Shown here one piece after another: positions 1-64,000 of a stretch of DNA of 64,000 nucleotides. A program made the position numbers and the translations under genes. Origin of the DNA: Thiomicrorhabdus lithotrophica (GTDB lineage Bacteria; Pseudomonadota; Gammaproteobacteria; Thiomicrospirales; Thiomicrospiraceae); the NCBI RefSeq assembly GCF_029201445.1, contig NZ_CP102381.1, positions 62,001 to 126,000 of the forward strand, written 5' to 3'. A model generated the notes under the pieces. It searched no databases. It was not told the origin of the DNA and worked only from the letters and a program-made list of their open reading frames with translations. Numbering within the stretch: position 1 is the stretch's first letter; the number at the start of each line of letters is the position of its first letter.

Positions 1-242
1 CACCGAGTATTAAAGCTTCACCAGTGCGCTATGAATGTCGTTTAAGAGAAACGTTATCACTTTCGGATAAACCTTTAGGTGGTGTTTTGATTCTGCTGGA
101 TGTAGTTGCTGTGTATGTTGATAACGAGGTAATAGAAGATGAGCTCATTCAAGCAGATTTAATGCAAGCAGTGGGCAAATTAGGTAGCAATGATTATTGT
201 CGTGCTAACGCAGATTTAACCCTACAAAGGCCTGTTATTTAA
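1..242 (+). CDS. Flavin reductase family protein, C-terminal part
   Basis: The open frame runs in from the left edge (codons begin at base 3), so only about the last 79 residues are present. The C-terminal pattern, with an HxV/VxVD-like strand followed by KLGSNDYCRANADLTLQRP, matches the end of DIM6/NTAB-type flavin reductases, whose tails typically read GRLGGxxY...F.L.RP. Members bind FMN and reduce flavin or act on small substrates in the cytoplasm. Family call is by recognition of this tail only, so the substrate cannot be given. It ends about 95 bases before a shared terminator and converges on the rhodanese gene. Confidence 0.7.
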   Translation, partial: PSIKASPVRYECRLRETLSLSDKPLGGVLILLDVVAVYVDNEVIEDELIQADLMQAVGKLGSNDYCRANADLTLQRPVI

Positions 243-320
243 TATTGTGAGCTTTTAATAAAAGGTATCTAGTTTGCGTAGTTACCACTGTAAAAGAGTT
301 GTTTTGCGTCTAGTTTACTT

Positions 321-336
321 AGTTTCACGTGAAACA
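321..336. other. parS-like site (ParB binding)
   Basis: AGTTTCACGTGAAACA matches the bacterial parS consensus TGTTTCACGTGAAACA at 15 of 16 bases. It is intergenic, next to the terminator shared by the flavin reductase and rhodanese genes. It is one of five such sites in this window. Confidence 0.85.
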
Positions 337-374
337 AAAAAACCGCCAATTGCTGAGCAAGAGGCGGTTTTTTT
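337..374. terminator. Bidirectional rho-independent terminator
   Basis: The arms AAACCGCC (340-347) and GGCGGTTT (363-370) form a stem, with an A-run before it and a T-run after it. It can therefore end transcripts from both converging genes: the flavin reductase on the plus strand and the rhodanese on the minus strand. Confidence 0.8.
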
Positions 375-387
375 GTATGAGAAAAGA

Positions 388-978
388 TTAGTTCTTTTCT
401 ACGTAAGCTTTTTCTTTGTTGATTTTGTAAGTCCATGGATAACCATTTACCTTCCAACCAGATTTTAGACGAAAACCTTTATGATCACCTTCTTTAACTT
501 TTCCACCTTCAAAACCATCAGTCATGATGTAAACGTTTTTAAAACCGTATTGAGATAACATTTTAGCCGCTGGTTGCGCACGCGTAGCACCAGAACGACA
601 CATAATCACATAGGTTGATTCTTCATCAGCATCTAAATCGGCAATCTTTTCTTCAAATTCAGATACGAAATTTGCATTTACAACTGAACGGTAACGAGGT
701 TTTTTCTCATCTAAACCATCATACTTAAAGAATACAGAAGGAATCATGATTTGAGCCATATCTGTATAGCCTACAAACTGCCATTCTGCTGGCGTACGAA
801 CGTCAACAAGAATAACCTTAGGGTCTTTTTTCATCATTTCCATAGTTTCTTCAGCTGTTGCATAAAGCCCTTGTGGTGTGTGACGCTTAGGATCTTTAGG
901 CGCTGGTGCAGCATTTACTGCAGATGCAGTTAATACAGATGCTAGAGCAGCAGTCGCTAACCAAGTCATTTTTTTCAT
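388..978 (-). CDS. Secreted rhodanese-like domain protein
   Basis: A 196-residue protein starting at the ATG at 978, which has GGAG six bases upstream; a longer TTG start at 990 lacks this. Residues 1-24 form a Sec signal peptide ending ...SAVNA. A single rhodanese domain follows: VDVRTPAEW near residue 55 and the active-site loop CRSGATRA near residue 127, with the catalytic Cys present. Rhodaneses move sulfane sulfur between a donor and an acceptor thiol. Periplasmic location fits a sulfur-oxidising bacterium, but the donor is not evident. It is monocistronic, with a terminator just after the stop. Confidence 0.85.
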   Translation of the reverse strand: MKKMTWLATAALASVLTASAVNAAPAPKDPKRHTPQGLYATAEETMEMMKKDPKVILVDVRTPAEWQFVGYTDMAQIMIPSVFFKYDGLDEKKPRYRSVVNANFVSEFEEKIADLDADEESTYVIMCRSGATRAQPAAKMLSQYGFKNVYIMTDGFEGGKVKEGDHKGFRLKSGWKVNGYPWTYKINKEKAYVEKN

Positions 979-1182
979 GTTGAACTCCAAATTAGTAAAA
1001 GTAAATTAGTAAACATTGTAGGTTATATTAATATTTACTTATATTAGATTATTATTATGGTTTTCCATAAATAAAACTTATTTAAAACATTTGTTGATGA
1101 GTATATTGTTATTTCAAGTCATGATGTTAACTATTTGTTGCGGTATGATGATTTCATATTATAAATATAGAATGGATTTTCT

Positions 1183-2982
1183 ATGAAATATCAGCACATT
1201 ACTATCTTATTTACATTTCTTATATCGCTATTCTTGTATGGTTCGGCTTATGCCCAGAGCAATCAATCTGTTAGTTTAGATTGGTTTACTATGATCATGT
1301 GGCTTACCGGTGGCTTAGCGTTATTTCTATATGGAATGGAGCAGCTGATTAAAGGCTTGCTTGTCGTTGCGGGTGAACAAATGAAGCAACTGTTGGCTAA
1401 GTTAACTACGAATAGAGTAATGGGTGCTATTACGGGGGCTGGTGTAACAGCTGTTATCCAGTCTTCTTCTGTAACGAGTGTACTGACCGTTGGTTTTGTG
1501 TCTGCAGGTTTAATGAGTGTGGGACAAGCAGCAGGTGTCATTATGGGTGCAAACTTAGGTACAACGGTTACTGCACAAGTGATTGCTTTTAAAGTAACTA
1601 ATTTTGCACTGTTGATGGTAGCGGTAGGTTTTGCGATTCAATTCTTTGCCAAGCTTAACAATAAGATAGCTATAGGTAGACTTATAATGGGCTTGGGTTT
1701 GATATTCTTTGGTATGAATATCATGAGTGAAGGTATGGCACCTTTAAAAGATTACCAGCCATTTTTAGATATTATGGTTGAAATGCAAAACCCATTTTTA
1801 GGTATTTTAGTTGGCTTTGTTTTTACCGCACTGATTCAATCTTCTTCTGCAACGATTGGTATTATTATTGTAATGGCCAGTAACGGGTTTTTGGCTCTAC
1901 CAGCGGGTATTGCTTTAGCTATGGGTGCTAATATTGGTACTACAGTTACCGCATTGCTGGCTACCATTGGTAAATCTCGAGAGGCTAAAAGAACTGGATT
2001 AATTCACCTTCAATTTAACTTGTTAGGCGTATTAATATGGTTGCCTTTTATACCAGAATTATCGCAACTAGCTATTTATCTATCTACCCATGATGTAGTT
2101 CAAAATGGCGCTTCTATGGCTTATTTAGCTGAAAATACACCCCGTGAAATTGCCAACGCAAACACCATATTTAATTTGATTAGCTTGCTTATTTTTCTAC
2201 CAATGATACCTATATTCTTATGGGTGGTGAATAAGATACTACCTGTTTTAGAAGATGAGAAAAACTCGGTTTTTAATGCTGAATTTCTAGATGAGACATT
2301 TATAAATTCACCTTCTATGGCAATGGATGCAGTTAAGCTTGAGCTTGAGCAGTATCAACAGAAGCAGTCACTTTTCTATAAAAGAGTTGTCTCATTAATT
2401 CAATCACCCAACATAGACAAGTTAACTAAGGAAGACTTAAACCTTCATAGGTTTCGTTCTTATCAGCGCAAAATATTGAGTTATATGGGACGTATTGGTC
2501 AATCAGAACTAACGCCTGATGATCAAACTGAATACTTAAAGCTTATGAATGTTGTTAACAACCTTGAAGGTATTCTCGAATCTATAGAATTTAACATTTT
2601 GAATGTATTACATATGATGGTTCAAGGTAGTCATAAGCCAAGTGATACTATGATTGAACTAGTAGGTCAGTTATCTACAGAAGTAGGTAAGTCAATCGAT
2701 AACGCTTTATTCAGTATTTCCAAAAAAGATAAGGAAATGGCCATTGCTGTTATAGCAATCAAACCGACAATAGATTTATTGTTGCAAGATGCACTCAAAC
2801 ATCAGGTTAAATGTTTTAAACCCACTGAAGAGCGTTTGACTATTTTTAGATATGAAATGCAATTGATTGATGGTTTTAAACAGTTACATACTTTATGTAA
2901 ACGAATTGCTCGTTTAGAGTTGGCGTCTCATGTTGATGTGCAAAAACCAATAAGTAATCCTGATTCTCAAAATGTAGATTAA
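1183..2982 (+). CDS. Na+/phosphate cotransporter family protein (NptA/YjbB type)
   Basis: A 599-residue inner membrane protein. An N-terminal hydrophobic segment resembles a signal peptide (cleavage near ...SAYAQ). Two inverted repeats follow, carrying the family signatures VIQSSSVTSV (near residue 92) and LIQSSSATIG (near residue 218), the QSSS motifs that form the Na+/phosphate site. Each is followed by a GANIGTT or GANLGTT motif. The last 220 residues are soluble and alpha-helical, as in PhoU-like tails of this family. The role inferred is sodium-coupled phosphate transport. It stands alone, with 200 bases upstream and 277 bases downstream without genes. Confidence 0.88.
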   Translation: MKYQHITILFTFLISLFLYGSAYAQSNQSVSLDWFTMIMWLTGGLALFLYGMEQLIKGLLVVAGEQMKQLLAKLTTNRVMGAITGAGVTAVIQSSSVTSVLTVGFVSAGLMSVGQAAGVIMGANLGTTVTAQVIAFKVTNFALLMVAVGFAIQFFAKLNNKIAIGRLIMGLGLIFFGMNIMSEGMAPLKDYQPFLDIMVEMQNPFLGILVGFVFTALIQSSSATIGIIIVMASNGFLALPAGIALAMGANIGTTVTALLATIGKSREAKRTGLIHLQFNLLGVLIWLPFIPELSQLAIYLSTHDVVQNGASMAYLAENTPREIANANTIFNLISLLIFLPMIPIFLWVVNKILPVLEDEKNSVFNAEFLDETFINSPSMAMDAVKLELEQYQQKQSLFYKRVVSLIQSPNIDKLTKEDLNLHRFRSYQRKILSYMGRIGQSELTPDDQTEYLKLMNVVNNLEGILESIEFNILNVLHMMVQGSHKPSDTMIELVGQLSTEVGKSIDNALFSISKKDKEMAIAVIAIKPTIDLLLQDALKHQVKCFKPTEERLTIFRYEMQLIDGFKQLHTLCKRIARLELASHVDVQKPISNPDSQNVD

Positions 2983-3108
2983 CCAGTCCATTTTATAAAC
3001 TTTCATTTATTAACGTTAAATTAACAATTTTGGTAAATCTCTTCAAAAAAATGAGCTCTATAAATAGGTGTTCAAGATATTTTCTTTGGTTAATTAATAT
3101 CCTATATA

Positions 3109-3128
3109 GGGTTTTTATATAAAAACCC
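3109..3128. repeat. Perfect inverted repeat / hairpin
   Basis: The arms GGGTTTTT and AAAAACCC flank ATAT. It sits in the 277-base gap between the Na/Pi transporter and arsR. With no clear T-run after the stem, terminator function for either gene is only possible. Confidence 0.45.
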
Positions 3129-3259
3129 CGTGAAAAGCACCATATTAAGGATTTTTACCTTAGATAGTGTTTTATAAATCAATTATTAACGATTTTTAAT
3201 ATTTTATTGGTTAACAATTTGGTGTGAAGCAGATACCTTGTTTATGAAAACTAACCAAA

Positions 3260-3601
3260 CTATTTTGTTGAACAGGTTATACCATCACATTCTAATTTTT
3301 GTTTATCGCTACAAATTTCTGCAGTTTCTTCTAAAGCAGTTTTCAATTTTGAAATTTTTAGAATTTCGAGTGCTTCTGCTTGAAGTGCATAATGCATCCA
3401 TATTCCTTCACGCCAAGATCGAACCAATCCAGAATTTTTTAAATAGGCTAAATGTCTAGATACCGTACTTTGACTTAAGTCTAGTGCTTCAACGAATTCG
3501 CAAACACATAAAGACTCCTTCTCTAATAGTAAGTAAAGAATTCTGAGTCTAATAGGGTCGGATAGAGCTTTAAAGGTTTGGCTGATTGATTCTATATTCA
3601 T
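3260..3601 (-). CDS. arsR: ArsR-family metalloregulator
   Basis: A 113-residue winged helix-turn-helix repressor. The sequence LCVCEFVEALDLSQSTVSRHL holds the Cys-x-Cys sensor in the DNA-recognition region, as in As(III)-responsive ArsR of the E. coli type. It is followed by the helix-turn-helix and the wing (LVRSWREGIWMHYAL). The tail has two further cysteines (CDGITC). It is divergent from the plus-strand ars genes, and a perfect inverted repeat in the shared promoter region is a likely operator. The neighbours (ArsP-like permease, ArsC-like protein, GAPDH, ArsJ) support arsenic as the signal. Confidence 0.88.
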   Translation of the reverse strand: MNIESISQTFKALSDPIRLRILYLLLEKESLCVCEFVEALDLSQSTVSRHLAYLKNSGLVRSWREGIWMHYALQAEALEILKISKLKTALEETAEICSDKQKLECDGITCSTK

Positions 3602-3675
3602 GTGGTAGTTAACTAATTTAGTTTATTTAATTTTAATTGCTTGTAATCTACCACAAAAAACATAACAATACCCAT

Positions 3676-3695
3676 ATATCCGTTTAAGCGGATAT
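3676..3695. promoter_or_regulatory. Probable ArsR operator
   Basis: The perfect inverted repeat ATATCCG-N6-CGGATAT lies between the divergent arsR and the first gene of the ars cluster, 23 bases before that start codon. AT-rich dyads of this kind are typical ArsR/SmtB operators. Assignment is by position and symmetry. Confidence 0.6.
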
Positions 3696-3717
3696 GTAAA
3701 TATCGAGGGTTAATGTT

Positions 3718-4653
3718 ATGAGTATTATTAAGGTGTTTTCCGTTTTTGCTGTTTTGGCAATATCATTTTTTTCACATTCTGTCATAGCAATGGAGTTTCA
3801 CTTTACTAAAGTTGCAGATAAAACTTATGCCTATATCGGTCCGTTGACGAATCGTACCCCAGAAAACCTGGGATTAAATAACAATATTGGTTTAGTTATT
3901 ACTGATAAAGGCGCTGTATTAATTGATTCTGGAGCGGGTATACCATCAGCGACAGTTTTGGAAGATGCAGTTTCCAAGGTAACGGATAAGAAAATCATTG
4001 CGGTTATTAATACAGGTAGTCAAGATCATCGTTGGTTAGGAAATGGGTATTTTGCAGAAAAGGGCGCAACTATTTACGCTTTGGCAAAAACTGTTAAAAC
4101 CCAAGAATCAATGGGTGCAGGCCTGGTAGATAAAATGACTAAGGTTTCTGATATTTTTGCTTTAACTAAACCGGTTACGGCAAAGACTCCGTTTAAAAAA
4201 GATGATGTGAAACTGACTATTGGTAATACCATGTTTCACGTGAAACATTTTGGAGATGCTCACTTTCCTGGTGATGCAGTAGTGTGGTTACCTGAACAGA
4301 AAGTGTTGTTTTCAGGTGACTTAATCTATGTGGATCGTATGTTGGGTGTGCACCCGTTTTCAAAAGTAGCCAGTTGGCAAAAAGCTTTTCACTTAGCAGA
4401 AAAACTACCTGCGAAACTGATTGTTCCAGGTCATGGTCAAGTATGTGATTGGAACAAAGCAAGACAAGACACTGGGAACTACCTAGACAAGTTAGTTAAG
4501 GTAATGTCTGTAGCTTCTGAAGATATGCTGGGCGTGGATCAAGCGGTAGCAGATAATAAAGATTGGCCAGAGTTTAAACACTTAGAGCACTATGACTCAT
4601 GGCATAAAACTATTTTGAGTAGAACTTACCTTCAGTTTGAAGAAGGGATATAA
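3718..4653 (+). CDS. Secreted metallo-beta-lactamase-fold hydrolase with altered metal site
   Basis: A 311-residue protein with a Sec signal peptide (residues 1-24, ...HSVIA). The MBL fold is shown by VLIDSG (about 67-72), DAHFPGDAVVW (about 180-190), VLFSGD (about 196-201) and PGHG (237-240). The canonical HxHxDH motif reads TGSQDH (99-104), so the first two zinc-1 histidines are absent. Asp103, His104, His182, Asp201 and His239 remain, which would allow a single-metal site. It is the first gene of the ars cluster, 8 bases before the permease, so a role in periplasmic arsenical or thiol chemistry is inferred, not shown. A perfect parS site lies inside the gene. Confidence 0.75.
   Translation: MSIIKVFSVFAVLAISFFSHSVIAMEFHFTKVADKTYAYIGPLTNRTPENLGLNNNIGLVITDKGAVLIDSGAGIPSATVLEDAVSKVTDKKIIAVINTGSQDHRWLGNGYFAEKGATIYALAKTVKTQESMGAGLVDKMTKVSDIFALTKPVTAKTPFKKDDVKLTIGNTMFHVKHFGDAHFPGDAVVWLPEQKVLFSGDLIYVDRMLGVHPFSKVASWQKAFHLAEKLPAKLIVPGHGQVCDWNKARQDTGNYLDKLVKVMSVASEDMLGVDQAVADNKDWPEFKHLEHYDSWHKTILSRTYLQFEEGI
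4232..4247. other. parS site, perfect match, inside a gene
   Basis: TGTTTCACGTGAAACA is identical to the 16-base parS consensus. It lies in the metallo-hydrolase gene, where it is read in frame as Met-Phe-His-Val-Lys-His. Confidence 0.93.
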
Positions 4654-4661
4654 GGTCGTTT

Positions 4662-5627
4662 ATGTTCACTCTATTTGACGAGTTAGGTAATTGGTTTTCT
4701 TATCAATTACTAGGACTTTCAACAGAAAATCAATTAGGTTCAGCAGTTCAGTTCTTTGTGATGGATATCGCTAAAATATTTTTTCTATTAGTCGTGATTA
4801 TCTATTTAATGGGTTTGCTCAGAGCTTTTGTATCTACAGAAAAGATTAGAGAAGTTGTTGCGGGTAAACCTAAGTGGATGGGTCGAAGTTTAGCCATTAC
4901 TTTAGGTTCTGTTACCCCATTTTGCTCCTGTTCTTCAGTGCCACTATTTATTGGTTTTGTAGAGGCTCGTATCCCGTTAGGAATTACCTTTGCTTTTCTA
5001 ATTGCAAGCCCAATGATTAACGAGGTTGCTGTGGTGATGCTAATAACTTTATTAGGCTGGGAAATCGCTTTGATGTATGTATTGGCAGGTGTGGTCGTTG
5101 CTTATATTGGCTCAATAGTGATCGAGTGGTTTAAGCCTGAACGTTGGGTTGAGTCCTATGTTTGGGATATTGAGATGCGTCAACAACAAGAAACAGAAGC
5201 CTTACAAGATAGTATTCAAAGACGTCACAGTTTTGCCTGGAATGAAGTAAAGGTAATTGTAAAACGGATTTGGTATTGGGTCGTGATAGGTATAGCCTTA
5301 GGCGCATTATTTCATGGTTATGTACCAGAGGCTTGGGTGTCTGAATATTTAGCAGACTCGTCAAATTGGTGGAGCGTACCCGCTGCTGTGTTATTGGGTG
5401 TGCCTTTATATTCTAATGCAACAGGAGTGATTCCCATTGTTGAAGCGATGCTAAACAAGGGTGTACCTATTGGTACAAGTTTAGCGTTGATGATGAGCAT
5501 TGCAGCCTTATCTCTACCCGAAATTTTGATTTTAAGAAAAGTAATTCGTTGGCCAGCATTAGCTATTTTTGTTGCGGTATTGGTCGTTGCATTTATATTA
5601 GTAGGTTATCTATTTAATATGATTTAA
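4662..5627 (+). CDS. ArsP-type permease (PF03773 family)
   Basis: A 321-residue inner membrane protein with about eight hydrophobic segments. The signature TPFCSCSSVPLF (near residue 86) carries the conserved Cys-x-Cys pair, followed by GITFAFLIASPMINEVA. A second repeat, LLGVPLYSNATGVIPI, is near residue 245. A charged cytoplasmic loop (about 155-195) joins the halves. Family members export trivalent organoarsenicals or serve as general permeases. Its place after arsR and before arsC-like, GAPDH and arsJ supports arsenical efflux. It starts 8 bases after the hydrolase stop, so the two are probably cotranscribed. Confidence 0.83.
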   Translation: MFTLFDELGNWFSYQLLGLSTENQLGSAVQFFVMDIAKIFFLLVVIIYLMGLLRAFVSTEKIREVVAGKPKWMGRSLAITLGSVTPFCSCSSVPLFIGFVEARIPLGITFAFLIASPMINEVAVVMLITLLGWEIALMYVLAGVVVAYIGSIVIEWFKPERWVESYVWDIEMRQQQETEALQDSIQRRHSFAWNEVKVIVKRIWYWVVIGIALGALFHGYVPEAWVSEYLADSSNWWSVPAAVLLGVPLYSNATGVIPIVEAMLNKGVPIGTSLALMMSIAALSLPEILILRKVIRWPALAIFVAVLVVAFILVGYLFNMI

Positions 5628-5657
5628 ACAAGCTACCACAGCCAGTATTTACTTATA

Positions 5658-5669
5658 CAGGCCTGGTAA
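5658..5669. repeat. CAGGCCTG-type palindrome copy (intergenic)
   Basis: CAGGCCTGGTAA lies in the 73-base gap between the permease and the thioredoxin fusion. It is a member of the dispersed palindrome family described in the findings. Confidence 0.7.
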
Positions 5670-5700
5670 CTTGAATTTTAAGCTTTATAAAGGAAAAGTT

Positions 5701-6309
5701 ATGAAAGGTAATATTATGATTCGCATGATTTCATTAATGATAATCGTGCCAGTACTATTAGCACATTTTTCAGGACAAATCGATTTGTTACAGCCTACTT
5801 GGTTATGGTTGACATTGTTTGCTGGTGTGAATGCGTTGCAAGCTACTTTTACGGGTTGGTGCCCTGTGAGGCGTTTCTTACCAAAGGATCCAGAAACAGG
5901 TGCGTGTTGTGTTTCCGATACTACTGGAACTTGTTGTGCTGGGGAATCCAAAGACGTAAGTAATAACTGTTGTGATGATAAAGACCAGACTAAACAGTCG
6001 GGATGTTGTGATAGCCCAAAAGATGAAGCAGCTTGCTGCTCTGAATCTAAATCGAGTCCATGTTGCGGTGATAATGGGATTGAAATTAAGGTTCTAGGTA
6101 CGGGGTGTGCAAATTGTGATAACACAATAAAACTGATTGAATCAGTAGCTGCTGAAGAAGGCGTGGTTGTTACGGTAATTAAAGTGGATGATGTGGCTGT
6201 AATAGCCTCTTACGGTGTCATGAGTACTCCAGGGGTAGTGATTGCTGAAAAGGTCGTGCATTCTGGGGGTATTCCTACAAGACAAGCTGTAGTTGCTTGG
6301 TTAAAATAA
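5701..6309 (+). CDS. Membrane-anchored Cys-rich thioredoxin-like fusion protein
   Basis: A 202-residue protein. The ATG at 5701 is preferred over a TTG at 5671 because AAAGGA lies just upstream. Domain order: a DUF2892/YgaP-like two-helix membrane segment (about residues 5-60, ending TGWCPVRRFLPK), a polar linker (about 65-125) with six CC pairs, then a thioredoxin_3-type domain (about 126-202) with the redox motif GCANC and a cis-Pro-type STPGVV. Small redox-active disulfide proteins of this class often accompany permeases of the preceding family. The CC pairs could bind As(III) or thiophilic metals; this is inference. Cotranscribed within the ars cluster. Confidence 0.8.
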   Translation: MKGNIMIRMISLMIIVPVLLAHFSGQIDLLQPTWLWLTLFAGVNALQATFTGWCPVRRFLPKDPETGACCVSDTTGTCCAGESKDVSNNCCDDKDQTKQSGCCDSPKDEAACCSESKSSPCCGDNGIEIKVLGTGCANCDNTIKLIESVAAEEGVVVTVIKVDDVAVIASYGVMSTPGVVIAEKVVHSGGIPTRQAVVAWLK

Positions 6310-6354
6310 TTTGTAGAGTGAGAATACTTATTAGCATTATTTTCAAGGAAGTTT

Positions 6355-6822
6355 ATGTACAACGTTTTATTTATTGATACCGAAAATTCAGCAAGAAGCA
6401 TTATTGCGGAAGCACTATTAAACCATTGGGGAAAAGACCAATTCAAAGCCTATAGCGCAGGTAGCCAACCTTCTGGTAAGTTGAACGAACATGTTGTTGG
6501 GATACTAGAACATGCAAAACTTTCTTTAGCGGATGCTCGATCAAAAGGATTAGATGAGTTTTCAGCAGAAGATGCACCACAAATGGATTTTGTTTTTATT
6601 CTGTGTGATAAAGCCCATGGAGAGATTTGTCCCATTTGGCCAGAACACACCATTACCGCTGTTTGGAATATTAATAGCCCCTATGTAGATGACTTACACA
6701 TCGATGCTGTAAGAGAAATTTTACATAGCCTAGAAAGTAGAATTAATTTATTTATACAGCTTCCAATCGAAAAACTGGAACACTTAAAACTTCAAAAAGA
6801 ATTGAATGCAATTGGTCAATAA
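6355..6822 (+). CDS. ArsC-like (low-molecular-weight phosphatase fold) protein lacking catalytic Cys
   Basis: A 155-residue protein with AAGGA before the start. It has the LMW-PTP/thioredoxin-coupled ArsC fold: VLFIDTENSARSIIAEALLNH at the N-terminus aligns with the family P-loop CxxNSxRS, but the nucleophilic Cys is Asp8. The later loop ILCDKAHGEICPIWP is conserved. The general-acid DP motif appears as NSP (near residue 108). With both catalytic positions changed, arsenate reduction or phosphatase activity by the usual mechanism is unlikely. It may bind arsenate or partner proteins, or be a divergent paralogue. It sits in the middle of the ars cluster, intact and undisrupted. Confidence 0.8.
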   Translation: MYNVLFIDTENSARSIIAEALLNHWGKDQFKAYSAGSQPSGKLNEHVVGILEHAKLSLADARSKGLDEFSAEDAPQMDFVFILCDKAHGEICPIWPEHTITAVWNINSPYVDDLHIDAVREILHSLESRINLFIQLPIEKLEHLKLQKELNAIGQ

Positions 6823-6852
6823 ACGATCATAAAAAACCTTTAGGACGGAACG

Positions 6853-7875
6853 ATGCAAAAGATTAGAGTAGCAATTAATGGATTTGGACGTATGGGACGT
6901 TTAGCGATGCGTGTTGCTTATGATTGGCCTGAAATTGAAATTGTACATATTAATGAAACGGCAACAAATGTAGAAGGTTCAGCTCACCTGTTAAAGTTTG
7001 ATTCTGCTCATGGTCGTTGGCATCACAACCCTAATGTTGAAAATGGACAGATTAAAATTAATAACCACCAAATTACCTATTCGAGTAACCAGCTTATTTC
7101 TGATACAGATTGGGCTTCAATGAATCTAGATTTGGTTATTGAATCTACTGGTAAGTTTAGGACGATTGATACAGTTGGCCAGTATTTAGATCAAGGAGTT
7201 AAGCAAGTGATTGTGGCAGCGCCAATGAAAGAGGGTATTACAAATATCGTAATGGGCATTAACGATGATGTTTTTAAAGCCGGGCAAGATCCTATTATTA
7301 CCGCCGCATCTTGTACCACGAACTGTATTGCACCAGTTATTAAAGTGATGCATGAAAAGCTAGGGATTAAGCATGGCATGATTACCACCATGCATGATCG
7401 TACTAATACTCAAAAAGTCGTTGATCACGGACATAAAGATTTACGCCGTGCGCGTGCTAGTTTTGAATCTCTGATTCCAACTTCTACCGGTTCTGCCACA
7501 GCGATTGGAACCATTTTCCCAGAATTAAATGGTCGACTAAATGGGATAGCCGTTCGTGTACCCCTAATGAATGCCTCTTTAACTGACTTGGTTTTAGAGA
7601 TGGAAAACCAAACCTCTGTTGAGGAAGTAAATGGACTTTTAAAAGAGGCTTCAGAAACTTACTTAAAAGATATTTTAGGTTTCGAAACGCGCCCGTTGGT
7701 TTCTGTGGATTATGAAGGTGAGACTTGCTCGAGTGTGATTGATGCACCATCCACTATGGTTGTAAATGGTACACAAGTTAAGTTATTGGCTTGGTACGAT
7801 AATGAAATTGGTTATGTTATGCGTATGATGGAGTTGGCCGTTAAAGTGGCTAATGAAAATAAATCGGTAGCTTAA
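6853..7875 (+). CDS. ArsJ-associated glyceraldehyde-3-phosphate dehydrogenase
   Basis: A 340-residue type I GAPDH with a good ribosome site (AGGA) just before the ATG. The NAD-binding motif INGFGRMGR is at residues 9-17, the active-site ASCTTNC has Cys154, and HDRTNTQ and the substrate loop follow. In arsenate-resistant bacteria a GAPDH next to ArsJ makes 1-arseno-3-phosphoglycerate from arsenate and glyceraldehyde-3-phosphate, which ArsJ exports. The adjacent ArsJ gene and the arsR-led cluster make this role more likely than central glycolysis. The gap to arsJ contains two facing CAGGCCTG palindromes. Confidence 0.9.
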
Positions 7876-7907
7876 TTTTTAAGATTGTTTAAACGTGTTT
7901 GGAACTT

Positions 7908-7946
7908 AACAGGCCTGGTAAATTTAGATATTTAACCAGGCCTGTT
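7908..7946. repeat. Two facing CAGGCCTG palindromes forming a larger hairpin
   Basis: AACAGGCCTGGT (7908-7919) and ACCAGGCCTGTT (7935-7946) are exact reverse complements, 15 bases apart. They could form a 12-bp stem between the GAPDH and arsJ genes. No T-run follows, so simple termination is not supported. Confidence 0.75.
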
Positions 7947-7994
7947 TGCTTGTTAACGACTTAATTGTTTAATAGATTTCAAAAGGTTTTGAGT

Positions 7995-9182
7995 ATGAAT
8001 GCAACAAAACAGTACGGTTTAGTGACAGCGAATTATTGGGCATTTACACTAACTGATGGTGCCCTACGAATGTTGGTATTACTGTTTTTTTACCAACTGG
8101 GTTATAGTCCATTTGCGATTGCTATGTTGTTTCTGTTTTACGAGTTCTTTGGTATTGTTACCAATTTAGTTGGTGGCTGGTTAGGTTCTAGGCTTGGATT
8201 AAATGTCACTATGAATATTGGCTTGGCCATTCAGGTGATTGCTCTTTTAATGCTAACCGTACCCACAGAATGGTTAGGTGTAGCTTATGTGATGTTTGCT
8301 CAGGCTTTGTCGGGTATTGCCAAAGACTTAAATAAGATGAGCGCTAAAAGCAGTATTAAATCGTTAGCGAGTGACGGTGATGGCACACTGTATCGTTGGG
8401 TAACCTTGCTAACCGGCTCTAAAAACGCACTAAAGGGTATCGGCTTTTTTATGGGTGCTTTTTTATTAGAATGGGTTGGCTTTGCAAATGCTATGTGGAT
8501 TATGGCTGGTGTTTTATCGGTTGCGCTAATCGCTTCTCTATTGTTCTTAGATGGATCCTTAGGTAAGTCGAAAAATAAGTCTAAGTTCTCTGAAATGTTT
8601 TCTAAGTCGGCGGCAATTAACTGGCTTTCTGCGGCACGGCTGTTTTTGTTTGGTGCAAGAGATGTTTGGTTTGTCGTGGCCTTACCAATCTATCTACAAA
8701 CGGTTGTAGGTTGGAGTCATACCGAGGTAGGTGCTTATATTGCCTTATGGATTATTGGTTATGGAATGATTCAGGCAAGTACACCAAAGATAATGCGCAG
8801 TACAAAAGGTGGTAATCCTACCTCGTCTACAGCCATGAAATTGGCTATCGCTTTAGCGGGTATTCCGTTTATTATGGCTTGGCAACTTGAGGTAAACCCT
8901 GAGCTGATAATTGTTATAGGCCTAGCACTTTTTGGTGTGATATTTGCCCTAAATTCTGCGGTACACTCTTATTTAATTGTCTCAGCGGCAACTCATGACG
9001 GTACTTCTAAGGATGTGGGTTTTTATTACATGGCTAATGCGGGTGGTAGATTATTGGGTACAGTCTTATCAGGTTATGTTTATCAAGTAGCAGGTATGGA
9101 AGCGTGTTTAATGATTGCAGGGTGCTTTATTTTGATGTCAGCAGTTTTAGTATTAAAAGTACCTAAAACAGTATTAAATTAA
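7995..9182 (+). CDS. arsJ: ArsJ organoarsenical efflux MFS transporter
   Basis: A 395-residue, roughly 12-helix major facilitator. The ATG at 7995 is chosen because AAAAGG lies 8 bases upstream; an upstream TTG would add ten unlikely residues. Characteristic ArsJ segments are YWAFTLTDGALRMLVLL at the N-terminus, LSGIAKDLNKMSAKSSIK in the central part and GARDVWFVVALPIYL in the second half. The known role is export of 1-arseno-3-phosphoglycerate made by the partner GAPDH, whose gene directly precedes it. Last clear member of the ars cluster. Confidence 0.9.
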   Translation: MNATKQYGLVTANYWAFTLTDGALRMLVLLFFYQLGYSPFAIAMLFLFYEFFGIVTNLVGGWLGSRLGLNVTMNIGLAIQVIALLMLTVPTEWLGVAYVMFAQALSGIAKDLNKMSAKSSIKSLASDGDGTLYRWVTLLTGSKNALKGIGFFMGAFLLEWVGFANAMWIMAGVLSVALIASLLFLDGSLGKSKNKSKFSEMFSKSAAINWLSAARLFLFGARDVWFVVALPIYLQTVVGWSHTEVGAYIALWIIGYGMIQASTPKIMRSTKGGNPTSSTAMKLAIALAGIPFIMAWQLEVNPELIIVIGLALFGVIFALNSAVHSYLIVSAATHDGTSKDVGFYYMANAGGRLLGTVLSGYVYQVAGMEACLMIAGCFILMSAVLVLKVPKTVLN

Positions 9183-9222
9183 AATGTCTTAAATTAAGCG
9201 GTTCTAAAACAAGAGTATCATT

Positions 9223-9642
9223 ATGTGGATTCAAAAGACCATCACTTTAAAACCTCAAGCTAGAGGGTTTCATTTAATTACCAATGAGGTTTTATCTCAA
9301 ATACCTGAGCTAAAAAACATTCAGGTTGGGATGATGCATGTTTTGATAAAGCACACCTCAGCCTCATTAACCATTAATGAGAATGCTGACCCTTCAGTCA
9401 GAGATGATTTTGAGAGTTTCTTTAATGATGTGGTGGCTGAAAATAAACCTTACTTTACGCACACATATGAAGGTCCTGATGATATGCCTGCACACCTAAA
9501 AGGCAGTATTTTAGGGTTTGATTTAAATGTTCCGATTAGCAAGGGCTTTCTAAATTTAGGAACCTGGCAAGGTATTTATCTGTGTGAACATAGAAATCAA
9601 GGTGGCTCAAGAAGTTTGGTGGTCACTATTCAAGGTGAATAG
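9223..9642 (+). CDS. yjbQ: YjbQ / UPF0047 family protein
   Basis: A 139-residue cytoplasmic protein that covers the full family length. The signatures are HTSASLTINENADPSVRDD (about residues 46-64), the middle His-containing segment YEGPDDMPAHLKGS, and the C-terminal LGTWQGIYLCEHR. Family members have weak thiamine-phosphate synthase activity in vitro; the true role is not settled. It lies 40 bases after arsJ and may be cotranscribed with it, but nothing ties it to arsenic. Confidence 0.9.
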   Translation: MWIQKTITLKPQARGFHLITNEVLSQIPELKNIQVGMMHVLIKHTSASLTINENADPSVRDDFESFFNDVVAENKPYFTHTYEGPDDMPAHLKGSILGFDLNVPISKGFLNLGTWQGIYLCEHRNQGGSRSLVVTIQGE

Positions 9643-9679
9643 AGTTTTAGCCAATATTATCCATCAGGCTTGGTTAGGC

Positions 9680-9685
9680 TATAAT
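9680..9685 (+). promoter_or_regulatory. Possible -10 element for prlC
   Basis: A perfect TATAAT lies 80 bases before the oligopeptidase start, in the 122-base gap. No strong -35 is visible at the right distance, so this is tentative. Confidence 0.3.
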
Positions 9686-9764
9686 GCTTCACAATGGAAT
9701 TTAATAACTAAATTGAGGTCTCTTCACTTTAAAGACTTCAGCTAATAATAAAGAATATAAAACT

Positions 9765-11828
9765 ATGACAAAGCAAGCTACTAATTTATCTGACAATCCT
9801 TTTTTGGTAGATTCACAATTTCCCCAATTTGGTTCGTTTCACGTGGAACATATTGAACCTGCTGTTTCACAACTGTTAAAAGATAACCGTAAAGTCATAG
9901 AAGATTTAGTAGCGGATAATAGTCAGCCGACTTGGCAAAATTTTATTGAGCCTTTAGAGTTTATCGATAACCGTTTTGAAAAAATTTGGGGGCCAGTAGG
10001 GCATTTAGATGCCACTATGAATAGTGATGAGTGGCACGAAGCTTATACTAATTGTTTAGAACAAGTTACCCAGTATTACACTGAAACAGGACAAAATGCA
10101 GGCCTCTACCAGAAGTTTAATCAGCTTGCTGAAAGTGATGAATATGAAACATATAACCTCGCCCAACAAAAAGTCATTGAGAATGCCTTACGCAATTTCC
10201 GTTTAAGTGGCATTGCTTTACCCAAAAATAAGCAGGCAATTTATAAAGAGTTAAAGCAACAGCTTTCTCAAAACAGTAGCCAATTTGGTAACAATGTTCT
10301 TAAAGCTACTCAGGCCTGGTATAAACATATTAAAGATGAATCTGAGTTAGCAGGCCTGCCTGAATCCGCAATGGGATTATTACAGCAGTTGGCTGGGCAA
10401 AAGTCTCTAGAAGGTTGGTGTGTGACATTAGATTTTCCATCCTATTTAGCTGTTTTAACTCATGCAGATAATAGAGAATTACGTGAAGAGGTCTATAAAG
10501 CATTTTCTACTAGAGCATCTGAACAATCGAACCATGCAGAATTTGATAACAGTGAATTAATTGAAACCATTAGAGCCGATCGTCATAAATTAGCTAGCTT
10601 ACTTGGATTTAAAAATTATGCTGAGTATTCATTAGCCACCAAAATGGCAGAAAGTACGGATCAAGTTCTTGGGTTCTTGAGAGACTTAGCGGTTAAGTCA
10701 AAACCTCAAGCAGAGAAAGAGCTCTCTACACTAAAGGCGTTTGCTAAAAGTACATTAGGGATTGATGATTTCCAGCCTTGGGATGTGACTTATGCCTCTG
10801 AAAAACTTAAGAATGAAACGCTTTCTTTATCTCAAGAAAAATTACGCCCTTATTTCCCAGTTGAAACAGTGCTTAAGGGGTTATTCTTAATTACAAAAAC
10901 GTTATTCAATATCAAAATCACGGTGAAAGAAGGTGTAGAAACTTGGCATAAAGATGTACGGTTCTTTGAGCTGACAGATGAAGCCAATCAGGTTGTAGGT
11001 CATTTTTACCTTGATTTATATGCACGTGAAAATAAACGTGGCGGTGCGTGGATGGATTCTGCGATTACTCGTTGGAAACATCCGCAAGGACAATTACAAA
11101 CGCCTGTGACTTATTTAGTATGTAACTTCACTCCACCTATTGGAGATAAAGAAGCCTGCTTAACTCATGATGAAGTCACAACATTGTTCCATGAGTTTGG
11201 TCATGGTATTCATCACCTATTTACTAAAATGGAACAGTTAGATGTTTCTGGTATTAGTGGTGTGCCTTGGGATGCGGTTGAACTACCATCACAGTTTATG
11301 GAAAACTTCTGTTGGGAGCGTGAAGGTTTAAACTTTATCTCAAGCCATATAGAAACGGGTGAAACTTTACCGGATGATCTGTTTGAAGCATTGCAAAAAG
11401 GCCGTGGTTTCCAATCTGCCATGATGATGTTGCGTCAAATTGAGTTTGCACTGGTCGATTTTGAACTACACACATTCTACAATCCAGATGCTCCTGAAGA
11501 TGTTTTGGATATTGCCCAAAGAATTCGCAACGAAGTGGCTGTAGTACAACCACCAAGTTACAGCAGACAGCTGCATAGTTTTAGTCATATCTTTGCTGGA
11601 GGATACGCAGCAGGGTATTACAGCTATAAATGGGCAGAGGTTTTATCAGCTGATGCATTTAGTCTGTTTGAAGAGACGGGCATTTTAAATTCAGAGACAG
11701 GAATGCATTTTAAGAATACAATTTTAGCAGCCGGTGGATCAGTTGATCCGATGGTGCTATTTAAAGCGTTTAGAGGACGTGAACCACAGATTGATGCCTT
11801 ATTACGACATAGCGGTATTCGTGCTTAA
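9765..11828 (+). CDS. prlC: Oligopeptidase A (M3 zinc metallopeptidase)
   Basis: A 687-residue cytoplasmic enzyme of normal family length without a signal peptide. The zinc motif HEFGHGIHHL (His476, His480) is present. It is followed by the downstream Glu region (DAVELPSQFMENF) and the substrate-binding YSYKWAEVLSADAF near the C-terminus. M3 oligopeptidases degrade short peptides, including cleaved signal peptides. Monocistronic. A parS-like site lies at the start of the gene. Confidence 0.95.
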   Translation: MTKQATNLSDNPFLVDSQFPQFGSFHVEHIEPAVSQLLKDNRKVIEDLVADNSQPTWQNFIEPLEFIDNRFEKIWGPVGHLDATMNSDEWHEAYTNCLEQVTQYYTETGQNAGLYQKFNQLAESDEYETYNLAQQKVIENALRNFRLSGIALPKNKQAIYKELKQQLSQNSSQFGNNVLKATQAWYKHIKDESELAGLPESAMGLLQQLAGQKSLEGWCVTLDFPSYLAVLTHADNRELREEVYKAFSTRASEQSNHAEFDNSELIETIRADRHKLASLLGFKNYAEYSLATKMAESTDQVLGFLRDLAVKSKPQAEKELSTLKAFAKSTLGIDDFQPWDVTYASEKLKNETLSLSQEKLRPYFPVETVLKGLFLITKTLFNIKITVKEGVETWHKDVRFFELTDEANQVVGHFYLDLYARENKRGGAWMDSAITRWKHPQGQLQTPVTYLVCNFTPPIGDKEACLTHDEVTTLFHEFGHGIHHLFTKMEQLDVSGISGVPWDAVELPSQFMENFCWEREGLNFISSHIETGETLPDDLFEALQKGRGFQSAMMMLRQIEFALVDFELHTFYNPDAPEDVLDIAQRIRNEVAVVQPPSYSRQLHSFSHIFAGGYAAGYYSYKWAEVLSADAFSLFEETGILNSETGMHFKNTILAAGGSVDPMVLFKAFRGREPQIDALLRHSGIRA
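9835..9850. other. parS-like site inside prlC
   Basis: CGTTTCACGTGGAACA matches parS at 14 of 16 bases. It is read in frame as Phe-His-Val-Glu-His near the N-terminus of oligopeptidase A. It is the weakest of the five sites. Confidence 0.6.
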
Positions 11829-11830
11829 TA

Positions 11831-11858
11831 AAAAAGCCCTTACTCAGAAGAGTAAGGG
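11831..11858 (-). terminator. Rho-independent terminator for the porin gene
   Basis: The arms CCCTTACTC (11837-11845) and GAGTAAGGG (11850-11858) flank an AGAA loop. Read on the minus strand, the stem is followed by a T-run (from the A-run at 11831-11835), so it best serves the porin operon. It also lies just after prlC. Confidence 0.75.
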
Positions 11859-11911
11859 AAAAATTGATTTCATTACAAAACCAATTACAACGAAAAAGGT
11901 ATTTTAAGATT

Positions 11912-13213
11912 TTAGAAAACCATCATTAGTTGTGCTGAAACTCGGTTATCTAGACTGTCTAATACATTATGAACTGGTGCTGCATCAGGAGCATCAGGAG
12001 CATCAATATCACGAATCTCATAGTTTAGGCGTACAGAGGTCTTTTTATTAAAGAAGTATTGTGCTCCTAAGGTTGTTGTTGTGAATATACGATGCTTATC
12101 ACCATTAGTGCCTGACTGCATGTCAGTTTCTGTTGCACTATCTAATACATCATAGCGAGCATTTAACTCTATATTAGGTTTGATTCGGTAACCAAGATCA
12201 AGTTGATAGGCTGTTGCTTTTTGGTCGGTAAACACCGTTAGTGGGTTGCCTGCCACTGCACTTTTGGGTCCACCAAAAATCATTCCATCAGCAGTGAAAT
12301 ATTCTGCTGCAACACGGTATTTTCCATCGTAATAAGTCATTCCTAGACCAGCTCGATCTCGATTATATTCTGTACCATCATAGGTACGTTTACCATCTTG
12401 TGACCAGGCATAGAACTTCATACTTTTACGTCTAGGACCTTGCGATTCGCCAAAAACTTTCTCAGTAGATGCGTATAAATATAAGTCTTTATTTTTGTCA
12501 TTATCAGATAGGGCTAATCCGTTACCATTACCATACATAATGGCATAGCTATGTTCCCAATCACCTTGTTTAAAGGTGTCAAATACTTGAATACCTGTAT
12601 CCCTAACAGCAAATGCTGCGTCAGTTCTGATTCCTGTTGCAATGTTATTAGCATCTACAGTACCATCAATTTTTCTTTCAATTAAAAGACGGTCAGTACC
12701 ATTTGTAAAATTGACATAATTAAAGACAGGGATTCCCTTAAAAGACTCTTCAGACCCAGGTGTTTTAAATAGTCCAACTCGAACTCTAGCGCCATCAAAG
12801 TGGTTTAGAGTGATACTCGCATCCGTCAACTGACCTTGTGAACCATTTTCACCTGTTGTGATACCGTTGTTGCCTAGTTCCGTCATAAGAAAGTAGTTAA
12901 CATTCTTATCTAAAGGAAAGTTGGCACCACGAACACCTATACGTGCACGTTTAACATTAAAACCACTAGCGGTAGTGAGTTGAGGTTGCATTTGGTTGAA
13001 TGCGGCTTTGCTTCCGTTAGGATGTAGAGTGTCATCAGTTTGTTGGTAATCAATTTGTGCAAATCCCCATAATTTAGCGCGTGGAGCTTGGTCTGCTTTT
13101 TCTGTGCCTTGAAGCATTAACCAGTTTGCTGCTTGGGCTGATTGAGAAGCCATTACACCTGTTAGAGCCAATAGGATGGCGGTTTTTTTGAATGCATGTT
13201 TTTTGTTTAGCAT
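11912..13213 (-). CDS. Phosphate-selective porin O/P-type outer membrane protein
   Basis: A 433-residue outer membrane beta-barrel. A signal peptide ends ...SQSAQA near residue 28. The mature part alternates polar and hydrophobic residues. It contains KRARIGVRGANFPLDKNVNYFLMTELGNNG, typical of OprO/OprP-type porins, and ends with an aromatic C-terminal strand (...SAQLMMVF). The solute is not clear: phosphate is the family default, but other anions are possible. It is the last gene after two DsrE-fold genes on the same strand and divergent from the ECF sigma pair, so it may belong to that regulon. Confidence 0.82.
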   Translation of the reverse strand: MLNKKHAFKKTAILLALTGVMASQSAQAANWLMLQGTEKADQAPRAKLWGFAQIDYQQTDDTLHPNGSKAAFNQMQPQLTTASGFNVKRARIGVRGANFPLDKNVNYFLMTELGNNGITTGENGSQGQLTDASITLNHFDGARVRVGLFKTPGSEESFKGIPVFNYVNFTNGTDRLLIERKIDGTVDANNIATGIRTDAAFAVRDTGIQVFDTFKQGDWEHSYAIMYGNGNGLALSDNDKNKDLYLYASTEKVFGESQGPRRKSMKFYAWSQDGKRTYDGTEYNRDRAGLGMTYYDGKYRVAAEYFTADGMIFGGPKSAVAGNPLTVFTDQKATAYQLDLGYRIKPNIELNARYDVLDSATETDMQSGTNGDKHRIFTTTTLGAQYFFNKKTSVRLNYEIRDIDAPDAPDAAPVHNVLDSLDNRVSAQLMMVF

Positions 13214-13269
13214 GTGTATCCTCGTTATCTTTTATTTTTTTGTTCTAGTTGTCTGTTTTAGATGGTGTA

Positions 13270-13749
13270 TCAAGGGCGTAAGTAGCTAAAACCTTGTCCT
13301 TGTAGATGAGCAAGTTCAGCAACACCGCTTGGTACAGTGTCTGCGTTTGAAGCATCGTATAGGTGTTTTTCAATATTGACCTGTCTGCCCTTGACCGTAT
13401 TTGCGCAGACTTTAAAGCTCACGCCTTGTAGTTTAAGTTTGTCAATTTTCTGTGACATAACTTGGTCTGCATTAGCCGACTTAAACTTGGGAGTTTCTTT
13501 AAGTGCTTCGGGTTTAAGAATCATTGATAAACCATTTCCATGCATTACAACTCTGATATCTAAATTATCAGCACCAACAGCATTGATATGGTTTTGAATG
13601 TTCCTTAAAGCGCTAGATTGCTTTGTCGCATTGTCGTAGTTAACGTGGTAAACAACTTTTTGTTTGCCATAGTTTTGGTCATTTGCCATGCATGAAAATG
13701 ACAAACTTGTGATGATTGCCATGATAAGAATTTGAATAATTCTGTTCAT
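13270..13749 (-). CDS. Periplasmic DsrE-fold protein
   Basis: A 159-residue protein with a signal peptide (cleavage near ...SCMA, residues 20-22). The pattern KVVYHVNYDN...ALRNIQNHINAVG...DIRVVMHGNGLSMI...GVSFKVCANTVKGR...VPSGVAELAHLQGQGFSYLRP is that of DsrE/DsrF-like (PF02635) proteins. Cys115 is in the position of the conserved family cysteine. Family members carry or handle sulfane sulfur. The second DsrE-like protein is encoded just upstream, 27 bases away, and the porin just downstream. Confidence 0.8.
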   Translation of the reverse strand: MNRIIQILIMAIITSLSFSCMANDQNYGKQKVVYHVNYDNATKQSSALRNIQNHINAVGADNLDIRVVMHGNGLSMILKPEALKETPKFKSANADQVMSQKIDKLKLQGVSFKVCANTVKGRQVNIEKHLYDASNADTVPSGVAELAHLQGQGFSYLRP

Positions 13750-13776
13750 TTTTAGTACCTTTGTTTTTAGTTGACC

Positions 13777-14235
13777 TTATGGTTTCAGTATCTGCCAACC
13801 AGCTTTATTGAGTTGCAAGATGCGACCGGCTCCTGCAGGTACGATAACGACAGATTCTTGAATTTTTGGTTTATAGCCAAGCTTTTTTGCCATGTTATTG
13901 ATTGTGTTATCACAGGCACTAAAACGAACACCGTTGGCAATTAGGTTGTTAATACGGCTGGAATTGGTGTTACCGTCAAACATTAGGCGAACTCCTGGAC
14001 CAAAAGCGACTACTTCAATATCAACATTTTGAGCTTCGTAATATCTTTGTAAGTTGCCTGCAACATTTAAAACTAAAGTTTGTTTGAAGGGATCACTGTC
14101 ACTTATTTGTAGAACTACTTTGTTTTCTGCAAACGTATCAGGAAGCGGAGTTTCGGATTGTGCGGCGTATGTGGGTAGACAAACCAGTAAGCTAAGAAAC
14201 AAGCCTATCAATTTTTGTAAATGTAGTTTTTGCAT
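13777..14235 (-). CDS. Periplasmic DsrE-fold protein, second copy
   Basis: A 152-residue protein with a signal peptide (about residues 1-24, ...PTYAA). It has the same fold signature as its neighbour: VVLQISDSDPFKQTLVLNVAGNL, DIEVVAFGPGVRLM, GVRFSACDNTINNM with Cys108 in the conserved position, and a C-terminal GWQILKP. The two copies are diverged in sequence. It is first in the minus-strand operon, facing the ECF sigma gene across 210 bases. A sulfur- or thiol-related role is inferred from the fold. Confidence 0.78.
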   Translation of the reverse strand: MQKLHLQKLIGLFLSLLVCLPTYAAQSETPLPDTFAENKVVLQISDSDPFKQTLVLNVAGNLQRYYEAQNVDIEVVAFGPGVRLMFDGNTNSSRINNLIANGVRFSACDNTINNMAKKLGYKPKIQESVVIVPAGAGRILQLNKAGWQILKP

Positions 14236-14285
14236 AAAGTTATCCTTTAAAAGTTAAATACAAAATGATGCGCGCATAACCTTTA

Positions 14286-14311
14286 AACGAATGAGGCTTG
14301 TGCTTTATTCC
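14286..14311 (-). promoter_or_regulatory. Possible ECF-type promoter for the DsrE/porin operon
   Basis: Read on the minus strand, GGAAT (14311-14307) and CGTT (14289-14286) are separated by 17 bases. This resembles the GGAAC-N16/17-CGTT layout seen with some ECF-type sigma factors. It lies about 50 bases before the start of the first DsrE gene. No matching copy was found before the sigma gene. Confidence 0.3.
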
Positions 14312-14445
14312 ATTTATTTTTGATGAAAAAATTTATTAGGTCAGCAGACTTTCTAATATCATAACTTGCTAATATATATAGGGTTTTACAAATAATAATA
14401 TTTAGATTAGTATCGAAAAAAGGCTAATTTTAAAAGATAGAGCAG

Positions 14446-15024
14446 ATGACACTTACAAATACGGTGGCTAATTTATTTAGCGAAACACACAAGAAACGGA
14501 AATTGAATGCTTTATTTGAGCAACAGCACCGTACTTTATATAGATTGGCATATGCATGGTGCCACCAAGTATCTCAAGCAGAAGATTTGGTGCAAGAAAC
14601 CCTGCTAAAAGCACTAGAAACTAGTAAAGAACTCGACAATTTAGAGCATTTAGATGCATGGTTAGTTAAGATAATGCATAATAAGTTTTTAGATACTATG
14701 CGCTATAATCGCCGATGGCAATTGACTGATGAGTCTGAAATTGACGATTTTTTTGTACAAGAATGTAGTGAAAGTAAGTTAATAGAACAGCAAACCTCAG
14801 ATTGTATTTGTAAGGCAATGGCTAGACTCTCATTTGAGCAGCGTGAAGCCATTGCTCTAGTAGATTTACAGGGATTTAGTTATCAACAAATTGCTGAAAT
14901 TACGGGTACTCCTATAGGTACCGTGATGAGTCGTATTTCACGTGGCAGAGAGAATTTGATTAAGATTATGAAACAGATGGAAAAAAGCACGTCGAACATC
15001 GTGCCTTTACGGAGAGAGCCATGA
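14446..15024 (+). CDS. ECF-type RNA polymerase sigma factor
   Basis: A 192-residue protein. Region 2 covers about residues 28-95 (YRLAYAWCHQVSQAEDLVQETLLKAL, then DAWLVKIMHNKFLDTMRYNRR). Region 4 covers about residues 125-180 (LSFEQREAIALVDLQGFSYQQIAEITGTPIGTVMSRISRGR). There is no region 1 or 3, as expected of ECF sigma factors. The stop overlaps the next start by four bases (ATGA), so the anti-sigma is translationally coupled. It is divergent from the DsrE/DsrE/porin operon, the likely target. Confidence 0.92.
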   Translation: MTLTNTVANLFSETHKKRKLNALFEQQHRTLYRLAYAWCHQVSQAEDLVQETLLKALETSKELDNLEHLDAWLVKIMHNKFLDTMRYNRRWQLTDESEIDDFFVQECSESKLIEQQTSDCICKAMARLSFEQREAIALVDLQGFSYQQIAEITGTPIGTVMSRISRGRENLIKIMKQMEKSTSNIVPLRREP

Positions 15025-15704
15025 GCCATTCAATTGAGACATATCACCTACATGCTTATCTTGACGGGGAATTAAGTCATGATGAGTGTATCGAGGTTGA
15101 AAAGGCGCTATTAATTGATACTGATTTACGTAAACAGCTAGATGAATTTAAAGCGCTGAAAGTGAATGTACAGCAGACCTATGAATCCATTCCTGAATCA
15201 AATATTCAGTTAACCAAAAGAACACCTAAAAAAATCTGGAGTATACCTAAAACAGCTGCAGCGTCACTATTTTTAGGTTTAGTAATAGGTGCTGGCTTAC
15301 TTAACGTGGTGATTGATAAAAATGGATATGGTTCAGCAATAGAGCAACCATTATCTGAAAACTACTTAGTACATCTTGATTCTGATACCCCAGAAAAGCA
15401 ACAGCAGGCGATTCGAGAGATTGAAGCTTTATTGAGTTCAGGAAGCTCTAATGTCAAAGTTGATTTAGTTTCAAATTTTAAAGGTGTTCAGTTATTTGAT
15501 GTGAAGAATCCTAATAATTCAGAGCTAACCCGTTTACTTGATAAGTATGACAACTTGACTTTATTTGCATGTAAAAGGGCATTGGATAGGGCAATTAAAA
15601 ATGGAAAGCCGATTACCCTTATGCCTAAAGTTCAACATGATAAGCCAGCAATTGATGCAGTGGTAGAACGTTTGAATTCTGGCTGGAACTATATGAAAAT
15701 TTAG
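15021..15704 (+). CDS. Membrane anti-sigma factor with periplasmic DsrE-like domain
   Basis: A 227-residue protein. The cytoplasmic N-terminus (YHLHAYLDGELSHDECIEVEKAL...DTDLRKQLDEF) has the usual anti-sigma layout, without a full HxxxCxxC zinc motif. One membrane helix spans about residues 78-98. The periplasmic part (about 112-227) reads NYLVHLDSDTPEKQQQAIREI...VKVDLVSNFKGVQLFD...NLTLFACKRALDR...GWNYMKI, which follows the DsrE pattern of the two divergent genes; Cys184 falls at their conserved Cys. This suggests a sensory DsrE domain that controls release of the sigma factor. The fold call for this domain is by eye. Confidence 0.75.
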   Translation: MSHSIETYHLHAYLDGELSHDECIEVEKALLIDTDLRKQLDEFKALKVNVQQTYESIPESNIQLTKRTPKKIWSIPKTAAASLFLGLVIGAGLLNVVIDKNGYGSAIEQPLSENYLVHLDSDTPEKQQQAIREIEALLSSGSSNVKVDLVSNFKGVQLFDVKNPNNSELTRLLDKYDNLTLFACKRALDRAIKNGKPITLMPKVQHDKPAIDAVVERLNSGWNYMKI

Positions 15705-15789
15705 ATTATCAATTATTGAAAATAGCAGAATTTCTGTGTTAATTAGGTACACTGTGTAATAACTAAATTGCGATTGATTATTATTTATT

Positions 15790-17115
15790 ATGCAGAAACC
15801 TCTTTTAACGGTAAATTCTGGATTACTTTTTTCTCAAAAGTTCTATCCTATTTTTTGGGTACAGTTTTTGGGTGCGTTTAACGACAATCTTTTTAAAAAT
15901 GCCTTAGTGATGTTAATCACGTTTAGGCTATCTCACTCTTCTCTTGATACCGGGCTGTTAATTACTTTAGCGGCAGGGCTGTTTATTTTACCTTTCTTTC
16001 TGTTTTCATCTTTAGCTGGGCAAATTGCTGATCATTATCCAAAACGATTACTTATTAAAAAGATCAAATTGCTCGAAGTGTTGATTATGCTTTTGGGTGG
16101 GCTTGCTCTACTTAGCCAAGAGTTGAGTCTGCTGTTTTTGACGCTATTTTTAATGGGAAGTCAGTCGGCCTTTTTTGGGCCAATTAAATATTCGATCTTA
16201 CCTGAGATACTCGATACATCTGAACTTTTAAAAGGTAATGGTTTGTTTAGTGGTTCGACCTTTATTGCCATTTTATTAGGCACTATTTTAGGTGGTATTG
16301 GTGTCCTTCTCGAGGATGGGTTATGGTTGATGTCTGTCGTTATTTTTATTGTTGCTTTAGCAGGTTATATCTTTAGTCTACGCGTTAATTCCGATTTTTC
16401 TGGTGACAGTACTTTGCAAATTGAATGGAACTTATTTAGCAGTACAAAACGAATGATTAAAGAGAGTCGACAGCATAAAACAGCGTTCTTTTCGGTTCTT
16501 TCTATCTCATGGTTTTGGTTTATTGGTGCCGTTTTATTGAGTCAAATTCCTGTCTTAGTAAAGTATGATTTACAAGCTAATGATAATGTCGTCATTGTTT
16601 TTTTGGCTTTGTTTTCCATAGGTATTGCACTCGGTGCTGGGGCTATTGGGCGTATAATGTTGAGCCAAGCACATATTAAATGGCATTGGTTGATGTTGCT
16701 GGGTATGACAGCGACTTTGCTATTGGCTGTCGTGAGTATCGCTAACACAAACTTTAATAACCTGGTGTATTTACAAGATGCTCCACATGGAACATTGCTA
16801 ACGTTTACTCAGTTTATTGCAATTTGGCCAGCTAGTATGAGCTTGATAGCACTTGGCGCTTTGGCGGTTTTAGGAGGAGCTTATATCGTGCCTCTTTACA
16901 CTCTATTGCAAACTCATACGCCTTTGGCGGTCCGTGCTAGAATGGTGGCCGTCAATAATATTGTGAACGCCTTATTAATGGTGTTGTCAGCGCTATTATT
17001 GATGGTAGGTTTTGCTCTAAACCTCAGTTTATTGAATATGCTATGTATTTTGGCATTACTGAATATAATCGTTACGATTTTTGCCTTTAAAAAACGATTT
17101 ATAGTCGTTGAGTAG
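15790..17115 (+). CDS. MFS transporter, lysophospholipid transporter LplT-like
   Basis: A 441-residue, roughly 12-helix protein. The N-terminus FYPIFWVQFLGAFNDNLFKNALVMLITF is the hallmark of the LplT-like group often fused or linked to acyltransferases. GQSAFFGPIKYSILPEIL-like (here GSQSAFFGPIKYSIL) and the DHYPKRLLIKKIK loop follow. The next gene encodes an Aas-type bifunctional acyltransferase 36 bases on. The pair probably flips lysophospholipid inward and reacylates it. Confidence 0.85.
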   Translation: MQKPLLTVNSGLLFSQKFYPIFWVQFLGAFNDNLFKNALVMLITFRLSHSSLDTGLLITLAAGLFILPFFLFSSLAGQIADHYPKRLLIKKIKLLEVLIMLLGGLALLSQELSLLFLTLFLMGSQSAFFGPIKYSILPEILDTSELLKGNGLFSGSTFIAILLGTILGGIGVLLEDGLWLMSVVIFIVALAGYIFSLRVNSDFSGDSTLQIEWNLFSSTKRMIKESRQHKTAFFSVLSISWFWFIGAVLLSQIPVLVKYDLQANDNVVIVFLALFSIGIALGAGAIGRIMLSQAHIKWHWLMLLGMTATLLLAVVSIANTNFNNLVYLQDAPHGTLLTFTQFIAIWPASMSLIALGALAVLGGAYIVPLYTLLQTHTPLAVRARMVAVNNIVNALLMVLSALLLMVGFALNLSLLNMLCILALLNIIVTIFAFKKRFIVVE

Positions 17116-17151
17116 TAATAAAAATTTTAAGAAAAAGTGATAGGACGTTGC

Positions 17152-19314
17152 ATGAAGTGGTTGTTTAAATTATTGGTTAGAATCTTATTTAAGCTTGTTT
17201 ATCGGGTTGAAGTTAAGGGTTTGGAAAACTACCAAGCCGCATTAAAGAGTAATCGACCAATATTGATTATCGCCAATCATGTTTCCCTACTCGACGGCCC
17301 TTTGCTCGATTTGTTCATCCCTGGTGAAACCACTTTTATGGTCGACACGGCACATACTAAAAAATGGCATGAACGTTTTATTCTTTCGATGAGCCACTAT
17401 TTTACCGTAGATGTCCATAGTCCATATGCTGCCAAACACATGATTGATGAACTCAAAAAAGGGCGTCAATGTATGATTTTTCCGGAAGGAAGAATTACCA
17501 CTACAGGTGCTTTAATGAAAGTTTATGAAGGCACGGGTTTAGTTGCGGATAAGACGGATGCGGCTATTCTTCCTGTTAATATTGGGGGTGCCGTTTACAG
17601 TCGTTTTTCTTATTTAGATGGTACACATTTTTCATTTATAAAACGCTTTTGGTTTCCTAAAATTACCCTAGAGATTCAACCTGTTGCCGAAATTAAATTA
17701 GACCACTCGATTAAAGGTTCAAAACGACACAAGCACTATAAACAGCGTGTCTTTAACCTTTTACGTGATGGGAGTTATCATGCCTCGGTCAAGCCGCAAT
17801 CGATTTTTTCTAAGCTTGTGGATGCTAAACAAAGTTATCACGCTAAAGACATTTGCATACAAGACATTAACAACGTGGATTTAAGTCTTAAAAAGTTAAC
17901 CCAAGCCTCGGTTATTTTAGGTAAAGCTTTACAAAAAAATTTACAAGATGAAAAACGGGTTGGTTTAATGCTGCCAAACGTAGCAGGTATGCCGGCTACG
18001 TTTTTTGCTATGCAAGCTTATGGTTATGTACCGGCTATGATTAACTTTACAGCTGGCCAGGGTGCGATTGAATCTGCTTGCAGAACAGCAGAATTAAAAA
18101 CCATTGTGACGTCTAGAAAATTCATTGAGGCGTTTGATATTCAAGCGCTTGTAGATGCGTTATCCGCCAAGGTTAATTTTCTATATTTAGAAGATGTAAA
18201 ACAGCAAATCACGTTGGTTTCTAAGTTAGCAGGCCTGGTAACTTCGCCTAAACGATTAGCTGGCTTTAATAGATCAGCAGACAGTGAAGCCGTGGTACTG
18301 TTTACTTCAGGTTCAGAGGGGGTGCCTAAAGGTGTTGTGCTTTCACACAGCAATTTGGTGAGTAACGTAGAGCAAATCAACGCCATGCTAAATATTATGC
18401 CTACAGAACGTATTTTTAACGCATTGCCAACATTCCATTGCTTTGGTTTAACTGCGGGTATGCTTTGGCCTATTTTAAAAGGTGCTAAATTATTTATGTA
18501 TCCATCGCCAGTTCATTATGGTGTTGTACCTGAGATGGTCTATCAAACGAATTCACGTTTTATTTTCGGCACAGATACCTTTTTTAGTGGTTATGCACGT
18601 AAAGCAGACTCTTTTGATTTTTATAGCATCAGAGCATTAATTGCTGGAGCTGAACGTTTACGTCCTGAAACACGAGAGTTATATGCAAATAAATACCATC
18701 AACCGATTTATGAAGGGTATGGAGTCACTGAAACCACCCCGGTTTTAGCGGTGAATATTCCAACCGCTTATAAGCATGGTTCTGTTGGTCAATTTGTACC
18801 CAGTGTTGAACATCGCTTAGAAGCTGTTCCAGGGATTACAGAAGGTGGTCGTCTTTTTGTTAAAGGGCCAAATGTCATGCTAGGGTATTTAATGGATAAT
18901 GAGCCTGGTGTTTTACAGCCACCCAAAGATGGTTGGCATGATACTGGTGATATTGTTGAAATTGATGAAGAGGGTTATGTCTGGATTAAAGGCCGTGCAA
19001 AACGCTTCGCTAAAATCGGTGGTGAGATGGTTTCACTTACCGCAGTTGAAACATACATCAATCAAGCGAGCCCAGAAGGCCATCATGTTGTTGTCGCAGT
19101 TCCAGATGAACGTAAAGGTGAGCAATTAGTTTTAGTGACCGATGATAACACCTTGAGTCGTAAAACCGTCACAGATGCCGCTAAAGGGGCTCTAGTTTCA
19201 GAATTAATGATTCCTAAAACGGTTATTTTGGTTGAAGCGGTTCCTGTACTAGGAACGGGTAAAACAAATTACCCAGAAGTACAGAAATTGGCAGAGCGTC
19301 ACTTTAGTAGTTGA
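17152..19314 (+). CDS. aas: Bifunctional acyltransferase / acyl-ACP synthetase (Aas-like)
   Basis: A 720-residue protein. The ATG at 17152 is preferred to a GTG at 17137 because AGGA lies six bases upstream. The N-terminal PlsC domain has NHVSLLDGPLLD (HxxxxD) and FPEGR. The C-terminal AMP-binding domain has FTSGSEGVPKGVVLSHSN, EGYGVTETTPVLAVN and the DTGDIVEIDEEGYVWIKGR hinge. The enzyme activates fatty acid as acyl-ACP and transfers it to lysophosphatidylethanolamine at the membrane. It is paired with the preceding LplT-like transporter. Confidence 0.9.
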   Translation: MKWLFKLLVRILFKLVYRVEVKGLENYQAALKSNRPILIIANHVSLLDGPLLDLFIPGETTFMVDTAHTKKWHERFILSMSHYFTVDVHSPYAAKHMIDELKKGRQCMIFPEGRITTTGALMKVYEGTGLVADKTDAAILPVNIGGAVYSRFSYLDGTHFSFIKRFWFPKITLEIQPVAEIKLDHSIKGSKRHKHYKQRVFNLLRDGSYHASVKPQSIFSKLVDAKQSYHAKDICIQDINNVDLSLKKLTQASVILGKALQKNLQDEKRVGLMLPNVAGMPATFFAMQAYGYVPAMINFTAGQGAIESACRTAELKTIVTSRKFIEAFDIQALVDALSAKVNFLYLEDVKQQITLVSKLAGLVTSPKRLAGFNRSADSEAVVLFTSGSEGVPKGVVLSHSNLVSNVEQINAMLNIMPTERIFNALPTFHCFGLTAGMLWPILKGAKLFMYPSPVHYGVVPEMVYQTNSRFIFGTDTFFSGYARKADSFDFYSIRALIAGAERLRPETRELYANKYHQPIYEGYGVTETTPVLAVNIPTAYKHGSVGQFVPSVEHRLEAVPGITEGGRLFVKGPNVMLGYLMDNEPGVLQPPKDGWHDTGDIVEIDEEGYVWIKGRAKRFAKIGGEMVSLTAVETYINQASPEGHHVVVAVPDERKGEQLVLVTDDNTLSRKTVTDAAKGALVSELMIPKTVILVEAVPVLGTGKTNYPEVQKLAERHFSS

Positions 19315-19363
19315 GTCCCTAAGATAATAGATAAGGTATCAATTTTTAAGTAGATACCGATAT

Positions 19364-19393
19364 AAAAAAGGCGTTCATTTGAACGCCTTTTTT
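19364..19393. terminator. Bidirectional rho-independent terminator
   Basis: AAAAAAGGCGTTC and GAACGCCTTTTTT flank a four-base ATTT loop. The A- and T-runs on both sides let it end both the aas transcript and the converging bat operon. Confidence 0.9.
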
Positions 19394-19459
19394 GTGAATC
19401 AAATAATTAACATTTAATTTAGATTTAATGATAAATTTTAATTATTCAGGCAAGACAGA

Positions 19460-21190
19460 TTAGTTTTTATAGAGCTCACTTAACTCACCTTTTTTGGTAA
19501 CGTTTTGGTTATGTTTGGTAATTAATGAGGCCCAGTTATCACAGATGGTTTGCTGAGTGTCATAACCCAATTGCTCACCTGCAAAAAGGTGAGCTTCTAG
19601 TTGAAATATGGCATTTCTTAAACGTTCAATGGGGATACTTTCCACACTCTTAATATGTAAATCATCATGCAATTGTCGGAGAAGTTCTTTGTAAAATTCC
19701 GGTAATGGCATTTCACACCACTGGTGATTGAAGGTGTAGTTTGCTTCTGTGGAATTAGGGTTCAACTGTATCGAATGTTCATCTATTCCAGCGGCTTTAA
19801 GTTGTTGACGTGTACGTAATAACATTAACAGTGTAATTAACCATAAAGAAGTTAATACAAGGACGATAATTAACCATACCCAAAATGGAATTGACATCAC
19901 TTCATTTTCAGTTTGGTTTTGACTATATGGCGGCTGTTGAAATTGCCCATTTTGTATTGGGTTATTGGTTAGTTGATTAGCCGAAATTTGACTACTTTCT
20001 GTGACGGATGGAATGGTATTTTGAGTCACATTATTGGCTGGCCAAATGGTTAAAGGTTGACTCTTTAGCGTGGCTGTTTCAAAGCTGGATTTCTCGGTGT
20101 TCCACCAAGTAATGGTTTCATCAGGTAGCGTTAGCGTGCCTTCTTGAGTGGGTACGATCGCTTGTGAAATAAGTTTAATACTGTTAACGCCTTTCTCAGA
20201 AAGTGTTTGGTTATTCACAGCTTCATCAGCATAAACTTTATAAGTTGAACCATTTTGAGTCGTAATGGTAGGTAGCTGAGTCGTTTTTAAGCCTGCTACC
20301 TTAAGGGTAATAACGCGTCTTAAACTATCGCCAACATTAATCGTTTTAGGTAATTTTTGCCATTCCTGACTAAGTGTTAATGAACTGGCTGGCAACCAAT
20401 AAGGAGCAGGACTTTTTTCTGCAGCAAGCACTTTAACAATGGTATCTTTAGCAACAGACTGCACACCTTTTTGTTTACCACGTAGATTAAGTAAACCCGT
20501 GAACGATGGACCCGCTATCTTAAAGTCACCACTAGCTTGTGGGAACAGAGCATATTGCCACTCATAAACTGTATATTGTTGTCCCTCAATCGTTTTACCA
20601 AATACTGATTGTTCTTTTAAGGATTCAACTAACGCATTTTCAAATTTTGGTGGGCGAATATTACCGTTAATCAAGCTACCTTTATGATAAAAACGCAGAG
20701 TATAAATGACCTGTTCTTGCACATAACTTTGCTGTTTATCGATTATAGCTTCTAAAAAATAGGGTTTCTGCCCATCAGCATATTGAGCTTCTGTGACATT
20801 AATAGGGTAGGGTTTACTTTTTACACCATTGAGTTCAAAGGGTGGAATCATTAACTTACCGACTTGTTTCGGTAAGATTTGGAGGCGCCAGCGAGTGTAA
20901 GAGTTATAGCTACCGTTAACAATCTCGATTTGATTACTTTGTTGGCTGTTAATCACATCAAACTGATCTTCTAAAAGACTTATATCTAGCTTACTACCTT
21001 TGCTTTGAAAATCTGCTTCAATTGCTAGGGTAATAATGTCACCCATTTCAACATTTTGACGATCGGTTTCAACCTTCAAGCTATCAGCCATGCTCAAGGC
21101 AGAGTAAAGCATAACCAACAGAGCAAGTACCAGGCCTGCTGACTTGTGGAAAAAGGAGTTACTCTGAGAGATTAAGGTCTGCTGTTTCAT
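19460..21190 (-). CDS. BatD family protein
   Basis: About 576 residues. The ATG at 21190 lies just after the BatB/C stop; a GTG at 21202 would overlap it. It has an N-terminal signal/anchor (SAGLVLALLVMLYSALSMADS), a long periplasmic part of Ig-like strands (VETDRQNVEMGDIITLAIEADF...ALVESLKEQSVFGKTIEGQQYTVYEWQYALFPQASG), then one membrane helix near residue 440 and a cytoplasmic helical tail. BatD works with VWA proteins and the MoxR ATPase in envelope stress or aerotolerance. Last gene of the operon, with a terminator after it. Confidence 0.85.
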   Translation of the reverse strand: MKQQTLISQSNSFFHKSAGLVLALLVMLYSALSMADSLKVETDRQNVEMGDIITLAIEADFQSKGSKLDISLLEDQFDVINSQQSNQIEIVNGSYNSYTRWRLQILPKQVGKLMIPPFELNGVKSKPYPINVTEAQYADGQKPYFLEAIIDKQQSYVQEQVIYTLRFYHKGSLINGNIRPPKFENALVESLKEQSVFGKTIEGQQYTVYEWQYALFPQASGDFKIAGPSFTGLLNLRGKQKGVQSVAKDTIVKVLAAEKSPAPYWLPASSLTLSQEWQKLPKTINVGDSLRRVITLKVAGLKTTQLPTITTQNGSTYKVYADEAVNNQTLSEKGVNSIKLISQAIVPTQEGTLTLPDETITWWNTEKSSFETATLKSQPLTIWPANNVTQNTIPSVTESSQISANQLTNNPIQNGQFQQPPYSQNQTENEVMSIPFWVWLIIVLVLTSLWLITLLMLLRTRQQLKAAGIDEHSIQLNPNSTEANYTFNHQWCEMPLPEFYKELLRQLHDDLHIKSVESIPIERLRNAIFQLEAHLFAGEQLGYDTQQTICDNWASLITKHNQNVTKKGELSELYKN

Positions 21191-21195
21191 TATGA

Positions 21196-23256
21196 TTACC
21201 ACTGTTTTTCTGTTTGGTTATCCGAACGCGGATTTTGCTGAAATTGATACTCAAATTTGCGTTTTAAAAATAGCCCTGGTTGGTCAGGAATCTGTTTTAA
21301 CCAGTTCTGCTTGGCTTGTTCTTCTTCAGATAATTTTGGTTTTTTAGGGGTTTCATAACCACCATTGGATTGGCTGTCATTTGTGTTTTGTTCATTGCCA
21401 TCATTTAGCTTTGAAGGTGCCACACTTTTTTGGCTATTTGGGTCACCATTTTCTGGATTACCTGTAGACCCAGGTTGGTTGGTTTCTGCGATATCTTGCT
21501 GGCTTAAATCATTATTGGAATTGCCTGAGCGTGAAGCAGCACTGTCTGAAATACCATTAGCTTTAGCAGAGTCGTTAGTTTCATTTAAATCGGTTTGCTT
21601 GTTTTGATTACTGGTTTGGTTCGATGCACTTCCATCTTCAGAGTCTAGACCATTTTGATTGCCAATACTTGATTGCTGTGATTGTGAAGATGGTTCTTTG
21701 CCATTGTCTTGCTGAGAATTAGGTTGGTTTGAATTATTAGAAGAAGCGCTTTCTTGTTCATTTTGATTTTCGGGAGATTCTGAGTTTTGCGCGTTATTGC
21801 CGGTTTTATCTTCTTGGTTATCTTGTGAACCACGGTTGTTTTCTGGTTGTTGAGATAATAAGTTTTTTATTACTGCTAGGTTTTTCTGAGCATCTTTAAA
21901 GTTTGGGTCTAGTTGTAAGGCTTTTTCATAGGCATCATGCGCACCTTGTAAACTCCCAGACAGTGCTAGAGCATTACCACGGTTGTAATGACCTTGAGGG
22001 CTTTTATCTAAGTTAAATAATTTGGCGGCTTCAGCATATTTGCCTTGGCGATAAAGTGCGCTAGCTCGCCATTGAGGGTTTTCAAATAGGGCTTCGGCCG
22101 CTTTATATTTTTTGGCTTCCCAGGCCTGATAACCTTGTTGATCGTGAGACTTAAAAATAGCAGAAAAATCTGATAACCCCTCTTCAGCATAACTTGGCTG
22201 CGGTGAGAATAACGCAGTAGGCAAAACCAGTACAACCATTAAGCTGAGTAAGGTACCTCGTCTAAAAATAAGGGCCGCCAATGGAATTAATAGAAATAGA
22301 AAATACGATCCGATATCTAAAGGGTGATTGACCTCTTTCTGTACTTCAGAATCCGTTTGAGCCTCAGTTGAGGCTAATTCAGGCGGTAGTAATGCCGCAA
22401 CACTGTCTTGACCTGGGACTAAAGCAACCCATTTAATATTTGATTTTTGACTTAGTTGTTGAAAACGTTGTAGAGGCAGTTTTGGCATAATGAGTTTGTC
22501 ATTACTGTCTTTTAAAAGCCCATAATTTGGAATCTGTACCACGCCACCCGACTCCGTTCCTACTGTCATGACGGTCATGCTCACTGAGTGACTAGAGACC
22601 CAGTCAGCAATTAAATCGATTTCTTGAGATTCGATATCATCGGTCACCCAAAGTATATGACCTTGGGTAATGTTAGAACCTTTAAGTAGATTCGCTGCTT
22701 GTTCAAAACCGAGTAATGGATTAGCTCCATAATTTGGCATCATGACAGGGCTAAGGCTAGGTAATAAGTTTAATAAGGTTTGGTTATCTTCAGAGATAGG
22801 GCTAATAGTATGCGCAGAACCCGCATAAGCCACCATTCCTGTAGCGTACTCCGGATGTTGTTTAAGTAGGTCAGTCAGTTTGTATTTAACGCGAGATAGG
22901 CGATTAGGCGCTAAATCATCCGCTAACATTGAGAGTGATAAATCTAAGACAATCACTACACCTTGTTGAGATTTTTGCGCGGGCACATCGATGGATTTAA
23001 CCCACGGACCTGAAAGAGCAAAGATGGCTAAACACCAGGCAGCAGCCAAACCCATATAACCGATTTTTTCATTGAGGCTTGGTTCGCTTGAGGCATCTTC
23101 ACCGAGTAATAAAGTACGAAATTTAGGATCAATGACTTCATGCCAAGCACCTTGTTTTCGGTTAACTTGCCAAGCTCGCCAGATAATCCACGCAATAGGT
23201 AACAGAGCCAAAAACCACCAAGGACGTAAAAAGTGAATGCTATTTAGAATTTCCAT
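21196..23256 (-). CDS. BatB/BatC fusion: VWA domain, TPRs and polar low-complexity tail
   Basis: 686 residues. Two N-terminal membrane helices precede a von Willebrand A domain (VIVLDLSLSMLADDLAPNRLSRVKYKL, MIDAS near residue 105). A third helix is near residue 315. A TPR stretch (about 375-465; HYNRGNALALSGSLQGAHDAYEKALQLDPNF) corresponds to BatC. About 170 residues rich in Asn, Gln, Ser and Asp follow, and the end (PDQPGLFLKRKFEYQFQQ) is typical of BatC. So batB and batC are fused here. It overlaps or abuts batD and lies six bases after batA. Confidence 0.88.
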   Translation of the reverse strand: MEILNSIHFLRPWWFLALLPIAWIIWRAWQVNRKQGAWHEVIDPKFRTLLLGEDASSEPSLNEKIGYMGLAAAWCLAIFALSGPWVKSIDVPAQKSQQGVVIVLDLSLSMLADDLAPNRLSRVKYKLTDLLKQHPEYATGMVAYAGSAHTISPISEDNQTLLNLLPSLSPVMMPNYGANPLLGFEQAANLLKGSNITQGHILWVTDDIESQEIDLIADWVSSHSVSMTVMTVGTESGGVVQIPNYGLLKDSNDKLIMPKLPLQRFQQLSQKSNIKWVALVPGQDSVAALLPPELASTEAQTDSEVQKEVNHPLDIGSYFLFLLIPLAALIFRRGTLLSLMVVLVLPTALFSPQPSYAEEGLSDFSAIFKSHDQQGYQAWEAKKYKAAEALFENPQWRASALYRQGKYAEAAKLFNLDKSPQGHYNRGNALALSGSLQGAHDAYEKALQLDPNFKDAQKNLAVIKNLLSQQPENNRGSQDNQEDKTGNNAQNSESPENQNEQESASSNNSNQPNSQQDNGKEPSSQSQQSSIGNQNGLDSEDGSASNQTSNQNKQTDLNETNDSAKANGISDSAASRSGNSNNDLSQQDIAETNQPGSTGNPENGDPNSQKSVAPSKLNDGNEQNTNDSQSNGGYETPKKPKLSEEEQAKQNWLKQIPDQPGLFLKRKFEYQFQQNPRSDNQTEKQW

Positions 23257-23262
23257 CTTACA

Positions 23263-24288
23263 TCAAGCCCCCACCTTTCTAAGTTGAGACCATGCTAGAA
23301 GCAGGCTTAGTAAAAAAGCGAATCCCAGAGGCCAAACGTAATATTCAGTGCGTAAACGATAACTAAAAATTTCGTGTTCTACCGATTCAAGTTCATTAAT
23401 GTATTGATAGATTTCGCCAAGCTGTTCAGTATCATTAGCTTGAAAGAACTGCCCCCCTGTCAAATCCGAAATTTTGGTCAAGGTATCAATATCCATATCC
23501 GACTTGTTAGTCATAAATCGATCTAAGCCATTACGAGTTTTGATTCGACCCACACCAACCGTATAAATTTTTAAGCCCATCTCTTGTGCTTTGCTCGCGG
23601 CATCTAACGGGTTGACGTTACCCGCAGTATTTGAACCATCGGTTAATAAAATTAAAATTGCATTATTGGTGCTTTTAGATTCATACAGATGTTTTAGAGT
23701 AAGACCAATCGCATCGCCAATGGCGGTATTGTTACCCGCCATACCAATTTCTGTTTCATTTAATAGGGTATTTACGGTGTTTAAATCATAGGTCAATGGG
23801 CTTTGTAAAAAGGCCTGAGTACCAAATACAATTAGGCCCATTCTGTCGCCTTGACGGCGTGTAATAAATTCAGAAACTACCGACTTTACTGCAACTAAAC
23901 GGTTTACTTCATCACCTGCTAGATACATGTCCTCTTTTCGCATACTGCCAGATAAATCTACGGCTAATAGCATCTCTTTACCACTGACTTGAAAGGGAGT
24001 GGCATCAAGGTACAAAACAGGACGAGTTGCAGCAATGATTAGGCTGAACCACATTAAAATAGCAAGAACAGGAATACCTTTTGACGGTTGATTGGATTCG
24101 ATCAAGTTTTCAGTCGGTAACTGGTCTTCGATACGTGCAATGATTTGTGGCGCTAGTAATGGCGTATGCTGTTTGTGAACAGGCTTAATAATAAGGTGAA
24201 TAATCCACGGTAACGGCAAAAAGGCAATCATCCAAGGCCATATAAAGCTTAGATTGCTGAGCGTTTCAAATAGGTTTTCCAAACGCAT
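23263..24288 (-). CDS. BatA-like VWA domain membrane protein
   Basis: 341 residues: membrane helices at about 14-34 and 72-88, then a VWA domain with MIDAS motif DLSGSM (111-116), the TDGSNTAGNVNP loop and a C-terminal membrane helix (YVWPLGFAFLLSLLLAW). VWA proteins of this operon type are thought to assemble with the MoxR ATPase and DUF58 protein as a chaperone-like complex at the inner membrane. Its start codon overlaps the stop of the DUF4381 gene by one base, which indicates tight coupling. Confidence 0.9.
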   Translation of the reverse strand: MRLENLFETLSNLSFIWPWMIAFLPLPWIIHLIIKPVHKQHTPLLAPQIIARIEDQLPTENLIESNQPSKGIPVLAILMWFSLIIAATRPVLYLDATPFQVSGKEMLLAVDLSGSMRKEDMYLAGDEVNRLVAVKSVVSEFITRRQGDRMGLIVFGTQAFLQSPLTYDLNTVNTLLNETEIGMAGNNTAIGDAIGLTLKHLYESKSTNNAILILLTDGSNTAGNVNPLDAASKAQEMGLKIYTVGVGRIKTRNGLDRFMTNKSDMDIDTLTKISDLTGGQFFQANDTEQLGEIYQYINELESVEHEIFSYRLRTEYYVWPLGFAFLLSLLLAWSQLRKVGA

Positions 24289-24806
24289 TATTGGTGATGT
24301 CCTTTAATCCATTTTATGGCGTAGTCTTGCCATATCTCAAGTGCTGTTGTTGGCGAAATAGTATTGCCTGTATAGTCGATTTTATCTTCCTGATTAGGTT
24401 TGTAAGCTACATTTAAAACATCTTGCAAGTGTTCTGGCTGAGGAATATAGCTAGCGGTTTCTGATAAAAAATCTAACCAGGCCTGGTCATGTAAGGAAGC
24501 GGTAATTAAGCGTCCATAAGCGGTAACAGCAACACGCTTTAAAACGGCATTAATCGCCGAAATTTTCACATTTTCGGTGCTATCTGTTTGTTGCAGAATT
24601 TCTTCAACTTGCTGTACGGCACTTCTTCGATAAATATTACGGCGTTTTTGATCAAGATAGTACCAAATAGCACCAGCAATTATGGCGATAATACTGAAAA
24701 TCAAAATCCACCAACTAAACGCTAAAGGCCACCAGCCCACAGGATCGGGAAGCTGGATATCGTGTAACTGTTCTACTAATGAGGTGTTGATTTGCATAGA
24801 CTTCAC
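24288..24806 (-). CDS. DUF4381 domain protein of the bat operon
   Basis: 172 residues with one membrane helix (WWPLAFSWWILIFSIIAIIAGAIWYYL, about 25-50), a basic segment after it (DQKRRNIYRR), and a helical cytoplasmic part with AYGRLITASLHDQAWLDFL. DUF4381 proteins are regularly encoded between the DUF58 and VWA genes of MoxR operons. No catalytic motif is seen. Four bases separate it from the DUF58 gene. Confidence 0.85.
   Translation of the reverse strand: MKSMQINTSLVEQLHDIQLPDPVGWWPLAFSWWILIFSIIAIIAGAIWYYLDQKRRNIYRRSAVQQVEEILQQTDSTENVKISAINAVLKRVAVTAYGRLITASLHDQAWLDFLSETASYIPQPEHLQDVLNVAYKPNQEDKIDYTGNTISPTTALEIWQDYAIKWIKGHHQ
24476..24487. repeat. CAGGCCTG-family palindrome, 12 bp core
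   Basis: ACCAGGCCTGGT inside the DUF4381 gene of the bat operon (encoding Gln-Ala-Trp on the minus strand). Confidence 0.8.
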
Positions 24807-24809
24807 CTC

Positions 24810-25745
24810 TTACTGAATTAATTTATGTTGAATTAGACTCATCAAAGGTTCTTGATGGGTGCCTATTTCAACCAATGGAATAGCAAGTTTTGAGAAGACT
24901 TCCTGGGTATGATGCCACTGTTCTTTGTAGAGCGTGTTATAGGCTTTACGCGTTTTTGATCTAAAGCTATCAAGTTTAATCAGTTTATCGCTACTAAAAC
25001 TCTGAGTCATACTTAACCAGCCTAACTTCGGCAACTCTCTCTCAAGATTGTCATAGATATGAATCGCAGTGATGTCGGTATTATGTTTTAGTTTATGAAG
25101 TTGTGGGCTAGCGTTGTTAACCAGTTGCATCATGTCACCAACTAAAAACACCTTATTACCTGGTTTATTCATTTTAAGTAGTTGCTGAAGAGCATCTACC
25201 CAGGCCTGGGTATCTGGAGCAGTAGGACGTTTAATTTGTTCTTGCTGCTGGATACTTTTCTGTAGCAAGTGCAAAACGTTTTGTGGGCTACGCTTAGGCG
25301 CTATCCACTGACTTTGTAAGTGATTAAATGTAATACCACCCACACGTTCATTATGATTTAAAGAGACCCAAGCTAATATGGCGGATACATTTAAAGCTTG
25401 TGCTGTTTTTAAACGAACTTGTGAACCAAAAAATAGGTGAGGTGTTTGTTCAGTCACTAATAAAGTTGGACGTTCGTGCTCTTCAACGAATACTTTGGTA
25501 TGCGTTTTTTGAGTACGTGCAGTAACGCGCCAGTCAATGTGGCGAATATCATCACCTGGCTGATATTGGCGCACTTCACTAAACGTCATGCCTCGACCTT
25601 TGCGAATAGCAAGGTGGTCACCACTGTTGGTTGCCAACATGTTTTGCTGGTGTTTCAGCTTCTTTTGTTTCACGTGAAACCGAAACGCAACTAAGTCCGA
25701 TAGTGCACTGTAAAGTGAGGTTGATTGAGGTAGTTTATCCGACAT
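24810..25745 (-). CDS. DUF58 domain protein
   Basis: 311 residues without membrane helices. The DUF58 core motif GMTFSEVRQYQPGDDIRHIDWRVTARTQKTHTKVFVEEHERPTLLV spans about residues 53-97. The rest resembles a degenerate VWA fold. It partners with MoxR ATPases. It is the second gene in the operon, after moxR. A parS-like site lies near the 5' end, read as Phe-His-Val-Lys. Confidence 0.88.
   Translation of the reverse strand: MSDKLPQSTSLYSALSDLVAFRFHVKQKKLKHQQNMLATNSGDHLAIRKGRGMTFSEVRQYQPGDDIRHIDWRVTARTQKTHTKVFVEEHERPTLLVTEQTPHLFFGSQVRLKTAQALNVSAILAWVSLNHNERVGGITFNHLQSQWIAPKRSPQNVLHLLQKSIQQQEQIKRPTAPDTQAWVDALQQLLKMNKPGNKVFLVGDMMQLVNNASPQLHKLKHNTDITAIHIYDNLERELPKLGWLSMTQSFSSDKLIKLDSFRSKTRKAYNTLYKEQWHHTQEVFSKLAIPLVEIGTHQEPLMSLIQHKLIQ
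25198..25213. repeat. CAGGCCTG-family palindrome, 16 bp perfect
   Basis: TACCCAGGCCTGGGTA is a perfect palindrome inside the DUF58 gene. Its flanks differ from the usual ACC/GGT arms but keep the symmetry. Confidence 0.75.
25666..25681. other. parS-like site inside the DUF58 gene
   Basis: TGTTTCACGTGAAACC differs from the parS consensus only at the last base. Confidence 0.88.
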
Positions 25746-25777
25746 AAATAAGCACTTTAATCACATTACCTAAATCA

Positions 25778-26758
25778 TTATGTAACAGGAACAAAGTTGA
25801 GAATTTGATCAATAATTTCATCAGCCGTAATGCCTTGCGCCTCGGCTTCAAAGTCAAGAATTAAGCGGTGTCTGAAAACATCATGAATCACCGCTTGAAC
25901 ATCATCAGGGCTGACAAAGTTCTTGCCACTTAACCAGGCATGGCTGCGAGCACAACGAGATAAGGCGATAGTGGCACGAGGACTGACACCTACACTAATG
26001 CACGCTTCCAATGATTCGCTATAGCGTTTAGGTTCGCGGGTAGCCATAACCAATTCTACGATATAGGTTTTAATTGATTCAGCCATGTGTAAATCTAAAA
26101 TAGCTTCACGTGCGGTGAATAAATCACTTTGACTCATTGGGGTAAAAGGTAGTTTTTGATTCGCTTGGCGGGCTTCGTTTTCAACCAGTTCTAAAATTTT
26201 ATGTTCACTTTTAGCGTCTGGATAATCCACATTAACGTGCATCATAAAACGGTCAAGCTGTGCCTCTGGAAGAGGGTAGGTACCTTCTTGCTCAAGCGGG
26301 TTTTGGGTTGCCATTACCATAAACAACTTTTCCATTGGTAAGCTACGTTTACCAATACTAACTTGACCTTCTCCCATCGCTTCTAATAAGGCAGCCTGAA
26401 CTTTGGCAGGTGCACGGTTAATTTCATCAGCAAGAATCAAGTTATGAAAAATAGGTCCTGATTGGAAGACAAATTCACCTGTTTCAGGACGGTAAATATC
26501 CGTACCTGTAATATCTGAAGGCAGCAAGTCGGGGGTGAACTGAATACGGTGAAAACTGCCTTCCAGCATTTCAGACAACACTTTAATCGCTTTGGTTTTT
26601 GCCAGGCCTGGTGGACCTTCAACTAAAAGATGACCATCAGATAAGAGTGCTAATAATAAGCGTTCTGTTAAATGACCTTGGCCAATAATATGTTGGTTAA
26701 TATGCGTTTTTAAGGCTTGAAACTGGGTGGCTAGTTGAGATTGAACGGGTTCTGACAC
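25778..26758 (-). CDS. MoxR-family AAA+ ATPase
   Basis: 326 residues. Walker A EGPPGLAKTK (about 47-56), Walker B LILADEINRAP (Asp111, Glu112), sensor 1 MATQNPLEQEGTYPLPEAQLDRF, and the AAA lid with SVGVSPRATIALSRCARSHAWL are all present. MoxR ATPases work with DUF58 and VWA proteins as metal-insertion or folding chaperones. First gene of the six-gene operon. A CAGGCCTG palindrome falls within the Walker A codons, so here the DNA motif overlaps an essential protein motif. Confidence 0.93.
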   Translation of the reverse strand: MSEPVQSQLATQFQALKTHINQHIIGQGHLTERLLLALLSDGHLLVEGPPGLAKTKAIKVLSEMLEGSFHRIQFTPDLLPSDITGTDIYRPETGEFVFQSGPIFHNLILADEINRAPAKVQAALLEAMGEGQVSIGKRSLPMEKLFMVMATQNPLEQEGTYPLPEAQLDRFMMHVNVDYPDAKSEHKILELVENEARQANQKLPFTPMSQSDLFTAREAILDLHMAESIKTYIVELVMATREPKRYSESLEACISVGVSPRATIALSRCARSHAWLSGKNFVSPDDVQAVIHDVFRHRLILDFEAEAQGITADEIIDQILNFVPVT

Positions 26759-26857
26759 AAAACTATCCTTTAGATTATTATTGTAATAATGATCAATATT
26801 TTAACTATCTGCAGGTCATTATACTGAATGGTTTTTATAAATTGCTAATTCAATTAA

Positions 26858-26886
26858 GCATAAACCCCTATTGCAGGGGTTTATGC
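26858..26886 (-). terminator. Hairpin after the chemoreceptor gene
   Basis: The perfect 12-bp arms GCATAAACCCCT and AGGGGTTTATGC flank a five-base loop. It lies 45 bases after the minus-strand chemoreceptor stop. The T-run on that strand is weak (TTAATT), but position and stem support a terminator. Confidence 0.65.
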
Positions 26887-26930
26887 GTCGTAAGGCCTAT
26901 GCAGTGGATAGAGTGGTTTAATTGTTTAGT

Positions 26931-38300: not shown

Positions 38301-39268
38301 AATATAAATAAAACAAGAAAAATTAAGATTTCAGTCGTATATTGTTGCCATAATTCTAAGAAGGTAATATCTGGCTGAATGTCATAAGGATAGAATTTTA
38401 ATGTTCTTAATAAATTCTCAAATTTTTGATAATCTCTGGGTGCTACAAACCCTGCTATACCAGCTTGTTTTGCAGCAGGGTGTTCAGCTCTTAAAGCAAA
38501 AAGAGCAACGGCAATATCACGGTTTAGGTTTTCATCTAATCCAGGCAAAATAATAAAAGGCCATTCTGGATACAGTTCGGTAGAAACTAGATGAGGAAAC
38601 CTTGGGTGTTTTTGAGGGTTGATAATGCGTATTTGATCTAATTTAAGCCGATTAGTATTGTGCCACTTCTCCAGAATACCTGTCCGTACAAAGCCAACAT
38701 CCGCTTCTCCTGATAATACCGCTTCAACCACTGAATCGTTATCACCAACCTGTTTAAAGGTTAAGTTTTTATAATCAATGCCTGCTTTATAAATTTCGTA
38801 TAGAGGCACTCGATAAGCCCCTGTATTACTTTTAGATGGGATGGCAATAAGTTGATTTTTGAGGTCTGAAAGCTGGTGTATTTTAGGGTTTGTTTGTTTG
38901 GTGAAGATAACGCCACCTAACTGGTCCAGGGCATGGCCTTCATGTATAAGTTGTTGAGTAGCCGTAATTCCATTTAAGGATGCTTTGGTCCTTAATATTT
39001 CATAAAGATTGGGGTTAACTAAAAGTAGTTGGACTTGGTTGTTTTGTATTGCGGATAGAAGCTGGGTAGGTTTGAAGACTTTAAGCTCAACATCGTGGTT
39101 TGGTAAAGCATTCGATAGATAATCGGAAAGCCCTTGATATTGTTGCTTAACGGATTCTTTTGCTTGATATTGGTAGACTCCAAACACCAGTTTTTCTGAT
39201 GCTTGAACAACTTGCGTCATGAATAGCAATGTGATGAAAAAAAGAAAATACGCAAGTAGTTGCTTCAT
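35306..39268 (-). CDS. PhnD-like sensor / GAF / PAS / GGDEF / EAL / CZB protein
   Basis: 1320 residues. Signal peptide (1-23, ...VVQAS), then a periplasmic PhnD-type phosphate/phosphonate-binding domain (about 26-280; KLVFGVYQYQAKESVKQQY, SGEADVGFVRTG). A membrane helix (about 310-330), a GAF-like part (about 360-500), two PAS domains (about 520-790) and GGDEF (RIGGDEF near 853) follow. The EAL domain has EGL instead of EAL but keeps EILES, DDFGTG, VKID and VAEG. A C-terminal CZB (LAHSAWLNNVEKV...HETCEFGLWLSNYG...LHQEIHQLA) ends it. Probable c-di-GMP enzyme with a periplasmic ligand and cytoplasmic zinc or oxidant input. Confidence 0.9.
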   Translation of the reverse strand: MKQLLAYFLFFITLLFMTQVVQASEKLVFGVYQYQAKESVKQQYQGLSDYLSNALPNHDVELKVFKPTQLLSAIQNNQVQLLLVNPNLYEILRTKASLNGITATQQLIHEGHALDQLGGVIFTKQTNPKIHQLSDLKNQLIAIPSKSNTGAYRVPLYEIYKAGIDYKNLTFKQVGDNDSVVEAVLSGEADVGFVRTGILEKWHNTNRLKLDQIRIINPQKHPRFPHLVSTELYPEWPFIILPGLDENLNRDIAVALFALRAEHPAAKQAGIAGFVAPRDYQKFENLLRTLKFYPYDIQPDITFLELWQQYTTEILIFLVLFILILALLVITARRKEVITLQEQRLKKQNHIDQVLLELPKYAETHSENELLQYALNKIEKILISPISFIHSVSHDQEAIQLLAWSNNTLKAYCHIESYEDHYPISKAGVWAEAARKKQPVVINDYANYQDKKGMPKGHAVLTRMISLPIVEHDKVVMIAGLGNKDTQYTQEDVNTFQLILNEVWRTVKLNRTNQKIIKQKNEFERLLNDLGDDYMVFSHSGAEGVLSYVSAGFTKLFEQPVESILNRSWLLDIDWLPESIDIANNSIQSLLSGEQTTDSFKLQFYTPNYQKLKTILVQQQAVYEDKKLVSIDGLITDITDKNESEQRLKQAATVFESANEGILICDKNNTIVRANQRVEEITGYSEMELLGKNPKIFSSGDQSNKFYKDMWNQLILNGTWEGELWNRRQNGEVYPQRLKISTVFDDNKEPAYFIGLLSDITFEKEHQNALEKMAHFDALTNLPNRFLLSDRISQAIHSIQRTDEMIAIMFVDLDGFKLVNDTYGHQAGDYLLKTLANRLSNSIREGDTVARIGGDEFVVVISSTKDVHEFSFIEHRLLTETSKKVMFENNELNVSSSIGAVYYGHQYGKNMGSEQLLRLADQAMYQAKQQGKNRIQHYAWDNFQGKAELLNAFEQKSFELYYQPKVNCKTGEIISLEGLIRWNHPEKGVVSPFAFLHQIEQFDLTDQLSEFVLQEGVNYLERLNLTRETKIGISLNIQGNSLLHEDFINNLLACFANNSNISPQQVTLEILESASLEAVEKIARQINQLKAKGFKFAIDDFGTGHASLTYLKKLPVNEVKIDQEFIREIFNEPNSLSIIEAIKSMAEAFNLSVVAEGAETPEHIELLLKLGIEYVQGYAIAKPMKETDVDEWINHWKTLPKWSSLEEVAPQNKQLLKARLAHSAWLNNVEKVIVNGHAKQYLHDDAHETCEFGLWLSNYGKTVLDNETLQSVDSLHQEIHQLAKQALKVSKQGNSANLKELSLIKEKTTELNHLITRFEA

Positions 39269-39419
39269 TTGAGCCTAATTTTCAAGTCGATTAGTTGCAA
39301 AGTATTCACTAAAATCATCCTTGGTTTCTAAAGTATCAAACAAGTTAGCCATTGAAGGTAACGATTTGTTTTTATAATTTGTACATTCAAATTTTGCTAA
39401 ACACTTTAATTGTTTGTAA

Positions 39420-40562
39420 TTAATATTGATATAACGCAGTTTGATTACGGCCTTGTTCTTTGGCTTGGTAAAGGGCTTTATCGGCTTCTTCAATAGTGTG
39501 TTGATAGGAATCACAAGGTTTGTCGCTGTCGCAACTACTGACACCTATTGATACAGTGACAGTAGAGTAACAACAAGAGGTAGAGTGTGGAATGGCTAAG
39601 TTTTGAATATCGGTACGAATTTCTTCTGCAATTTTTATCGCATCGCGACTGTTTATACCAGATAACATAATTAAGAACTCTTCACCGCCAAAGCGTGCGG
39701 CTATATCGTTCGTACGTTTTACATTTGTACTTAAGACATTGGCTACTTGTTTTAAACAATCGTCGCCAGCCACATGGCCATAAGTGTCATTAAAATCTTT
39801 AAAACAGTCGAGATCAATCATTAATATACTGAATGGAGTCTGTTGGCGCTGCCAATGAGCCCACTCTTTTATTAAATATTCTTGCAAAGCACGACGATTA
39901 CTTAAACCAGTAAGGCCATCAATTAAAGTGAGTCGTTTTAGCTTTTTATTGGAGTCTTCTAGCTCCTGTTCGACCTCTTTAAGGTGGGTTATATCAGTGT
40001 GCGTTCCGGTAAAACTAATGGGTTGATTGTTTTCATCGTGCTCGACAATTTGCCCTCTGTCTAGAATGTAAACCCAGTGACCATCCTTATGTTTCATACG
40101 GTGTACATTGCTATAAAATTCGGTTTCGCCATTCATATAGCGCTCTATATCTTTATAGCATTGTTGTAAGTCGTCTGGATGAACACGACTTTCCCAGGAA
40201 TTGAAATGGGGTTCAATCTCTTCTAAGCTATAGCCTAATAATTGGCACCATTGTTCATCAAACTTCACATCATTAGTTTGAGGATTCCAGTCCCACAAGC
40301 CTATTTCAGTCCCTTCTAAAATCATTTTTAAACGGTTGTGACTGTTTTCAACTTCTTTTTTTGCCTCAATTAGCTTACTAAACCAAGTAGCTATAAAAAA
40401 CCCCGACAAGCTACCTACTATGGCAGGGATAATATAAGCGTTAGGCTTGATGACACCAAATATCATAATGTGTTGAAGTGTGGCAAAAACACTGACGACT
40501 AAAACACCTAAAATGACGCCAAATATTTTTATCTGAGTGCTGCTACTGATATTAAGGTTCAT
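39420..40562 (-). CDS. PAS-GGDEF diguanylate cyclase
   Basis: 380 residues: two membrane helices (about 10-62), a PAS/PAC domain (about 75-195; MILEGTEIGLWDWNPQTNDVKFDEQWCQLLGY), then GGDEF (about 205-378) with ARFGGEEFLIML active motif, LTLIDGLTGLSNRRAL and DKALYQAKEQGRNQ. All residues for c-di-GMP synthesis are present. It lies 151 bases upstream of the PhnD-GGDEF-EAL gene on the same strand and may be cotranscribed with it. Confidence 0.92.
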   Translation of the reverse strand: MNLNISSSTQIKIFGVILGVLVVSVFATLQHIMIFGVIKPNAYIIPAIVGSLSGFFIATWFSKLIEAKKEVENSHNRLKMILEGTEIGLWDWNPQTNDVKFDEQWCQLLGYSLEEIEPHFNSWESRVHPDDLQQCYKDIERYMNGETEFYSNVHRMKHKDGHWVYILDRGQIVEHDENNQPISFTGTHTDITHLKEVEQELEDSNKKLKRLTLIDGLTGLSNRRALQEYLIKEWAHWQRQQTPFSILMIDLDCFKDFNDTYGHVAGDDCLKQVANVLSTNVKRTNDIAARFGGEEFLIMLSGINSRDAIKIAEEIRTDIQNLAIPHSTSCCYSTVTVSIGVSSCDSDKPCDSYQHTIEEADKALYQAKEQGRNQTALYQY

Positions 40563-40727
40563 GGTCAGTCTTTTATTAAAGTTCGGTAGTTAAAGATACC
40601 AAATACTGATAAAAAAAAACAGTTATTTAGCAAAGGGTTATAAAAGAAAATCGAGTTCTAAAAAGCAGGGTTAAACTTAAATCGGATTGATTATGATTGT
40701 TTTTGAAAAGCCTAGAAAGCAGATTGT

Positions 40728-40751
40728 AAACTTACCAGGCCTGGTAAGTTT
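40728..40751. repeat. CAGGCCTG-family palindrome, longest copy (24 bp perfect)
   Basis: A perfect 24-base palindrome centred on AGGCCT, with arms AAACTTACCAGG and its exact reverse complement. It is intergenic, between the starts of the PAS-GGDEF gene and the end of cmoB. Confidence 0.9.
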
Positions 40752-40774
40752 AAAGTTAGATGTGTTTTTGGATT

Positions 40775-41767
40775 TTATTGTGGTTTTTTACAAACCATAA
40801 CAGCTCTTAACGGTGCAGGATAGCCTTCTATGGTTTTATTATGGTCTTCTGGATCCAGAAAGGTTTCAAGAGAATTCCAAGTCATCCAATCGGTTGTGCG
40901 TTGTTCTTTAATACTGGTTTGGTCGATATCAACACAGCGAACATTTAAGAAACCACAGCGTTCTAGCCAATGAGTTAACTCATTTACTGAAGGTAAAAAC
41001 CAAACATTGCGCATTTGTGCATAACGGTCGTCTGGAAGCAAAAGCTGACCATAGTCTTCTGGTATGACCAATGTTTCCAAAACCAACTCGCCACCAGGTA
41101 AAAGTTGATTTTTAAGATCGTAAATATGATCAATTGGTGAGCGTCTATGATAAAGCACACCCATAGAGAACACCGTATCAAAAGCGCCGCCTTTATTTGA
41201 TACTGGTAATTGCTCGAGAGTAAGGGGCAAGAAGTAGGCTGGAACGGTTTCGCCAATAAAGTGCTTCAATACTAAGAACTGGCTCATTGATAATAAACTA
41301 GGGTCTACACCTACCGCTAATTCGGCTTGATTGCCTGCCATTCGCCAAAGATGATAGCCGCTGCCACAACCAATGTCTAAAACTTTCCGTCCTTTTAATG
41401 GAGCAAGATGCGGTTGAACCCTATCCCACTTCCAGTCAGAGTGCCATTCGGTATCAATAAAAATATCATGAATGGAAAAAGGTCCTTTACGCCAAGGATG
41501 AAACGCACGTAAAGCGGTTTCGAGAATTTGTTTCTCGGTATCATTTAAAGTGCTATTTTGGGCAACCGTAATAGCGGCTTGATTAAGGTTGAATGAACTA
41601 TTTGGCGAGAAGCTTTTAACTTGTTGCAATGCTTCTAGCCAGCGAGGCAGATTGCCATTGCCTTCTGGATGCAAAGCGACGTCAATAAGAGCGGGAAGTT
41701 CCTCTTTCCACTCGTTAAAGCGTTCATTATCTAATCGTTTCCAAAATGTATCGTAATGTTGCTTCAC
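40775..41767 (-). CDS. cmoB: tRNA U34 carboxymethyltransferase CmoB
   Basis: 330 residues. The SAM-binding motif VLDIGCGSGYHLWRMAG is near residue 125, with the typical N-terminal KGPFSIHDIFIDTEWHSDWKWDRVQPHL and GVLYHRRSPIDHI. It uses carboxy-SAM made by CmoA to modify the wobble uridine of tRNAs. The start is GTG, and this GTG is part of a parS-like site. cmoA is also in the window but 4.1 kb away, behind two opposite-strand genes. Confidence 0.94.
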   Translation of the reverse strand: MKQHYDTFWKRLDNERFNEWKEELPALIDVALHPEGNGNLPRWLEALQQVKSFSPNSSFNLNQAAITVAQNSTLNDTEKQILETALRAFHPWRKGPFSIHDIFIDTEWHSDWKWDRVQPHLAPLKGRKVLDIGCGSGYHLWRMAGNQAELAVGVDPSLLSMSQFLVLKHFIGETVPAYFLPLTLEQLPVSNKGGAFDTVFSMGVLYHRRSPIDHIYDLKNQLLPGGELVLETLVIPEDYGQLLLPDDRYAQMRNVWFLPSVNELTHWLERCGFLNVRCVDIDQTSIKEQRTTDWMTWNSLETFLDPEDHNKTIEGYPAPLRAVMVCKKPQ

Positions 41768-41775
41768 GTGAAACC
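41760..41775. other. parS-like site at the cmoB start codon
   Basis: TGCTTCACGTGAAACC matches parS at 14 of 16 bases. On the minus strand the central GTG serves as the cmoB start. Confidence 0.7.
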
Positions 41776-42079
41776 TTTTAATATGGCCATTTAGCGTTTA
41801 ATACTAAGTAAAAATTAAATACGAATTATACTGAAGAAATGAATGTGCTGTGTTGTGAAATCAAAAGGATGGTGATTGTGTTTTTGTTTTTGTTTTTGTT
41901 GTTATCTAGGTCGAGAGTTGCGCACTATGGTTTTTATAATTAATAACCTTCCAAACTTCATTTATTTTGCTTATGAATGGAAAAAAACTTTATCAATACA
42001 GTGGCGTTGTTAATTTGCTAAACTGATGGTCTTGTTGAAGATTATCCTGATGATTATTAGATAGTATTTAAAGGTTTGT
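41768..42079. other. 312-base divergent intergenic region
   Basis: It separates cmoB from the HD-GYP regulator. It holds part of a parS-like site at its left end, a (GTTTTT)3-like T-rich repeat at about 41879-41899, and AAAGG before the regulator start. No confident promoter, terminator or small gene was found. Confidence 0.5.
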
Positions 42080-43144
42080 ATGCACCGTAACATGTTTAAA
42101 CCAGCTGATGTTAAGTTACTTTTAGTCGATGACAACGCATTCAATTTAGAAGTGATTCATGGCACATTAGAATCAGTTGGTTATGAAAAACTCACATCGG
42201 TTAGTAACCCATTAAAGTTGTCTTCTATATTAGAAGAATCTTCATTTGATTTAATTTTACTCGATATTAATATGCCCATCATGGATGGTTTTGGTGTGTT
42301 GTCACTCATTCAGCAAATGTTCGCTGAGCATGAGCGCCCACCCGTCATTATGTTAACAGCTCAAGATGATGCGCAAAACCGTATTAAGGCTTTTGAAGCG
42401 GGTGCCAGTGATTACATTACCAAGCCTTTTAATCGAAAAGAGTTATTAAAACGCGTTTCATTACATCTCGATAATTGGGTGATGAAGCAAAGATTGCTTG
42501 CAGAGAAACAAACTTTAGAAGAAAAGGTTAGAGAAAGAACTAGAGCCATGCAAGAGGCTCAATTGGAAATTGTTTACCGATTGGGTCGAGCGTCTGAATA
42601 CCGCGATAATGAAACCGGAAATCATGTCAGAAGAGTCAGTTTGGTTGCTGAGGCAATTGCAAGGGCAGCAGGTTATGATGATGAGTTTTGTCGTTTAATT
42701 CAAGCGGCATCACCCCTGCATGATGTAGGCAAAATTGGTATTTCTGATTTAATTATGCTTAAACCTGGTGGCTTTACTGATGAAGAATTTTCGATTATGA
42801 AAAGTCATGTGACAATCGGTGGAGAAATTTTGGCGAATTCTAAATCACAAATTTTACAGTTAGCGCATGAAATTGCCCTTACGCACCATGAAAAATACAA
42901 TGGAAAAGGTTATCCAAAAGGGTTGGTTGGAGAAGAAATTCCTATAACAGGTCGCATTGTTGCGATTGCTGATGTTTTTGATGCTTTAACCTCTGATCGT
43001 CCATATAAAAAAGCGTGGCCTATCGACAAAGCCGTGTCTTTAATTGTTCGAGAAAAAGGCGAACATTTTGATCCTGTACTTGTTGATGCTTTTGTTTCAG
43101 TTATTCCTGAAGTAGAAAAAATCAATAAACAGTATCTGGATTAG
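42080..43144 (+). CDS. Response regulator with HD-GYP domain
   Basis: 354 residues, with AAAGG five bases before the ATG. N-terminal receiver (LLLVDDNAFNLEV, phosphoacceptor Asp62 in LLLDINMPIMDG, Lys in TKPF), a coiled linker (about 135-160), then HD-GYP: HDVGKIGISD (His214, Asp215), HHEKYNGKGYPKGL (GYP 277-279), and IADVFDALTSDRPYK. RpfG-like; expected to hydrolyse c-di-GMP when phosphorylated. The hybrid kinase gene 66 bases downstream is its likely partner. Confidence 0.93.
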   Translation: MHRNMFKPADVKLLLVDDNAFNLEVIHGTLESVGYEKLTSVSNPLKLSSILEESSFDLILLDINMPIMDGFGVLSLIQQMFAEHERPPVIMLTAQDDAQNRIKAFEAGASDYITKPFNRKELLKRVSLHLDNWVMKQRLLAEKQTLEEKVRERTRAMQEAQLEIVYRLGRASEYRDNETGNHVRRVSLVAEAIARAAGYDDEFCRLIQAASPLHDVGKIGISDLIMLKPGGFTDEEFSIMKSHVTIGGEILANSKSQILQLAHEIALTHHEKYNGKGYPKGLVGEEIPITGRIVAIADVFDALTSDRPYKKAWPIDKAVSLIVREKGEHFDPVLVDAFVSVIPEVEKINKQYLD

Positions 43145-43210
43145 TTTTGGGTAAGATTTTGCCCATATAAGCCTATGCGGTTTGACCAAATTAACATGTG
43201 ATTTAATTAA

Positions 43211-45883
43211 ATGAATACTTCTATCTATCAAAAAAATCTTAAGTTTTATTTACTCACTCTTGGGCTTGTCTTTCTAGCAATCGTTGCATCGTCTCTTTGG
43301 TTTAGTTCTTATTATCAAAAAACGGTGTTAGAGGACTATAAGACGAGTGTAAATACAATACTAACGCAGGAACTCAATAAAAAGTTTGATTTAGTTAAAG
43401 CGGCTGCGGTGAGTTATGCAAATTACTCGGTATTGAGAAAGGCAATCGCCTTTGAAGACCGAGAAGTGATAGCCCGTGAGATTCAGCCAATGCATGCGGA
43501 ATTTGCAAAATGGACAGATTACAAACGTTATGCTTTTCATTTTATTACAGCAGATGGGCGTTCACTCTATAAGTCTTATAACGAACCTAGTTATGGTCAA
43601 GATTTAACCTTTCATCCCATGATTAATGAAGTCATTAGAACGAAGTTACCTACTGCAAATATGGGCGTTGGTGGTGTGGGTGCTGTTTATCGAATTATTG
43701 CGATTCAGCCCGTATTTGACGTTGAGGATTCAACAGAGCTTGTCGGCTTTGTTGCCGTTTCTCAAGGTTTGAGACGTTTGGTTAAGGATATCCCAACTTT
43801 TGGTTACGAATACAGTCTTTTTGTTGCCGATAAGACAACAGAAGAAGAGAGCGGTAATCGAACTTTTTCCTTAGATCAGCGTTCGTATTTTAAAAATAGT
43901 CCTTTAGGATCCCTTACCTTTCAAGAGAATCAAGTAACTGAAGAAACTATTATCGATATTAAAGAGCATCTTATTTATATCTCTCCATTGCTAGATGCTC
44001 AAAAACGACCTGTTGCCTTTCATGCAGTCAGCTTACCAAAATCGGAATTTCATCAACGGGTCTGGGAACAAGAAAAATCACTGTTGCTAATCCTGTTTGT
44101 GTTGTTTTCAGTGGTGGCATTATTGGGAGCATTGCATGTTTTCCGTGTAAAAAGAGATATGGTTAAACCATTAACCTCTATTACCAATAACATTCGTTCA
44201 ATCATTGAAACGAAAGATTATAAACAAAAGATTCAGCATAATCAGGATGATGAAATTGGTGAGCTTACCAACTACTTTAATGATTTGTTGGATACAACCG
44301 ACCACATGGTATTTTCGCTTTCTTATTTGGAACAAGCCGTTGATAAGACCTTAATTGTTTCCAAAACCGATCCGTTTGGCAACATCACTTATGTCAATGA
44401 GAAGTTTTGCCAAATCAGTGGCTATTCTCAAGAAGAGCTAGTTGGTCATTCACATAGTGTTGTCAGACATCCTGATATGCCCTCTTCGGTTTTTGCAGAT
44501 ATTTGGAAGACCATTAAAAATAAACAGACGTGGTCTGGCGAAATTACCAATCTGGCTAAAGACGGTTCAACTTATTATGTAAACTCTCACATTCTGCCGT
44601 TGCTTGATTATAAAAATAATATTATCGGATTTTTCTCAATACGTGAAGACGTTACCACAATGGTGAACTTGCGTAAGCAATTAGAAGATAGTTTGGTTGA
44701 AATTGAAAAAGAAAAGCAAGTAGCTGAACAGGCGAATAGTGCAAAGAGTGAATTTTTGTCTTCAATGAGCCATGAATTGAGAACGCCGTTAAATGCGATT
44801 ATTGGATTCTCACAATTGTTGGAAATTTCAGATTTAACCGAGCCTCAGCTGAAGCGTGTTAAAAATATTGAATCAAGTGGCCAGCACCTGTTGGATTTGA
44901 TTAATGATATTTTAGAATTTGCCAAAATTGATGCGGGTAGCTTATCTTTGAGTATTGAAAAGGTAGCGGTTTATCCAATTATTAGTGAGATATTTGCACT
45001 TTCGCAAAGCCAGGCAGAACAAGATGGCATATTACTCGAAATAGAAGACCCTAAGGAGATGGATTACCTGATTGAAGCAGATCGTGTACGTTTAAAACAA
45101 GTCTGTCTAAATTTGCTCAGTAATGCGATTAAGTACAATAGAAAAAACGGCAAAATCTTTATTCGATGTGAAGTAGCTGAGAAAGAGCAAAAGAAATATT
45201 GGCAGTTTATGGTGCGTGACACGGGGTTCGGTATTCCTAAGCAGCAAATAAACGACTTATTTGAACCTTTTAATCGATTAGGGCATGAAGGTTCTAATAT
45301 TGAAGGTACTGGAATTGGCTTAAGTATTACCAAAAGTTTGGTCGAGAAAATGCATGGTTGGATTGAGGTTGAATCTGAAGAAGGTGTAGGTTCAACATTC
45401 AGTATCTTTTTACCATTGATTGAGCTCAGAGAGATACGTGCAGAGTTTAACCCTCAAGAATATCTCAATAAAGAAAAAAATGATGAAACGACTGCTGAGC
45501 AAGATTCAGATGCAATCAGAGTGCATTACATTGAAGATAATCCCGCCAATATGGAACTTATGCTGGATATTGTCAATACCATGCAAGGTGTTGAACTTAA
45601 AATATCACCAACAGCGGAAGACGGAATTGAACAGGCCCCAGTATTTCAACCGCATATTATGTTTGTAGACATTAACCTGCCTGGAATGGATGGTGATGAA
45701 GCTTTAGGATATTTAAAAGAACAAGAGGTGTTAAAAAAAATGGGCACTAAGTTCTATGCTTTGTCAGCCAATGTCATGGCTCAGCAGGTACAAAAAGGAA
45801 TGGATGCAGGGTTTGAAAAATACCTGACTAAACCTATTAATGTTAAAGAGATTATTGAACTAATCGAAAAAGTTAAAAACTGA
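43211..45883 (+). CDS. Hybrid sensor histidine kinase (sensor / HAMP / PAS / HisKA / HATPase / REC)
   Basis: 890 residues. Membrane helix (about 12-32), periplasmic double-Cache-like sensor (about 35-285), second helix (about 293-313), HAMP-like segment (about 318-375), Aer-like PAS (about 378-480; VGHSHSVVRHPDMPSSVFADIW), HisKA (SSMSHELRTPLNAIIGF, His521), HATPase (NLLSNAIKYN, DTGFGIP, GTGIGLSI), and a C-terminal receiver (VDINLPGMDG, Asp820). It forms a pair with the HD-GYP regulator just upstream. The ligand is unknown. Confidence 0.92.
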   Translation: MNTSIYQKNLKFYLLTLGLVFLAIVASSLWFSSYYQKTVLEDYKTSVNTILTQELNKKFDLVKAAAVSYANYSVLRKAIAFEDREVIAREIQPMHAEFAKWTDYKRYAFHFITADGRSLYKSYNEPSYGQDLTFHPMINEVIRTKLPTANMGVGGVGAVYRIIAIQPVFDVEDSTELVGFVAVSQGLRRLVKDIPTFGYEYSLFVADKTTEEESGNRTFSLDQRSYFKNSPLGSLTFQENQVTEETIIDIKEHLIYISPLLDAQKRPVAFHAVSLPKSEFHQRVWEQEKSLLLILFVLFSVVALLGALHVFRVKRDMVKPLTSITNNIRSIIETKDYKQKIQHNQDDEIGELTNYFNDLLDTTDHMVFSLSYLEQAVDKTLIVSKTDPFGNITYVNEKFCQISGYSQEELVGHSHSVVRHPDMPSSVFADIWKTIKNKQTWSGEITNLAKDGSTYYVNSHILPLLDYKNNIIGFFSIREDVTTMVNLRKQLEDSLVEIEKEKQVAEQANSAKSEFLSSMSHELRTPLNAIIGFSQLLEISDLTEPQLKRVKNIESSGQHLLDLINDILEFAKIDAGSLSLSIEKVAVYPIISEIFALSQSQAEQDGILLEIEDPKEMDYLIEADRVRLKQVCLNLLSNAIKYNRKNGKIFIRCEVAEKEQKKYWQFMVRDTGFGIPKQQINDLFEPFNRLGHEGSNIEGTGIGLSITKSLVEKMHGWIEVESEEGVGSTFSIFLPLIELREIRAEFNPQEYLNKEKNDETTAEQDSDAIRVHYIEDNPANMELMLDIVNTMQGVELKISPTAEDGIEQAPVFQPHIMFVDINLPGMDGDEALGYLKEQEVLKKMGTKFYALSANVMAQQVQKGMDAGFEKYLTKPINVKEIIELIEKVKN

Positions 45884-45927
45884 TGTTTATCGCGTTATTA
45901 TAGTTACGAGAAATACTAAATAACCTA

Positions 45928-46665
45928 CTATTTAATAGCTAAGAAAGAAGCAAAATTGTAAGCTTGAAACCAAATGCTAGCTGATGTAAACCCTGCGTTA
46001 TTTAGCCTTTTTAGGTGTTGAGCCTCGGTATCACTAATTAAGACGTTTTCTAGTGAACTGCGTTTTTGGCTTATCTCTAATTCTGAATAACCATTAGCGC
46101 GCTTAAACTGCCAATGCATATTTTCAATAGCGGTTTGGATTGCTTGATCTTCAAAATGAATCTTTTCAGACAGTATTAATACGCCGCCAGGTTTTAAGCC
46201 TTGGTAGATACGTTTAACCAATTCATCGCGTTGTTCTGGGTCAATAAATTGTAAAGTGAAGTTAATCACTACAACCGATGCATTTTCAATAGGCACTTCA
46301 GTCATATCAGCACATTTTAAATTGACTGGAACATCTGAATGATAGGCGTGCAAATACTCTTCGGCACGTTGAATCATCGCCTTAGAATTATCAATCGAAA
46401 TGATTTCACACCCTTCTACTTGGATATTGCGGCGCATGGTTAAGGTAGCCGCACCTAAAGAACAACCTAAATCATAGAGCTTGGTATTGGCTTGAGAATA
46501 CTGTTTGGTCAGCTCACCAATCCCTGTCAAGATAGTTTGATAGCCTGGAACCGAGCGTTGAATCATGTCTGGAAAAACAGCGACAACGGATTCATCAAAT
46601 TGAAATGCGCCAATCGCTTCGTGTGCCTGGGCATAGATCGTGTCTTTTTGACTGTTTTTTAACAT
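45928..46665 (-). CDS. cmoA: Carboxy-S-adenosyl-L-methionine synthase CmoA
   Basis: About 245 residues; the ATG at 46665 is preferred to a TTG at 46677. SAM-binding motif YDLGCSLGAATLTMRRN, family motifs RSVPGYQTIL near residue 45, NFTLQFIDPEQRDELVKRIYQGLKPGGVLILSEK, and a C-terminal FQAYNFASFLAIK. It makes carboxy-SAM from SAM and prephenate for CmoB. It converges with the hybrid kinase gene. Confidence 0.94.
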   Translation of the reverse strand: MLKNSQKDTIYAQAHEAIGAFQFDESVVAVFPDMIQRSVPGYQTILTGIGELTKQYSQANTKLYDLGCSLGAATLTMRRNIQVEGCEIISIDNSKAMIQRAEEYLHAYHSDVPVNLKCADMTEVPIENASVVVINFTLQFIDPEQRDELVKRIYQGLKPGGVLILSEKIHFEDQAIQTAIENMHWQFKRANGYSELEISQKRSSLENVLISDTEAQHLKRLNNAGFTSASIWFQAYNFASFLAIK

Positions 46666-46818
46666 AGCTTCTCGCAAAATTAACGCGGATAGTTTTGATG
46701 ATTAATCGAATTGTTTTAAATGGGTTCAGCTATTTTATTGAATTTTTGACGTGTTTTCGAGAAAGAGCCAAAAAAACTTAGAATGAAGCGTTTTTTAATA
46801 TGATACTAAAATAACGGG

Positions 46819-47979
46819 TTAAACATAGTTCTGTTTATTGCGAGTGACCTTTTGTAGATAGTTTCTAGCTTCGGAACTGGATAAATTTCTTACCAGGTGT
46901 TGATAAACTTGATGACTAGAAAGACGATTAATCTTATCTAATGCTCTTGCTCTGTTGCCATCAAACGCTTGTAAAACATTACCGCTTCCTGTGTTGTAGG
47001 CCGCAATCACGCAATACTCTTTTGACTTTGAATTCCTTACACCTGCCAAGTATTTATTAAATAAAATGGATAAGTAAGCACTGCCGTATTCAATGTTACG
47101 CGCAGGGATAAACAGCAAGTTTTTGCTAGGAATACCATCGCGTTTATTTAAAAGCCGATAAACGTCTCTACCCGCGGTTGTGGGCACAATCTGCATCAAA
47201 CCATAAGCGGGTGCCGAACTCACAGCGTAAGGATTAAAACTACTCTCAGTTTCAATTATTCCGTAAATCAATGCAGGTTCTAAACGGAAACGCTTACTCT
47301 GTTTAATGACGTCAAGTTGATAGTGTCTTTTTTGCTGGTTTTGGTAGTCGACCACCATCCTAAATGAAACGGAATGGCGAGTTTTAGCATTGTTTTTTTG
47401 GGCTTTATAACGGTTCTGAATTAAATAGTCAGCAAAACGTTCAGCGCGCCATTTATAACGAATTTGTTTGTTGTCACGATCTCTAACTAAATCTAATAGA
47501 AAAGGTGTAGCGCCAGTAGGGGGTTCTTGGGCGCTAAACAAATCCACCTGGCTTGGATCTTCTGGGGTGAGTAACGTTTGTACTATGGCTTGTTTAAGGG
47601 CGGCTTTAGGATTTTTTTGGCTAACGGTTTCAACTTGGATTAAACCATTAGAAAAATCAATGATGGCACGACTCTGATAATGGTCAGTGTATTTTACATA
47701 AGCTTTTGGCGTAGCGGTTTTTTTGTCTGACCAATTGGCGGCAATCTCATCTATAAATTGTGCCAACTGTTTGCGAACTAAAGAATCAAACTCAGGAATG
47801 CCTAAGCCAGGAACTTGAGCTGAAATGGCTTGAGAAACATTACCTTTATAGAGCTGATGGCTGGTTGTAATGCCGCGTCGGATTTCAGAAACCGTACAAC
47901 CTGATAGTGCGCCAACACCAATTGATGATGTTAGGCCGAGTGTTAAAAATTTCCTACGGTTGAGTTTGTTAGTGGTCAT
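46819..47979 (-). CDS. mltC: Membrane-bound lytic transglycosylase C-type lipoprotein
   Basis: 386 residues. N-terminal NRRKFLTLGLTSSIGVGALSGC combines a twin-arginine-like pair with a lipobox ending at Cys28. A DUF3393-type domain (about 55-200) precedes the SLT domain (about 225-370): GIIETESSFNPYAVSSAPAYGLMQIVPTTAGRDV with catalytic Glu, then AAYNTGSGNV. It cleaves peptidoglycan from the outer membrane. Start overlaps the CDF transporter gene by 11 bases, so they are translationally coupled. Confidence 0.9.
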   Translation of the reverse strand: MTTNKLNRRKFLTLGLTSSIGVGALSGCTVSEIRRGITTSHQLYKGNVSQAISAQVPGLGIPEFDSLVRKQLAQFIDEIAANWSDKKTATPKAYVKYTDHYQSRAIIDFSNGLIQVETVSQKNPKAALKQAIVQTLLTPEDPSQVDLFSAQEPPTGATPFLLDLVRDRDNKQIRYKWRAERFADYLIQNRYKAQKNNAKTRHSVSFRMVVDYQNQQKRHYQLDVIKQSKRFRLEPALIYGIIETESSFNPYAVSSAPAYGLMQIVPTTAGRDVYRLLNKRDGIPSKNLLFIPARNIEYGSAYLSILFNKYLAGVRNSKSKEYCVIAAYNTGSGNVLQAFDGNRARALDKINRLSSHQVYQHLVRNLSSSEARNYLQKVTRNKQNYV

Positions 47980-48613
47980 TTGAGTTACTTGAACAACAGG
48001 TTTCTGAATTTATATTGAGGGCTTTTATTTCCGATTTTGCGTCACGAATAATGTGAAAAGCGCCCCAAAGAATCAGCAAGGTAATCACGCTACCGATAAT
48101 TAAATCTGGCAATCTTGAATTAAGCCAGAAAACTAAAGCACCACCAATAATAACACCCAAGTTTGCCAGTACATCATTCGCAGAAAAAATCCAACTAGCA
48201 CGCATGTGTACCTCACCATTACGATGTTTGAAAATAAGCTTTAAACAGTATGCGTTAGCAAGCAAAGAGAAAAACCCCATAATCATCATAAGTTCTGAGA
48301 TTGGCTCACTCCCATCTAAAAAACGACGTATTACTTCTAGACCAATTAATGTGGCCAACATCAATTGAAAATAACCACTTAATAGCGCCGCATTATTCTT
48401 AATACTATTCGCTCTGCTTACCGCATAAATGGCAATGCCATAAACGATAGCATCAGCAAGCATATCAAGCGAATCTGCAATTAAACCAATGGATTCAGCA
48501 TACCAACCAACCATTAACTCAAGTACAAAAAACAGTCCATTAATAGCCAATAGAGTTTGTAGTAATTTTTTTTGAGATACGTCAGTTATTTCTGCACTGC
48601 AATCACAAGCCAT
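47969..48613 (-). CDS. Short cation diffusion facilitator (CDF) transporter
   Basis: 214 residues with about six membrane helices. The CDF metal site appears as LIADSLDMLADAIVYG in helix 2 and ASWIFSANDVLANLGVIIGG in helix 5. The usual C-terminal cytoplasmic domain is missing, so it is short for the family. It has Cys-rich ends (MACDC at the start, CCSS near the end), suggesting metal binding. AAGGGC lies upstream of the start. Substrate (zinc, cobalt or other) not determined. Coupled to mltC. Confidence 0.82.
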   Translation of the reverse strand: MACDCSAEITDVSQKKLLQTLLAINGLFFVLELMVGWYAESIGLIADSLDMLADAIVYGIAIYAVSRANSIKNNAALLSGYFQLMLATLIGLEVIRRFLDGSEPISELMMIMGFFSLLANAYCLKLIFKHRNGEVHMRASWIFSANDVLANLGVIIGGALVFWLNSRLPDLIIGSVITLLILWGAFHIIRDAKSEIKALNINSETCCSSNSNDH

Positions 48614-48684
48614 TTATATGCCCTTCGTTTCATGGGTAACTACACTACTATACTTGTCAAAATGTGTTTGTTGGAACAATTAAC

Positions 48685-49587
48685 TTAGTAGCGTGAGGGA
48701 CGGTTAGCAACTTCTTGTAAGCGCCAAGCTTCAGGTGTTTTGCTGGACTCAAGCTTTTCTTCAAAATCATCCTCTAATTTCATGAAAAAGTCGATACCAG
48801 TTTGTGCTTCAATTTCATCAATCGTTGTTACAAAAGTCGTTAAGCTAGCATCGGATTTGGCCGTTTGCGGAAAGATAAAGGCTAAGGCTTTTGCAGGGGT
48901 TTCTGGACTCGTTGGCTTAATTAAAATTTTATAAAAGGCTTTAGGGATTTTTACACTAGAATTTTTTAAATTTTTTGGAGTATTATCAAATATTGGCCCA
49001 GTTACTACCCAAAAATCGCCGTGCCATTCAGAGAAGTCATTGGCAATAACCTCTTCTAAACGTTGCCAAGATTTTTGATTTAAATTGGGTTTTTGAGGGG
49101 TAATATTTGTCATCAAAAAAGTTTCTAGTTGAGCAGAACGTCCATAGCGACTGGCTATCACATAATTGGGTGCCATATGACCGCGATCATAACCAGAACC
49201 TGTGTAATCTTTGTGGCTCACACTGGCAATAGAGCGCCAGTCTTTAGAGAAACCACTTGGTCGCTTACCTGAGTCCTGTTTCTTCTCGCCGACTTTATAG
49301 GTAACCCATAATGGGTTTTTGAGTGTCTCCGAGTATTCGAGCATAAAGGCTTCATTGCGTAAGATATGGCTTAAGTTGCCTTTCGCGGGAGCTGAAACAA
49401 CATTAGGTACGCCCATATAACTCATGGCTGGGCGAGCGTGAAAAACCTCGTAGCTATACCAAAGGGTGCCAATAAGAGGAATCAAGATTACATACTTAGG
49501 GTGCTTAATAATTAGGTTTATAAGCGGCTTTAAAAGTTGTTTAACAGTCGATTGTCTCATAAGATATTTGTTGTATATTTTTGTCAT
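48685..49587 (-). CDS. DNA/RNA non-specific endonuclease (NUC1 family), membrane anchored
   Basis: 300 residues. One N-terminal membrane segment (about 31-46, YVILIPLIGTLWYSY) and then the beta-beta-alpha metal nuclease domain with DRGHMAP (His137 as general base) and the Asn-containing NITPQKPNLNQKSWQRLE. All core motifs of the family are present. Likely periplasmic, degrading nucleic acid for nutrients or during uptake. The start could be ATG 49587 or ATG 49560; neither has a strong ribosome site. Confidence 0.87.
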   Translation of the reverse strand: MTKIYNKYLMRQSTVKQLLKPLINLIIKHPKYVILIPLIGTLWYSYEVFHARPAMSYMGVPNVVSAPAKGNLSHILRNEAFMLEYSETLKNPLWVTYKVGEKKQDSGKRPSGFSKDWRSIASVSHKDYTGSGYDRGHMAPNYVIASRYGRSAQLETFLMTNITPQKPNLNQKSWQRLEEVIANDFSEWHGDFWVVTGPIFDNTPKNLKNSSVKIPKAFYKILIKPTSPETPAKALAFIFPQTAKSDASLTTFVTTIDEIEAQTGIDFFMKLEDDFEEKLESSKTPEAWRLQEVANRPSRY

Positions 49588-49608
49588 GCTTGTTTATTAA
49601 ATAAATGA

Positions 49609-49630
49609 ATTTAACCAGGCCTGGTTAAAT
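49609..49630. repeat. CAGGCCTG-family palindrome, 22 bp perfect
   Basis: A perfect 22-base palindrome (arms ATTTAACCAGG and reverse complement) in the 258-base gap between the nuclease and ABM genes. Confidence 0.9.
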
Positions 49631-49747
49631 ATATTAAACCTATTTTAAACCCTTTTATATGGATATATTTAGATATAAGTCACGAACAGAAATGAATACA
49701 CAGAATTAAGTAAATTCTACTAGAATTTGAACTTTATGGACCAAATC

Positions 49748-49759
49748 ACCAGGCCTGGT
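49748..49759. repeat. CAGGCCTG-family palindrome, 12 bp core
   Basis: ACCAGGCCTGGT in the same gap, 118 bases after the previous copy. Confidence 0.8.
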
Positions 49760-49845
49760 ATCTTGATAAGATAGGCTTTCTATTGACTGGCTAAAAGGTT
49801 GCGCCTAAACTTGACTATCAATTTTGTATTAATAAGGTTCTATGT

Positions 49846-50175
49846 ATGTCATCTAAGGTTTATTGTCTAGCGCAGTTTCAACCAAAACCGGGTAAAGAAA
49901 AAGAGTTATTTAAGGTGCTTCAAAGCCTTGAACCCAATACGATAAGAGAAGACGGTTGTCTGCAATATATTGTCACACGACATATCTCTAGTCCATTTGC
50001 AGAAGGTAAGAGTTTTCCAATAGTTTTTAATGAAATTTGGGAAGATATGGCGGCCTTTGAATTGCATTGTCAACGTCAAGAAATTGTAGATTTTTTTAAC
50101 ACTTATTGTGTTGCGGATGATGGCCTAGCTGAAGATTGGAATGTTTGTGTATATAGTGATGAAGGCATGATTTAA
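49846..50175 (+). CDS. Putative quinol monooxygenase (ABM domain)
   Basis: 109 residues, one antibiotic-biosynthesis-monooxygenase fold: VYCLAQFQPKPGKEKELFKVLQSLEPNTIREDGCLQYIVTRH, then FNEIWEDMAAFELHCQRQEIVDFF. Small cytoplasmic dimeric proteins of this type include YgiN-like quinol monooxygenases. Substrate is unknown. It stands alone before the PAS-GGDEF-EAL gene, 76 bases away on the same strand. Confidence 0.8.
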   Translation: MSSKVYCLAQFQPKPGKEKELFKVLQSLEPNTIREDGCLQYIVTRHISSPFAEGKSFPIVFNEIWEDMAAFELHCQRQEIVDFFNTYCVADDGLAEDWNVCVYSDEGMI

Positions 50176-50251
50176 GGCTTAATATTCAATTAGCAAAATA
50201 ACATTTTGTTATACTGAAATAAATACCCTATAAAAAGTAATGATATAGATA

Positions 50252-52381
50252 ATGACACAAGATAATATCATCAATTTATTTTTGGATGAAGTCATCCTTT
50301 CTCAAAAGCTATTTGAGTCCTCCTATGATTCAATATTTATCCTGTATCAAGGGATGTTTATAGATGGTAATAAAACCGCATTAAAAAAGTTCAATATAGC
50401 GGATAAAGAAGCACTTTCCCGTCTGCACCCCGCTCAAATTTCTCCTCAATATCAAGCTGACGGTACCACTTCTGAAGAGAAAGCTAAACAGATGATTCAA
50501 ATGTCTCTAGATAACGGTGCGCATCGATTTGAATGGCAGCACCTGACTTTGGACGGGGTGCTATTTTGGGCTGAAGTGACCTTAACCAAAATGAATTTGC
50601 AGGATAAAGAGGTGGTTTATGCTCGCGTTAGGGATATAGATAAACAGAAAAAAAACCAAGTTCGTTTATTGAATGCCAATAACAAGTTAAGACGCAAAAA
50701 CCAAAATATTGAAGAAATTAACGAGCAGCTTAAGAAAGTGACCAATACTCAAGATGCTTTAGTAGAGTCGATGACTTTATTAAATGAGTATAAAAAGGCG
50801 ATGGATGAAAGTTCCATCGTTTCTAAAACCGACACATTTGGTCAAATTACGTTTGTTAATGATTTGTTTTGTCAAATTTCTGGCTACACAGAAGCTGAAT
50901 TAATTGGTCAACCGCATAATATTATTCGTCACCCAGACACACCTGCAGAGACCTTTAAAGATCTATGGGCTACCATACAAGATAAGCAAGTATGGAAAGG
51001 GGTTTTGAAGAATAAAACCAAGGATGGAAACGAATATTATGTTAATACGACGGTAGCCCCCATTTTAGACTCTAAAGATAACATTAAAGAGTTTATTGCG
51101 ATACGCCAAGACATCTCCTCGGTTTATGAGCGAGATGCCATTATTAGTAGGCAAAATACAGACACTTTAACCGGGCTAAAAAACCGTATTAAGCTTAAAG
51201 AAGACATTAATTCACTTCCTCTACCAAAATTAGCCATTCTTAATATTGACCGATTTAAAGAAATTAATGACTCTTATGGACAAGAAGTAGGTGATTTACT
51301 GCTAGTGGAATTTGCCAAAAAACTCGAATTACTCCAATCGCAAAATGTGAATATTTATCATTACAGCGGAGATGAGTTTGCCATTTTAGGTTTTGGAAAC
51401 TATTCCCTAAAAGAGCTTGAAGCGTTATGTAAAAAATTTATTTTAGATCTCTCACAACAGTATCTGATGATAGAAGACGATTACTTCAATATTTCTGTTT
51501 CAATCGGTTTAGCAGAGGGCCTAAAAAGGCTTCTAGCAAGCGTAGAAATGGCGTTATCACATGCTAAAGCCCGAAGTGTTGATTTAGTGGTTTTTAATGA
51601 CGATTTAGATATGCGTACCGAATTGCGCGAAAACATTGAATGGACTAAGCGCATTAAGTTTGCGATTCATAATCAGCGAGTGTTGCTGTATGGGCAAAAA
51701 ATTATCGATAATCAAACGGGTCAAGAAAAGATAGAGGCTTTGATGCGTATTGAATCTGAAGAGGGTGAGGTTCTTTCTCCTTATCTATTTTTAGAGCATG
51801 CAAAAAGAGCACGTCTTTACCCGACATTGACAAAAATGATGATTGACCAGGCCTGTAGCTTTTTTCAAACTAGGCCTTGTCGCTTTTCGATAAATTTGAC
51901 GATTCAGGACATCTTAAACTCAGAAACGGTGGCGTTTTTAATGAGACGTTTACAAGAGTCAAATACGGGCAAACAAATCATTATTGAGTTAGTTGAATCG
52001 GAAGGGATTGAAAACTATTTAGAGGTGTTTGACTTTATTAAAAAAATTAAACAGTTAGGTGGTCAGATTTCCATTGATGATTTTGGCACAGGCTATTCAA
52101 ATTTTGAGTATTTGACTAAGATTGATGTCGATTACATTAAGATAGATGGTTCCCTAATTCGTAATATGCATCAAGATCGAAACACCTTGATTACCGTGAA
52201 AACCATCGTTAGTTTTGCTAAAGCACTTGATGTTAAAGTCGTGGCAGAATTTGTTCATTGCCAAGAGATACAAGATTTAGTTCTTAAATTAGGAATTGAG
52301 TTTTCTCAAGGTTACCTGTTACATGAACCTGAGCTATTGCAAGACTCATTGGAAATAGCCTGTTATAGTTTAGATGATTAA
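50252..52381 (+). CDS. PAS-PAS-SGDEF-EAL protein, probable c-di-GMP phosphodiesterase
   Basis: 709 residues without membrane helices. A PAS domain (about 18-130), coiled coil (about 130-175), Aer-like PAS (about 185-290; IGQPHNIIRHPDTPAETFKDLW), GGDEF-like domain (about 305-450) whose motif reads SGDEF, and an EAL domain (about 465-705) with EALMRI, NLTIQD, ELVES, DDFGTGY, IKIDG and VAEF. The altered first Gly makes cyclase activity doubtful, while the EAL residues look complete. It stops one base before the convergent antiporter gene. Confidence 0.9.
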   Translation: MTQDNIINLFLDEVILSQKLFESSYDSIFILYQGMFIDGNKTALKKFNIADKEALSRLHPAQISPQYQADGTTSEEKAKQMIQMSLDNGAHRFEWQHLTLDGVLFWAEVTLTKMNLQDKEVVYARVRDIDKQKKNQVRLLNANNKLRRKNQNIEEINEQLKKVTNTQDALVESMTLLNEYKKAMDESSIVSKTDTFGQITFVNDLFCQISGYTEAELIGQPHNIIRHPDTPAETFKDLWATIQDKQVWKGVLKNKTKDGNEYYVNTTVAPILDSKDNIKEFIAIRQDISSVYERDAIISRQNTDTLTGLKNRIKLKEDINSLPLPKLAILNIDRFKEINDSYGQEVGDLLLVEFAKKLELLQSQNVNIYHYSGDEFAILGFGNYSLKELEALCKKFILDLSQQYLMIEDDYFNISVSIGLAEGLKRLLASVEMALSHAKARSVDLVVFNDDLDMRTELRENIEWTKRIKFAIHNQRVLLYGQKIIDNQTGQEKIEALMRIESEEGEVLSPYLFLEHAKRARLYPTLTKMMIDQACSFFQTRPCRFSINLTIQDILNSETVAFLMRRLQESNTGKQIIIELVESEGIENYLEVFDFIKKIKQLGGQISIDDFGTGYSNFEYLTKIDVDYIKIDGSLIRNMHQDRNTLITVKTIVSFAKALDVKVVAEFVHCQEIQDLVLKLGIEFSQGYLLHEPELLQDSLEIACYSLDD

Positions 52382-52382
52382 T

Positions 52383-53594
52383 TCAATGCGTTTTGTCTTT
52401 CTGTATGCCGGTGTTTTGATTCGTTTCGCCACTACGAATTAACATTGTTCTCGTCAGTGATGGTCCTATTAGTTCAAAGATAATCGTTGAACCTAGTATT
52501 ATCGCTAAAATAGTCGATTGATACTCTGGAAAGTGTTGTATCGCCAGCAGGGCCATACCAATCGGAATCCCCGCATGAGGTAGCATGGCCAATCCCATCA
52601 AATGATATTGTTGTCCTGAACATTTTGCCCATCTTGCACCTAAGTATGAACCCGAAATTCTTCCCGCTATCCTGAACAGAATATACCCTAGACCCAATAC
52701 ACTGACTTCAAACAGAGCATTTAACTGTAAAGAAGCGCCAGCCAATAAAAAGAACAGAATCAATAATGGCCATTCTAAAGTTTCTATCTCTTCAAATACT
52801 CGGTGACGATGATGGCGTGTAAAGTTTGCAACAATGGTTCCCATCATCATGGCAGATAGAATGTAAGAAACTTGCAACCATTCTGCCAGGCCTGCACAAA
52901 GTAGCACCAAACCAAGCACTTCAGCCTGTGAGGACTTCCCAGGATAGATGTGACTTGTAAGGTAGGCCATAGGAAAGCCAATCACTAAACCAAGTAGTAA
53001 AGCACCGCTAATTTCCCATAGGCCTGCGTAAAGAGTTTGAATGGCATCGCCATTTCCGCCAAAGATTGAGGCAACGACTAACAGAATACTGAATAACAGC
53101 ATTCCCCAAGCATCATCCACCGCCACAATACCCAACAAGGTATCGGTAAACGGGCCTTTCGCGTTCATCTGTTGTGTGACATCAACAACAGGTGCAGGTG
53201 CGGTTGCCGGCGCGATGGCAGCGAGAATCAACGCTAGCTCAAGTGGGACTCCTAAAGAGATTAATCCAATAAACATGAATAAAGCAGTCATTAGCATGAC
53301 GCTTAAAGAGATGGCGATGATGGGTTTACCCATCGAGCTAAGTTTATTTTTAGTAAGGTTTTGACCGAGTAAAAAACCAATCATCGCTAAAGCAATATCA
53401 GTAAGAATTGGAAACCACTGTTGTGTAAAATCAGGTAGCCAATCTAGAACGGAAGGACCAATTAAAACCCCTGTCATTATTAACAATGTCACTCTTGGAA
53501 GAGGGGTATGGCGGCCAATTAAATCGGCTACTAAGCCAATGATAAATAGACCACCAAAGGTAATTAAGATGACGTAGGGTTCAACAGTATCCAC
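52383..53594 (-). CDS. Cation:proton antiporter, CPA2 (KefB/NapA-like) family
   Basis: 403 residues with about 12 membrane helices. Conserved segments are RHTPLPRVTLLIMTGVLIGPSVL near the N-terminus, AAIAPATAPAPVVDVTQQ (discontinuous helix with the cation-site region) and VDDAWGMLLFSILLV. There is no C-terminal RCK/KTN domain. Probably exchanges Na+ or K+ for H+ across the inner membrane. Single gene, converging on the preceding GGDEF-EAL gene. Confidence 0.85.
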   Translation of the reverse strand: MDTVEPYVILITFGGLFIIGLVADLIGRHTPLPRVTLLIMTGVLIGPSVLDWLPDFTQQWFPILTDIALAMIGFLLGQNLTKNKLSSMGKPIIAISLSVMLMTALFMFIGLISLGVPLELALILAAIAPATAPAPVVDVTQQMNAKGPFTDTLLGIVAVDDAWGMLLFSILLVVASIFGGNGDAIQTLYAGLWEISGALLLGLVIGFPMAYLTSHIYPGKSSQAEVLGLVLLCAGLAEWLQVSYILSAMMMGTIVANFTRHHRHRVFEEIETLEWPLLILFFLLAGASLQLNALFEVSVLGLGYILFRIAGRISGSYLGARWAKCSGQQYHLMGLAMLPHAGIPIGMALLAIQHFPEYQSTILAIILGSTIIFELIGPSLTRTMLIRSGETNQNTGIQKDKTH

Positions 53595-53653
53595 AATTAT
53601 GTGTCCAATTTTAAGGATGAAATGAACAGGTTGTTTAATATTAACAGGGTTTG

Positions 53654-56600
53654 TTAATTGTCTTGCAATGCTTTTTCTAACTTATGGGTTGAGGCTAAAG
53701 GTGAACCGCTATTTTTTGCAATCAAAGCATAAGCACTGGGAATAATGAATAGGCTTAATAGCGTTGAAAAAGCAACACCAAAGAACAGTACCACACCCAG
53801 AATATAACGAGTTTCTGCCCCTGCACCACTTGAGAATATAAGCGGTAGAGTACCCGCAATGGTAGTAACAGCTGTCATCAAAATGGGTCTTAAGCGCAAT
53901 TTAGTCGCTGACACCAATGCATGATAGGTGCTGTAACCTTTATCGCGCAGTTGGTTGGTAAATTCAACAATTAAAATCCCGTTTTTAGTGGCTAAACCGA
54001 GTAGTAAGACCAGTGCGATTTGACTATATATGTTGAGACTCATATTAAACACCAGGAGCGCAAACAGGCCGCCCGCCAATGCCATTGGCACGGTCAGTAA
54101 AATCACCATAGGGTGAATAAAGCTCTCAAACTGTGCGGCTAACACTAGATAGATAACTAAAATACCCAAAATAAATACAAAGAAGAAAGAATTAGAGCTG
54201 TTTTGGAAGTCTCTTGATTGGCCTTTGTAGTCAATAATGGCTTCTGGTGGCAAAGTGGCACGCGTTAGCGTTTGTAAATCGGTTAATGCTTGATCAAGTG
54301 AATAACCATCTTCTAGTTTGGCCGACAAGGTCATTGAACGCACTCTGTTGTATCGGTTTAAGCTTGAGGCTTCACCAGAAGTGGTCATCTTGGTTATGGA
54401 CGATAATGGCACCATTTGATCGGTGGTGGCTGAACGCAGATAAATTTGTTCAAAATCTTTTGGCGAGGTAAACAATTTGTGGTCGGCTTTTAGATAGATA
54501 TCAATTTCTTCACCTTCATGTTGGTAGGTTGTGACACGCTTACTACCTAACAACATTTGCAGTGTTTCGGTAACGTCTTGATGTGAGATTCCTAAAGCGG
54601 CTGCTTTGTCATAGTCCACCTTGATATCAATTTGTGGTTTATTAGGTTCATAATCCCAATCCACACTTACCAGGCCTGGGTTATTTTCTTGTATGGCTTG
54701 GTTCATCATTTGTTGCCACTGCTCGAGTTGTTCGTAACTTGAACCACCGATAACAAATTGCACAGGTTTTTGAATGCGACCACCAATCGGTGAACGCATA
54801 ACAGGGAAGGCTTTTACGCCAGTTAGATCAGACAGTTTGCCGCGAATTTCGTTCATAATGGTATAGGCGGAGCGTCGATGCGCCCAGTCTTCGAGCACGA
54901 TAATAACAAAACCAGTATTAAAAATTTCAGTAGAGCTAAAGGATCTTGGTGCACGAATCAGTAAGCGTTTAGCTTCACCGTTGTCTACCAGTGGCATTAA
55001 ACGTTCTTCAATTTCATTCATGTAACTTTGCATGTATTCATAGGTTGCGCCTTCAGGCCCTTTGACAACAACAAAAAAGGCACCTCTATCTTCTTTTGGC
55101 ACGTATTCTTTAGGCACTTCAGAAGAGAAATAAACACCTGCACCAATGACACTAATAAAAATCAAAAGACTCACCCAAGCATAACGTAAGTTCTTAACCA
55201 ATAGCTTCTTAAATAAATGTGACGGCGCAGGCCGTCTAGCAGAAGCCTGACCCTCAATAAAGTTTTCCGTTTTAGGTTTTCGCGCTTTTAAAAGGTTTGA
55301 AGCCAAAGCGGGTGAGAGAGTTAAAGCAACCCAGCTTGAGAACAAAACGGCGACGGCTAAGGTGATAGCAAATTCTGAGAATAAGCGTCCAACTTGGCCT
55401 TCTAAAAAGGCGATAGGTAAAAACACCGCAATTAGGGTTAAGGTGGTAGCAATAACGGCAAAACCGACTTGACGAGTGCCTAGGTAAGCAGCAGCAATCG
55501 GTTTGTGTCCCATATCGATATGGCGCTGGGTGTTTTCTAATACGACAATCGCATCATCCACCACCAAGCCAATAGCGAGCACTAAGGCCAGTAAGGTTAA
55601 TAGGTTAATCGAAAAACCGAGCGTCCATAAAATACCAAAGGTGGCAATCAGAGAAACAGGCAGGGTGACCATTGGCACAAGCGCCATGCGCCAGCTTTTT
55701 AAGAAAGCCAGCATGACTAAAGAGACCAAGCCTAAGGCAATAAATAAGGTTTTATACACCTCATTTACCGCTTGTTGCACAAACACGGACGAGTCGTAAC
55801 TGTCTTTGATTTCGAGTCCTGCGGGTAGAGATTTATTGACTATCTCTTTTCTGTCACGAGCTAAGTTCGCCACCGTTAAGGTATTGGCGGTAGACTGTTT
55901 GATAATACCAATACCCACCATTGGAATACCATTACCACGAAATAGGCGACGACGTTCAATTGCGCCTAATTTCACCTCAGCCACATCTTTTAAAGTAAGT
56001 TGGCCTATCTGTTGGTTTTGTTTGATAATGAGGTTTTGTAGTTCTTTTATACTGCTTAAAGGCTTATCGGCTTGCAGGGTAAACAAGATATGTTCGCCTT
56101 GCAGGGCTCCAATCGGTAGTTCGGCATTAGCGGCTCTAAGCTGTGCTTCAATATCACTGGTTGTGACACCATAGAGCGCCATTTTTTGTGGGTTTAACCA
56201 AATACGTAAAGCATAAGATTGCCCACCCCCAACGCGCACACGTGCAACACCATCCAAGACAGAAAAACGGTCAACCAAGTAACGTTCTGCATAATCGGTC
56301 AGTTGTGGAACCGTCATTTGGTCACTGACTAAGTTGAACCACATAATGACGCTTTCATCGCCATCTACCTTTTCTACTTCGGGTGCCGTAGCTTGTTCGG
56401 GTAAATTATCAGCAATACGAGCGACTCGGTCACGGATATCATTAGCGGCATCGTCGATATCGCGTTCGATTGAAAATTCCACTTTAATATTAGAACGTCC
56501 GTCACTTGAGGTGGATTCAATATACTGAATCCCTGACACCCCAGAAATACGGTTTTCGATGAGTTTTGTAATACGGTTTTCTACGACCTTTGCTGAAGCG

Positions 56601-56758
56601 CCAAGGTATTTAGTGTCTATAGTGACAATGGGTGCATCCACATTCGGATACTCGCGTAAACTCATGCGATCAAAGGCCATAAGGCCAAAGGCTAAAAGCA
56701 GTAAAGAGGCAACCGTAGCTAAAATTGGGCGTTTTACAGACGTATCAGATAGCCACAT
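53654..56758 (-). CDS. RND efflux pump permease (HAE1 family)
   Basis: 1034 residues of full length with 12 membrane helices in two halves. N-terminal SVKRPILATVASLLLLAFGLMAFDRMSLREYPNVDAPIV; helix 4 AIGLVVDDAIVVLEN with the proton-relay Asp pair; second half FVFILGILVIYLVLAAQFESFIHP and LLLGLATKNGILIVEF. AcrB/MexF-like tripartite pump component. The adaptor gene lies two bases upstream. No outer membrane TolC-type gene is in the window. Substrates are unknown. Confidence 0.93.
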   Translation of the reverse strand: MWLSDTSVKRPILATVASLLLLAFGLMAFDRMSLREYPNVDAPIVTIDTKYLGASAKVVENRITKLIENRISGVSGIQYIESTSSDGRSNIKVEFSIERDIDDAANDIRDRVARIADNLPEQATAPEVEKVDGDESVIMWFNLVSDQMTVPQLTDYAERYLVDRFSVLDGVARVRVGGGQSYALRIWLNPQKMALYGVTTSDIEAQLRAANAELPIGALQGEHILFTLQADKPLSSIKELQNLIIKQNQQIGQLTLKDVAEVKLGAIERRRLFRGNGIPMVGIGIIKQSTANTLTVANLARDRKEIVNKSLPAGLEIKDSYDSSVFVQQAVNEVYKTLFIALGLVSLVMLAFLKSWRMALVPMVTLPVSLIATFGILWTLGFSINLLTLLALVLAIGLVVDDAIVVLENTQRHIDMGHKPIAAAYLGTRQVGFAVIATTLTLIAVFLPIAFLEGQVGRLFSEFAITLAVAVLFSSWVALTLSPALASNLLKARKPKTENFIEGQASARRPAPSHLFKKLLVKNLRYAWVSLLIFISVIGAGVYFSSEVPKEYVPKEDRGAFFVVVKGPEGATYEYMQSYMNEIEERLMPLVDNGEAKRLLIRAPRSFSSTEIFNTGFVIIVLEDWAHRRSAYTIMNEIRGKLSDLTGVKAFPVMRSPIGGRIQKPVQFVIGGSSYEQLEQWQQMMNQAIQENNPGLVSVDWDYEPNKPQIDIKVDYDKAAALGISHQDVTETLQMLLGSKRVTTYQHEGEEIDIYLKADHKLFTSPKDFEQIYLRSATTDQMVPLSSITKMTTSGEASSLNRYNRVRSMTLSAKLEDGYSLDQALTDLQTLTRATLPPEAIIDYKGQSRDFQNSSNSFFFVFILGILVIYLVLAAQFESFIHPMVILLTVPMALAGGLFALLVFNMSLNIYSQIALVLLLGLATKNGILIVEFTNQLRDKGYSTYHALVSATKLRLRPILMTAVTTIAGTLPLIFSSGAGAETRYILGVVLFFGVAFSTLLSLFIIPSAYALIAKNSGSPLASTHKLEKALQDN

Positions 56759-56760
56759 GA

Positions 56761-57858
56761 TTATGGGTTCTTAGTTTTGGCAGGCTGAGAAGCTTGCGAT
56801 GGTTTTAGTAGTTTCTCTTGAGAGAGTTCATTTTGAATGGCTTTAATTTTCACGGGTACTCTAGCATTTACTTTCATCACCCCTTGGCTCACTACTAAAT
56901 CACCTTGATTTAGACCCGATAAAATTTCACTGTTCTTTGAACCAATTTCACCACTTTCTACAAGAATTTTTTCCGCTTTATAAAGGTTATCTTTGGCAGC
57001 CACAAGACGATAAACAAACTCTTTATCACCCAGCATGATCAAAGCCGTATTAGGAATCATAAGTTGTTTTTTATTTGGTAATTGTATTTGGGCTTCAACC
57101 ATCATATTGGTTTTGAGTAAACCGTTTGGATTAGGGATTAATGCCTGAACTTTTAATAAACGGGTATAGGATTGCAACCTTGGAGAGACAGCACTAATTT
57201 TGCCTTCAAAAGTCTGATTAGGATAAGCTTCCGAGTTTAGAGTAACCGTTTGTCCAATTTGAAGGTAGCTTAAAAAACGGTTTGGAATCGACATATCAAG
57301 CTTCATTTCGCTAATGTCATCTAGGCTGACAATAGGGCTGCCTTCTGTCAGGTTTGCCCCTATAGCATAAGAGGAAAAACCAAGTTGACCGCTAAATGGC
57401 GCTGTGATTTTACGATCCGCAATCGTCGCTTCCATAACCTTACGTTTAGCGATTGCAGTTCGCCATTCACGGTACTTTTCATCGACTAAAGATTGTGTAA
57501 CGGTATTGCGACTTACCGCTTTTTTGACACGTTGATACTGAGCTAGGGTCTCTTTTTCGAGGGCCATAGCTTCTTGTAAAGAAGCTTGCTCTTCAGTGTC
57601 GTTAAGAGTGAGCAATAAATCGCCCTTTGTTACCATTTGTCCAGAGTTGAAATAAATGGCTTTTATTGAGTCTGAGGCATTGGAAGCAATCTCAATGGAT
57701 TGTTTAGCTTGCAGTAAGCCGAGTGATTTAATTTCCTGGGGTTTTGATTCAATGGTAGCTTGGTAGGCAATGACTTCTACTGGTGGTTTAGCGTAAGTGC
57801 TACTGACCAACAAAAAAGTGGCTAAAAAAGATAAAAAAGTAAATTCAGAATTGCGCAT
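56761..57858 (-). CDS. RND periplasmic adaptor (membrane fusion) protein
   Basis: 365 residues. Signal peptide (1-23, ...SSTYA). The lipoyl/hairpin region (IEIASNASDSIKAIYFNSGQMVTKGDLLLTLNDTEEQASLQEA) and beta-barrel (ITAPFSGQLGFSSYAIGANLTEGSPIVSLDDI) follow the normal order, and it ends Lys/Ala/Pro-rich. It connects the RND permease to an outer membrane channel. Translationally coupled or nearly so with the permease gene. Downstream of the copper cluster, so the two may share transcripts. Confidence 0.92.
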   Translation of the reverse strand: MRNSEFTFLSFLATFLLVSSTYAKPPVEVIAYQATIESKPQEIKSLGLLQAKQSIEIASNASDSIKAIYFNSGQMVTKGDLLLTLNDTEEQASLQEAMALEKETLAQYQRVKKAVSRNTVTQSLVDEKYREWRTAIAKRKVMEATIADRKITAPFSGQLGFSSYAIGANLTEGSPIVSLDDISEMKLDMSIPNRFLSYLQIGQTVTLNSEAYPNQTFEGKISAVSPRLQSYTRLLKVQALIPNPNGLLKTNMMVEAQIQLPNKKQLMIPNTALIMLGDKEFVYRLVAAKDNLYKAEKILVESGEIGSKNSEILSGLNQGDLVVSQGVMKVNARVPVKIKAIQNELSQEKLLKPSQASQPAKTKNP

Positions 57859-57955
57859 TGCACTCTAACCATTATTCATAAAGTTACCTCGATTTTATGC
57901 GGAAACAGTAAGAATGCAAAGCGATTTGATGGTTAATTTATTGAGTTAGTATGGA

Positions 57956-58423
57956 TTAATTTAATCCTCCTCTATTTAACCAGGCCTGGTAGGTTTTATC
58001 AGACCAGAAGTTTTGAAAGTAAGCGATAGTTGAAGCCTGTTCTTCGGTACTGAGTTTGTGTTTAAAGGCCGGCATTTTTCCTCCTATTGGTGCGCCGCCA
58101 TTATGAATGGTGAACATAAGTCCTTTAAGTGGATGGTGCCAGGCATGTGCAGAACCATTTAAAGGGGGTGCAGGATAACTACCATCCTTAAGTTGTTGGT
58201 TCCAAGGTAGGATTAATCCTTGCGCTTTTTGCCCGTGACAAACGGCACAATTTTGCTTAAATACCTCCTTACCTTGAGAGATCAAATCAGTAGAATACCA
58301 GCGCTCCAATTTTGTTGTTTTCTCTGCTTGGCTAGCTGAGGATGCCTCAACATCTTTTTCTGAGCAGCCGCTAAGAAAGAGTGAGAGTAGTAATAAAGTG
58401 CCAAGTTTATATAAATAGAACAT
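57956..58423 (-). CDS. Class I cytochrome c lipoprotein of the copper cluster
   Basis: 155 residues. Lipobox LFLSGC near residue 20 marks a lipoprotein. One haem c site (NCAVCHGQKAQG, about 63) and the distal Met in GGKMPAFKHKLS (about 118) are present. It is a small periplasmic electron carrier. It follows copB on the same strand, 14 bases away, so it is likely part of the cop operon; it could take electrons from the multicopper oxidase step. A full ACCAGGCCTGGT palindrome encodes QAW near its end. Confidence 0.85.
   Translation of the reverse strand: MFYLYKLGTLLLLSLFLSGCSEKDVEASSASQAEKTTKLERWYSTDLISQGKEVFKQNCAVCHGQKAQGLILPWNQQLKDGSYPAPPLNGSAHAWHHPLKGLMFTIHNGGAPIGGKMPAFKHKLSTEEQASTIAYFQNFWSDKTYQAWLNRGGLN
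57979..57990. repeat. CAGGCCTG-family palindrome, 12 bp core
   Basis: ACCAGGCCTGGT inside the 3' end of the cytochrome c gene. Confidence 0.8.
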
Positions 58424-58437
58424 TTTATATAGCCCCT

Positions 58438-59157
58438 TTAAAACCAGAAACTTACGCCTGCCACTAAACTGGCCTCTTCATCTTCTGTACTAAAGTCAGC
58501 TGTGTTGCCATATTTTTTATGCCATGCAACACCGATATAAGGTGCAAACTCACGTTTAAATTCATACTTTAGGCGCAAGCCTAAAGCGAGCGATGAAAAG
58601 CCTGAGCCTAATTTCATTTCTGGAATATTGGCACTATAAGCTTCTGCTTCAAGCTCAGGAACTAATATCAAACGTTGAGTAATAAGGAGCTCCAGTTCTG
58701 TATTGGCTCTTAAGCCTAAATTACCATCACTATCCACCAAGGCATGAATGTCCGTTTCAAAAAAGTAAGGCGCCATGCCGGATAAGCCAATTACACCCCA
58801 GTTATGAGATTCTTCTTCATGCGTGTCGTAAGCCAAGCCAAGTTGAACATCCCAATAGGGTGCAATACCGTGACCATAGAGCAACATGTTTTCACTTTCC
58901 GTTTCTCCATCAACAGTTTCACCTTCAGACTTAAAGACAATACGCTGTATGTCTTTCATCACCCAAAAATCCAACTCCCATTTTTTGGGGTTATTCTTGG
59001 CATTACTAATCTCCAATTTATCCATAGTAAATTTAGTGACTAAGGGTTCATCCATCATGCCGGCATAGGCACTCTGATGAAAAACGAAGAAACTTATAAT
59101 CAAACCAAAAGCTACCAGGCCTGGTAACTTTTGCGCTGTTTTTGTATGTACTTTCAT
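58438..59157 (-). CDS. copB: Outer membrane copper resistance protein CopB
   Basis: About 239 residues. The second ATG (59157) is preferred, with AAGGA eight bases upstream; the ATG at 59163 is too close. Signal peptide ends ...HQSAYA. CopB features: YGHGIAPYWDVQLGLAYD, GLSGMAPYFFETDIHALV, ELELLITQRLILVPELEAEAYS, then the C-terminal YEFKREFAPYIGVAWHKKYGNTA...LVAGVSFWF. The Met/His-rich N-terminal repeats common in CopB are absent here; the neighbouring CopA carries such repeats instead. Outer membrane copper sequestration or efflux is the known role. Confidence 0.9.
   Translation of the reverse strand: MKVHTKTAQKLPGLVAFGLIISFFVFHQSAYAGMMDEPLVTKFTMDKLEISNAKNNPKKWELDFWVMKDIQRIVFKSEGETVDGETESENMLLYGHGIAPYWDVQLGLAYDTHEEESHNWGVIGLSGMAPYFFETDIHALVDSDGNLGLRANTELELLITQRLILVPELEAEAYSANIPEMKLGSGFSSLALGLRLKYEFKREFAPYIGVAWHKKYGNTADFSTEDEEASLVAGVSFWF
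59114..59125. repeat. CAGGCCTG-family palindrome, 12 bp core
   Basis: ACCAGGCCTGGT inside the signal-peptide region of copB (encoding Lys-Leu-Pro-Gly-Leu). Confidence 0.8.
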
Positions 59158-59194
59158 AATCATTATCCTTTTTCTTATTCTTAATTAGGCCTAT

Positions 59195-61234
59195 TTAAGC
59201 CACTATCACTTTTCTAAACATACCTGCCATGTGAAAGAGCATATGGCAGTGAAAGGCCCAGACGCCTTTGGCATCAACGTTTACTCTAAAACTGATACGT
59301 GCGCCTGGTTGAACCACAATCGTGTGTTTTTTGGGGAGATAGTTAAGGTCACCCGTCTCTAAGTCACTCCATAGTCCGTGCAAATGCATAGGGTGATTCA
59401 TCATGGTATTGTTAATGAAAGTAATACGAACGCGTTCACCGTATTTAAGATGAATTGGATCGGCTTTTGAATAGGGTATGCCATCAATAGACCACATATA
59501 ACGCTCCATATTGCCAGTTAGGTTAAGGATAATTTCACGGTCGGGCTTCGCGTCATGACGTGTTGGGTAGAGATTGCGTAAGTCGGCATAAGTTAATACC
59601 TTGCGGCCGTTATTACGTAAACCAACGCCAGGATCACTTAAACGATATTGCGCATCTTCAGCCCGCATATTGGTATGCGGCCCCCACTTGATTTTAGCCT
59701 GTTCAACAGGCCAGTCAGCCACCTCTTTATTGGCATCCACTTCAGACATATTGTGCATCGAATGATTCATGCCCTGGTGTTGAGAATGGTTCATCGAGGG
59801 CATGTCGTGATTCATGCCTTGGTGTTGAGAATGGTCTACCGCGGGCATGTCGTGATTCATGCCTTGGTGTTGAGAATGGTCTACCGCCGGCATGTCGTGA
59901 TTCATGCCCTGGTGTTGAGAATGGTCTACCGCGGGCATGTCGTGATTCATGCCTTGGTGTTGAGAATGGTCTACCGCCGGCATGTCGTGATTCATGCCTT
60001 GATGTTGAGAGTGATGCATTCCACCATGCATTGAGTGATCCATATCTTTCATATCCATTGCCATATCCGTATGACTGAGAATAGGTAGAGGATCCATTTC
60101 CGGAATCTCAGCTAAGACTTCTGCATCGGTTGTTAAGCTACCAATAGCATAGCCAGAACGGTCGATGGCTTGGGCAAAAATAGCATAGGCTTGCGCATCT
60201 TCAGGTTCGACTAGGACATCATAGGTTTCAGCTACACCAATACGAAATTGGTCAATTTCTACAGGTTGTACTAAGTTTCCGTCAGAGGCAATGACGGTCA
60301 TTTTTAACCCTGGAATATGCACGTCAAAAAAGGTCATGGCGGAGCTGTTGACAAAGCGTAACCTGACTTTTGCGCCAGGTTTAAACTGACCACGCCAATG
60401 TGTGGCTGGATTTGCACCATTCATGAGGTAGGTATAGGTTGATCCTGAAACGTCAGATAAATCACGGTCCATCATCGACATTTCATTCCACATTTTTCGT
60501 TCATTAAATGCCGCGGTAAAGCCTTTCTCCTGAATTTCGCTAAAAAAGTCACCTACCGTACGTTGTTTGTAATTGTAATAGTCAGGCATGCGCTTGAGGT
60601 TTTTAACCACATCAGCGGGGTCTTCATCGGTCCAGTCCGATAGTTGGATAAGGTGATCATATTGATAGTCGTAAGGGTCTTTTTCTTTTGGCAAAATGAC
60701 AATGGAACCGTACATGCCATTTTGTTCTTGGAAACCAGAATGACTGTGATACCAGTAGGTACCATGTTGTTGAACCTTAAATTTATATGTAAAAGTTTCG
60801 CCTGGCATGATTCCGTCATAAGTCAGACCTGGTACACCATCCATTTCAAAAGGTAAGATGATACCGTGCCAGTGAATAGAGGTCATTTCATCAAGATGAT
60901 TGGTTACATGCAAAGTTACCTCGTCACCTTCGCGCCAAATTAAGGTGGGACTGGGTAGCATATTGTTTACTGTCGTGGCAATTTGTGGGGTGCCAGTAAA
61001 GTTAACGATAGAGGTACCAATATCTAGCTGAAACTCTGTGCCTGAGAGAGTATTGGTTCGTGTAACAGTTGGTTGGTTGTTGATTTCACCAGGCATGCTT
61101 GCAAGTAGCTGACTTGGCGCAAAGCCTACGCCAGCCAGAGCTGAACTCATAGCCGCACCTTTAATAAAGGTTCGGCGAGATACATTTTGAGATTGAGTTT
61201 CTGTCAATCCAATCGTTGGTTTTTGAGTGTTCAT
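59195..61234 (-). CDS. copA: Copper resistance multicopper oxidase CopA
   Basis: 679 residues. Tat signal (SRRTFIKGAAMSSALAG, about 19-35). Copper ligands: HWHG (His121, His123), YWYHSHSGF near 164, HPMHLHG near 618, and HCHMLFHMAGMF near 664. Between domains 2 and 3 (about 400-495) lies a Met/His-rich insert built from tandem 15-residue repeats with MNHDMPAVDHSQHQG. The known role is periplasmic Cu(I) oxidation and copper binding. First or second gene of the copper cluster. Confidence 0.94.
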   Translation of the reverse strand: MNTQKPTIGLTETQSQNVSRRTFIKGAAMSSALAGVGFAPSQLLASMPGEINNQPTVTRTNTLSGTEFQLDIGTSIVNFTGTPQIATTVNNMLPSPTLIWREGDEVTLHVTNHLDEMTSIHWHGIILPFEMDGVPGLTYDGIMPGETFTYKFKVQQHGTYWYHSHSGFQEQNGMYGSIVILPKEKDPYDYQYDHLIQLSDWTDEDPADVVKNLKRMPDYYNYKQRTVGDFFSEIQEKGFTAAFNERKMWNEMSMMDRDLSDVSGSTYTYLMNGANPATHWRGQFKPGAKVRLRFVNSSAMTFFDVHIPGLKMTVIASDGNLVQPVEIDQFRIGVAETYDVLVEPEDAQAYAIFAQAIDRSGYAIGSLTTDAEVLAEIPEMDPLPILSHTDMAMDMKDMDHSMHGGMHHSQHQGMNHDMPAVDHSQHQGMNHDMPAVDHSQHQGMNHDMPAVDHSQHQGMNHDMPAVDHSQHQGMNHDMPSMNHSQHQGMNHSMHNMSEVDANKEVADWPVEQAKIKWGPHTNMRAEDAQYRLSDPGVGLRNNGRKVLTYADLRNLYPTRHDAKPDREIILNLTGNMERYMWSIDGIPYSKADPIHLKYGERVRITFINNTMMNHPMHLHGLWSDLETGDLNYLPKKHTIVVQPGARISFRVNVDAKGVWAFHCHMLFHMAGMFRKVIVA
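59766..60019. repeat. Tandem 45-bp repeat within copA
   Basis: Five full 45-base units start at 59766, 59811, 59856, 59901 and 59946, with a partial sixth at 59991. Units differ at a few bases. Alternating CCGCGGG and CCGCCGG variants in units 2-5 suggest a 90-base duplication. Each unit encodes one Met/His-rich 15-residue repeat. Confidence 0.93.
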
Positions 61235-61299
61235 TGATAAACTCCTAAATTTTAAATACAGTCAATCACAGCCAATAAGGTGTGAAGTTGTGTCAAAAA

Positions 61300-61740
61300 T
61301 TAAGAGTTAAAGAGAGGGGGGCGTTGCTCGGGGCTGATGGTTCTAGTCATTAGACTAGACGCTTTTGGAGTTAAAAGGGTCGCGTTTTCTACTGAAATTA
61401 AATCTATAGAGCCAGTTGTTTGAAAAACGGGAGCCACTGAGAAAACAATACAGTTTCCATCAGAGCAGTCTAAAGCACAAATATGCATTCCTTCTTCACA
61501 ACACAGCATGGATGAATGAGTTGATTGGGTTTGCTCTTGCACGCCATGATTCATCATCGCGTGATGATTATGTGGCATATCAGAATGACTAGCATTTATT
61601 TGATGATGCGTCATGCCTGTATGATCTGCATGTACTTGGTTAGATGAATCATTGTGCATCATTACTCCTTCGGCAAATACAGGCCGAATAATTAGCGACA
61701 AAGCTAATAGGGTGAGTAATAACGATTTAAATAAGTTCAT
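61300..61740 (-). CDS. Small secreted Met/His-rich protein of the copper cluster
   Basis: 146 residues. Signal peptide (about 1-23, ...IRPVFA). The next 60 residues are rich in His and Met (HADHTGMTHHQ, HNHHAMMNHG), followed by a Cys cluster (MLCCEEGMHICALDCSDGNC). No enzyme motif is seen. It probably binds copper in the periplasm, like the small proteins upstream of copAB in other bacteria. 65 bases upstream of copA on the same strand, so probably first in the operon. Confidence 0.75.
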   Translation of the reverse strand: MNLFKSLLLTLLALSLIIRPVFAEGVMMHNDSSNQVHADHTGMTHHQINASHSDMPHNHHAMMNHGVQEQTQSTHSSMLCCEEGMHICALDCSDGNCIVFSVAPVFQTTGSIDLISVENATLLTPKASSLMTRTISPEQRPPLFNS

Positions 61741-61814
61741 GAATATCAGAATTTTATGTTTTATTTCCCTACTAATTTACTCAAGTATTGTTGTTTATGC
61801 AAGAAAAACAAAAG

Positions 61815-61830
61815 TTACCAGGCCTGGTAA
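61815..61830. repeat. CAGGCCTG-family palindrome, 16 bp perfect
   Basis: TTACCAGGCCTGGTAA, in the gap upstream of the copper cluster and downstream of the GGDEF-EAL gene. Confidence 0.85.
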
Positions 61831-61911
61831 GGTTTTAAAGTGCTTATTAGGCACCAAGTATACTGAATTGAGCTATACGTTTGTATTGATACAAGGCCAT
61901 TAAAAACCAAT

Positions 61912-63903
61912 TTAGACGTTGAGTTTATGTACCAGTTGAATGAACTCTTTTTTAGGAATAGGTTTACTGCAGTAATACCCTTGATAGCATTGACATTGAA
62001 TAGAGCTTAAATAATCCAACTGTTCTTGGCTCTCAACTCCTTCAGCGACGACAGAAATATTAAGGTTTTCGGCCATTCTCACCATCGTATCTATGAAAAC
62101 ACTTCCAGAATTAGACCGGTAGTCATCTAAGAAGCTTTTATCTATCTTTAAGGTGTTGATAGGGAAAGTCTTTAAATAGGCTAACGAGGAGTATCCTGTA
62201 CCAAAATCATCTAATGAGATGCTTATCCCAATACCACGTATCTTTTTCAGCAGAGTAAGATGTTTTTCTGTGTCACCCATTAATACAGACTCCGTCACTT
62301 CAATATCTAAATGGCGTGGTTCAAAGTTTAATCTGTAGATTAAGTCATGTAATTCGGAGAAAAATTTGTCATGGCCGAACTGTATAGCGGAAACATTAAC
62401 GGAGACAGGTAGCGTAATGCCATACTGTTTTTGCCATTCAAGCTGGTCTTGCATCGCTTGCTGTAATATCCAGTTCCCTAAAGGGATAATTAAGCCAGTT
62501 TGTTCTGCAATGGGTATAAACTCTTTAGGAGATATAATGCCTTTTTTAGGATGAATCCAGCGAATTAGGCTTTCTACGCCCATTACTTTACCTGTTTTTA
62601 CGCAAGTTTTAGGTTGGTAATACATTTCAAATTCATGGTTTGCTAGGGCACGTTTAAGTTCTTGCTCCATGGCAATTTCAGAAATGATTTTTTGATTAAG
62701 TTGCTCTGTAAAGTAATGGACCTGGTTTTTGCCACGTTTTTTAGCTTCATACATGGCAATGTCGGCGTTTTTTAATAATGTTTGTGTTGTGTCACCATCT
62801 TTAGGATAAAACGCAACACCAATACTCGCGGTAACATTGATTGGTTGTTGGCGAACGAGTTGGGTTTTGGAAAGCTTTACAAGAACCCTATCTATGATGT
62901 GATTAAGCTCAAGATGGCTCTGATATTTATTGATAACCATGACAAATTCATCACCGCCAAAGCGAGCAATGATATCGTAGCCACGAACTTCTGATTGCAT
63001 TATCTCGGAAACATTGATTAACAGTTCATCTCCAACATCATGCCCTAAACTGTCATTAATGTTTTTGAAATTGTCGATATCAACAAACAGGAAAGCAAAC
63101 TCCGCATCTGCTCTGGAGGATTCTGCAATCAACCAAGTTAAACGTTCATTTAATTGATAGCGGTTAGGCAGGCCGCTTAAAGCATCCTTTCTTGAGGATG
63201 AATAGAGCGCTTTAGTTTCTTCTTCAAGGCGTTGAAAGGTTTGAACCATTGAGCTACGAATCGCTTCAAGCTCCTTAATTTTTAGAGCTTGTGGCACTAT
63301 GTCATGATAATAGGCAAACTTTCTAAGGCTTTCTAACGGCCTAATCAGACGAGAACGAAAAACCCAATACAGCAGTGCTGCAATCAAAATAGTTGGAAAA
63401 AAAGTGTAGAGGATGTAGGTATTTGTTGTTTGTGAAAAATACCCTTTTAACTCATAGTGATTTGGATAAAGGTAAATACTGAGATAGATGGGGTTGTTTT
63501 GTTCATAGACTTGAAAAGTAATTTGATGGACTTCATGGGCTAACAGTTGCGTAACTTTTTTTTCATCCATATTGGAGTGAACATGAGCATTGTGAGGGAC
63601 TCTTTTGATAGAGGGGTTAGTGCTTAATAACACTTCATGTTCTTTTGTGATAATCATCGCGTCGATGAGATTATTTTGGGCAACCTGGCGGTTAAAACGT
63701 GATTTGAAATTATTTATCGAATCGATGCCTTCGAGTTCTGTGGCTATTTGATAACTCGCTTCACCTAAAATTCGATGGAATTCATCAGTGATAATTTGGG
63801 CTTTAGTTTCTTGTTCGTTCAAATAATAAAAAGCAAAAGATGAATAAAGTCCAGCCACAATAAATAAAAACAGAAAAGCGAGGAAGCGATTAATGGTTAG
63901 CAT
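61912..63903 (-). CDS. Membrane GGDEF-EAL c-di-GMP enzyme
   Basis: 663 residues. Membrane helix (about 6-28), a periplasmic sensor (about 30-165), a second helix (about 168-185), HAMP-like linker, GGDEF (about 240-400) with intact RFGGDEF and DALSGLPNRYQL, and EAL (about 415-660) with ESLIRW in place of EALLRW but with NVSAIQF, EVTES, DDFGTGYSS, LKIDKSF and VAEGVES. Both activities are possible. Its ATG abuts the stop of the upstream gene with no gap, so it is translationally coupled to that gene. Confidence 0.92.
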   Translation of the reverse strand: MLTINRFLAFLFLFIVAGLYSSFAFYYLNEQETKAQIITDEFHRILGEASYQIATELEGIDSINNFKSRFNRQVAQNNLIDAMIITKEHEVLLSTNPSIKRVPHNAHVHSNMDEKKVTQLLAHEVHQITFQVYEQNNPIYLSIYLYPNHYELKGYFSQTTNTYILYTFFPTILIAALLYWVFRSRLIRPLESLRKFAYYHDIVPQALKIKELEAIRSSMVQTFQRLEEETKALYSSSRKDALSGLPNRYQLNERLTWLIAESSRADAEFAFLFVDIDNFKNINDSLGHDVGDELLINVSEIMQSEVRGYDIIARFGGDEFVMVINKYQSHLELNHIIDRVLVKLSKTQLVRQQPINVTASIGVAFYPKDGDTTQTLLKNADIAMYEAKKRGKNQVHYFTEQLNQKIISEIAMEQELKRALANHEFEMYYQPKTCVKTGKVMGVESLIRWIHPKKGIISPKEFIPIAEQTGLIIPLGNWILQQAMQDQLEWQKQYGITLPVSVNVSAIQFGHDKFFSELHDLIYRLNFEPRHLDIEVTESVLMGDTEKHLTLLKKIRGIGISISLDDFGTGYSSLAYLKTFPINTLKIDKSFLDDYRSNSGSVFIDTMVRMAENLNISVVAEGVESQEQLDYLSSIQCQCYQGYYCSKPIPKKEFIQLVHKLNV

Positions 63904-64000
63904 TTAAAGAAGGTCTCTAGTAGGGAATTCTATGCTATTCATTTTTTCAATCATTTCATCTGATAGTGTTTTGTTTAACCATTCAATATCGTTAAGAGCA
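63904..64000 (-). CDS. 3' end of an unidentified gene upstream of the GGDEF-EAL gene
   Basis: The open frame enters from the right edge on the minus strand; only the last 31 residues are present (ending ...EFPTRDLL). Stop TAA directly precedes the next ATG, as in an operon. Too little sequence to name the product. Confidence 0.6.
   Translation of the reverse strand, partial: ALNDIEWLNKTLSDEMIEKMNSIEFPTRDLL

Follow-up and report, generated by a model that had tools for sequence, protein, structure and literature searches.

We describe a locus of Thiomicrorhabdus lithotrophica in which the gene of an ECF sigma factor is coupled to that of a membrane anti-sigma factor whose C-terminal half has the DsrE fold and a single invariant cysteine, and in which this pair faces the divergent genes of two DsrE-type proteins (DsrE-1 and DsrE-2) and a porin. 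Our computations directly show these genes, the DsrE fold of the anti-sigma domain, its lone and invariant cysteine, a conserved linkage and an ECF-type promoter motif. Taken as a whole, we think it reasonably probable that the arrangement governs periplasmic sulfur metabolism as a sigma/anti-sigma switch across the membrane. A DsrE-type domain on an anti-sigma factor would, judging from sequences and a structural model, be a new candidate sensor variant in ECF signalling. The initial annotation knew of no earlier account of an anti-sigma factor that senses through a DsrE domain, and the literature agrees, since we found no such description in open-access full text (few subscription journals were covered, and mostly titles and abstracts).

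Within the window (the whole stretch of DNA analysed, 64,000 nucleotides) the sigma gene occupies 14446-15024 of the plus strand and encodes 192 aa that match Pfam Sigma70_r2 at residues 23-90 (4e-14) and Sigma70_r4_2 at 120-171 (1e-15), as well as the NCBIfam sigma70-ECF model at 82 bits (cut-off 42.9), and thus has the regions 2 and 4 only and the size of about 190 aa typical of ECF factors. The anti-sigma gene (15021-15704, plus strand, 227 aa) overlaps it as ATGA, as first annotated, all reading frames lying at the positions originally given. Divergent from this pair, on the minus strand, are the genes of DsrE-2 (13777-14235, 152 aa), DsrE-1 (13270-13749, 159 aa) and an outer-membrane porin (11912-13213, 433 aa; Pfam Porin_O_P, 4e-7), the last gene of the presumed operon, for which a search of PDB sequences gave no match at E 0.1 or better. 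A terminator-like hairpin with a 9-pair stem and T tail follows the porin gene (11837..11858, minus strand) and is the only one on that strand in 11800-15900; by itself it is weak, because four such sites occur on both strands together against 2.9 in shuffles. DsrE-1 matches Pfam DsrE at 2e-10, and its profile (A3) matches the solved structure 1L1S (MTH1491) at 2e-11. DsrE-2 scores 0.0016 and 19 bits against Pfam DsrE, below the cut-off of 22.7, and its profile (A2) reaches 5e-15 against 1L1S. Both proteins have signal-peptide-like N-termini.

Assigning the anti-sigma factor to the DsrE fold required profiles, because a Pfam search with the single window protein returned a zf-HC2 match (residues 9-30, 3.5e-5) and none to DsrE; individually, 4/29 anti-sigma factors match Pfam DsrE, at best with 1.2e-6. 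A profile of 29 anti-sigma sequences (A1) matched 1L1S at 3.3e-16 and 2PD2 at 1.6e-9, and hhalign aligned it with the DsrE-2 profile (98.3%, 2.5e-14) and the DsrE-1 profile (96.4%, 1e-9). The AlphaFold model is of moderate quality (pLDDT 71.8, pTM 0.46, residues 61-110 below 50), and Foldseek places it on 1L1S with an E-value of 3.4e-7 and a TM score of 0.89 by target. By profiles, hhalign and Foldseek alike the C-terminal half belongs to the MTH1491 branch of the DsrE fold. The resemblance first noticed from the sequence is borne out, also by the structure prediction proposed as its check.

This DsrE-type domain spans approximately residues 112-227 (15354..15701, plus strand) and would face the periplasm. 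It is preceded by a hydrophobic, probably transmembrane segment at about residues 80-98 (15258..15314, plus strand), where the top 19-residue window has a mean Kyte-Doolittle value of 2.28, the best windows of the 29 homologues ranging from 1.49 to 2.52. The N-terminal domain (about residues 1-60; 15021..15200, plus strand), presumably cytosolic, forms three helices in the AlphaFold model and matches zf-HC2 in 21/29 members and, weakly, RseA_N in 2/29. A helical N-terminal domain encoded by a gene coupled to that of the sigma factor is characteristic of class I anti-sigma factors. We rejected the label of a zinc-finger anti-sigma factor, taken from the Pfam name, because the A1 alignment shows no conserved zinc ligands.

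The cysteine of the anti-sigma DsrE domain, Cys184 (codon at 15570..15572, plus strand), is invariant in the alignments (29/29), as are Cys108 of DsrE-2 (22/22) and Cys115 of DsrE-1 (19/19), and in each of these sequences the exported part, as delimited by hydrophobicity, holds no other cysteine (29/29, 22/22 and 19/19). Among full-length anti-sigma factors a cysteine occupies the Cys184 site in 78/78, and in each it is the sole cysteine of the final 125 residues. The initial statement that all three proteins keep one cysteine stands for their exported parts and fails for the whole proteins, as DsrE-1 and DsrE-2 of the window each have one further cysteine inside the signal peptide and the anti-sigma factor has Cys23 in its N-terminal part. 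In the profile alignment the anti-sigma cysteine coincides with a cysteine of MTH1491, at the conserved position of the DsrE/DsrF-like family, which we take to be also the place of the active cysteine of DsrE/TusD. To our knowledge, the DsrE proteins so far described in sulfur metabolism act as soluble carriers in the cytoplasm; the proteins described here share the fold and the aligned cysteine with the MTH1491 branch but differ in that one is fused to an anti-sigma factor and two have signal-peptide-like N-termini. Cys184 would be the sensor residue and a reduced sulfur compound its ligand. A precedent for such cysteine chemistry may be seen in DsrE3A, for which the accessible part of one report describes Cys-S-thiosulfonates formed with tetrathionate (PMC4175335).

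The linkage of sigma, anti-sigma and DsrE genes, which the initial annotation proposed to look for in related genomes, holds at the majority of the loci examined across the class but is missing at some; our sample places the unit in 40 family-level groups. Neither outcome that the annotation had named as refuting, a predicted structure unlike DsrE or a lack of linkage in relatives, was obtained. The sigma gene lies directly upstream of the anti-sigma gene at 26/26 loci of the window's family and 51/52 of the others (77/78). At adequately flanked loci of the window's family a DsrE gene is kept in 22/22 and a divergent porin gene in 20/22; the corresponding figures for other families are 29/40 and 23/40. 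When the genes of 56 loci (40 of other families and 16 picked for differing flanks or distance) were clustered, the recurrent ones were DsrE/anti-sigma (51), sigma (46) and porin (30), the next family reaching only 6. About half of the loci in the window's family also keep their outer neighbours, so that part of the linkage there is plain synteny. No match to the unit was present in 10/31 same-genus relatives, including the near-complete genomes G018 and G024. When named genomes were scanned, the single anti-sigma protein as query gave no relative. A 12-sequence alignment gave 67 loci: 11 of them (L092-L102, with L096 from T. chilensis) encode full-length anti-sigma factors of this kind, and the other 56 match the query partially, mostly in its N-terminal residues.

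In a tree of the DsrE-type domains those of the anti-sigma factors, DsrE-2 and DsrE-1 each form one clade (99/96, 98/84 and 99/86), with rows thinned from 165 to 106, few informative columns, an unsettled bootstrap and labels drawn from our own profiles. The three separate clades support the view that the unit is probably old. An origin of the sensor domain by recent duplication of a neighbouring DsrE gene is not supported, because the anti-sigma domains cluster together and outside the two DsrE groups.

A predicted ECF-type promoter of the form GGAATAAA-N14-CGTT was located by pattern scan in front of the DsrE/porin operon (14286..14311, minus strand). At 23/26 loci of the window's family a promoter GGAATA-N15/16-CGT(T/C) points toward this operon, and in the family's intergenic regions the motif occurs on the DsrE-2 strand in 20/22 and on the sigma strand in 0/22, against 2 matches in 8800 shuffled strands. 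Other families show it on 21/44 strands (11 in 8800 when shuffled), and 36/52 of their loci have such a site, the strict motif being absent in 16/52. The sigma gene has an ECF-type promoter of its own at a single one of the 26 family loci (L057), whereas in many other families such a promoter also precedes the sigma operon. The conserved motif gives strong support to the initial proposal that the sigma factor drives the DsrE/porin operon; what stands is the promoter motif itself, while its use by this particular sigma factor, which would then recognise GGAATA/CGTT, is the part that we infer.

Within its own genome the motif does not stand out, because matches are no commoner than those of a reversed control (3 against 4 for exact matches, 6 against 8 with one mismatch), and these scans yielded no further target. 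One exact match lies at a secreted rhodanese-like gene (G000:C1:2455478), where we read it as chance because the pattern overlaps the start codon; the third exact match falls inside a coding frame. We also compared sigma residues among loci with CGTT, CGTC and TCT-like -10 elements, which proves nothing on promoter specificity because the residue groups follow kinship. Ahead of the sigma gene lies a possible housekeeping promoter, TTTACA-N17-TAGTAT (14385..14413, plus strand), from a consensus scan whose 13 matches against 13.6 in shuffles make it weak; its TAGTAT hexamer lies in a block that is present, with at most two mismatches, in 14/23 upstream regions.

The sulfur context that had been suggested is supported by the genomes in which the unit occurs. 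Its carriers are sulfur oxidisers, and the unit is almost confined to genomes that have sox or dsr genes: counted as genomes and not as independent events, SoxB is present in 66/68 carriers versus 90/301 other genomes of the class, DsrA in 53/68 versus 64/301, and one or the other in 68/68. A DsrA match at E 1e-50 is absent from the window's genome and 14 other carriers (15/68), and by co-occurrence with dsrA the window's genome does not fall under the reverse Dsr pathway. In one family (L215 and L216) sox genes lie behind the sigma/anti-sigma pair, namely soxX, soxA and soxB in both and also soxZ in L215, all above curated cut-offs, and in L187 soxB adjoins a DsrE-2 gene. SoxB-like proteins facing the sigma gene in L162 and L177 were rejected as SoxB because they score 101 and 175 bits (cut-off 550).

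In the scheme that we favour, the cytosolic helical domain of the anti-sigma factor would tether the ECF sigma factor to the inner membrane while displaying the single-cysteine DsrE-type domain in the periplasm. There a reduced sulfur species would modify the cysteine, to a persulfide or to a thiosulfonate from tetrathionate or polysulfide, either directly or relayed by the secreted paralogues DsrE-1 and DsrE-2. The modified anti-sigma factor would be inactivated or degraded, a manner of release that we infer, and the sigma factor could then transcribe from GGAATA-N15/16-CGT(T/C). In the window its target would be the operon of DsrE-2, DsrE-1 and the porin, whose products may be sulfur-carrier or scavenger proteins of the sensor's own family and an outer-membrane channel; in many other families the sigma factor's own operon also has such a promoter, and in one family sox genes follow the sigma/anti-sigma pair. 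The broader statement, that such anti-sigma factors sense periplasmic reduced sulfur directly on the DsrE cysteine, loaded by the secreted DsrE paralogues, and generally regulate periplasmic sulfur oxidation in sulfur-oxidising Gammaproteobacteria, in some lineages down to the sox genes, we put forward tentatively, at somewhat below even chances.

The same components could be read without a chemical sensor. The anti-sigma DsrE domain might be a docking module for free DsrE-1/DsrE-2 or for a DsrE-porin complex, the bound DsrE protein stabilising or hiding the anti-sigma factor, so that the sigma factor would report unoccupied DsrE in a negative feedback by product, for which RseB-RseA is a precedent. 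Proteins of the DsrE fold assemble into mixed oligomers. Sensor and presumed targets do belong to one family and are mostly still linked, and TusBCD, a heterohexamer of the DsrE fold (2D1P), is among the fold matches of the anti-sigma model. Docking alone, however, needs no cysteine, yet the lone cysteine is kept in 78/78 anti-sigma factors, and 11/40 adequately flanked loci of other families have no nearby DsrE gene, though one may lie elsewhere in the genome; we regard this reading as unlikely, if worth keeping in mind.

That same invariant cysteine also bears on two further readings. It might respond to thiol-reactive toxicants (arsenite, mercury) or to oxidants, the operon then being a detoxification response: as far as the accessible part of one report goes, arsenite changed the expression of DsrE/F-like genes in two Thioalkalivibrio strains and of a porin in one of them, genes that may differ from those of this unit (PMC6620896). 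We think this improbable in view of SoxB or DsrA in all 68 carriers and of the sox genes behind the pair in L215 and L216. A switch of the RseA type, responding to envelope stress by monitoring how porins assemble, with the DsrE domain a structural remnant and sulfur incidental, would suit an operon that ends in a porin gene, divergent at most adequately flanked loci (20/22 and 23/40), and the two weak RseA_N matches. A remnant is not expected to keep a lone cysteine in 78/78 proteins, and the association of carriers with sulfur oxidation, as seen in SoxB, likewise speaks against this switch, which strikes us as very improbable.

RseA- and RsiV-type pairs have coupled genes, a helical anti-sigma domain, one membrane segment with a sensor beyond it, and a promoter next door. 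The present unit shares these features, its membrane segment and adjacent target promoter being predicted. It differs in its presumed sensor, a sulfur-carrier domain of the DsrE type that is a paralogue of the secreted proteins which it would control. As in FecI/FecR, the genes of a sigma factor, a membrane regulator and an outer-membrane protein lie together, but the outer-membrane partner here is a Porin_O_P porin and not a TonB-dependent receptor. RpoE1 and RpoE4 of Sinorhizobium meliloti (ECF26) answer thiosulfate or taurine, probably through sulfite, and control a periplasmic sulfur-oxidising enzyme (PMC3511301); they likewise pair an ECF and an anti-sigma factor in a sulfur response, but their target is sorT, and the accessible portion of that paper mentions no DsrE sensor. 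In Arcobacter butzleri ECF sigma-2 / sigma-7 alter expression of the sox operon (PMC3445524), a shared link to sox, but TonB-receptor genes flank 5/7 ECF pairs, and a DsrE sensor is again not mentioned in the available text.

Sulfur-oxidising Gammaproteobacteria must fit their periplasmic sulfur chemistry to supply, and in the papers that we consulted no such sensor is described for this task. The unit described here is a concrete candidate sensor, for which the cysteine and the targets are defined and a promoter is predicted, and thus makes the perception of thiosulfate, sulfide or polysulfide testable. If the proposal is true, a sulfur-carrier fold would join the known ECF sensors, secreted MTH1491-type DsrE proteins would gain a role, and sulfur carrier and sulfur sensor would belong to one protein family. 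The unit may be how many related sulfur oxidisers sense sulfur outside the cell.

The unit consists of five genes in two divergent groups. On the plus strand the 3' end of the ECF sigma factor gene (14446-15024) overlaps the anti-sigma factor gene (15021-15704), and on the minus strand the DsrE-2 gene (13777-14235) is followed after 27 bp by the DsrE-1 gene (13270-13749), after a further 56 bp by the porin gene (11912-13213), and then by a terminator-like hairpin (11837-11858), the sole such minus-strand match within 11800-15900. The anti-sigma factor is ordered as a helical domain, one hydrophobic segment and a DsrE domain, the last presumably located in the periplasm.

Pfam recognized only zf-HC2 in the window's anti-sigma factor alone, and its DsrE family was matched by 4 of 29 anti-sigma homologues taken singly. 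A profile of these 29 homologues, however, matched MTH1491 (1L1S; 3.3e-16, positions 117-230 of 231) and ST0148 (2PD2; 1.6e-9), and hhalign aligned it with our DsrE-2 (E 2.5e-14) and DsrE-1 (E 1e-9) profiles. The DsrE-like fold proposed for the C-terminal part in the initial annotation was borne out by an AlphaFold model built from 12 sequences (pLDDT 71.8, pTM 0.46; below 50 in the linker and membrane part, 61-110), for which the top Foldseek match was 1L1S (E 3.4e-7, TM 0.89 by target); lower-ranking matches were 2PD2, one engineered DsrE-like protein and further DsrE-family entries, TusBCD among them. Cys184 of the anti-sigma factor is invariant in all 29 aligned homologues and in 78/78 full-length anti-sigma factors, each of which has exactly one cysteine within its last 125 residues; the exported parts of DsrE-2 (22/22) and DsrE-1 (19/19) likewise keep one cysteine. 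A lone cysteine makes an internal disulfide impossible, and would fit a persulfide, a thiosulfonate, a mixed disulfide or a metal ligand.

A predicted ECF-type promoter, GGAATA-N15/16-CGT(T/C), lies in the window at 14286-14311, reads in the DsrE-2 direction and ends 50 nt before the DsrE-2 start. Among 22 intergenic regions (21 of the window's family and one other) it was found in this direction in 20 and on the sigma strand in none, versus 2 hits in 8800 dinucleotide-shuffled strands. The two misses were L055 and L044, where the site lies inside a called frame and was found on a later scan; L042, likewise cut short, was excluded from this count, and its site was found separately. Over all window-family loci the site faces the divergent operon in 23/26 and sigma in 1/26 (L057), the loci without a site toward the operon being L033 and L045 (both contigs end there) and L054, in which it sits before a downstream DsrE-1. 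For 22 loci of other families the motif occurred on 21/44 strands versus 11/8800 shuffled strands (both strands in 9 loci, the DsrE-2 side only in 1, the sigma side only in 2, neither in 10). By eye, and uncontrolled, the 10 motif-less loci show GGAATA with a different, often TCT-like -10 or, in the case of L167, with an unchanged -10 at longer spacing. Over all 52 other-family loci 18 have a site toward the divergent operon, 34 toward sigma and 36 at least one. By eye, about nine of the 81 matches in 75 loci (1,005,289 bases) fall away from sigma, anti-sigma, DsrE and porin genes. Across the whole own genome exact matches (3 versus 4) and one-mismatch matches (6 versus 8) were no commoner than in a reversed control, and the motif alone therefore predicts no further targets. 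Upstream of sigma, at 14333-14421, two other blocks recur in the family (14/23 regions at up to 2 mismatches and 15/23 at up to 4), one overlapping a sigma-70-like -10; neither is the GGAATA motif.

An anti-sigma match at E 1e-3, partial in some cases, was present in 30 of the 58 genomes searched (own genome included), and 10 of 31 same-genus relatives had none at this threshold, including the near-complete G018 and G024. Loci were compared from the surroundings of these matches, 40 further class loci and a few more, the 40 being picked approximately from the highest score downwards, in most cases with a single locus from each genome, a non-random choice in which weak matches are under-represented. 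The final count is 78 full-length anti-sigma factors in 77 loci, window included, with some same-genome or near-copy members (L046/L047, two in L182, L051/L052). Sigma lies upstream of anti-sigma in 26/26 loci of the window's family and in 51/52 of other families (L185 missed). That the pair stays linked to DsrE genes in relatives, a check set by the initial annotation, held throughout the adequately flanked family loci (3 kb or more upstream and a minimum of 1.5 kb downstream; 22/22, with a divergent porin in 20/22, absent from L052 and L054) and in part elsewhere: among 40 adequately flanked other-family loci a DsrE gene was in place in 29 and a divergent porin in 23, and no DsrE gene was found in 11 (L058, L165, L166, L169, L171, L177, L180, L191, L194, L197 and L218). 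In some loci, e.g. L100-L102, L183 and L193, DsrE-1 is instead downstream of anti-sigma.

The outer neighbours are also kept in about half of the family loci, so linkage of the unit is partly plain synteny. Of 13 family loci whose outer flanks were judged different, 10 are adequately flanked; in these, DsrE was in place in 10/10 and the porin in 8/10. When neighbours were clustered over 56 loci (the 40 class loci and 16 picked for distance or differing flanks), only DsrE/anti-sigma (51), sigma (46) and porin (30) recurred widely, the next best family reaching 6. For 106 DsrE domains, kept from 165 after thinning and labelled by our own profiles, a tree with few columns for its rows and unsettled bootstraps puts the anti-sigma (99/96), DsrE-2 (98/84) and DsrE-1 (99/86) domains in one clade each; given this separation, the domain sequences suggest that the unit is of long standing and its sensor domain not recently copied from a neighbouring DsrE gene. 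Single relatives carry extra DsrE-1 or DsrE-2 copies near the unit (L046:7470-7973(+), L044:3679-4134(+)), and in three (L043, L046, L053) a GMC oxidoreductase with a gluconate 2-dehydrogenase subunit 3-like partner is encoded close to it.

The profile was matched at E 1e-5 by 122 of 369 class genomes, many through DsrE alone. Carriers of the fused anti-sigma, defined by our own threshold (best E <1e-23), number 68 in 40 family-level groups; G293 and G298 are partial, and G125 and G334, whose matches are split over contigs, are omitted; both of these have SoxB. In tests that disregard the non-independence of the genomes, SoxB (E 1e-30; curated cut-off exceeded in 148/156 matching genomes) was present in 66/68 carriers versus 90/301 others (Fisher 1e-26), DsrA (E 1e-50) in 53/68 versus 64/301, and either in 68/68 versus 101/301. 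The two carriers without SoxB, G090 and G293, have DsrA; the own genome has SoxB, and no DsrA match was found in it. In G191 and G301, of one family, sigma and anti-sigma are followed on the same strand by soxX, soxA and soxB (L215, L216), joined in L215 by soxZ; all of them exceed their NCBIfam cut-offs, the motif lies just upstream of sigma, and DsrE-2 and porin genes are divergent. In G202 (L187) a true soxB adjoins a DsrE-2 gene. SoxB-like metallophosphoesterases well under the SoxB cut-off face sigma in L162:1-1362(-) and L177:4053-6227(-), with the motif on both strands, and are possibly a different target of the same switch. The own genome encodes further DsrE-like proteins outside the unit: one with a signal peptide (L219:4922-5446(-)), matched in several sister genomes, and a secreted DsrE-1-like protein (L220:2860-3351(+)), unsurely placed on a long branch, about 1.5 kb from soxB (L220:4840-6753(-)) in a stretch (G000:C1:1497000-1510000) where no GGAATA-type site was found. 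A sample of 398 phylum genomes gave 8 matches at E 1e-18. Three are full-length and come from the window's class, one being the own genome; five come from other classes and cover the DsrE part, the N-terminal domain being absent.

Judging from the predicted promoter, sigma very probably drives the DsrE/porin operon. It is reasonably likely that the anti-sigma DsrE domain is a periplasmic sensor of sulfur state, and direct modification of Cys184 is a more tentative candidate for the sensing step. Other cases of sulfur oxidation under an ECF factor have been described: RpoE1/RpoE4 of Sinorhizobium meliloti (PMC3511301), sigma-2 and sigma-7 of Arcobacter butzleri, which change sox expression (PMC3445524), and ECF/anti-sigma pairs reported upstream of genes for sulfite-oxidising enzymes (PMC6527743). 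A classification of class I anti-sigma factors gives conserved fused domains per group, and its main text has no word beginning 'Dsr' (PMC7406223); in the passages on DsrEF of Hydrogenovibrio thermophilus no sigma factor is mentioned (PMC5733100). In the open-access literature, judged by title or abstract, we found no description of an anti-sigma or ECF factor fused with DsrE. Since the regulation has precedents and the fusion was not found described, the novelty would lie in the DsrE sensor, new within otherwise known ECF signalling.
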